From Nocardiopsis changdeensis (lineage in GTDB: Bacteria; Actinomycetota; Actinomycetes; Streptosporangiales; Streptosporangiaceae), in contig NZ_CP074134.1 of the NCBI RefSeq assembly GCF_018316655.1, forward strand, positions 1 through 29,245: a stretch of 29,245 nucleotides of DNA. Direction: 5' to 3'. The number at the start of each line of letters is the position of its first letter. Positions within the stretch are counted from its first letter, which is position 1. Position numbers and translations under genes: made by a program. Shown here in pieces: positions 1-29,245 of the stretch. The notes under the pieces were generated by a model. That model searched no databases, was not told where the DNA came from, and saw only the letters and a program-made list of their open reading frames with translations.

Positions 1-2
1 GG

Positions 3-2207
3 GTCGTCGGCCCGGCCCGCCGCCCCGCCCGGGACCGGTGGTCGGCCGAGGGCATCCTGGGCCGCGCCTGGGAGATGATCGCCCGCCCCGGCGAGGACTC
101 GATCCGGCGGATGTACTCCCACGTGTTCACCCCCTGGTACTGGGGCGGGACCGTGTTCGGCGGGGCCGCCCTGTTCGCGGGGATGGCCGCCCAGGCCGAC
201 CTGGCCCCGGCCGCGGCCTCCCTCATCGCCGCCGCCGGCGCCGGGCTCGCGGCCGCGGTCACCCCCCGGGTGCTGCGCTCCCGCTGGGGCAAGCGCCGCT
301 TCCCGAGGGAGGCGGCGTGGGTGGCGGCCGAGACCGGGCACACCCGCGTCGTGGCGGGGGTGGCGGTGGCCTACACCGCGCTCACCGCCCTGGCCGCCCC
401 CGCCACCACCGAGGGGTGGACCACCACCGCCGCGGCCGGGGTGCTCACCCTGCTGACCGTGTCCGCGCGCTGGTGGCAGCACCACCGCCACGCCATCATC
501 GTCCGCAGGCCCGGTTTGGAGGAGATCTTCACCGGGCCGCTCCCGGACCCCGAGGACTCCGGCCAGGCGGTCCCGGCCGACCTGATGGGGCGGCTCACCA
601 CCCGCTGGCCCACCCACGTGGCCGCCCCGGGCAAGATGCTCCCCGGCGCAGCGCTGCTGGAGGTGCACCCCACCACGTTCGGGCTGATGGCCAAGGTCGA
701 GACCGACGGCGACGGCCAGAGCGCCGAGGCCGTCCGCGCCCAGCTCGCCCGCCTGGGCGCCGCCCTGAAGATCAGCGCGTCCCAGCTGGAGATCGAGGAG
801 GACGCCCCCGAAGGGGACGCAGAGCCCGACCCGACGGTGTTCTGGATCCGCGCGATCAGCCGCAAGATCATGGACGTCCCGGTCCCGCTGGAGGACGGCG
901 CGTCCCGGGTGATCCTCCGGGAGGGGCGCACCCTGATCCGGATGGGCCGCTACGTCGACGGCGACGGCGAACCGGAGTGGCTGCTCTACGACGGCAAGTC
1001 CATGTGGTCCGGCTACATCGGCGGCATCACCGGGTCGGGCAAGTCCTCCCTGTCGGAGGGGTTGATGCTCGGGATGATGCAGACCGGGTGCACCTACACG
1101 ATCTACATCGACCCCAAGGGCGGCCAGTCCTCCCCGCTCATCGCCGAGCACGCCAACTGGTTCATCGGCGACTCGGAGATGGCGACCTGGAACACGGTGG
1201 TTGACGGGCTCATCACCCTGGTCAAGGAGCGCGGCAAGTACCTGGCCGCCCAGGGCCAGTCCGGGTTCCAGGCGAGCCGGGAGTTCCCCGGGGTGTCGTT
1301 GATCTTCGATGAGTTCTACGAGGTCAAGAACGACCCCGCCCTGGCGGAGAAGGTCGGCTGGCTGGCCCGCAAGGGCCGCTCGGTCGGCGTCACGGTCGTC
1401 ATCATCACCCAGGGGTACGGGCTGGAGGACTTCGGCCACGACTCGGTGCGCGCCAACGCCACCGCCGCCAACTCGGTGGCGCTGAAGATGCGCGCGAACC
1501 AGGCGTCGATCTTCGCCCGGGACTTCCCCCGGTCCAACCCCGCCACCCTGCCCGACACCGAGAACCAGCCCCGCAACAAGGGCCTGGCGGTCTCCCTCAA
1601 GGGCCGGGACTGCGTGATGCGCACCGCCTACTCCGGCGACGAGGTCACCGCCCGCCTGATGGCCGAGGCCGCCCAGGTCCAGGTCCGCGACTTGGACCCG
1701 TTCTCCGCCGACGCCTTCGACGAGGGCACCGGCGGGCTGTTCGCGCGCCGCCTGGAGGACGCCGACGCCGCCCAGGCCGCCGCGGCCGAGGAGATCGCCG
1801 CCCGCATCGACCGGGGCCGCAAGCTCCTGTCGGGGCAGAGCGTGGACCGCCCCGCCCGCCCCGAGCCCGTCCGGCCCGCCGCCGCACCGGCCGCCGGCGG
1901 GTTCGCGATGCCGCCGGAGGTACCGCACCGGGTCCTGGTCGACCTGGGCCTGGTCCGGGAGGAGAAGGCCGCGGCCGCAGCGGAGGCCGCCGCCCAGGTG
2001 ACCCCGGACGGGATCACCGGCGCCGCCGCCCGCGTCCTGGAGCTGGTGCGCGAGCGGAGCGCGGTCACCACCAGCGAGGCCGTGGAGGCCCTGCGCCAGG
2101 TGCCCGGGTGCGGGGCGACCGCCGTCAAGGCCGCCCTGCGGGAGCTGCGCGACGCCGGGCTCATCGTCAAGCCCGGGTCGCTCAAGGCCCCCTGGCGACC
2201 CGCCTGA
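3..2207 (+). CDS. traB: FtsK/SpoIIIE-type DNA translocase, TraB-like conjugation motor (5' end may lie outside window)
   Basis: Likely hexameric double-stranded DNA pump that moves plasmid DNA between mycelial cells, as the single-protein TraB/TraSA transferases of actinomycetes do. Counting from the ATG at 75 (710 aa), hydrophobic segments lie at about residues 20-68 and 90-130, consistent with four membrane helices. A Walker A motif GITGSGKSS lies at about 317-325 and a Walker B LIFDEF at about 409-414. The C-terminal 60 residues form a winged-helix domain like FtsK-gamma or the TraB DNA-reading domain. The frame is open and protein-like from base 3 to the ATG at 75, and no good ribosome site precedes that ATG. 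The true start is therefore probably upstream of the window. The stop is followed by a two-hairpin leader. Motor-family assignment is firm; the conjugation role is inferred from family and context. Confidence 0.9.
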   Translation, partial: VVGPARRPARDRWSAEGILGRAWEMIARPGEDSIRRMYSHVFTPWYWGGTVFGGAALFAGMAAQADLAPAAASLIAAAGAGLAAAVTPRVLRSRWGKRRFPREAAWVAAETGHTRVVAGVAVAYTALTALAAPATTEGWTTTAAAGVLTLLTVSARWWQHHRHAIIVRRPGLEEIFTGPLPDPEDSGQAVPADLMGRLTTRWPTHVAAPGKMLPGAALLEVHPTTFGLMAKVETDGDGQSAEAVRAQLARLGAALKISASQLEIEEDAPEGDAEPDPTVFWIRAISRKIMDVPVPLEDGASRVILREGRTLIRMGRYVDGDGEPEWLLYDGKSMWSGYIGGITGSGKSSLSEGLMLGMMQTGCTYTIYIDPKGGQSSPLIAEHANWFIGDSEMATWNTVVDGLITLVKERGKYLAAQGQSGFQASREFPGVSLIFDEFYEVKNDPALAEKVGWLARKGRSVGVTVVIITQGYGLEDFGHDSVRANATAANSVALKMRANQASIFARDFPRSNPATLPDTENQPRNKGLAVSLKGRDCVMRTAYSGDEVTARLMAEAAQVQVRDLDPFSADAFDEGTGGLFARRLEDADAAQAAAAEEIAARIDRGRKLLSGQSVDRPARPEPVRPAAAPAAGGFAMPPEVPHRVLVDLGLVREEKAAAAAEAAAQVTPDGITGAAARVLELVRERSAVTTSEAVEALRQVPGCGATAVKAALRELRDAGLIVKPGSLKAPWRPA

Positions 2208-2216
2208 GCTTCACCC

Positions 2217-2367
2217 ACCGTCATCGACCGGACGGCGACCAGACCCCGTCTGGTCGCCGTTTTCGTCCCGGTTTCCACCGATTTTCAGAGCCGCCGGGCC
2301 CCGAAATCCGGGGCCCGGTCCGTCCGGTCGCGCCCACGACCGAACACCCACCGTGAGGAGAACACCC
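2217..2367 (+). promoter_or_regulatory. Two-hairpin leader module, copy A
   Basis: Between the translocase stop and the next GTG lie two stem-loops. The first is GGCGACCAGA/TCTGGTCGCC at 2234-2243/2249-2258, followed by a short T-run. The second is CCGGGCCCCG/CGGGGCCCGG at 2294-2303/2309-2318. They are joined by a segment containing TTTCCACCGATT and followed by GACCGAACACCC. The same ordered elements recur at 28411-28570. The first hairpin looks like a terminator. The conserved remainder suggests a promoter or attenuating leader for the downstream gene (inference). Confidence 0.7.
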
Positions 2368-3033
2368 GTGAACACCACCACCCTGACCGCCGCCGTCGAC
2401 GTCCCGCTGGGCACCACGCCGGGCGGCGCCCCGGTCCGCTGGCGCCTGGCCGACCACACGGGCCGCCCCCACCACGGCCTGGTCGCCGGTCTCACCGCCT
2501 CCGGCGGGACCACCGCCCTGGCCCGCATCGCCGCCGGAGCCCACCAGGCCGGCGCCGCCACCGCCCTGTTCGACCTCGCCGGGCAGAACCTCCTGCACTG
2601 GCAGGACACCGGGGTGCGCCCGGGCAGGGTGATCACCCAGACGGGCGAGCTGGCCGCGTTCCTGGACGCCCTGGTCGACGGCGGGGCCCGCGCCGCCGAC
2701 CGCGAGCCGCTCGTCGTCCTGGTCGACGGACCCCAGGGCCTGATCGGTGAGGCGGCCCGGTGGACGCACCTGGTCCGGCGCTCCCCCCTGCTCAACGTCG
2801 CCGTCGTCGCGCGGGTCTACGCGCCCGGCCTGGAGGAGTTCGGCAGCGCGCTCCTACGGGACCACCTGGCCATGGACCAGCACCTCACCCTCGGTCGGCT
2901 GCGGCCCACCACCCCCGAGGTCCTCGCCGACGTGCTGCCCGGCTACGCCACCCCCCAGGGCCCGACCCGGGCCGGGCGCGGCGTGCACTACCTGCGCGGC
3001 GCGCTCTCCCAGGTGACCGTCACCCGCCCCTGA
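2368..3033 (+). CDS. FtsK-like protein with degenerate P-loop, function unknown
   Basis: This 221-aa protein starts at the GTG at 2368, just after a GAGGAG ribosome site. Residues 41-48 read GLTASGGT, matching the Walker A pattern G-x4-G-K-T except that the invariant lysine is glycine. LVVLVD at about 115-120 resembles a Walker B strand, but no glutamate follows it. The segment around LLRDHL and the opening PLGTTPGGAPVRW also resemble FtsK-family motor domains. There are no membrane segments. It follows the TraB-like motor through a conserved leader. I infer a catalytically dead motor-domain relative, perhaps a regulator or structural partner of the translocase. It could instead be an unrelated P-loop-like fold. 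Confidence 0.72.
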   Translation: MNTTTLTAAVDVPLGTTPGGAPVRWRLADHTGRPHHGLVAGLTASGGTTALARIAAGAHQAGAATALFDLAGQNLLHWQDTGVRPGRVITQTGELAAFLDALVDGGARAADREPLVVLVDGPQGLIGEAARWTHLVRRSPLLNVAVVARVYAPGLEEFGSALLRDHLAMDQHLTLGRLRPTTPEVLADVLPGYATPQGPTRAGRGVHYLRGALSQVTVTRP

Positions 3034-3058
3034 CCCCGTCCCCCACCCCCGATAAGAA

Positions 3059-3096
3059 GCGGCCCGCACTGACCACCAAGTCGGTGTGCGGGCCGC
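3059..3096 (+). terminator. Perfect 11-bp stem-loop between genes
   Basis: GCGGCCCGCAC at 3059-3069 pairs perfectly with GTGCGGGCCGC at 3086-3096 across a 16-nt loop. It lies between two co-directional genes and has no T-run, as is common for GC-rich actinobacterial terminators or RNA-stabilising hairpins. Confidence 0.6.
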
Positions 3097-3127
3097 CCTA
3101 CTCCCTCAGAACAGGAGCACCACCAGT

Positions 3128-3712
3128 ATGACCACGACGAACACCACCTCCGCCAAGCGCTGCTCCGGCGACTCCGTCGGCATCCTCATCACCGACTCCG
3201 CCGACCGGCTGCTCATGGTCACCCGCGGGTGGTGGCCCAAGGGCACCGCCCCCGTGGCCGGACACGTCCGCGACTCCCACACCAGCGTCGCCGCCGCCCT
3301 GGTCGCCGAGGTCGAAGAGGAGGTCGGCCTCACCGTGACCGGGTCCTGCCTGCTGTGGGAGGGCCACCTGCCCAACCTGTGCGCGTCCCTGCCGCACCAG
3401 CCCCGGCCGGGGCACGTGTGGACGCTGGCACGGGCCACCGCGACCGGGACGGTGCGGCCCGCCCCCGGCGAGACCAAGGGCGCCCGCTTCTACTCCCGCC
3501 GCGAGGTGATGCTGCTGGCGTCGGCGACCCTGGCCCACTACCGCGCCGGCGGCACCCCCGCCACCCAGCCCGACGCGTCCCTGGAAGCGGTCTGGCTGCG
3601 GCTGCTGCACGAGGCCGCCTACCTGCCGGGCCTGTCCGCCGCCGACCTGGCGCTCGCCGAGACCGCGTACTCCACTCCGCCCGGCGAGTACTGGCGGGGC
3701 GGACGCCCCTGA
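3128..3712 (+). CDS. NUDIX-domain protein, Pif-like (putative transfer immunity factor)
   Basis: This 194-aa protein starts at the ATG at 3128, behind CAGGAG. Residues about 16-140 have the NUDIX layout. The box keeps AEVEEEVGL at 60-68, matching the REUxEExGU core with Arg replaced by Ala, but the upstream Glu of Gx5E is His51. NUDIX enzymes hydrolyse nucleoside diphosphates linked to another moiety. In the Streptomyces element pSAM2, the NUDIX protein Pif blocks redundant transfer between donor cells. Its position next to the translocase genes makes a Pif-like role plausible. The altered box may change or reduce hydrolysis. The fold is well supported; the immunity role is inferred. Confidence 0.82.
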   Translation: MTTTNTTSAKRCSGDSVGILITDSADRLLMVTRGWWPKGTAPVAGHVRDSHTSVAAALVAEVEEEVGLTVTGSCLLWEGHLPNLCASLPHQPRPGHVWTLARATATGTVRPAPGETKGARFYSRREVMLLASATLAHYRAGGTPATQPDASLEAVWLRLLHEAAYLPGLSAADLALAETAYSTPPGEYWRGGRP

Positions 3713-3761
3713 CCCGCTTCACAGCATCCTCCGAACCCCCGAACGAAAGGACATCTTGTTG

Positions 3762-4292
3762 ATGCTGTTCGCCGCACTGCTGGCCGGTCACTGGATCGGC
3801 GACCACTGGCTCCAGAGCAACCGCCAGGCCCAGGACAAGGGCCTGGCGGGCCACCACGGCCGGTCCTGCTGCACCTGGCACGTGGCCACCCTCACCGCCG
3901 CCCAGCTCGCGCTGGTCCTCCTGGTGGCCGCCTACGACCCCGACACCTCCGTCCACCTCGCGCACCTGGCCCTGGGCCTGGCCGTGAACGCCGCCTCCCA
4001 CTGGTGGGCGGACCGGCGCCGCCCGCTGGAGGGCCTGGCCTGGGCCCTGCACCCGGTCTCCGGCAAACGCGACTACTACGGGACCGACTCCGGGCGGATG
4101 GCGCTCGATCAGGCGTGGCACATGGCCTGGCTCGTCCCGGCCGCGCTCATCATCGGCACCCCGGACCTGACCACCGCCCTGGGGCTGACGTGCTGCTCCA
4201 TCGCGGTGCTGCTGGGGTGCGACCTGCTCTCCCGGGCCGGATGGGGACTCGTCGCCCGCCGCGAACGCGCCGACGGCACCCTCCGCCCGTAG
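3762..4292 (+). CDS. DUF3307-like membrane protein
   Basis: This 176-aa protein has about four hydrophobic segments, near residues 1-15, 42-62, 70-85 and 120-155. His and Asp residues sit close to the membrane segments in an opening of the type LLAGHWIGDHWLQS and in HWWADRR, the pattern of the DUF3307 membrane family. The ribosome site GAAAGGA lies 11 nt before this ATG. A TTG six bases earlier is the alternative start. Function is unknown. Its place in the transfer operon suggests an envelope component. Family assignment is from recognition of the pattern only. Confidence 0.72.
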   Translation: MLFAALLAGHWIGDHWLQSNRQAQDKGLAGHHGRSCCTWHVATLTAAQLALVLLVAAYDPDTSVHLAHLALGLAVNAASHWWADRRRPLEGLAWALHPVSGKRDYYGTDSGRMALDQAWHMAWLVPAALIIGTPDLTTALGLTCCSIAVLLGCDLLSRAGWGLVARRERADGTLRP

Positions 4293-4394
4293 ACCCCGTG
4301 CGCTGGCCCTGACCACTCCCTCCCCTACCGGGACGGCGTGGTCGGGGGGACCGCACGGTCCACCGTCCACACCCCCGATCCGAAGGAGAACACC

Positions 4395-4595
4395 GTGTCC
4401 GAGACCGAGCCGCTGACCTACCCGCTGCTCCCGCTGGCGGTGGCCTGCCCCCGGTGCGGGTCCGGGCCCCGCCAGTACTGCACCAGCCACGGCGGCACCC
4501 GCCTGCGCCGCTCCGACGTGCACCAGGACCGCACCCGCGCCTACCGGGCGCCCCTGTCCACCGCCCGGACCGACGACGGGGGGCAGGAGCGGTGA
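4395..4595 (+). CDS. Small zinc-finger protein of mobile-element type
   Basis: This 66-aa protein starts at the GTG at 4395 after AAGGAGAA. It contains CPRCGSGPRQYC followed by a conserved-looking H-x3-R region (HGGTRLRRSDVHQDR), the layout of the small CPxC...C...H zinc-binding proteins common in actinophages and actinobacterial plasmids. It probably binds one zinc ion and may bind nucleic acid. The stop overlaps the GTG of the SsgA-like gene, so the two are probably translationally coupled. Confidence 0.75.
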   Translation: MSETEPLTYPLLPLAVACPRCGSGPRQYCTSHGGTRLRRSDVHQDRTRAYRAPLSTARTDDGGQER

Positions 4596-5005
4596 TCCGC
4601 CAGACCACGTGCCTGTCCGCCGGGGAGGCCGCGACCGTCCACCCCCTGGAGCTGGCCTGGGACGCTGCCGACCCGCTCGTGCTCACCCTGAGGTTCCCCC
4701 TCGATGAGGACGACGACCTCGCGATCGAGTGGGCGGTGGCCCGCGACCTCGCCGCCCGGGGCGTCGCCTCCTGGGCCGGGGACGGCGACGTGCGCATCCG
4801 TATCGCCTCCCTGGCCCTGCCGCACCTGGCGGTCATCGAGCTGCGGGACGCCGACACCGGCAAGTGGGGGCAGTTCCTCATCCGCCGCGAGGACCTGGAG
4901 GCGTTCCTCGCCGCCACCTACGAGGCGGTGCCCGCCGGCACCGAGGCTGTCGACGTCGACCACGCCCTGGCCCTGCTGCTCGACACGGGCGGGGGTGAGG
5001 GGTGA
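4592..5005 (+). CDS. SsgA-family (SALP) sporulation/cell-division regulator-like protein
   Basis: This 137-aa protein has the size and layout of SsgA-like proteins. A beta-rich N-terminus (LVLTLRFPL at 29-37) is followed by IEWAVARDLAARGV at 45-58 and the diagnostic GDGDVRI at 63-69. A C-terminal segment then reads FLIRREDLEAFL. SsgA and SsgB control septum siting and peptidoglycan remodelling in sporulating actinomycetes, and the family is confined to them. It starts at GTG, overlapping the previous stop, behind CAGGAG. It overlaps the WhiB-like gene at its 3' end. A plasmid copy may alter host septation to favour spread (inference). Confidence 0.8.
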   Translation: MIRQTTCLSAGEAATVHPLELAWDAADPLVLTLRFPLDEDDDLAIEWAVARDLAARGVASWAGDGDVRIRIASLALPHLAVIELRDADTGKWGQFLIRREDLEAFLAATYEAVPAGTEAVDVDHALALLLDTGGGEG

Positions 5006-5310
5006 TGGGGTTCCGCACCCGGGTCGCCCCGGCCGGTACCGACCCCTGGCCGGCCCCGCCGCCGTGGGTCGCCCAGGCCCTGTGCGCCAAGGTCGGCCGC
5101 CCCGCGGACTGGCACCCGGCCGACTCCGACACCGCCGCCATCGCGGCCGCCGTCATGGTGTGCCGCGAGTGCCCCGTCCGCGCCGCCTGCCTCGAGGACG
5201 CCATGGGCGCCCGGGGGCTGCGCACCGGCATCTGGGGCGGCCTCACCCTCCCCGAGCGGCGCCGCCTGCGCCGGGCCCGCACCAAGGCTGCGAAACTCCC
5301 CGCGGCCTGA
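5005..5310 (+). CDS. WhiB-family iron-sulfur transcriptional regulator
   Basis: This 101-aa protein carries the four-cysteine WhiB signature: Cys27, then Cys53-x2-Cys56-x5-Cys62, which in this family hold a [4Fe-4S] cluster. It is followed by GIWGG at 75-79 and a basic C-terminal tail (RRRLRRARTKAAK) suited to DNA contact. WhiB proteins partner with sigma factors or DNA to control development and redox responses. An in-frame GTG at 5002 is an alternative start. Both starts overlap the SsgA-like stop, indicating a coupled zinc-finger/SsgA/WhiB trio. Confidence 0.9.
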   Translation: MGFRTRVAPAGTDPWPAPPPWVAQALCAKVGRPADWHPADSDTAAIAAAVMVCRECPVRAACLEDAMGARGLRTGIWGGLTLPERRRLRRARTKAAKLPAA

Positions 5311-5325
5311 CCTCACCCTCACAAC

Positions 5326-5364
5326 GAAGGGCACCCGCCGAGTCGAGATCGGCAGGTGCCCTTC
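5326..5364 (+). terminator. Stem-loop between whiB-like gene and dnaN
   Basis: GAAGGGCACC at 5326-5335 pairs with GGTGCCCTTC at 5355-5364. An inner helix GCCGA/TCGGC extends the stem. It lies between the WhiB-like stop and the dnaN start, so it may insulate or stabilise the dnaN message. Confidence 0.6.
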
Positions 5365-5392
5365 CCCTTCCTACCACCGAGAGGACTGCTTC

Positions 5393-6556
5393 ATGACCAC
5401 CGCCACCGCGACCCGCACCGCCACCATCACCGGCTCCGCCGGCCACCTCGCCGACCAGATCGGCTGGGTCGCCGCCCACCTGCCCACCCGCCCCGCCGTC
5501 CCGGTGCTGGTGGGGGTGCGGCTGAGCGCCACCCCCGACGGGGCGGTGACCGCCCGCGGCACGGACTACGAGGTGTGGGCCTGCGCCGACCTGGACGTGG
5601 ACACCGACGGGCTCGTCGACGTCGTCCTCCCGGGCCGTCTGTTGTCGGCGCTGCTGTCCTCGCTGCCGCGCCACCTCATGGTCACCCTGGCCGTGGACCA
5701 CGACCAGGTGCGCGTCACCTGCGGCCCCACCCGTGCGAGCCTGCGCACCCTGCCGCTGGAGGAGTACCCGGACTTCCCGGCCTGGCCCGAGCCGCTGGGC
5801 ACCGTGGACGCGCACGACCTCGCCCAGGCGGTGTCCCGGATCGTCGCGGCGGCGTCGACCGACGTTGAGCTGGTCGCGCTCACCGGCATTCACCTCGCCT
5901 TCGGCCCGCAGGGCATGCAGGCCGAGGCGACCGACCGGTACCGGTTCGCGCTGGCGACCGCGCCGTGGACTCCGACCCTGGACGGCGACGACACCACCCA
6001 CACCGCGCTGGTGCCCGCCCTCACCCTGCACCAGACCACCAAGGCCCTCGCCAAGAGCGAGACCGTCAACATCGGCCGGGACGGCGACACGGTGTCCCTG
6101 ACCGGTGACGGGCGCCGCTTGATGACCCGGCTGCTGGACGGGGAGTTCCCCACCTGGGAGCGCATGCACACGCTCGCCCAGGGCCAGGACATCGAGGTCG
6201 ACGTCGCGATCACCGCCCTGCGCGACACCATCAAGCGCGTGTCGCTGTTCGCCGAGCGGACCACCCCGCTGCGCATCAGCATCACCGGGGAGGGCCTGGT
6301 GGTGCGCTCGGGCAGCGAGGACCTGGGGGCGGTGGCCGAGGACGTCGACGCCCACGTCGAAACCGACCGCGACCTGGTGGTCCACGTGCAGCCGCACTTC
6401 CTGACCGAGGCCCTGGCCGCGATCCCCGGCGAGACGGTGCGGCTGTCCTTCGGCCACCCCGAGAAGCCGTTCCTCGCCAGGCCCGGGGATGAGGAGCAGA
6501 GCGGTCTCATGTGGCTGGTCATGCCCGTCCGCCAGCCCACCGGGGGGACCCGGTGA
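5393..6556 (+). CDS. dnaN: DNA polymerase III beta subunit (sliding clamp), accessory copy
   Basis: This 387-aa protein has the three-domain length of bacterial beta clamps. Recognisable signatures are EEYPDFP in the domain 1/2 region, ATDRYRFALA in the middle domain, LLDGEFPTW before domain 3, and a C-terminus MWLVMPVR like the usual MPMR end. The clamp encircles DNA and tethers the replicative polymerase. The genes around it are unlike the chromosomal dnaA-dnaN-recF order, so this is an element-borne extra copy. It starts at ATG after GAGAGGA. With DnaB and an initiator on the same element, it may favour the element's own replication (inference). It overlaps the following gene by 4 nt. Confidence 0.93.
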   Translation: MTTATATRTATITGSAGHLADQIGWVAAHLPTRPAVPVLVGVRLSATPDGAVTARGTDYEVWACADLDVDTDGLVDVVLPGRLLSALLSSLPRHLMVTLAVDHDQVRVTCGPTRASLRTLPLEEYPDFPAWPEPLGTVDAHDLAQAVSRIVAAASTDVELVALTGIHLAFGPQGMQAEATDRYRFALATAPWTPTLDGDDTTHTALVPALTLHQTTKALAKSETVNIGRDGDTVSLTGDGRRLMTRLLDGEFPTWERMHTLAQGQDIEVDVAITALRDTIKRVSLFAERTTPLRISITGEGLVVRSGSEDLGAVAEDVDAHVETDRDLVVHVQPHFLTEALAAIPGETVRLSFGHPEKPFLARPGDEEQSGLMWLVMPVRQPTGGTR

Positions 6557-6759
6557 CCCCGCTGACCGACGACGAGGTGCGCACCCTGCTCGCCCCCGGC
6601 GAGGCCGCCGACGACCTCCTCCTGGTGGTCCTTTCGGCGCTCCGGCAGGCCGGGCACCAGGTGGACGTCACCGACGCCTACGGCATCGGCGCCCAGGCCG
6701 CCGCCGAGCTCCACGTCGCCGGCGGGCGCCGGATGCGCCTGGTCGCCGAACCCTGGTAA
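6553..6759 (+). CDS. Small hypothetical protein coupled to dnaN
   Basis: This 68-aa protein begins at a GTG overlapping the dnaN stop, implying translational coupling. The sequence is acidic and helical at the front (DDEVRTLLAPGEAADDLLLVVLSAL) and ends with a short beta-like segment GGRRMRLVAEPW. No family is recognised. The linkage suggests a clamp-associated accessory, but nothing in the sequence proves this. A strong stem-loop follows the stop. Confidence 0.65.
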   Translation: MTPLTDDEVRTLLAPGEAADDLLLVVLSALRQAGHQVDVTDAYGIGAQAAAELHVAGGRRMRLVAEPW

Positions 6760-6763
6760 CCCC

Positions 6764-6792
6764 GCGGCCGCCCCAGCAGGTGGGGCGGCCGC
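6764..6792 (+). terminator. Perfect 11-bp stem-loop
   Basis: GCGGCCGCCCC at 6764-6774 pairs with GGGGCGGCCGC at 6782-6792 around a 7-nt loop. It ends the dnaN two-gene unit or stabilises its 3' end. No T-run is present. Confidence 0.65.
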
Positions 6793-6813
6793 CCTGTTCC
6801 CCGAAGGAGTCCC

Positions 6814-6996
6814 ATGCCCAAGCCCCGCATCACCGTCGACAAGATCGCCCGCTCCCCGGAGTGGGAGGCCGAGCTGGCCCGCCAGGGCCTGCGGCCCGCG
6901 CCCGGAACCGGCCGTGGCGCCGCCCGCCTGCGCGGCGCGGCCCTGCGCCGTGGCGAGGACCCCCGCTACACCGACCAGAGGAAGGACGCCCGATGA
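6814..6996 (+). CDS. Small basic hypothetical protein
   Basis: This 60-aa, Arg-rich protein starts at an ATG behind a good GAAGGAG site. It opens MPKPRITVDKIARSPEWEAEL, which could pack as a short helix, and then becomes basic. It overlaps the next gene in ATGA fashion, so the two are probably co-translated. No family is recognised. The charge would suit nucleic-acid binding, but this is speculative. Confidence 0.6.
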   Translation: MPKPRITVDKIARSPEWEAELARQGLRPAPGTGRGAARLRGAALRRGEDPRYTDQRKDAR

Positions 6997-7592
6997 ACAC
7001 CACCACCACGCAGGCCGACCCGGCCCCGGCGGTGCACACCCACCCCGAGGTGCGTCGCGCCCACCAGGTCCTCCAGCGCGCCCTGGACGGGTGCGCCGAC
7101 GAGCGCGTGCGCGAGGCGCTGACCCGGGCGGCCGCCGCGCTGCGCACCGACCCCACCCTGGTCCTGGAGGTGGACGGGCAGCGCACCGTCGACCTCATCG
7201 CCGAGCTGGTGCGCCAGCTCAAGCCCCTGGGGCGCCAGGCCGTCCTGGCCCGCGCCCATGCCCGGCTGCTGGCCGCCCCCGACCTGGCCGAGGCCGACCG
7301 CCAGCGCCAGATCGCCCAGCTCGGCAAGGTCGACCTGTCCGCCGTCGACCGTGAGGAGGAGGTCCTGGAGCGGCTGCGTGCCCGGGCGCTGGCCCTGGCC
7401 GGCCGGGCACGCGCCGACTGGCGCGACCCCGAGCACCTGCGGCGCCTGGCCCTGCAGATGCTGCCCCCGGAACAGGAGCTGGAGGAGATCGCCTGGGCGC
7501 TGCGCAGGTCGGTCAGCGCCGCGGCCGCGCTGGCCCCGGACGCCCCCGAGGTGCGGCGGCTGCTCACGCTGGCCGAGCAGATCCACCCCTGA
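6993..7592 (+). CDS. Hypothetical all-helical protein
   Basis: This 199-aa protein starts at an ATG overlapping the previous stop, after GAGGAAGGA. Almost the whole sequence is predicted helical and rich in Ala, Arg, Leu and Glu, with heptad-like stretches (DREEEVLERLRARALALAGRARADW). There are no cysteines beyond one, no membrane segment and no recognisable catalytic motif. It may be a structural or scaffolding protein of the element. Function unknown. Confidence 0.65.
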   Translation: MNTTTTQADPAPAVHTHPEVRRAHQVLQRALDGCADERVREALTRAAAALRTDPTLVLEVDGQRTVDLIAELVRQLKPLGRQAVLARAHARLLAAPDLAEADRQRQIAQLGKVDLSAVDREEEVLERLRARALALAGRARADWRDPEHLRRLALQMLPPEQELEEIAWALRRSVSAAAALAPDAPEVRRLLTLAEQIHP

Positions 7593-7593
7593 G

Positions 7594-7749
7594 ATGCCCG
7601 GCCAGGCCCCCGGATGGGCGCACTGCGACGACTGGATCCCCGCGGACGCGATCCCGCTGCCCCCGGGCACACCCGTGGACTGCCCCGGGTGCCGACGCGT
7701 GCGCACCGCTCACGAGGGCCCGGTCCTCTACGCTGACCGCCAGAACTGA
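7594..7749 (+). CDS. Small CxxC hypothetical protein
   Basis: This 51-aa protein starts at the ATG immediately after the previous stop. It contains HCDDW near residue 10 and VDCPGCRRVRTAHEG near residue 30, so Cys/His residues could coordinate one zinc. It is one of several tiny zinc-type proteins in this window. No clear Shine-Dalgarno is seen, but the spacing supports coupling to the upstream gene. Confidence 0.5.
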   Translation: MPGQAPGWAHCDDWIPADAIPLPPGTPVDCPGCRRVRTAHEGPVLYADRQN

Positions 7750-7766
7750 CCCCCCGGAGGAACCTC

Positions 7767-7961
7767 ATGACGTTCGAGCTCCACAGCGAGTACCAGGCTT
7801 CGCGCAAGATGGCCGAACGCCTGGCCAAGCACGCCGCGGACCAGGCCGACCCCCACCCCGATCGGGCAGCGGCGCTGGCCGCCGCCGGCCAGGTGTACGC
7901 CACCTTGGCCCTGGCGGCCGCGACCAAGCTCGCGGCCGAACTCGCCGAAGACGACGACTAG
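7767..7961 (+). CDS. Small helical hypothetical protein
   Basis: This 64-aa protein lies behind a strong GGAGGA site. It is composed of two Ala-rich amphipathic helices with an acidic tail (LAEDDD). The opening resembles many small actinobacterial plasmid proteins of unknown role. No motif is recognised. Confidence 0.6.
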   Translation: MTFELHSEYQASRKMAERLAKHAADQADPHPDRAAALAAAGQVYATLALAAATKLAAELAEDDD

Positions 7962-7971
7962 GAAGGCGACT

Positions 7972-8292
7972 GTGGAAGCCGTGTTCTACCACGCGCTCTA
8001 CGGCGCGCTGGACTACTACTGGCACCGCTACGGCACGGACATGGACACCTGCGACATCCCTCCGTCCCTGGTCCGGATGGTCGGGGAACACGCCCAGGAG
8101 GCCCCCGCCGCCCTGGCTGCGGACCTGGACGCGGCCTTCGAGATGCTCGATGGGGCCGGGGTGCCCAGGGCGTCCGCCCTGGCGTGCCTGCGCCACAACC
8201 TGACCCATCCCGACTTCCCCCGGGCAGCACTCACCCAGACTCGCGGCCTGCTGGCCTCGCTGGAGCTGCACGGCGCCGCGACCGGGCACTGA
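7972..8292 (+). CDS. Hypothetical protein, Tyr/His-rich N-terminus
   Basis: This 106-aa protein starts at a GTG behind GGAAGGCG, 10 nt after the previous stop. The N-terminus is aromatic (VFYHALYGALDYYWHRYG) and the remainder is helical. No membrane segment is convincing and no family is recognised. It is the last gene of the first plus-strand run, since a terminator follows at once. Confidence 0.6.
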   Translation: MEAVFYHALYGALDYYWHRYGTDMDTCDIPPSLVRMVGEHAQEAPAALAADLDAAFEMLDGAGVPRASALACLRHNLTHPDFPRAALTQTRGLLASLELHGAATGH

Positions 8293-8309
8293 CCCCCGCA
8301 CACCGCCCG

Positions 8310-8346
8310 GCCCCGCGCCCCGGAACCCCCGGGGTGCGGGGCTTTT
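8310..8346 (+). terminator. Rho-independent terminator
   Basis: A 13-14 bp stem (CCCCGCGCCCCGG at 8311-8323 with CCGGGGTGCGGGG at 8329-8341, one G-U pair) is followed by C and TTTT. It ends the 2368-8292 transcription unit. Confidence 0.8.
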
Positions 8347-8402
8347 CGTGTTGGGCGGTCGCGGAAAGTTCACGGGAACCCTCGCACACCACCCCCAACC
8401 GT

Positions 8403-8438
8403 GGAACACTATGTTCCAAGCACGGAACAAAATGTTCC
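8403..8438 (+). promoter_or_regulatory. Twin palindromic operator, GGAACA-N3-TGTTCC
   Basis: Two perfect palindromes, GGAACA-CTA-TGTTCC at 8403-8417 and GGAACA-AAA-TGTTCC at 8424-8438, start 21 bp apart, which is two helical turns. A weaker GTTC-ACGG-GAAC lies at 8368-8379. A TATGTT hexamer inside the first site could serve as a -10 box. The layout suggests cooperative binding of a dimeric repressor upstream of the gene at 8456. The regulator is not identified. Confidence 0.7.
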
Positions 8439-8455
8439 AGAACCGAGGAGGGGTC

Positions 8456-9346
8456 ATGCCCGACGCCCAGTGCACCATCGCCCGCGCCCTGATCACCTGG
8501 CAGGGGGCCACCACCGAGGTCCAGGGCCTGCACAACGACGCCCACCACATGCCGGACTGGGCGTGCGAGGACCGCGTCACCGAACACCTGTGGGGCCTGT
8601 CCGAGCCCGTCACCGCCCAGGCCGCCCCCACCCCCGAGGGCGGGGTGGTCGTCTCCTCCCCGCACCTGCCCGCGGCCCTGCACGCCATCGCCGCCGCCAT
8701 GGCCGCCCGCGGCCTGCTCTCCGAGCGCCTGGACCGCGAGCGCGAGTACGGGTGGGGCCAGCGCCCGCCCCGCGACGGCTCCCCCGCCACCGTCGTCCTC
8801 CTGGACCCCGACGGCCGCGTGCTGGCCCAGGCCAGCAGCGACGACCACCCCGACGGCGTCCGCGACAGCCTGCGCGAGGCCGCCCGCGCCCTGGCCCTGG
8901 CCGAGGAGCGGGTGACCACCCTCATCCAGCGCGGCCACGACCTGGCCCTGGCCGACCGCCAGCTCGCCCGCCTGGCCGGACCCTCCCACACCCAGATCCG
9001 GCGGGTGCGCGAGCGCCCCCGCACTGCCCAGCTCCTGGAGCGCGACGCCGAGCTGGCCCTGGACCGGGCGGGCCTGCCCCGCACCGCCCCCGGCCCGGTC
9101 TCCTCCGGCCCCCTCCCCCAGGGCCTGGCGCTGCACGTGCGACGCGAGCGCGCCACCTCCGCCGACGCCCCGGCCGCCTGGCGGGTGTCCCTGACGGTCG
9201 TGGGCATGGGCCACCCGGACCGGCGCCCCGACGCCCTGGCGTTGCTGGAGCAGGGGGCGGCCGCGCTGCGCGGGGCCGGGCTGGCCCTGGACCACCAGCC
9301 CCCGGTCAGCGCGAGCGACACCGGCCGCTACACCGTCACCACCTGA
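8456..9346 (+). CDS. Hypothetical protein under twin-operator control
   Basis: This 296-aa protein starts at the ATG at 8456 after GAGGAGGGG. It has a His/Trp-containing N-terminal part (residues 1-60), a central segment ending VVLLDPDGRVLAQASSDD (about 120-138), and a long helical region (about 140-230). A C-terminal beta-like segment reads RVSLTVVGMGH. No membrane span or known motif is seen. It stands alone between a terminator plus operator and another terminator, so it forms a single-gene unit with its own regulation. Function unknown. Confidence 0.7.
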   Translation: MPDAQCTIARALITWQGATTEVQGLHNDAHHMPDWACEDRVTEHLWGLSEPVTAQAAPTPEGGVVVSSPHLPAALHAIAAAMAARGLLSERLDREREYGWGQRPPRDGSPATVVLLDPDGRVLAQASSDDHPDGVRDSLREAARALALAEERVTTLIQRGHDLALADRQLARLAGPSHTQIRRVRERPRTAQLLERDAELALDRAGLPRTAPGPVSSGPLPQGLALHVRRERATSADAPAAWRVSLTVVGMGHPDRRPDALALLEQGAAALRGAGLALDHQPPVSASDTGRYTVTT

Positions 9347-9363
9347 CCCCCGCACACCGCGAA

Positions 9364-9403
9364 GCCCCGCCCTCCGGACCACCGGAGGGCGGGGCCTTTT
9401 TTT
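9364..9403 (+). terminator. Rho-independent terminator
   Basis: A perfect 14-bp stem (GCCCCGCCCTCCGG at 9364-9377, CCGGAGGGCGGGGC at 9382-9395) has a 4-nt loop and is followed by seven Ts. It is the clearest terminator in the window. Confidence 0.9.
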
Positions 9404-9410
9404 GTGCCCA

Positions 9411-9557
9411 CCTTTGTAATGACACAAAGGGTCACTCATGATATGGCCCACTTATCGTGAGTCAGGAAGGCGCTCCCGGACCCCCGGAAGCGGTATAGGA
9501 ATACGGGCTCGCGGGGGTGTGGCCACCCCTGGGCGGAGGGTGGCCAGGGGTGGCCAC
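9411..9557 (+). promoter_or_regulatory. Palindrome-rich intergenic region upstream of 9649 gene
   Basis: This roughly 300-nt gap (9347-9648) holds three inverted repeats after the terminator. The first is CCTTTGT-N6-ACAAAGG at 9411-9430. The second is ACTCATGAT...ATCGTGAGT at 9434-9462, with one mismatch. The third is a perfect 14-bp pair, GTGGCCACCCCTGG at 9519-9532 and CCAGGGGTGGCCAC at 9544-9557. The first two lie in a locally AT-richer stretch and look like operator or promoter DNA. Confidence 0.55.
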
Positions 9558-9648
9558 GCTTTGTCCGGGGGCACGTGCCGGGAACCCCGGACACGGGACA
9601 GCCGGGGCGGCCATCCTGGACGGTGACCCCCGAACCGAGGAGACCGCC

Positions 9649-9915
9649 GTGCCCGATGGCCACGACCGCGACCGCCTGACCGACGAGCTGGCCACCCTGC
9701 TGGCCGAGGTGTCCGCCCGAGTCCGCCCCCGCCTGCTCGCCGACCCCGGCGACGACGCCCTGTGGGCGGTGCGCGAGGCCGCCGCCGGGCTGCGCCACCT
9801 GCTCAGCGGCGATCCCGGCCGCCTGGCCGCCGCGACCGGCCACCTCGAACGGGCCGCCGGCCACGCCCGCCAGACCGCGCCCAGGACCGACCGGCCCCGC
9901 CCGGACCGCCCCTGA
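9649..9915 (+). CDS. Small helical hypothetical protein
   Basis: This 88-aa protein starts at the GTG at 9649 behind GAGGAGA. It is Arg/Ala/Leu-rich and helical, without cysteines or membrane spans. It is bounded upstream by a palindrome-rich region and downstream by a long hairpin, so it is probably transcribed alone. No family is recognised. Confidence 0.6.
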   Translation: MPDGHDRDRLTDELATLLAEVSARVRPRLLADPGDDALWAVREAAAGLRHLLSGDPGRLAAATGHLERAAGHARQTAPRTDRPRPDRP

Positions 9916-9954
9916 CCCCGTGGCCAACCCTGGCGCCCAGGCGTGGCCACGGGG
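9916..9954 (+). terminator. 18-nt arm hairpin after 9649 gene
   Basis: CCCCGTGGCCAACCCTGG at 9916-9933 pairs with CCAGGCGTGGCCACGGGG at 9937-9954, with two mismatches and a 3-nt loop. It directly follows the stop codon and shares the GTGGCCA core of the inverted repeat at 9519-9557. Confidence 0.65.
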
Positions 9955-10003
9955 CTGGCCACCCCGGGCGGACGTGTCCGCGCCCACGGGGTAGACCCCG
10001 GGC

Positions 10004-10171
10004 ATGACCCATGCGGAGTTCGGCGAGCCCGACGAGGTGTCCGACGCCCAGGCCGCCGACGACGAGGCGTGGCTGGACTCCCTCCCGGCCGGACAGCGCG
10101 CCCTGCTGGAACTGGTCATCGCCCGGATGTGCGAGGCGGCGAGGGACAGCACCCACCGCCCCCGGAGGTGA
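10004..10171 (+). CDS. Small acidic hypothetical protein
   Basis: This 55-aa protein starts at the ATG at 10004. The first half is strongly acidic (EPDEVSDAQAADDEAWLD). The second half is helical (ALLELVIARMCEAAR) with a basic end. Third positions are almost all G/C, as in its neighbours. No ribosome site is obvious, and a TAGACC hexamer 6 nt upstream may mean a leaderless start. It converges with the candidate minus-strand gene that follows. Confidence 0.5.
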   Translation: MTHAEFGEPDEVSDAQAADDEAWLDSLPAGQRALLELVIARMCEAARDSTHRPRR

Positions 10172-10174
10172 GCC

Positions 10175-10378
10175 TCACCCCGTGGGCGGCAGGCCGGGGC
10201 CCGGCGGCCCGCCGGCCACGTCCACCGGCTCCTCCTCCCGGACCGGGCAGGGGCGTTCCCCGCCCCAGTGCGCAGGCCCCGCCGGGTAGGTGCGGGTGAG
10301 CGCCGCGCGCATCGCGCCCCGCGATCCGCCCCGCCGCTCCGCGGGGCCCGCCGCCGTCTCCTCTTCCATACGGCCCAT
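10175..10378 (-). CDS. Possible small hypothetical protein
   Basis: A minus-strand frame of 67 aa starts at ATG 10378, with a second ATG at 10369. It has about 95 percent G/C third positions and a protein-like stretch TYPAGPAHWGGERPCPVREE. It converges with the 10004 gene, leaving 3 nt between them. Three CGTCACTGACG elements lie just upstream of its start, where its promoter would be. No ribosome site is clear and no family is recognised, so this is a tentative gene. Confidence 0.4.
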   Translation of the reverse strand: MGRMEEETAAGPAERRGGSRGAMRAALTRTYPAGPAHWGGERPCPVREEEPVDVAGGPPGPGLPPTG

Positions 10379-10420
10379 GGTCGACCCGAGACCCGGTATC
10401 CACCGGAATCGGACGACATA

Positions 10421-10540
10421 CGTCACTGACGACACACTCCGTGACACTAGGCAGGCACCACCCGATCCAGCAGGACCAGGACCAGCACATACGTCACTGA
10501 CGAATCACTCCTAGGCACTAGGACACAACCGTCACTGACG
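10421..10540 (+). repeat. CGTCACTGACG element cluster
   Basis: Exact 11-bp near-palindromes CGTCACTGACG occur at 10421-10431, 10492-10502 and 10530-10540. Each is followed by a CACTAGGCA, CCTAGGCA or CACCTAGGCA tract. Further copies are exact at 10760-10770 and 11412-11422, with a one-mismatch inverted copy at 10833-10843. They surround the start of the 10857 gene and the end of its reading frame. They behave like operators or iterons for one DNA-binding protein. The binder is unknown. Confidence 0.75.
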
Positions 10541-10742
10541 AATTGCACCTAGGCATCATGCGGCCGGGGGCGCGTGGCGGGGCCCTGGCGGTACGAGGGG
10601 GCTCCCGCCCCCATCGACCCCCGGCACCGGACGGGAACCCGGCGCGACACCGGACGTGCGGGAGAGCCGTTTCCACGCGCCGGAACCCCGCCCGGACCGA
10701 ACGGGGCGAGGACAGCGCGCGGGTGATCCGTATGAGCGCAGG

Positions 10743-10850
10743 TATCCCTCCGGGATAAGCGTCACTGACGGATGTGAGGCGAGTGAGCCTTTGTATCGCT
10801 GGCGAGATACCAAGGCTCACCGGGAAAACCTTCGTCAGTGTCGGTAGGGT
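10743..10850 (+). promoter_or_regulatory. Control region of the 10857 gene
   Basis: In order: TATCCC-TCC-GGGATA palindrome (10743-10757); CGTCACTGACG (10760-10770); a 15-bp inverted repeat with one mismatch, GTGAGCCTTTGTATC/GATACCAAGGCTCAC (10783-10797/10806-10820); CGTCAGTGTCG (10833-10843); and TAGGGT (10845-10850) six nt before the ATG. The last fits a -10 box for a leaderless transcript with operators over the promoter. In the larger gap 10541-10742 I see no gene or repeat that I trust. Confidence 0.6.
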
Positions 10851-10856
10851 CCCGCC

Positions 10857-11420
10857 ATGGAGCACACCCCCACGGCCGACGACGGCCAGGCCCCCGAGCA
10901 CCGCGTGATCGAGACCGTCCGGGAGAAGGTCATCCGCCGCACCTGCGGATGGTGCGGGAAGGACATCGCCCCCCGCGCCCACGGCAAAGGCAGGCCGCGC
11001 ACCTACTGCTCCCGGTCCTGCCGCCAGCGCGCCTACGAGGTCCGCACCGCGAACGAGCGCCTGGAGCGCGACCGCGCCGCCGGCACCGCCCGGGCCGCCG
11101 ACGACCCCGTCCGCGAGGTCGTGGAGCGGGTCGTCACCCGGACCACGGTGGTGCCCGTGGCCGCCCGCTCGGCGGCGGACCCCTGGACGCCCCGCCACCT
11201 CCAGGACCCCGAGCCCGCGCGGGAGGGGGACCTGCCGCGGCCGCGCGAACTCCAGCGGCTCCTGGCCCGGGTCGCCGCCGCGATCGCCCAGGGCGCCTAC
11301 AACCCCTCGGAGGTGGACCGGATCATGCGGGGGGCGTCCCAGGTGCAGACGGCCGGGGACCGGTACGTGGACGCGCTCCAGGAGCGGTTGCGGGGCGGGG
11401 GCGGAAGGAACCGTCACTGA
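10857..11420 (+). CDS. Zinc-ribbon protein, putative DNA-binding regulator
   Basis: This 187-aa protein has a four-cysteine ribbon, Cys30-x2-Cys33-x17-Cys51-x3-Cys55, within CGWCGKDI...RPRTYCSRSCRQRAYE, the pattern of small actinobacterial zinc-ribbon proteins. The remainder is helical and charged, with a Gly/Arg tail. The start appears leaderless, with TAGGGT 6 nt upstream. Its promoter is packed with CGTCACTGACG elements and one more covers its stop codon. I infer an autoregulated DNA-binding protein, possibly the binder of those elements. That link is untested. Confidence 0.75.
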   Translation: MEHTPTADDGQAPEHRVIETVREKVIRRTCGWCGKDIAPRAHGKGRPRTYCSRSCRQRAYEVRTANERLERDRAAGTARAADDPVREVVERVVTRTTVVPVAARSAADPWTPRHLQDPEPAREGDLPRPRELQRLLARVAAAIAQGAYNPSEVDRIMRGASQVQTAGDRYVDALQERLRGGGGRNRH

Positions 11421-11422
11421 CG
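11412..11422 (+). repeat. CGTCACTGACG element overlapping a stop codon
   Basis: An exact copy of the element found upstream spans the TGA of the 10857 gene. It is either an operator for downstream DNA or part of a spaced iteron set. The rest of the 11423-11587 gap shows no other feature that I can support. Confidence 0.65.
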
Positions 11423-11587
11423 GAAAAGAGGAAGGCGACAGCACCCAGGTATCGCAGCTACCGGCGTGTCGGCGTGTCGCACCGCCCGCGGCCGCCACGG
11501 GGCGCGCGTTGACTCCCTGGTTGACGGGTGGCGTTGAAACCGGTGAGTAGCCCCCGGCCGCCAGGCATCCCGGGCAGGATGGGGGCC

Positions 11588-11863
11588 ATGACGACCAACA
11601 CCCCCTCCTCCGGCCCGTCCGGGACGGTCTCCGTGCGCCTGGTGGGCGGCCACCCCCGCTGGGCCGGGCAGGTCCTGGAAGTCCCCCGCGCCGAGGTGCA
11701 CGACGCCCCGCTCGAGGACGTCGGCGCGTTCCTGAAGATCGAGGACGGGTCCTACCCCGACCACCTCGCGATGACCGAGGGCGTGGACTGGCGGGCCCAC
11801 TACGCCCCCGTCGCCGACGACGACCGGCAGGTGTGGCGGTTCCAGGGGTGGGTCCCCTCCTGA
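11588..11863 (+). CDS. Small hypothetical protein of actinophage/plasmid type
   Basis: This 91-aa protein begins at ATG 11588 after a GGGGG run. The sequence VRLVGGHPRWAGQVLEVP, an acidic middle and a closing VWRFQGW resemble the small beta-rich proteins with an LVGGPxDG-like opening often found in actinophages. The role of that group is unknown. It precedes the partition locus but is separated from it by the octad array. Confidence 0.65.
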   Translation: MTTNTPSSGPSGTVSVRLVGGHPRWAGQVLEVPRAEVHDAPLEDVGAFLKIEDGSYPDHLAMTEGVDWRAHYAPVADDDRQVWRFQGWVPS

Positions 11864-11880
11864 CCATCGGCACAGGTCAA

Positions 11881-11992
11881 CCGGCCTGCCAGCACACCAA
11901 TACACCGGTGTAAAGGCACACCGGCGAACCGGTGAGCCGGTGTATCGGCCCACCGATGTACCGACAAGCCGGTCCACCGGTTCGCCGGTGCA
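11881..11992 (+). repeat. Octad array 1, putative parS centromere/operator
   Basis: Fourteen consecutive 8-bp units run in exact phase from 11881, with consensus CCGGTGTA. Examples are CCGGTGTA at 11905 and 11937, CCGGTGAG at 11929, CCGATGTA at 11953 and CCGGTGCA at 11985. CCGG or a one- or two-base variant recurs every 8 bp. The array ends 18 bp before the parA ATG. It covers the place where a -35 box would be for a -10-like GATACT at 11998-12003. This is the arrangement of centromere-operators bound by ribbon-helix-helix partition proteins. Confidence 0.85.
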
Positions 11993-12010
11993 TGGGAGAT
12001 ACTCGCCGCC

Positions 12011-12718
12011 ATGAGCGATGAACCGAGGATCTACACGGTCGCCAGCTACAAGGGGGGCGTCGGCAAGACCACCCTCGCCAGCGAGCTGGCCTACGTCCTG
12101 GGCGCCGTGCTGGTGGACCTGGACTGGGACCGGGGGAACGCCACCCGCGCCTGGGGCTACCGCACCGAGGTGCGGTCCAACGCGCCGATGCTGGACGCCA
12201 TCGAGGCCGGACGCACCCCGCACCCGTTCAAGGGGGTGCGCAAGGCCGACCTGGTGCCGTGCCACGAGGACTTCGTGGAGACCCAGCCCGCCCCCGACGT
12301 CATGGCGTCCCTGCTGGAGCGGTGGGCGAAGGAGTGGGGGCGCGACCTGGTCGTGGACACCCACCCCGGCGGCAGCCCGTCGACCCTGGGCGCGATGGCG
12401 GCCGCGCACCGCATCCTGGTGCCGGCCCCGTTCGGCGAGAAGGAGCACGAGGCCCTGGAGGGGATGGTCCAGCAGCTCGCGGACTACCCGCTGATGGTGA
12501 TCCCCTCCCGGGTGCCGCCGGTGCCCCCGGCCCGCGACATCGAGCGGCTGCGCAGGATCACCGAGGCCGCCGGGGTGCCGGTGGGGCCGCCGATCTCGCA
12601 CTACGTGTGGCTGCCGCGCCGCACCCGCCGTATGGCGGTGAGCGCCCCGCCCGTCACCAAGCAGGGCCGGGGGTTCGCCGACGAGATCGCCGCGGTGGCG
12701 CAGGCGGTGGCCGCGTGA
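12011..12718 (+). CDS. parA: ParA-family partition ATPase
   Basis: This 235-aa protein has the deviant Walker A KGGVGKTT at residues 14-21 and a switch region VLVDLDWDRGNA near 33-45. A second acidic strand, LVVDTHPGG, is near 115. The length and lack of an N-terminal helix-turn-helix fit small type Ib ParA proteins. These form dynamic nucleoid-bound patterns that separate plasmid copies. ATG follows GATACT by 7 nt, so the transcript may be leaderless. The stop overlaps the start of the ParB-like gene. Confidence 0.93.
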   Translation: MSDEPRIYTVASYKGGVGKTTLASELAYVLGAVLVDLDWDRGNATRAWGYRTEVRSNAPMLDAIEAGRTPHPFKGVRKADLVPCHEDFVETQPAPDVMASLLERWAKEWGRDLVVDTHPGGSPSTLGAMAAAHRILVPAPFGEKEHEALEGMVQQLADYPLMVIPSRVPPVPPARDIERLRRITEAAGVPVGPPISHYVWLPRRTRRMAVSAPPVTKQGRGFADEIAAVAQAVAA

Positions 12719-13185
12719 GCAACGGACTGGACGACCTGACCCAGCGGCGCCAGCGGCGCCAGGCCCCGCCGCCCAAGCACCCGCGCACCCCGCCCGAGGC
12801 GGGGCAGGAGAAGAAGGAGGCGGCGACCACGGCGACCACCGAGCCCGCGAAGGAAGCCGCCGTCCCGGCCGCGCCGGCGGACCCCGAGCCCGCACCCAAG
12901 CGGCGGCCCGCCAAAGCCAAAGCGGCCGCCCCCGCCGAGCGCAGCGACGCCGCCCGGTCCAGGCGGACACCGTCGGTTGAGGCCTACCTGGACCAGGAGC
13001 TGATGGACTGGCTCTGGCAGATCGAGGCCGCGGCCGTCGCGCGCCGGGAGCGGTCGGTGGCCAGCCCCGCGATCCGCCTGGCGCTACGGGAGCTGAAGAA
13101 GAGGATGACCCCGGACCAGGTCGTGGACGCGCTGCTGTCCCAGACCTCGGAGCGGACGGGGCGCCCCGGGCGGCCACGCCGGTGA
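12715..13185 (+). CDS. parB: Putative centromere-binding protein (ribbon-helix-helix ParB)
   Basis: This 156-aa protein starts at a GTG overlapping the parA stop. Residues 1-85 are disordered, Ala/Pro/Lys-rich and basic. From about 87 a strand plus two helices can be seen (SVEAYLDQELMDWLWQIE; VASPAIRLALRELKKRM), the order expected of a ribbon-helix-helix fold. It lacks the HTH of ParB/KorB proteins. Small type Ib systems pair ParA with such proteins, which bind short tandem repeats and stimulate ParA. Octad arrays lie on both sides of the operon, and the second begins in its own last codons. The fold is inferred by eye. Confidence 0.75.
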   Translation: MSNGLDDLTQRRQRRQAPPPKHPRTPPEAGQEKKEAATTATTEPAKEAAVPAAPADPEPAPKRRPAKAKAAAPAERSDAARSRRTPSVEAYLDQELMDWLWQIEAAAVARRERSVASPAIRLALRELKKRMTPDQVVDALLSQTSERTGRPGRPRR

Positions 13186-13242
13186 ACCGGTACACCCGTA
13201 CACCGGCCTACGTTTACACCGGTGTATTGGTGAGCCGGTGTG
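13179..13242 (+). repeat. Octad array 2, second putative centromere block
   Basis: Eight units in exact 8-bp phase start at the end of the ParB-like gene: CCGGTGAA, CCGGTACA, CCCGTACA, CCGGCCTA, CGTTTACA, CCGGTGTA, TTGGTGAG, CCGGTGTG. They share the CCGGTGTA consensus of array 1, so the partition operon is flanked on both sides. Confidence 0.82.
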
Positions 13243-13283
13243 CCCATGCGGATCCGGCCTGGTCAAGGGCCCGGAAATGAAGC

Positions 13284-13310
13284 GGGCCCGGCGTGTTGCA
13301 CGCCGGGCCC
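13284..13310 (+). terminator. Perfect 12-bp stem-loop after partition locus
   Basis: GGGCCCGGCGTG at 13284-13295 pairs with CACGCCGGGCCC at 13299-13310 around TTG. It probably ends the parAB transcript. Confidence 0.7.
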
Positions 13311-13595
13311 TGGAGATGCCGCCGTTGGGCAGCTTCGGCCTCACGTCCACCGAGGTGGGGAGACGGCGCGTCCTCCACGCACTGAGGCCACCGTACAAGG
13401 CGGCGGCGCCCGTCGCACCTGGGAGGGGACTCCTCCGGGGCCTGTCCGGCTCACCGGGAGGGTGCTGCCGCTCGCTTCCTGTACGGGTCTGGGGATCCCG
13501 GCACCGGCCCCGGACAACCCCCTGAGCGCCTTCTGGGGGGCTCTGGCAGACTCCCAGGGGAATCACCCCCCTGTCCCGCCTGGAGGAGCCCGTTG
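13311..13595 (+). other. Gene-free stretch with possible RNA structure
   Basis: No convincing gene is seen here. GGCCTCA at 13337-13343 pairs with TGAGGCC at 13383-13389 around an interior that can also fold (CCACCGAGGTGGGG). The gene at 13596 has a GGAGGA ribosome site near 13582-13588. The middle of the gap shows nothing else that I can support. Confidence 0.35.
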
Positions 13596-14138
13596 ATGCT
13601 GTCCTGGCCCGACGCAGTGACCGTCGCGCGCACCGCCCTGTGGCGCCACCGCGTCGAATCCCGCCAGCCGGGTGTCGACCCCGACGAGGGCGTGGACGTG
13701 GACCTCATCGAGACCGTGCTGGCGTGGCTGGTGCAGGAGGCCGGCGACCCGCGCGCGCACCGGTGCGCGGTCGTGATGCCGCTCCGCCTCCCGGCCGAGG
13801 CCACCGTCTACCAGCGGGCGCTCCTGGACGCCGCTGTCCGGTCCTGGGAGCGGGTGATGCCCCACGTGCACACGCTGGCGGCCGCCGACGCTCTGGGCGA
13901 GCACCTGGGCGCCGTCCCACCCGACGCGGAGGAGACAGCCGGGGTGGCGTTGCAGGGCGCCGACGGCCGGGTGGCGTGCCCGGTGTGCGGCCGCGACGAG
14001 GGCCTGGTGTGGCTGTGGGACGGACAGATCGTGCGGGGCCGGTGCCCGGCCGGGGACGGTGAATGGACTCCACGCCCCTACATCGGGGCGCCCGTGTGGG
14101 AGCAGATCTCCGCCGCGGTGAGGGCCAGTGCTGGCTAG
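13596..14138 (+). CDS. Hypothetical protein with C-terminal zinc motif
   Basis: This 180-aa protein starts at ATG 13596, 7 nt after GGAGGA. A TTG immediately before it is an alternative start. The N-terminal part is helical (residues 1-110). Residues about 128-155 contain VACPVCGRDEGLVWLW followed by RGRCPAG, a CPxC...C arrangement that could bind zinc. Trp-rich segments surround it. No family is recognised. It converges with a microprotein gene on the other strand. Confidence 0.65.
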   Translation: MLSWPDAVTVARTALWRHRVESRQPGVDPDEGVDVDLIETVLAWLVQEAGDPRAHRCAVVMPLRLPAEATVYQRALLDAAVRSWERVMPHVHTLAAADALGEHLGAVPPDAEETAGVALQGADGRVACPVCGRDEGLVWLWDGQIVRGRCPAGDGEWTPRPYIGAPVWEQISAAVRASAG

Positions 14139-14193
14139 GCTGGTGGGTGAGGGCCCGCGCTGTCTTCCAGGACGCACACGCAGGCCCTCCCAG

Positions 14194-14220
14194 GACCGGC
14201 CGGTCACCTAGTGGCCGGTC
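14194..14220 (+). terminator. Bidirectional stem-loop between convergent genes
   Basis: GACCGGCC at 14194-14201 pairs with GGCCGGTC at 14213-14220. The palindrome GACCGGCCGGTC occupies 14194-14205. It lies at the junction of the 13596 gene and the minus-strand microprotein, and overlaps the latter's stop codon. Confidence 0.5.
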
Positions 14221-14372
14221 GGCCCCTCCCCGCTCTCGCGCCACAGCCACAGCAGGGTCCTGGCCACAGCCAGGAGCGTGCGGGCGGCATCGGCGGCCAG
14301 GCGCCACAGCCACCACGGCCGCCCGCCGTCGTCTCCCTCGCCGTTGCCGGGGCGCTTCCACGGGATCCGCAT
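14208..14372 (-). CDS. Trp/Arg-rich microprotein
   Basis: This 54-aa minus-strand gene has a clear GAGGAG ribosome site 6-7 nt before the ATG at 14372. It opens MRIPWKRPGNGEGDDGG and continues with a Trp-rich amphipathic helix (RPWWLWRLAADAARTLLAVA then LLWLWRE). It could lie along or across a membrane. Third positions are G/C-rich, as expected. No family is recognised. It resembles in style the short Spd peptides of Streptomyces plasmids, but this is only a likeness. Confidence 0.65.
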   Translation of the reverse strand: MRIPWKRPGNGEGDDGGRPWWLWRLAADAARTLLAVARTLLWLWRESGEGPTGH

Positions 14373-14688
14373 CTCGATCTCCTCGCTCGGGGAGCGGGAC
14401 CGGGACCGGCCCCGCGCACGAGAGGGCGCCAGGCGGCCCCGAGCGGACGTCTGATCGGGCGGATACGGCGAATGTACCGCGCCCCACGACCATTACGCAC
14501 GTGCATCTGCACATGCATTGATCAGGGACTTTAGGCCCGATCAGGTCATGCGGGGACAGGGGTCCCGGCAGTCACGATCCACAAGGAGTCCCCGGGGAGG
14601 TGCGTGTGGCCACATCGGGACAGGGGCCCCGCCAGCCCCGTGGTTCCCGGTAGAACGGCTCTCCCATCCCTCGCCCCCGGGAGCCGCC
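14373..14688 (+). other. Gene-free stretch with direct repeats
   Basis: No reliable gene is seen. A 21-bp imperfect direct repeat lies at 14551-14571 and 14615-14635, with core GGGACAGGGG and a shared CAG end. A TGCATCTGCACATGCA tract (near 14502-14518) is followed by two GATCAGG words. The promoter of the divergent microprotein genes on either side probably lies here. Confidence 0.4.
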
Positions 14689-14787
14689 ATGCCGCGCAAC
14701 TTCAAGGGCCAGTTCAGCGACTGGCCGACCCAGGTGATCATCATCGTGGGCCTGGTCCTGCTGCTGGCGTGGATCAACGCGAACTGA
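14689..14787 (+). CDS. Single-pass membrane microprotein
   Basis: This 32-aa protein starts at ATG 14689 behind CGGGAG. A short polar N-terminus (MPRNFKGQFSDWPTQ) is followed by one hydrophobic span (VIIIVGLVLLLAWINAN) that ends the protein. The positive N-terminus suggests an inside-N orientation. Such tiny membrane peptides are frequent in actinobacterial mobile elements. Function unknown. Confidence 0.6.
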   Translation: MPRNFKGQFSDWPTQVIIIVGLVLLLAWINAN

Positions 14788-14818
14788 CCCGGTCGGACCC
14801 GTGCGCGATCCTGGACGC

Positions 14819-15112
14819 ATGACCGACCACACCGCCCCCGCGCCGTCCGATGTCGAGCACCTGGCCGCCGTGCTCCGCCGCCGACGCGAAGAGCTGGCCG
14901 GCGCGGCCGGGGTGCGGATCGGCCGCGGCGAGGTCGTGCACCGGTTGGACACGCATATGTGGGCGGGTGTGGAGATCCCCGCGGTCGGCTGCCACGCCGC
15001 CGTGGATCCGCTGCGCCTGGTGGCGTCGGCCGGGCCGGTCACGTGCCGGAGGTGCCTGGGGAGCGGCCGCCAGGCGCAGGAGCAGGTGCCCGGCCAGACG
15101 GCGCTGCTGTGA
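14819..15112 (+). CDS. Small hypothetical protein with Cys/His zinc pattern
   Basis: This 97-aa protein starts at ATG 14819. A helical N-terminal third is followed by VHRLDTHMW, then AVGCHA and VTCRRCLGS, giving His, Cys and CxxC ligands spaced as in small zinc proteins of actinophages. No Shine-Dalgarno is clear. The stop overlaps the GTG of the acetyltransferase gene, so the two are coupled. Confidence 0.62.
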   Translation: MTDHTAPAPSDVEHLAAVLRRRREELAGAAGVRIGRGEVVHRLDTHMWAGVEIPAVGCHAAVDPLRLVASAGPVTCRRCLGSGRQAQEQVPGQTALL

Positions 15113-15564
15113 AGGTGCGCCCCGCACACCCCGGGGAGCGGCCCGCCCTGGCGGCCGCCGCGGCCCGCGCCGGGTCCGCCTACACCCCGGACGGCGAGCT
15201 GGTCCTGGTCGCCGTCGACGACCACGAACAGGTGGTGGGGTGGCTGTCGGGGACGCTGGCCGGCGCCTACCCCGGGCCCGGGGCTCCGTGCCCGCCGCCG
15301 CACGGCTACGTCCAGGCCGTCGTCGTCGCCCCCGGTGCCCGCCGTCGGGGGTACGGGCACACGCTGCTGGCCATGTTCGTTTCCAGGGCCCGCCAGGCTG
15401 GAGTGCAGTGGCTGTTCGCCGCACCGGACGAGGGCCCCGGTGTCGAGGCGCGGGCCGCGTGGTTGGCGTCGGCCGGATGGGAGCCGGTGGACGACCCCGG
15501 CGAGGCGTGGCCGGTGATGGGCCGGTGGACCACGCCCAGGCCGTGCGGCAGGCACGCGGTATGA
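15109..15564 (+). CDS. GNAT-family N-acetyltransferase
   Basis: This 151-aa protein starts at a GTG overlapping the previous stop, after GGCGCAGGAGCAGG. The acetyl-CoA motif A is clear: VVVAPGARRRGYG at about 71-83, with the R/Q-x-x-G-x-G/A pattern, followed by a helix and LFAAPDEG. The end WLASAGWEPVDD matches motif B. GNAT enzymes move an acetyl group from acetyl-CoA to amines. The substrate cannot be told from sequence. It could be cargo (modification or resistance) rather than a transfer function. Confidence 0.85.
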   Translation: MKVRPAHPGERPALAAAAARAGSAYTPDGELVLVAVDDHEQVVGWLSGTLAGAYPGPGAPCPPPHGYVQAVVVAPGARRRGYGHTLLAMFVSRARQAGVQWLFAAPDEGPGVEARAAWLASAGWEPVDDPGEAWPVMGRWTTPRPCGRHAV

Positions 15565-15744
15565 CTCCGGTGCGGCACCGGCCTGACGGGCGGCCGCGGA
15601 TATTTCCCGGGGAACTCGTCGGCGCGCATGCGGGCCTACCCGCGTGTTCGGCAACGCCCAGGGCGCGAGGGATCGAGACGCCCCTCCCCAGCACCCTCCC
15701 GGGGTTCCCCGGCCAGGTGTCGTCTCCCGGCCGGGGCGGGCGTT

Positions 15745-16437
15745 TCAGGCGTCCCGGACGTCGACCTGGGAGGCCTCCAGTTCCAGCAGCTCCTCGTGGA
15801 CCTCCCGGAGCTCGGTGACGCGGACCTGGACCCGGGCGGCGGTGAGCTGGTCGCCCTCGTAGTGGCGGGGGTCCCAGCCGGTCACGATCACACCGTCGCG
15901 GCCGAAGTTCTTGCCCACGACGAACCCCAGGTCCTCCAGGGCCCGGCGCATCTCGGCTGGCGCCTTGTCGCTGTAGTCGATGGTGTAGCCGTGGAGGAAT
16001 CCGCGGACGATCATCCCGCCCCGAGTCAGTTTGGCTTCGCTGATCGCGATCCTCTGAAGCGAGATCCCCGGGGGGTTCATGGCGTGCAGGGCCGACAGGC
16101 AGATGCTCTTGATCTCGGGGATGTCGGCCGCGGTGACGCGGACCTGGCGGATGCGGCGCGCTTGTGCTTGCTGTGCGTGGCGGTCGATGAGGGCCTGGTG
16201 CTCGGCGGCCTGGCGGCGTTGCTCCTCCTGGAGGGCGAGTTGCTGCTCGGGGGTGGGTCGTCGGTCGAAGAGGCCCACGGCGGCTCCGTTCAGGGTCTGG
16301 GGGTGGCTGACCGCAACGCCCGACACGTTCCCGACCTGGGGAAGGGGCAACCCTGACCAAGGGCCTTTGGTGCGGGAGAGGGCATCTGAGATCTCTACAC
16401 CGTCAAGGCGGGCGTTCTGGACGGTCCCGGCGAACAC
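15745..16437 (-). CDS. Hypothetical protein, unknown family
   Basis: The stop at 15745 and the C-terminal 150 residues are clear. I place the start at GTG 16437 (230 aa) because the frame upstream becomes Arg/Pro-rich and not protein-like. GTG 16326 is the alternative. Residues about 60-110 form a Gln/Arg/Glu-rich coiled coil (EEQRRQAAEHQALIDRHAQQ). A folded domain then includes LTRGGMIVRGFLHGYTIDYS and VGKNFGRDGVIVTGWDPR. It is rich in Ile and Lys compared with its neighbours. No family is recognised. It is transcribed separately from dnaB, whose terminator precedes it. Confidence 0.7.
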   Translation of the reverse strand: MFAGTVQNARLDGVEISDALSRTKGPWSGLPLPQVGNVSGVAVSHPQTLNGAAVGLFDRRPTPEQQLALQEEQRRQAAEHQALIDRHAQQAQARRIRQVRVTAADIPEIKSICLSALHAMNPPGISLQRIAISEAKLTRGGMIVRGFLHGYTIDYSDKAPAEMRRALEDLGFVVGKNFGRDGVIVTGWDPRHYEGDQLTAARVQVRVTELREVHEELLELEASQVDVRDA

Positions 16438-16893
16438 CAGCTCCCCGACGCCCGCGCGCGTTTTCGGCGTTGGCGCGCGCGATGGAGGCCGGCGACCGAT
16501 CGGGGCGAAGCAAACAGGGCCGCCACCTGGACGGTGTAGATCATCCGGGGGTCGCGTGCGCGCCCGCGCGCGAGGAATGCCGGGTTTCCGCTGGATTTCG
16601 CCGGGTGCAGGTCGTTGCGCGGCACCGCTCACCGGCCCGGGACACGCAACGGGTTGCGCAGGAGAGGCGGGGCGACCGGGTCGTGCAGGTGCCTGCGTTG
16701 GTGGGCTTGGACCGGAACTTTTTAGCGCTCCGCATAGCAATCCGACCGGCATCTGCGCTGGTGAGAGGTGTTTTATACCGAGGCGGTATGTCCGGCATCT
16801 GCGGTGGCAGCCGGTCTTTTATGCATTCCTATTCACGCCGGGGCCGGCCTCGCGCGTGCGCGCGTAGGGCTGGGTCGACCGGTCGACGTTCCT
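16438..16893 (-). promoter_or_regulatory. Gene-free, lower-GC control region upstream of the 15745 gene
   Basis: Several repeats occur in this stretch. A direct repeat CCGGCATCTGCGSTGG at 16746-16761 and 16792-16807 brackets a palindrome ATACCG-AGG-CGGTAT (16775-16789). A short palindrome GCAACGGGTTGC lies further toward the gene, and several CGCGCGCG runs are present. Local AT content is higher (TTTTTAGCGC, TTTTATACC). The layout suits a promoter with operators reading toward the minus-strand gene. No coding region is convincing. Confidence 0.5.
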
Positions 16894-16923
16894 GGGGGTA
16901 GCCGCACCCATGCGGCTACCCCC
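16894..16923 (-). terminator. Terminator of dnaB unit
   Basis: A perfect 13-bp stem, GGGGGTAGCCGCA at 16894-16906 with TGCGGCTACCCCC at 16911-16923, lies 24 nt beyond the dnaB stop. There is no T-run. Confidence 0.75.
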
Positions 16924-16947
16924 TCCCGAACACGACGAGGCGCCGGG

Positions 16948-18276
16948 CTACCCCTGGGGCATGTCCCGGAAGCGGCTGTAGTGCCCCTGGAACGACACGG
17001 TGATCTCCGCGGTGGGGCCGTTGCGGTGCTTGACCACGAGCAGGTCCGCCTCCCCAGCCCGCGGGGAGTCCTTGTCGTGCACATCCTCGCGGTGCAACAG
17101 GATCACGATGTCGCTGTCCTGCTCGATCGCGCCGCTCTCACGCAGGTCCGACATCTGCGGCTTCTTGTCGGCGCGGTCCTCGGACTTGCGGTTGAGCTGG
17201 GACAGTGCCACCACGGTGACCCCCAGCTCCTGGGCCAGCAGCTTCAATGCGCGGGAGATCTCGGTGACCTCCTGCTGCTTGCTGTCGTAGCGGCCGTCGG
17301 TCTGCACCAGCTGCAAGTAGTCGATCACCACCATCCGCAGCCCCAGGGACCGCTTGATGCGTCGGCACGCCGCGCGGATCTGGGCGAGCTGGCTCACCCC
17401 GGTCTTGATCACCAGCTTCGAGTCGCTGATCACAGGCATCGCTGCCCGCATCGCCTCCCAGTGGTAGTCGTCCACCATCCCGGACTTGATGCCGTGCAAT
17501 GGCACCCGTGCCTCGGCTGAGAGCATCCGGTCGACGATCTCCTCCTCGCCCATCTCCAGGGAGAAGAACGCCACGGTCTCCCCCCCGCGGAACGCCGCCT
17601 CGCGGGCCATGTCCAGAGCCAGGGTGGTCTTGCCGACTGCCGGGCGGGCGCCGATCACGATCATCTGCCCGGCCAGCAGGCCGCTGGTGAGGGCGTCCAG
17701 GTCAGCAAACCCGGTCGCCAAACCCTGAAGGCCGCCGCCTTTGGCTGCGCGCTGTTCGATGCGGTCCATCGCGGCGGGCAGGTAGTCGGCCGGCAGCGGG
17801 TCTTCCTCTTTGGTCTGGGTCTGGGTGATCGCGAGGATCTCGCCCTGGACGGCGTCCACCAGGTCCACCGGGTCGCCCTGGGCGGCGTAGCCCAGCTGGG
17901 CCGCGCGGGTGCCGACCTCGATCAGGCGGCGCAGCAGGGCGTGGTCGAACACGATGCGGGCGTAGTAGCCGGCGTTCGCGGCGGTGGGGATCGCGCTGGT
18001 GAGGGTCGTCAGGTACAGGGACCCTCCGGTGCGGGCGGACTCACCGCGGCGGGTGAGCTCGGCGTTAACCGAGACGATGTCGACGGGCTCGCCCTGGTCC
18101 ATGAGCGAGCAGATCGTGGTGTAGATGACCTGGTGTGCGGGCCGGTAGAAGTGTCCGGCCGCCAGGACCGCCATGACGTCCACGGCGGCGTCGGCGGAGA
18201 TCATCATCCCGCCGAGCACGGCCTGTTCGGCCTGGAGGTCGTGCGGGGGCATGCGGGTTTCGTCGGTATCGGTCAT
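16948..18276 (-). CDS. dnaB: Replicative DNA helicase DnaB
   Basis: This 442-aa protein starts at ATG 18276 behind GGAGA. It has the N-terminal DnaB domain (PPHDLQAEQAVLGGMMIS at about 10-27) and a linker. The RecA-like C-terminal motor has Walker A GARPAVGKTT at about 209-218, FFSLEM near 238-243, Walker B VVIDYLQL ending near residue 323, and LSQLNR. The enzyme unwinds DNA as a hexamer at the fork. It is the second gene of an initiator-dnaB pair, as in many phages and plasmids, which implies loading by the upstream initiator. No intein or truncation is present. Confidence 0.95.
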   Translation of the reverse strand: MTDTDETRMPPHDLQAEQAVLGGMMISADAAVDVMAVLAAGHFYRPAHQVIYTTICSLMDQGEPVDIVSVNAELTRRGESARTGGSLYLTTLTSAIPTAANAGYYARIVFDHALLRRLIEVGTRAAQLGYAAQGDPVDLVDAVQGEILAITQTQTKEEDPLPADYLPAAMDRIEQRAAKGGGLQGLATGFADLDALTSGLLAGQMIVIGARPAVGKTTLALDMAREAAFRGGETVAFFSLEMGEEEIVDRMLSAEARVPLHGIKSGMVDDYHWEAMRAAMPVISDSKLVIKTGVSQLAQIRAACRRIKRSLGLRMVVIDYLQLVQTDGRYDSKQQEVTEISRALKLLAQELGVTVVALSQLNRKSEDRADKKPQMSDLRESGAIEQDSDIVILLHREDVHDKDSPRAGEADLLVVKHRNGPTAEITVSFQGHYSRFRDMPQG

Positions 18277-18303
18277 GCTGGTGTCTCCATCCCATGGGTG
18301 GGA

Positions 18304-18341
18304 GGGGCCGGACGTCGCCTGCAAGCTGAGCGTCCGGCCCC
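18304..18341 (-). terminator. Stem-loop between initiator and dnaB
   Basis: GGGGCCGGACG at 18304-18314 pairs perfectly with CGTCCGGCCCC at 18331-18341. It sits inside what should be one operon, so partial termination or processing between the two genes is likely. Confidence 0.55.
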
Positions 18342-18363
18342 TGTGGTGTTTCCGGGGGTCGAA

Positions 18364-19668
18364 TCAGGAAGAAGCGTCGGCGGGTGCCAGGCGGGCGGCC
18401 AGGTCCGGACGGCGCACCGGCCCGAACCGGTTGAGCAGCAGCTGGGCCATGCGCGGGTGCAGGAACGCGCACACCGGGCAGTCCAGCGGCTCGCGGTGCT
18501 CAGCACACACCGCGTCGGGGCCCGTGGGCTCGGATGTGCCTGCGCGGCCCTGAGGCGCACGCTCACGCCTAATCTCGCCAAGACGGTAGGTGAGGTCCTC
18601 CAAGCGGAAACCGTTGATGTAGGAGCTTGGAGAGCCCACCGGGCGCCCACGGCGGCGCGCATGTTCCAGCAGCGACTCGATGAGCTTCTCCGCTTCCTCC
18701 TTCGTCGCATCGGTGCGGCGCATCACGATCTCCGCAGCGGTTTCGCCGTTCTTAGCCGAAGGCTTCTCCTCCTCTTCATCAACCCAGCCCGACCCGGCAC
18801 GGGCGGGAGCCTTCGCAGCCTCCTGTGACACCTGATGACGAGGAGCTGACAAGGACTGATGAGGAAGGGGTGCACTGGGCTGCACCCCATGGGGTGCACT
18901 GGGCTGCACCCCATGGGGTGCACTGGGCTGCACCCCACCAACGGGGGAGGGTGCACTGGGCTGCACCCCTTCCGAAATGCGGTTTTCCTCGGAGGGGGTT
19001 GCGGAGATGACGGTTGGGTCGGTCAGGTCATCCACCCCGACCCATGCCGTGGTGGGACCGTTGCCGTAGTCGAGACGGACGCGCAGCGGGGCCTTCTTCT
19101 TGCCCTCGCGGTCGGTGAGTTCCACGACTGTGGCCTTCTTGCCTGCGTGAACCACGGTGTTGCCGAGGCCGTACCAGCACACGAGCGAGTGGGCGCGGGA
19201 GCCAAGCCGCCAGCGTGCACGGGGAAGCCCGTCCTTGAAGAACCCCTCACGGTCGGCCAGTTCCTGCAACCGCCGACGAAGTTCGGCTCGATCCTCAGCC
19301 GTGACCTCACGAGCGGTGTAGGAGTCCAGGCGCCGGTCCTTCTTGGGACGCTCCGTTTCAGGGAAGGGCCGCCCGGTGCCGCCCCACAGGTCCCACGGGC
19401 CGTGGATACGCAGACGACTCACGGTCTGCTTGCCCTGTTCGTTGAAGCACTCCAACACGGAGAGATAGCCCGTGTCGGTGAGCGCTTTGAGGTGGTTCTG
19501 GGCCTGGCGGGTCTCCATCTCGGAGTCCGCTGCCAAGGTGTCGGGCTTGATCGCCCAGGACTTGGTGTCGTTGTCGACGGTGTCGGCGAGATTGGCCAGG
19601 ATGAGCTTGCGGCCGGGGATCTTGCCGAAGGAGAGGCGGCGCACGTAGGCGTAGGCCTCAACACTCAT
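18364..19668 (-). CDS. Winged-helix replication-initiator-like protein with in-gene iterons
   Basis: This 434-aa protein starts at ATG 19668; a GTG at 19698 is an alternative. Residues about 1-75 form a winged-helix domain of the plasmid/phage initiator type (KLILANLADTVDND...KPDTLAADSEMETRQAQNHLKAL). Residues about 234-268 contain four GVQPSAP repeats encoded by palindromic DNA iterons. This arrangement recalls lambda O and related initiators, where the origin lies in the gene. The C-terminal third has a helical domain and a CxxC (CPVCAF) with nearby Cys and His. The dnaB gene follows. I infer origin recognition and helicase loading. Confidence 0.8.
   Translation of the reverse strand: MSVEAYAYVRRLSFGKIPGRKLILANLADTVDNDTKSWAIKPDTLAADSEMETRQAQNHLKALTDTGYLSVLECFNEQGKQTVSRLRIHGPWDLWGGTGRPFPETERPKKDRRLDSYTAREVTAEDRAELRRRLQELADREGFFKDGLPRARWRLGSRAHSLVCWYGLGNTVVHAGKKATVVELTDREGKKKAPLRVRLDYGNGPTTAWVGVDDLTDPTVISATPSEENRISEGVQPSAPSPVGGVQPSAPHGVQPSAPHGVQPSAPLPHQSLSAPRHQVSQEAAKAPARAGSGWVDEEEEKPSAKNGETAAEIVMRRTDATKEEAEKLIESLLEHARRRGRPVGSPSSYINGFRLEDLTYRLGEIRRERAPQGRAGTSEPTGPDAVCAEHREPLDCPVCAFLHPRMAQLLLNRFGPVRRPDLAARLAPADASS
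18867..18969 (-). repeat. Four palindromic iterons inside the initiator gene, putative origin
   Basis: Units at 18867-18888, 18891-18912 and 18915-18936 each read GGGGTGCA, CTGGGC, TGCACCCC, giving a perfect 8-bp inverted repeat with a 6-bp spacer and a 24-bp period. A fourth, 18948-18969, differs in one end base and starts 33 bp after the third. The repeats encode GVQPSAPH-type sequence. Tandem palindromes in an initiator gene are the hallmark of lambda-O-like origins. Confidence 0.8.
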
Positions 19669-19762
19669 GGGGGTCCGCTTTCTAGGCAGCCCTCGCACAG
19701 GTCACAGCACTTTCGGGTACCCAAAAGGTGCCCGATCGCTCCCCGTTCGGCTACAGTGGCCG

Positions 19763-19897
19763 ATGTCTATCATCAGGGGCGAGCAGTACCGTGTTGCTTC
19801 GCGAGAGCAACCAGCTTGTCTTGGACGAGGCCCGGTTTGGTCGCCGGGCCTTCGTCATGTCTGGAGTGGTGAAGGTGGTCAGTCCCCCACCACGTGA
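19763..19897 (+). CDS. Possible leaderless 44-aa peptide or small RNA
   Basis: An ATG lies 5 nt after a good -10-like TACAGT, as in actinobacterial leaderless genes, and opens MSIIRGEQYRVASREQ. The same transcript would contain two hairpins, so a small regulatory RNA divergent from the initiator is an equal alternative. Codon use is less G/C-biased than in neighbouring genes. I cannot decide between a peptide, an RNA and nothing. Confidence 0.25.
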   Translation: MSIIRGEQYRVASREQPACLGRGPVWSPGLRHVWSGEGGQSPTT

Positions 19898-19985
19898 CGT
19901 GGGGACGACCCTACTGGAATCGCGCGTCTCCAGGGGTGACAGCTGGGCTGCTGGGCCTCCCAAGTCACACCAAAGCGCGAAAAGA

Positions 19986-20013
19986 ACCCCGGATGGCGAA
20001 GGCCACCCGGGGT
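19986..20013 (-). terminator. Terminator of the UTRA/GntR unit
   Basis: ACCCCGG plus TGGC at 19986-19997 pairs with GCCA plus CCGGGGT at 20002-20013, with one A-C mismatch and a GAAG loop. On the minus strand it is followed by TTCTTTTCG. It lies just past the stop at 20035. Confidence 0.8.
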
Positions 20014-20034
20014 CTGTTGTTCAGAGTGAAGCTT

Positions 20035-20544
20035 CTACAGGTCGTAGACGAAGACCTGCCGGTCAGCGGGTGCGGCGATCTCGGTGATCTCCAGGACCTG
20101 GTCGTCGGTTCCCCGTGTGATCCGCTCGATCACCACCACGGCCACGTCACTGCTGATACCGAACAGCTCCTGCCATTCGGCGTCAGCCACACGCGCCGAC
20201 ACGCGGTCCTGCTGGCGCAGCTTGTGGCCGGCCTCCTCCATCCGCGCGTACATCCCGCCCGCACCGGTGTTCAGCTCGGCGAGCTGCGGGACCTGGTCGA
20301 CCACGGCCGGGTGCAGGTACGTCACCGCGGTCTGGAGGAGCTGGCCGTCGCCGCTCATCCGCCGGGAACGCACCACCGTTTCGGTGCCCTGCGGGACTCC
20401 CAGGCGGTCAGCGATGGGACCGTTGAGCTCACTCCTCCGAACCTTCGTTTCGACGTCGGGCTGAACTCCCGCGTCTTCCAAGTCGCCGTAGAAACCTCGC
20501 TGGTCACGGGCCGCCATGCGGTTGCTCGCGGTTCTTTCGATCAT
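20035..20544 (-). CDS. UTRA-domain protein lacking a DNA-binding domain
   Basis: This 169-aa protein starts at ATG 20544 after GGGGGAG. It consists of only the linker and UTRA effector domain of GntR/HutC regulators: QRGFYGDLEDAGVQP, then IADRLGVPQGTETVVRSRRM, AVTYLHPAVV, GGMYARMEEAGHK and VVVIERITRGTDDQVLEITE. The usual 70-residue winged helix is absent, and no remnant is visible just upstream, which is the stop of the full GntR gene 17 nt away. UTRA domains bind small ligands and dimerise. It may modulate the neighbouring GntR protein by heterodimer formation (inference). Confidence 0.82.
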   Translation of the reverse strand: MIERTASNRMAARDQRGFYGDLEDAGVQPDVETKVRRSELNGPIADRLGVPQGTETVVRSRRMSGDGQLLQTAVTYLHPAVVDQVPQLAELNTGAGGMYARMEEAGHKLRQQDRVSARVADAEWQELFGISSDVAVVVIERITRGTDDQVLEITEIAAPADRQVFVYDL

Positions 20545-20561
20545 GCTCTCCCCCTTGGGTT

Positions 20562-21347
20562 CTAGTCCGGGACCTTGAATCGGTAGGACCAGACAAAATG
20601 GCTGCTTCGGTAGGTGCCCCGGGCGTACTCAACCGGTCGTCCCGTGGCGTCAAACGCGGTGCGCTTCAGGTCGAACACCGGCTCACCACTCAGGAGGTGA
20701 AGAACCTTCTCCTCCTCTGCGGTGGGCATACGGGCGGAGATTTCCTCCTGGATCTCATCCGGACCGATGCCGCGATCATCGAGGGCGGAGTAGCCGCCAC
20801 CGTGCCCGGCCGGGCCGGGGGACGGGTCCATGATGGGCGTGCCCTCTACGTCTTCGCGGCGGTACCAGCTGGTGAGGATCTGGGTGGGTTCCCCCTTGTC
20901 GACTACGACTCGGGCACGTTCGATGACGGGGTCCCCTTCGGCGATCTTGAGGGCTTTCGCCACTTCCTTCGTCGCGGAACACTCCCGGACGCTCTGAGTC
21001 TGGTCGTCGCGTGACCAGCCCCTGCCGGCCTCCTCCCGGTCCGCGATGAACGCAACCTTGCCCTGGGCCCGCTTGGACCGGCTGTAGCGCTCCGCGCCGA
21101 GGCACTTCATGGGCGGCGTGCGGCGGACGAACGTCCCCTTGCCCCGCTTGGTCTCGACCAAGCCAGCTGCTTTCAGCCTGGCGATGGCGTGCCGCACGGT
21201 GTCGTGCGACACGCCGTAGTGCGAAACGAGGACATGGGTCACCGGGAGCTGTGCCCCTGGGCCCAGGTCCTCGCTCTCGATCCTTGCTCGCAGGTCATCA
21301 GCAACCTGCTGAACAGGGGATCGTCCATCGGACGGGTTGATCGGCAT
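20562..21347 (-). CDS. GntR-family repressor with UTRA domain, KorSA/TraR-like
   Basis: This 261-aa protein starts at ATG 21347 behind GAAGGA. Residues about 8-75 are the GntR winged helix (PVQQVADDLRARIESEDL...HYGVSHDTVRHAIARLKAAGLVETKRGKGTFVRR). Residues about 110-260 form a UTRA domain. In Streptomyces plasmids and pSAM2, GntR proteins such as KorA, TraR and KorSA repress transfer and replication genes. It is divergent from the 21515 operon, with inverted repeats between them, so it probably represses both that operon and itself. It forms an operon with the UTRA-only gene. Confidence 0.87.
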   Translation of the reverse strand: MPINPSDGRSPVQQVADDLRARIESEDLGPGAQLPVTHVLVSHYGVSHDTVRHAIARLKAAGLVETKRGKGTFVRRTPPMKCLGAERYSRSKRAQGKVAFIADREEAGRGWSRDDQTQSVRECSATKEVAKALKIAEGDPVIERARVVVDKGEPTQILTSWYRREDVEGTPIMDPSPGPAGHGGGYSALDDRGIGPDEIQEEISARMPTAEEEKVLHLLSGEPVFDLKRTAFDATGRPVEYARGTYRSSHFVWSYRFKVPD

Positions 21348-21373
21348 ACGGACATCCTTCCATGGATCACCCC

Positions 21374-21469
21374 ACTTTCCCAACACCCCTAGGGAAAGTC
21401 TTGACGAGTAACGGTACCCGAGCTTAGAGTCGTGTCAGCAACTTTCACTAGGGAGCTAGGGAAAGTTGC
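21374..21469 (+). promoter_or_regulatory. Divergent promoter with GntR-type operators
   Basis: Plus-strand promoter: TTGACG at 21401-21406 and TAGAGT at 21425-21430, 18 nt apart. It is bracketed by two inverted repeats: ACTTTCCC-N10-GGGAAAGT at 21374-21399 and GCAACTTTCACTAG/CTAGGGAAAGTTGC at 21438-21451/21456-21469, with one mismatch and a GGAG spacer. Both share the ACTTTC...GAAAGT core. Repressor bound at either site would block promoters in both directions. Confidence 0.78.
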
Positions 21470-21514
21470 AAGAGCCCAGCTTGTAACAGGTGAGCTATGC
21501 CCTGAGGAGGCGTG

Positions 21515-22033
21515 ATGCTGTCGATCGCGGAGGTAGTGGAGGCCACCGGCGCACCCCGCGCTGACGTGATCCGCGTGATCCGCGGCGGCGGCACCACCCA
21601 GGCCGACTGGCACATCGCCTGCGCCATCGAGCGGTTGGGTGGTCGGCGGGCCGCGGACCTGATGTGGGGTCCGGAGCGGATTCCGACCGAGACCCCCACT
21701 CCCACGAACCCGGACGCCAAGCGCATCGCCGGGGTGCGGATCTACGAGGAGCCCACCGCCCCGGACGCCCCGCAGACCGCCCTGCCGGACTACCCGGTCC
21801 GGGAGGAGCCGCTCACCGGCCGCGAGGCCGCCGAGGAGCTGGCCGCCTCGGTCCAGGCCGACCTGGGCGAGGTCCTGGAGGACGACGACGCCGCGGCCCG
21901 CCTGACCGCTGCCTGGTCCACCCCCGCCGAGGGCCGCCGGGTCCTGGCCCGGGTGGTGCCCCTGGCCCTCCTCACCCCCCGGGGCCGCGTCCGGCTCTGG
22001 AACGCCGAATACGCCGCCGCAGACGCGGCCTGA
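21515..22033 (+). CDS. Hypothetical protein with N-terminal HTH-like segment
   Basis: This 172-aa protein starts at ATG 21515 after GAGGAGG. Residues 1-35 (LSIAEVVEATGAPRADVIRVIRGG) look like a short helix-turn-helix. The middle is Pro/Thr-rich, and residues about 95-165 are helical and acidic. It is the first gene after the GntR-controlled promoter and so a candidate activator or early transfer protein. No family is recognised. Confidence 0.65.
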   Translation: MLSIAEVVEATGAPRADVIRVIRGGGTTQADWHIACAIERLGGRRAADLMWGPERIPTETPTPTNPDAKRIAGVRIYEEPTAPDAPQTALPDYPVREEPLTGREAAEELAASVQADLGEVLEDDDAAARLTAAWSTPAEGRRVLARVVPLALLTPRGRVRLWNAEYAAADAA

Positions 22034-22075
22034 CCAGCACCACCACACATCCGACACACCCGAGAGGGGACAGCT

Positions 22076-22510
22076 ATGTCCAGGATTCGCCCCAGGCCCA
22101 CGACGTTGTCGCAGACGCCCGCCCCCGAGAGCGACTGGTCCGATTTCGACGAGCCCGAGGTTCTGTGGCCCGCCCCGGGCTCCAAGGACCACCACCTGTT
22201 CGCCGAGTTCGACACCCCCGCCCCCGCTCCGGCCCGGCCGGCGCCCACCCCCGAGATCGTCCGCCTCCAGACCGAGATCGCCTGGGCCCAGCGCAACCAG
22301 GACCTGTTGTCCTCCGCCCTGGACGCGACGCTGTCCCTCCTCCAGATGTGCCTGTACCGGATCGAGGTCCTGGAGGCCCAGCCGCAGATCCAGGAGCGGT
22401 GCCCCGAGCCCCGGGGCCACTCGATCTCCCTGGGGAAGCAGGTCGACGAACTGGAGGCGGAGCTGGCCGGGCTGCGCGTCGACGACGTGCTGGTGAGCGC
22501 CACCGCCTGA
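22076..22510 (+). CDS. Hypothetical coiled-coil protein
   Basis: This 144-aa protein starts at ATG 22076 behind GAGAGGGGA. A Pro-rich, acidic N-terminus (1-58) is followed by a long helix (EIVRLQTEIAWAQRNQDLLSSAL...LEAQ) and a second heptad segment SLGKQVDELEAELAGL. This suggests an oligomeric adaptor. No membrane span is present and no family is recognised. Confidence 0.65.
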   Translation: MSRIRPRPTTLSQTPAPESDWSDFDEPEVLWPAPGSKDHHLFAEFDTPAPAPARPAPTPEIVRLQTEIAWAQRNQDLLSSALDATLSLLQMCLYRIEVLEAQPQIQERCPEPRGHSISLGKQVDELEAELAGLRVDDVLVSATA

Positions 22511-22533
22511 CCGCCGCCCCTGGGGCGCCTGTT

Positions 22534-22560
22534 CCCCACCGGCCCGTCCTGCCGGTGGGG
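22534..22560 (+). terminator. Perfect 10-bp stem-loop
   Basis: CCCCACCGGC at 22534-22543 pairs with GCCGGTGGGG at 22551-22560. A smaller GCCCC-T-GGGGC hairpin lies just before it. It is an intra-operon hairpin. Confidence 0.55.
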
Positions 22561-22608
22561 TTCGGGGACCGCAGGGTCCGACACCACCCACGAGACGAGG
22601 AGCCGCCC

Positions 22609-22950
22609 ATGCCCGCGACCACCATCGACCACGAGGACTACATCAAGGCCGCCTGGCGCGCCATCCCCGACGCTCAGGACTGCTGGACCTGGACCGACCC
22701 GACGGCCGCCTGGGAGGCCCTGGAGGAGGAGATCGAGGTCTCCGACGCCGCGATCGCCTGCTCCTACTACCTGGACACCGTCGACCCCGGCCGCGCCGGA
22801 ATCGTCACCCTCCCGGACGGCCACGCCCTGGGCTGGCACGAGACCGGCGGCTGGACTGTGATCGGCCACGCCGGTCTGGTCACCGTCCCGGGCGCCCTCC
22901 CGGCGGACGCCTCCCCGGCCCAGGTGACCCGGCTGGCCGCCGCCGTCTGA
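22609..22950 (+). CDS. Hypothetical protein
   Basis: This 113-aa protein starts at ATG 22609 behind GAGGAG. It has a Trp-rich acidic N-terminal half (CWTWTDPTAAWEALEEEIEV). The second half is beta-like and includes TLPDGHALGWHETGGWTVIGHAG, which loosely recalls small actinobacterial proteins such as DUF6292. I would not assign it to that family without a profile search. No signal or membrane segment is seen. Confidence 0.65.
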   Translation: MPATTIDHEDYIKAAWRAIPDAQDCWTWTDPTAAWEALEEEIEVSDAAIACSYYLDTVDPGRAGIVTLPDGHALGWHETGGWTVIGHAGLVTVPGALPADASPAQVTRLAAAV

Positions 22951-22981
22951 CCGAGGACACCACCGATTCCCCCGACACCGC

Positions 22982-23009
22982 GAGCCCCGCCCACCACCGG
23001 GCGGGGCTC
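22982..23009 (+). terminator. Perfect 11-bp stem-loop
   Basis: GAGCCCCGCCC at 22982-22992 pairs with GGGCGGGGCTC at 22999-23009 across a 6-nt loop, with weak T content after it. Confidence 0.65.
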
Positions 23010-23031
23010 TCCCACACCCACAGGAGTACCG

Positions 23032-23355
23032 ATGACCGCTTCCACCCTGTTCTCCGGCCCCGCCGAGATCGACACCACCGCCATCGAGCACCTGCTCACC
23101 GACCCCGACCTGCACGCCGACCACCTGCCCGGCGAGACCGCCGAGGAGCACGCCGCCCGCACCACGGCGGCCGCCGACATCACCGCGACCCTGCTGGACG
23201 AGCTGGCGGAGCCGATGGCCGACCACCCCGACGGGCTGGAGGCCGGCATCCAGGCCGCGTCCGCCACGATCCGCGAGTGGGTGGACGCCTACGCCGACTA
23301 CGTGCACGACCTGGTCGACGGCGCCGACGAGGCCATGGGGCGGTGGGCCGCATGA
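23032..23355 (+). CDS. Hypothetical acidic protein, head of an overlapping gene string
   Basis: This 107-aa protein starts at ATG 23032 after CAGGAG. It is strongly acidic, helical and rich in Ala, Asp, Glu and Thr. Its last bases overlap the next ATG (ATGA), and three more such overlaps or near-overlaps follow. No family is recognised. Confidence 0.65.
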   Translation: MTASTLFSGPAEIDTTAIEHLLTDPDLHADHLPGETAEEHAARTTAAADITATLLDELAEPMADHPDGLEAGIQAASATIREWVDAYADYVHDLVDGADEAMGRWAA

Positions 23356-23633
23356 TCAGGGACTTCGTCGGCTACTGGTACGACGCCGTGATGGTCCGCG
23401 GCCCGATCGAGGGTGTGCTGCGGGGCCTGATGGCCGTCTCGGTCCTGGTCGCGTGGTGGCTGATCCTGGCGGGCACCGCCGGGGTCTGGGTCATCATCGC
23501 GGCCCTGTACGGCACGGTCGTGATCTCCGCGTGGGCGGCGCTGGCCTGGCCGCCCCGCTGCTGGTGCGGAACCCGCCACTGGGACGCCGCCGACGACGAC
23601 CACGACCCGGACCAGTACGGGAGGGCCGCCTGA
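23352..23633 (+). CDS. Small two-span membrane protein
   Basis: This 93-aa protein begins at ATG 23352, overlapping the previous stop. Two hydrophobic helices (about residues 24-44 and 46-66: GLMAVSVLVAWWLILAGTAG and VIIAALYGTVVISAWAALAW) are followed by CWC and a His/Asp-rich tail. It is probably an inner-membrane peptide of the transfer apparatus. No family is recognised. Confidence 0.65.
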   Translation: MIRDFVGYWYDAVMVRGPIEGVLRGLMAVSVLVAWWLILAGTAGVWVIIAALYGTVVISAWAALAWPPRCWCGTRHWDAADDDHDPDQYGRAA

Positions 23634-23758
23634 TGCTCTCCCGCTGCCTGGCCCGCCTGGCCTGCCGCGTCACCTACATCCACTGCGGCGTCCCGATGGA
23701 GTTCGAGCACCTTCCCCGCGCCCAGTACGTGTGCATGGTCTGCGGGGCCTCCCGATGA
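23633..23758 (+). CDS. Small zinc-ribbon-like peptide
   Basis: This 41-aa peptide starts at ATG 23633, whose A is also the last base of the upstream stop, behind GGGAGG. It carries HCG near residue 17 and ends YVCMVCGASR, so a small CxxC zinc knuckle is possible. Its stop overlaps the next ATG. Confidence 0.55.
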   Translation: MLSRCLARLACRVTYIHCGVPMEFEHLPRAQYVCMVCGASR

Positions 23759-23880
23759 GCGCCGCCGACATCGAGTTCCACCGGTCCACCTGTAGCGCCT
23801 GCTGGTCCGGCCGCGACTGCGCCACCCTGCGCTGGCTCCAGGGCGGCCCCTGGCCCTCCCTGTGGGGGTGGTGGTCGTGA
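23755..23880 (+). CDS. Cys/Trp-rich micropeptide
   Basis: This 41-aa peptide starts at an ATG overlapping the previous stop. It contains FHRSTCSACWSGRDC, giving three cysteines and a histidine for metal binding, and a Trp-rich end (WPSLWGWWS). Its stop overlaps the next GTG. The tight overlap chain is the main evidence that it is real. Confidence 0.5.
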   Translation: MSAADIEFHRSTCSACWSGRDCATLRWLQGGPWPSLWGWWS

Positions 23881-24026
23881 TCGGCCTGATCATCGCCGCC
23901 GCCTCGGTGGCCGTGGTCGGCGCCCCGCTGCTGCTGGTGGCGCGGACCGGGCCGCTGCTGGGCTACGCCGCCCGACCCCAGCGATTCCGACGCCGCCGCC
24001 TGTTCGCACGCCGTTCCCGGACGTGA
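23877..24026 (+). CDS. Single-span membrane micropeptide
   Basis: This 49-aa peptide starts at a GTG overlapping the previous stop. One hydrophobic helix (IGLIIAAASVAVVGAPLLLVA) is followed by a very basic tail (RFRRRRLFARRSR), which would stay cytoplasmic. It ends the overlapping string, and a 13-bp stem-loop follows. Confidence 0.55.
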   Translation: MIGLIIAAASVAVVGAPLLLVARTGPLLGYAARPQRFRRRRLFARRSRT

Positions 24027-24027
24027 C

Positions 24028-24060
24028 GAGGCCCCCGCCACTCGTCCTGGCGGGGGTCTC
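24028..24060 (+). terminator. 13-bp stem-loop
   Basis: GAGGCCCCCGCCA at 24028-24040 pairs with TGGCGGGGGTCTC at 24048-24060 with one G-U pair. It directly follows the micropeptide string. Confidence 0.65.
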
Positions 24061-24102
24061 GCACTCCCCACCCAACCACACCTGATCTGGAAGGAGCGCG
24101 CC

Positions 24103-25203
24103 ATGGAGCGCGAAACGACCGAGACCCCGAAGAAGACCACCACCGACCCCGACACCACTGTTGCGAGCCGGATCGACCCGGTCCGCATCGGCGCCACCGT
24201 GGTGACCGGCGCTTCCGCCGCGTTCACCGCCTGGACCGTGTGGGACATGCTCTCCGGCATCGCACCCGACGCCCTGGCCCTGGGGCTGGGCGTGGGTGTG
24301 GAGGCCCTGTGGCTGTGGCTGCTCGCGATCGAGTGGCGCCAGGCCGGGCTCACCGGGCAGGTCCACCGGCTGCTCACCCTCACCGGCTGGGTCCTGGCCG
24401 GGGCCGCCGCCGCCGTGCTCATCGCCCACGGCGTCACCGAGGGCTCCTGGGTGCTGCTGGCCCTGGCCGTGTTCCCCGTCGCGTCCAAGGGCGGTTGGCA
24501 CTGGCTGACCCACAGCCACGCCGCGGCGACCCTGGCCCGCCTCGCCGAGAGCGCCCGCCGGCGCGACCGGTCCGCGGCCCTGTCCACGGACCTGACCGAG
24601 GACGACGAGGTGGAGCTGGCGGAGATCCGCCGCAAGGCCGCCAAGGCCAAGGCGAAGGCGGCGGCGGAGGCCGAGCTGGCCGCCGCCGAGGCGGAGGCCG
24701 ACCGGCTGCGCCAGGAGGCGGAGGCCGCCGCCGAGCGGGTCCGCCAGGAGACCGAGCACCAGATGCGCCAGGATGCGCTGCGCCGGTCGCTGGAGGCGCA
24801 GATGGCCGCCCAGCGCGCCGACGCGGACCTGCTCAAGCAGCGGTTCGCGCTGGAGCAGGAGCTGCGGATCATGCGGCCTATCGGTGCCGGGCCCGCCATC
24901 GGCAACGAGCAGGTTCCCGACGACGCCTCCGCGATCACCGGGCCTCTCGGCGGAACCGCGACGGCGGGGTTCGGGTTCCCGCAGAGCGCCCCGCCCCGCC
25001 GGGAGCCCACGGTCGACGACCGGGCGGTGCCCAGGGTGCCCACCCCGGGCGGCGAGGGCGAGCGCAACCGGGCCGCGGTGCTGGCCGCCTACGAGCGCCT
25101 GGCCGCTGACGGGACGGTCCCGTCGGTGTCGGCGATCGCGACCGAGGCCGGGGTGTCCCGGCGCACCGTGAACCGCCACCTGCCCCCGCAGATGCGGGGC
25201 TGA
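24103..25203 (+). CDS. SpdB/DUF2637-like membrane protein with coiled coil and C-terminal HTH
   Basis: This 366-aa protein starts at ATG 24103 after GGAAGGAG. Residues about 25-135 hold four membrane helices resembling DUF2637/SpdB-type plasmid spread proteins. Residues about 165-265 are a long Ala/Glu/Arg coiled coil. Residues about 325-366 are a helix-turn-helix (YERLAADGTVPSVSAIATEAGVSRRTVNRHL). Membrane-anchored Spd proteins help plasmids move within mycelium. The HTH could tether the plasmid to the septal membrane. It lies directly upstream of the repeat-rich candidate clt. Confidence 0.78.
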   Translation: MERETTETPKKTTTDPDTTVASRIDPVRIGATVVTGASAAFTAWTVWDMLSGIAPDALALGLGVGVEALWLWLLAIEWRQAGLTGQVHRLLTLTGWVLAGAAAAVLIAHGVTEGSWVLLALAVFPVASKGGWHWLTHSHAAATLARLAESARRRDRSAALSTDLTEDDEVELAEIRRKAAKAKAKAAAEAELAAAEAEADRLRQEAEAAAERVRQETEHQMRQDALRRSLEAQMAAQRADADLLKQRFALEQELRIMRPIGAGPAIGNEQVPDDASAITGPLGGTATAGFGFPQSAPPRREPTVDDRAVPRVPTPGGEGERNRAAVLAAYERLAADGTVPSVSAIATEAGVSRRTVNRHLPPQMRG

Positions 25204-25546
25204 CCCGCACCCGACTGGGCACCCCTGGGCACCCCTCCTGACCTGGAGGTGCACAGGGGTGCCCACCCGCCCGCTCCGGCGGGTGCCCACACCTGCCCGG
25301 CCCCTCGCGGTCGGGCGGGTGCGGGCACCGCTCCGGCGCCGCGCGAACCACTGCCACCCCCCGCGAACCGGGGGTGAGGTGGCGCCGCGCGAACCCTGGT
25401 GCCCACCCTGCCCACCCCTCAACCCCGGAGGTCCGATTCAGCACCGATTCCATCGACGCCCCCGCGCACCGCCCCGGTGGTGCGCACCCCCGGCCGGGCC
25501 GCTGCTCTTGATGGGTGGCGGCCCGACCCACGCCTCGAGGAGGACC
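25204..25546 (+). repeat. Repeat-rich non-coding region, candidate clt transfer locus
   Basis: There is no convincing gene in these 343 bases. A tandem GGGCACCCCT pair (25217-25236) faces AGGGGTGCCC at 25255-25264. CGCGAACC occurs at 25342, 25362 and 25388. GGCGCCGCGCGAACC is repeated at 25335-25349 and 25381-25395. GGTGCCCAC recurs near 25259, 25282 and 25398. Streptomyces plasmids carry a non-coding clt with short direct repeats near their transfer genes, and this fits. Transcription leader DNA is the alternative. Confidence 0.5.
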
Positions 25547-25975
25547 GTGAGCAAGTACCTGGACCGCGACGGGTCCCGTTACGGGATCCCCACCTACCCC
25601 CGCCACCTGGCCCCCGCCGGGCTGGCGACCCGCTACCAGCTCCGCCGCCTGGACCTTCGCCCCGGCGGCCAGGAACCGGCCGCCCAGCTCATGTGGCGCT
25701 CGCGCGCCGGCGGGTCCCGGGACGGCGTCCGCATCGCCTGGCTCTACCACGTTCACCTGGCCCGCCCGGTGAGGCCGATGACACCCGCGAAGGAGCGGGC
25801 GCTGGCCAAGGCCTTGATGGCCCGGCACACGTGCCGCGACTGCGGCGAGATCCACCCGTACTGCCTGCCCACGTCGCTGGGCCGCACCTGCCCTCCGGGC
25901 ACCGGGTGCGCCACCACCGTCGACCTGGCTCCGGGCACCGGGTGCGCCACCACCACCGTCGACCTGGCCGCGTAG
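25547..25975 (+). CDS. RRQRL-motif-type zinc-binding protein
   Basis: This 142-aa protein starts at GTG 25547 behind GAGGAGGA. The core PTYPRHLAPAGLAT-RYQLR-RLDLRPGGQEP (residues 15-44) matches the actinobacterial RRQRL zinc-binding family, here with RYQLR. It is followed by YHVHLARPVRPMTPAKERALAKALMARHTC and a CRDCGEIHPYC...TC zinc site. These are plasmid/ICE proteins of unknown function. The C-terminus carries an in-frame tandem duplication (APGTGCATTVDL-like, twice) not typical of the family. Confidence 0.82.
   Translation: MSKYLDRDGSRYGIPTYPRHLAPAGLATRYQLRRLDLRPGGQEPAAQLMWRSRAGGSRDGVRIAWLYHVHLARPVRPMTPAKERALAKALMARHTCRDCGEIHPYCLPTSLGRTCPPGTGCATTVDLAPGTGCATTTVDLAA
25893..25967 (+). repeat. 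In-frame tandem duplication at a gene's 3' end
   Basis: A 36-bp unit starting CTCCGGGCACCGGGTGCG (25893-25928) is repeated as a 39-bp unit (25929-25967) with one extra ACC codon. It duplicates a Gly-Thr-Gly-Cys-Ala-Thr-Thr stretch in the RRQRL-type protein, adding a cysteine. It is probably a recent slippage event. Confidence 0.85.
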
Positions 25976-25995
25976 GCCGAAAGGAGCAACACACC

Positions 25996-26226
25996 ATGCT
26001 TGACCTGCTCGAACGCCTCGCGGGCCTGGTCCGCGACCGCATCCACGGCGAGTGCTACGAGCTGATCGCCCACCAGCACGACGCGGTGTCCGCCAGCGCG
26101 GCCGCCCACCACCAGGCCGAGGCCGAACTCGCCGCCGCCCGTGTGGAGCTGGCCGCCGCCCTCGCCGAGAACACGACCCTGCGGGCCCTGCTGGACGGCG
26201 CCGCCGCCCCCGCAGACCGCGCCTGA
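25996..26226 (+). CDS. Small helical hypothetical protein
   Basis: This 76-aa protein starts at ATG 25996 after AAGGAG. It is a single long amphipathic helix rich in Ala, Glu, His and Leu (HHQAEAELAAARVELAAAL). It suggests a coiled-coil partner for one of the membrane proteins. No family is recognised. Confidence 0.62.
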   Translation: MLDLLERLAGLVRDRIHGECYELIAHQHDAVSASAAAHHQAEAELAAARVELAAALAENTTLRALLDGAAAPADRA

Positions 26227-26257
26227 CCTGTACCGATACCACTGATTGGAGGGGCCG

Positions 26258-26845
26258 ATGGGTGCCCTGCCCGACCCCGCGTCCCCGATCCCGGGCACGC
26301 ACAACCACCGCCGGACCCCCGAGGCCGCCCCGCCGCTGCGGGCCGTCCCCGGGCCCCGGCCCACCGCCCCGGATGCGGAGCCGACCACGCCGTCGCAGGC
26401 GCCGCCGGCCCCTCCGACCCCTGCCCCCGCGCCGGAGCCGCCCGCACCCGAACCCGCCGCCCCGGCGTCGGACGTCCCCCAGGGCACCCCGGAGCAGGAC
26501 GGCGCCCAGGGCGAGGACGCCCGGGGCCTGGACCTGGACCGCATCGCCGCCCTGCGGGCCTGGGCGGCCGAGCACCTGCGGCCCCCGGACCTGCTGAACG
26601 AGGCCACCCCCGGCCTCAAGCAGCTCTGGGAGGACGCCCTGCGGGGCGACCACCTGCCCGCGAACCCCGTGGTCCGCGTCGCCGAGATCGCCCGCCTGGT
26701 GGTGGCGCTGCCCGTGATGGCCGCCGCCGTCCTGCTGGCCTGGTCGATGGTGTCCGCGGCCCGCACCGCCGCCCTGCTGCTGGGCGCCGCGGCCCTGTGG
26801 ATCGTGCTCGGCTCGCTGGCCGGGGCGATCACCGACCTCCTCTGA
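26258..26845 (+). CDS. Pro-rich protein with C-terminal membrane anchor
   Basis: This 195-aa protein starts at ATG 26258, 3-4 nt after GGAGGGG; a TTG at 26246 is possible. Residues 1-95 are a disordered Pro/Ala/Glu linker. Residues 95-145 are helical. Residues about 146-192 form two hydrophobic helices (IARLVVALPVMAAAVLLAWSM; ALLLGAAALWIVLGSLAGAI). The layout fits a Spd-like transfer membrane protein. No family is recognised. Confidence 0.68.
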   Translation: MGALPDPASPIPGTHNHRRTPEAAPPLRAVPGPRPTAPDAEPTTPSQAPPAPPTPAPAPEPPAPEPAAPASDVPQGTPEQDGAQGEDARGLDLDRIAALRAWAAEHLRPPDLLNEATPGLKQLWEDALRGDHLPANPVVRVAEIARLVVALPVMAAAVLLAWSMVSAARTAALLLGAAALWIVLGSLAGAITDLL

Positions 26846-26877
26846 CCCGACTACCTGCACAGACAGGAGAACCAACC

Positions 26878-27312
26878 ATGTATTTCGTGACGGCCGTCGG
26901 CCTGTTCGCCGCGGCCTGGCTCACCAACAAGAAGTGGGGCAAGCACTGGTGGCTGCCCATCTCCCTGGCCGCGCTGGGCTCGCTGGCGCTGGCCGCGAGC
27001 GCGGTCGGCGGCTGGATCGGCTACGTCCTCAACCTCGGGGCCGGCGCGATCGCCGGGGCCGTCGGCGGGATCTTCGGCGGCGGCGTGTCGGCGTCGATGA
27101 TCCTGGGCGTGGGCGCGCTGATCGGCACGATCATCATCATCGCCGACCTCATGGTCGACCGGTCCTGCAACAAGGCCGCGATCATCAGCTTCGTGTTGAC
27201 CCCGATCGCGGCGATGTACGCGGGCGGGATCATCGGGTCCCTGCACGGCGGTCTGCGCGACGCCGGCGCCGGGGCGGCCACGGGGCTGATGAGCGCCCTG
27301 ATCGGGGGCTGA
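26878..27312 (+). CDS. Multi-span membrane protein
   Basis: This 144-aa protein starts at ATG 26878 behind ACAGGAGA. It has four hydrophobic segments, at about residues 1-15, 25-60, 70-98 and 105-142. They are rich in small Gly/Ala residues, with loops KKWGKHWW and MVDRSCNK. The Gly-rich helices (GAGAIAGAVGGIFGGG) suggest tight helix packing or a pore-like oligomer. It is probably part of the membrane transfer complex. No family is recognised. Confidence 0.7.
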   Translation: MYFVTAVGLFAAAWLTNKKWGKHWWLPISLAALGSLALAASAVGGWIGYVLNLGAGAIAGAVGGIFGGGVSASMILGVGALIGTIIIIADLMVDRSCNKAAIISFVLTPIAAMYAGGIIGSLHGGLRDAGAGAATGLMSALIGG

Positions 27313-27316
27313 TCCG

Positions 27317-28405
27317 ATGGACCCGTTCAGCGCGCTGGTCATCGCGGCCCTGGTCACCTGGGGTACCGCCGGGGGCGGCATCAAGGACACCTCCGCGATC
27401 CTCAAGGGCCAGACGCCGCCGTCGGTGGCCTACCGCACCGCCCGCATGGCCGCCGACAAGGAGAGGCTGCGGGCGTGGGAGCGGGCCCTGGCCGAGGGCC
27501 GGCCGCTCCCCGCGGCGCTGGAGCCGCGCCGGATCCGCATCAAGGACCTGGCGCGGCACTGGTGGGAGGACGCCCTGGAGGACGTCGATGCCTGGCGGGC
27601 CGGGCGGCGCCTGTCGCGCCCCGAGCGCAAGGCCGCCCGCGCCGCCCGCAAGGAGGAGAAGAAGTCCCTGATCAGCAGGGGCTACGACCTGATCAAGGCC
27701 CGCGGCCAGAAGCGCTCCGGCGCGGACGCCGATCCGGACGCCGATCCGGACGGCCCGGCCCCGGCGGCCGACGACGGCGGTGGCGGTGAGGTGCCCGACA
27801 ACGTGGTGCCCCTGCACGGCCCCCGCCCGGGGCGCGACAAGGACACCAAGGACACCGAAGGGCCCGACACCGCCGGGCAGGCCCCGGACCAGCCCGAGGA
27901 CCCGGAGAAGCCCCAGGAGCCGGAGAAGCACCCGGTGATCGACGGCGACCGGCCCTTGTTCGAGGGCGCCTCGAAGGAGGAGCTCGCCGACCTCACCGAC
28001 GCGCTGGGGGAGTTCATCGAGGCCCGTGACGCCCGCGACCGCGACCTGGCCCGCGAGCTGGTCGCCTCCCTCAACACCGACAGCAAGGAGAACACCGACG
28101 TGCCGCACATCGACCTGTCCGACGCCGAGACCCTGTCCGCGCACCTGCGGGCCCTGGGCAGCTACGCCGACTACATGGACCGCATCGCCGCCGACATGGA
28201 CGTCCTGGCGGCCGGGATGGCCTCCCACCAGATGGGCCACATCGCGGTGGGCCAGGTGTCCGCGGCGGGGACCGCCAACACCGAGTCGGCGGCCAAGTGC
28301 CGGGCCGTCCGCGACCAGCTCGAGCGCGCCCACACCGTGGTCGCCGACGCCCGCGCGGCCACCCCCGGGGCCGCCGACGGCGACTACCTGACCCGGGGAC
28401 AGTAG
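27317..28405 (+). CDS. Hypothetical transfer-operon protein, long charged linker
   Basis: This 362-aa protein starts at ATG 27317, 4 nt after the previous stop. A short hydrophobic N-terminus (FSALVIAALVTWGTAGG) could anchor it. Residues 35-130 are basic and helical with HWWEDALEDVDAW. Residues 135-210 are an acidic, Asp/Pro-rich linker. Residues 215-355 are helical (EELADLTDALGEFIEARD and later segments). It is the last gene before leader copy B. Proteins of this style accompany TraB in actinomycete plasmids, but I cannot name a family. Confidence 0.68.
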   Translation: MDPFSALVIAALVTWGTAGGGIKDTSAILKGQTPPSVAYRTARMAADKERLRAWERALAEGRPLPAALEPRRIRIKDLARHWWEDALEDVDAWRAGRRLSRPERKAARAARKEEKKSLISRGYDLIKARGQKRSGADADPDADPDGPAPAADDGGGGEVPDNVVPLHGPRPGRDKDTKDTEGPDTAGQAPDQPEDPEKPQEPEKHPVIDGDRPLFEGASKEELADLTDALGEFIEARDARDRDLARELVASLNTDSKENTDVPHIDLSDAETLSAHLRALGSYADYMDRIAADMDVLAAGMASHQMGHIAVGQVSAAGTANTESAAKCRAVRDQLERAHTVVADARAATPGAADGDYLTRGQ

Positions 28406-28410
28406 ACGCT

Positions 28411-28570
28411 CCGTCACCGACCAGATCGCGACCAGACGGCGACCAGACGAGATCTGGTCGCCTTCTTTGTCCCACTTTCCACCGATTCGTATGGTCGCCG
28501 GGCCCCGAAAACGGGGGGTCCGGCGGTCCGGTCGCACCCGCGACCGAACACCCCTGATCGTCACTCACAG
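28411..28570 (+). promoter_or_regulatory. Two-hairpin leader module, copy B
   Basis: This carries the same element order as 2217-2367: GGCGACCAGA/TCTGGTCGCC at 28438-28447/28453-28462 followed by TTCTTT, then TTTCCACCGATT. A second stem, CCGGGCCCCG at 28498-28507 pairing imperfectly with the CGGGG...CCGG that follows, comes next, and then GTCCGGTCGC and GACCGAACACCC. An extra upstream GCGACCAGAC (28428-28437) makes a direct repeat with the first arm. Confidence 0.7.
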
Positions 28571-28585
28571 TGAAGGATTTCGCGT

Positions 28586-29032
28586 ATGTCCGAGAACGCC
28601 TCCAACGCCTCCAGCGCCCCGGCCGGGGGCGGCGGTTCCACGACCAACGTCGTCGAGAGCGGGGCCTCGGTGGGGATCACCGCCGGGTCGGTGTCCGGCA
28701 GCACCGTGATCGTCGGCCAGCAGCCCGCCGCCGCCGTGGTGGTGGACCTGCCCTCCTACCACGGCGACGTGAAGGCGATGGCTGCCCACACCGAGTTCGT
28801 GAACACGGTGATCCTGCCGCACTACGAGGGGCTCATCGCCGCGGCCCGCCGGGCCGGGATGGGCGAGGAGCTGATCTCCGCCCTGTCCCAGGGCCAGGAG
28901 GCCGTGGAGATGGCGCGCACCAGCGTGATCACCGCCCGCACCGCCGTGGTCGCCCTCAACGAGGCCGTGGCCCGCGCGCACGCCGACGCCCGCGCGGCCG
29001 CGACGAAGAAGACCTACTACATCGCCGACTGA
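28586..29032 (+). CDS. Hypothetical protein with Gly/Ser/Val repeat N-terminus
   Basis: This 148-aa protein starts at ATG 28586 after GTGAAGGA. Residues 1-22 are Ser/Ala/Gly-rich. Residues about 20-45 are a beta-type stretch (TTNVVESGASVGITAGSVSG then STVIVGQQ) that recalls short amyloid-like or beta-solenoid motifs in actinobacterial proteins. Residues 50-145 are helical (HTEFVNTVILPHYEGLIAAARRAGM...) and end KKTYYIAD. It follows leader copy B and precedes a strong terminator-like pair. No family is recognised. Confidence 0.68.
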   Translation: MSENASNASSAPAGGGGSTTNVVESGASVGITAGSVSGSTVIVGQQPAAAVVVDLPSYHGDVKAMAAHTEFVNTVILPHYEGLIAAARRAGMGEELISALSQGQEAVEMARTSVITARTAVVALNEAVARAHADARAAATKKTYYIAD

Positions 29033-29039
29033 CCCTGTC

Positions 29040-29113
29040 CGCCCCCGCGCAACGCCCGGTTGCGCGGGGGCGGGTGCCCGCCACGCGGGCGCCGGAACCA
29101 CCGTCCGGCGCCC
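29040..29113 (+). terminator. Pair of consecutive perfect hairpins
   Basis: CGCCCCCGCGCAAC at 29040-29053 pairs with GTTGCGCGGGGGCG at 29059-29072. Then GGGCGCCGGA at 29087-29096 pairs with TCCGGCGCCC at 29104-29113. The double arrangement recalls the two-hairpin leaders, but the sequence differs. Confidence 0.7.
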
Positions 29114-29158
29114 ACGTGACCGACACCCGCCCCACCACCGCACCGAAGGAGGCCCGCC

Positions 29159-29245
29159 GTGGCCACGAAGACCAAGACGCGCATGTCCCAGCGGGACCTC
29201 ACCCGCGCCCTGGACCGCATCACCGCCACCCTGCCCGACATCGAG
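29159..29245 (+). CDS. Start of a hypothetical gene, cut by the window edge
   Basis: GTG 29159 follows a strong AAGGAGG site, and the frame is open to the end of the window (29 codons). It begins with a basic Thr/Lys-rich segment (VATKTKTRMSQRDLTRALDR), which looks helical. Too little is visible to assign a family. Confidence 0.6.
   Translation, partial: MATKTKTRMSQRDLTRALDRITATLPDIE

Follow-up and report, generated by a model that had tools for sequence, protein, structure and literature searches.

A predicted two-part octad centromere around the parAB operon of a Nocardiopsis plasmid

We report that a plasmid of about 29 kb from the soil bacterium Nocardiopsis carries a parA-parB operon bordered on both sides by arrays of degenerate 8-bp repeats (octads), and we put at roughly 86% the probability that this locus belongs to the type Ib ParABS partition cassettes, with a two-part octad centromere that is read by ParB. 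The two arrays most likely constitute a bipartite centromere, a prediction that supplies a candidate centromere together with its candidate reader for a Nocardiopsis plasmid. The window, meaning the whole stretch of 29,245 nucleotides analysed here, corresponds to plasmid unnamed3 of Nocardiopsis sp. MT53 (NZ_CP080601.1, 29,246 bp). Its par locus shows the hallmarks of type Ib systems: a small Walker-type ParA that lacks an N-terminal DNA-binding domain, a small downstream protein that is not of the Spo0J type, and adjoining repeats.

Octads around parAB have been described before in cluster A mycobacteriophages. In the phage RedRock, parS-L and parS-R, each made of eight direct 8-bp copies, flank parAB and are recognised by ParB, and the RedRock parABS cassette stabilises plasmids (PMC7157519). 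According to the same source, the ParB proteins of 110 phages with a homologous ParA fall into no fewer than four families, and its authors suggest that ParB is under selection to escape incompatibility (PMC7157519). The first-pass annotation of this DNA had proposed that octads serving as the centromere of an actinomycete element would form a distinct class, a proposal that the phage precedent does not support: actinobacterial phages are already known to have octads, placed in this way, and diverse ParB proteins. What is new is a plasmid family with a ParB not detectably related to that of RedRock, a different octad core, and a survey of 34 loci. Our searches of the open-licence literature turned up no description of octads for this plasmid family, a result that argues only weakly that none exists.

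Octad arrays on both sides of parAB

Direct reading and periodicity tests place array 1 (parS-L-like) at 11880..11991 and array 2 (parS-R-like) at 13178..13241, both on the plus strand. The 14 degenerate octads of array 1 read, in order, ACCGGCCT GCCAGCAC ACCAATAC ACCGGTGT AAAGGCAC ACCGGCGA ACCGGTGA GCCGGTGT ATCGGCCC ACCGATGT ACCGACAA GCCGGTCC ACCGGTTC GCCGGTGC, with the consensus ACCGGTGT and a pseudo-palindromic core, ACCGGT. The eight degenerate octads of array 2 are GCCGGTGA ACCGGTAC ACCCGTAC ACCGGCCT ACGTTTAC ACCGGTGT ATTGGTGA GCCGGTGT. Exact CCGG is present in 8 of the 14 units of array 1 and 5 of the 8 units of array 2, marking both as degenerate repeats, and the step of 8 runs without slips. 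Array 1 stops 19 bp short of the parA ATG, just ahead of the likely ribosome-binding site read directly from the sequence (GGGAGA, 11994..11999, plus strand), and the first octad of array 2 overlaps the parB stop codon. These readings bear out the first-pass annotation, which had described a parA-parB operon flanked by octads of consensus CCGGTGTA at an exact 8-bp step, 14 before parA and 8 after parB.

Each array also contains a perfect copy of a 12-bp palindrome, TACACCGGTGTA, one centred on an octad of array 1 (11901..11912) and the other within array 2 (13215..13226). The copy in array 1 is followed by AAGGCA, and the joint string, ACCGGTGTAAAGGCA, is also present in the Thermobifida plasmid pTH1; the flanks of the two copies are oppositely oriented. 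Directly past array 2, the minus strand can form a GC-rich hairpin of 12 pairs with a T-rich tail (13284-13310), a possible terminator for transcription arriving from the right.

A small ParA and its ParB-like partner

The parA gene (12011..12718, plus strand) encodes a small Walker-type partition ATPase of 235 residues, as judged from Pfam, PHROG and alignments. The protein matches Pfam AAA_31 over residues 6-154 (E 4.8e-8) and the PHROG ParA-like family (8.2e-21), and its Walker motif, KGGVGKTT, occupies residues 14-21; neither Pfam nor alignments revealed an N-terminal DNA-binding domain. The parA stop is overlapped by 4 bp by the GTG start of the parB-like gene. A sigma-70 consensus scan of 11800-13620, which covers one promoter type only and expects almost no hit by chance, found no promoter.

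The parB-like gene (12715..13185, plus strand), defined by gene reading and alignments of relatives, encodes a candidate centromere-binding protein of 156 residues. It is present in one copy in the host genome, and a ParB search of plasmids returned three records. The protein matches no Pfam or PHROG family at E 0.1, no PHROG at E 1, and no ParB/Spo0J domain in Pfam; raising the Pfam threshold to E 10 gives two matches only, both unrelated-looking. Across 21 ParB relatives the N-terminal motif is mostly shared, the linker is variable, and the C-terminus, TPSVEAYLD-helix-SPAIRLALREL, is conserved. The N-terminal motif (NGLDDL...RR..RQ.PPPKHPR, residues 3-24, 12721..12786, plus strand) is kept in most relatives of one alignment (A4) and more loosely in another (A6), and we infer that it is a candidate ParA-activating tail.

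The C-terminal domain (residues 84-130, 12964..13104, plus strand) consists of an RTPSVEAYLD strand, two helices, and SPAIRLALRELK, a layout that makes a ribbon-helix-helix (RHH) fold likely, as the first-pass annotation had proposed. Alignments show the strand-helix-helix pattern, and AlphaFold2 monomers contain the helices. The strand is absent from these models, and fold searches with models of the whole protein and of its C-terminus matched no RHH structure, which we do not take as absence of the fold. Weak matches to RHH_1 occur in relatives only (L148, E 0.15; L010, E 3.4). A profile search of the PDB gave four matches, among which TTHA0139 (E 0.19) alone aligned mainly over the RHH-like domain, and a profile of close ParB relatives gave one PDB match, at E 1.3.

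A model of partition and its alternatives

These features suggest a model in which dimers of ParB, probably of the RHH type, would each bind a single pseudo-palindromic octad, with ACCGGT as the probable centre. Neighbouring dimers would pack every 8 bp along both arrays, each turned by about 274 degrees around the helix at 10.5 bp per turn, and ParA would be stimulated by the partition complex that the filled arrays form. The stimulus would come from exposed, basic tails at the ParB N-termini acting on nucleoid-bound ParA-ATP, which in turn would move plasmid copies apart and so stabilise the plasmid. ParB on array 1 probably also represses parAB, an autoregulation that is plausible because the array ends just upstream of the likely ribosome site.

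The proximity of array 1 to the parA ATG, at only 19 bp, also suits a different reading in which the arrays are mainly a transcriptional operator, with ParB as an RHH repressor acting on parA through array 1 and on whatever reads across array 2, and partition proceeding via another site. One-sided arrays, as seen in five loci of our survey where only the upstream region is significant (L010, L145, L149, L150 and L151), are likewise in keeping with an operator. Array 2, however, lies downstream of parB, where no parAB promoter is needed. A weight-matrix scan for runs of five octads, using a matrix derived from the two arrays themselves, scored the arrays at 40.1 and 36.9 on the plus strand and 34.7 and 34.3 on the minus strand; no other place on the plasmid exceeded 8.8, so a third array of the same motif is absent from this plasmid. 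The octad sites of RedRock, moreover, are part of a plasmid-stabilising cassette (PMC7157519), and we consider a mainly operator role improbable.

A partition cassette is also favoured over replication iterons, a reading in which the octads and the adjacent genes would act at an origin. Iteron origins typically have short direct repeats next to a gene for plasmid maintenance, but units of 8 bp are short for iterons, and the replication genes of this plasmid lie elsewhere (dnaB at 16948-18324, dnaN at 5393-6556). Replication of the cluster A phages tested does not depend on parABS (PMC7157519). We judge an iteron function to be more doubtful still than the operator.

An 8-bp period beyond base composition

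The periodicity of the arrays is pronounced by several measures. All 13 CCGG inside the arrays keep one phase per array (8 in array 1, 5 in array 2), and stretches of 112 bp hold up to 8 in-phase CCGG at period 8 and at most 4 at any other period from 5 to 12. Each array has a lag-8 identity of 0.55, compared with shuffled means of 0.27 (array 1) and 0.26 (array 2), a value reached in 0 of 20,000 permutations of either; the 8-bp period foreseen in the first-pass annotation thus stands above shuffled controls. The peak recurs at lags 16 and 24, while the remaining lags from 2 to 15 are all at or below 0.31 in both arrays. The phase lock that had also been claimed holds within each array and fails between them, since their absolute phases are 0 and 2 mod 8. 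The 7.4-Mb genome has a single match to the pattern CCGGTNNNCCGGTNNNCCGGT, with its three in-phase CCGGT, and that match lies in array 1.

Scanning the whole plasmid, we found that arrays 1 and 2 are the top two lag-8 places in windows of 64 bp; in windows of 56 bp and 112 bp the second-best place lies near 5411-5472 rather than at array 2. Low-complexity, GC-rich sequence of which the period is a by-product would accord with the 513 copies of CCGG on the plasmid and with a 56-bp lag-8 maximum matched by 48 of 500 Markov sequences, but we reject such a composition artefact as next to impossible given the permutations, the single CCGG phases, a 112-bp maximum (array 1) matched by 0 of 500 Markov sequences, the lack of a period-8 signal in any of 58 control segments (450 bp each) drawn from the remainder of the plasmid, and the recurrence of period 8 next to parA in relatives whose motifs are quite unlike this one, some of them AT-rich.

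Octads beside parA in related loci

Our survey covered 34 loci, namely 33 parA relatives from plasmid records and genomes (the window included) and phage RedRock. From 151 plasmid records with a parA match we took 20, hand-picked for spread, and left out the redundant copies L001, L003, L008 and L116 and the partial L125. Scans of genome contigs and viral contigs gave at least 40 and at least 60 loci, mostly with distant parA genes, which stand outside the survey counts. In each locus we scored periods 5-14 in a region of up to 450 bp preceding the ParA match and in 350 bp past the next gene against 100 Markov sequences per region, calling a period significant at z above 3 with 0/100 matches.

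Period 8 was significant upstream in 18/34 loci and downstream in 12/34 (mean z 4.1 and 2.6), counts that include the near-copy pairs L154/L147 and L155/L146; the upstream figure may be 17 because the signal of L015, which is probably false, lies inside the annotated parA coding sequence. Octads near ParA homologs, which the first-pass annotation had suggested seeking in related plasmids, are common in this sample. Nine loci carry them on both sides (the window, L117, L118, L119, L120, L148, L152, L009 and RedRock). The counterpart of array 2 in pTH1 falls below significance (z 2.7, matched by 2/100). Control segments from other survey loci gave a significant period 8 in 1 of 63.

None of the 34 upstream regions was significant at periods 5, 7, 10, 11 or 13, and period 6 was significant in 2/34, 9 in 2/34, 12 in 8/34 and 14 in 1/34. 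Downstream, period 7 was significant in 0/34 regions, 5 in 1/34, 9 in 1/34, 10 in 2/34 and 12 in 4/34. Period 12 and other multiples of 3 probably reflect mainly coding sequence. On these counts we rejected heptads or any other period as the rule.

Octads accompany the RHH-like ParB C-terminus. They are found in 18/20 loci with such a C-terminus and in 2/11 others (Fisher p 1.3e-4), a comparison among related loci in which the class was assigned by eye, not blind, after the octad results were known, and from which L154 and L155 (near copies of L147 and L146) and RedRock were excluded. The two RHH-like exceptions without octads are L147 and L153. The two octad-bearing loci in the other group are L015 and L009, the latter with clear arrays and a partner protein that could not be called RHH-like.

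A strong octad array, CATGNNNN, also lies in one of the redundant copies (L008:652-731), on the 144.8-kb plasmid NZ_CP080600.1 of Nocardiopsis sp. MT53, some 765 bp ahead of a parA gene; the partner of this parA carries the annotation of a ParB of the Spo0J type rather than of an RHH-like protein. The same stretch in L002 has a period-8 z of 11.5.

Variable cores at an 8-bp step

The octad core differs among loci. Across the 30 arrays compared, the core is mostly ACCGGT in the window plasmid, pTH1 and four more loci of the family (L117-L120). The array of Amycolatopsis pA387 has a GTAC-centred core, and the octads of Rhodococcus aetherivorans (GTTGCAAC), Mycolicibacterium pallens (GTTATAAC and TAaCGCTa) and Gordonia westfalica pKB1 (GTTGTAAC) differ again; RedRock has the core TCGA in octads like TCGAGTAG. 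Self-complementarity exceeded the column-shuffled mean in 30/30 arrays (mean z 1.55, lowest 0.05), a mild effect, with p values for single arrays from 0.0135 to 0.485. The dyad falls between two bases in 30/30 arrays, compared with 70% expected from column shuffles, although every periodic array contains a second dyad 4 bp from the first and the symmetry test does not pick the dyad of the dimer.

Differences in the core track differences in the predicted reader. The distance between octad motifs correlates with that between RHH-like domains (Mantel r 0.65) and with that over seven alignment columns of the predicted strand (r 0.63), each in 17 loci with 0/5000 permutations as high, a correlation that shared ancestry alone could explain. 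At the level of residues, PS[VI]EAY goes mostly with ACCGGT, and STIY, VSIY or ATVY with AACGTT or AGCGCT (for example GTTGCAAC and TAGCGCTA).

These pairings raise the prospect of a general rule across actinobacterial plasmids and phages, in which dimer packing fixes the 8-bp step and the palindromic core is free to change with a few strand residues of an RHH-type ParB; we regard this as an even bet. If it is true, new centromere specificities and compatibility groups would arise by joint change of core and strand while the step stays constant, so that the pairing of strand residues with cores bears on the origin of plasmid compatibility groups. A constant step with a variable palindromic core would also allow centromeres to be found from sequence only in many actinobacterial plasmids.

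In pTH1 (L004), ACCGGTGTAAARGCAYG occurs four times around parAB, with its ACCGGT at 1224, 1408, 2696 and 2805. About 200 bp separate the copy at 1224 from an octad run downstream of it (1424-1479), and the repeat may be a site for a separate regulator or one that ParB binds with high affinity.

Relation to known partition systems

The closest likeness is to the parABS of cluster A phages, which share the parA-parB operon, the direct 8-bp arrays before parA and after parB, and the small size of ParA and ParB. We detected octads in phages RedRock, Alma, EagleEye and CRB1, and those of RedRock are pseudo-palindromic, as in the Nocardiopsis arrays. RedRock ParB matches the PHROG Arc-like repressor family (1.4e-34) and Pfam RHH_1 (E 0.013). 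Unlike the phage systems, the Nocardiopsis cassette is carried by a plasmid, its core is CCGG rather than TCGA or TTACACAC-like, and its ParB has 156 residues compared with 89. The Nocardiopsis ParA is distantly homologous to phage ParA (hhalign E 1.6e-8, probability 95), and a tblastn search with parA gave no match in phages at 1e-5. Between the Nocardiopsis and RedRock ParB proteins homology was not detectable (hhalign probability 1.3), and the ParB of the relative L118 had no match in phages. We thus file the locus as a type Ib ParABS member that would work like the RedRock system, because octads and their placement are known from phages, and not as a member of the phage system itself, because its ParB matched no phage ParB family.

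The repeat unit and the protein of pB171 par2 differ from the Nocardiopsis ones. In parH of TP228, which has a Gram-negative host, the boxes are non-palindromic ACTC, and a tetramer plus its 4-bp spacer presumably makes an 8-bp step. As is predicted for the Nocardiopsis locus, par2 has its centromeric sites, parC1 and parC2, around parA and parB (PMC4270457). ParFGH of TP228 pairs a ParA-type ATPase with an RHH protein and has degenerate tetramer boxes with AT-rich spacers in parH (PMC7308502). The delta-omega system of pSM19035 combines an RHH ParB with contiguous short repeats over promoters and one dimer per repeat (PMC9499535), an occupancy that we also propose for Nocardiopsis. Its repeats are 7-bp, non-palindromic WATCACW units in mixed orientation at six sites (PMC9499535), whereas the Nocardiopsis units are 8-bp and pseudo-palindromic, form two arrays, and have period 8 where omega heptads step by 7.

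Further observations

In CRB1, octads of the forms TTGTGTAG and TTACACAC follow parB (L160:1702-1765, period-8 z 4.8), in contrast to PMC7157519, where this phage appears to be without parS-R.

The window plasmid is called linear by PLSDB, but it is probably circular because a DUF3307 gene (3756-4292 in the window) spans both ends of the record NZ_CP080601.1. It encodes its own sliding clamp (dnaN) and replicative helicase (dnaB), which seems unusual for a plasmid of 29 kb. Beside dnaB, a minus-strand open frame (18364-19698) contains a perfect 24-bp tandem repeat, GGGGTGCACTGGGCTGCACCCCAT, in 3.0 copies (18867-18937).
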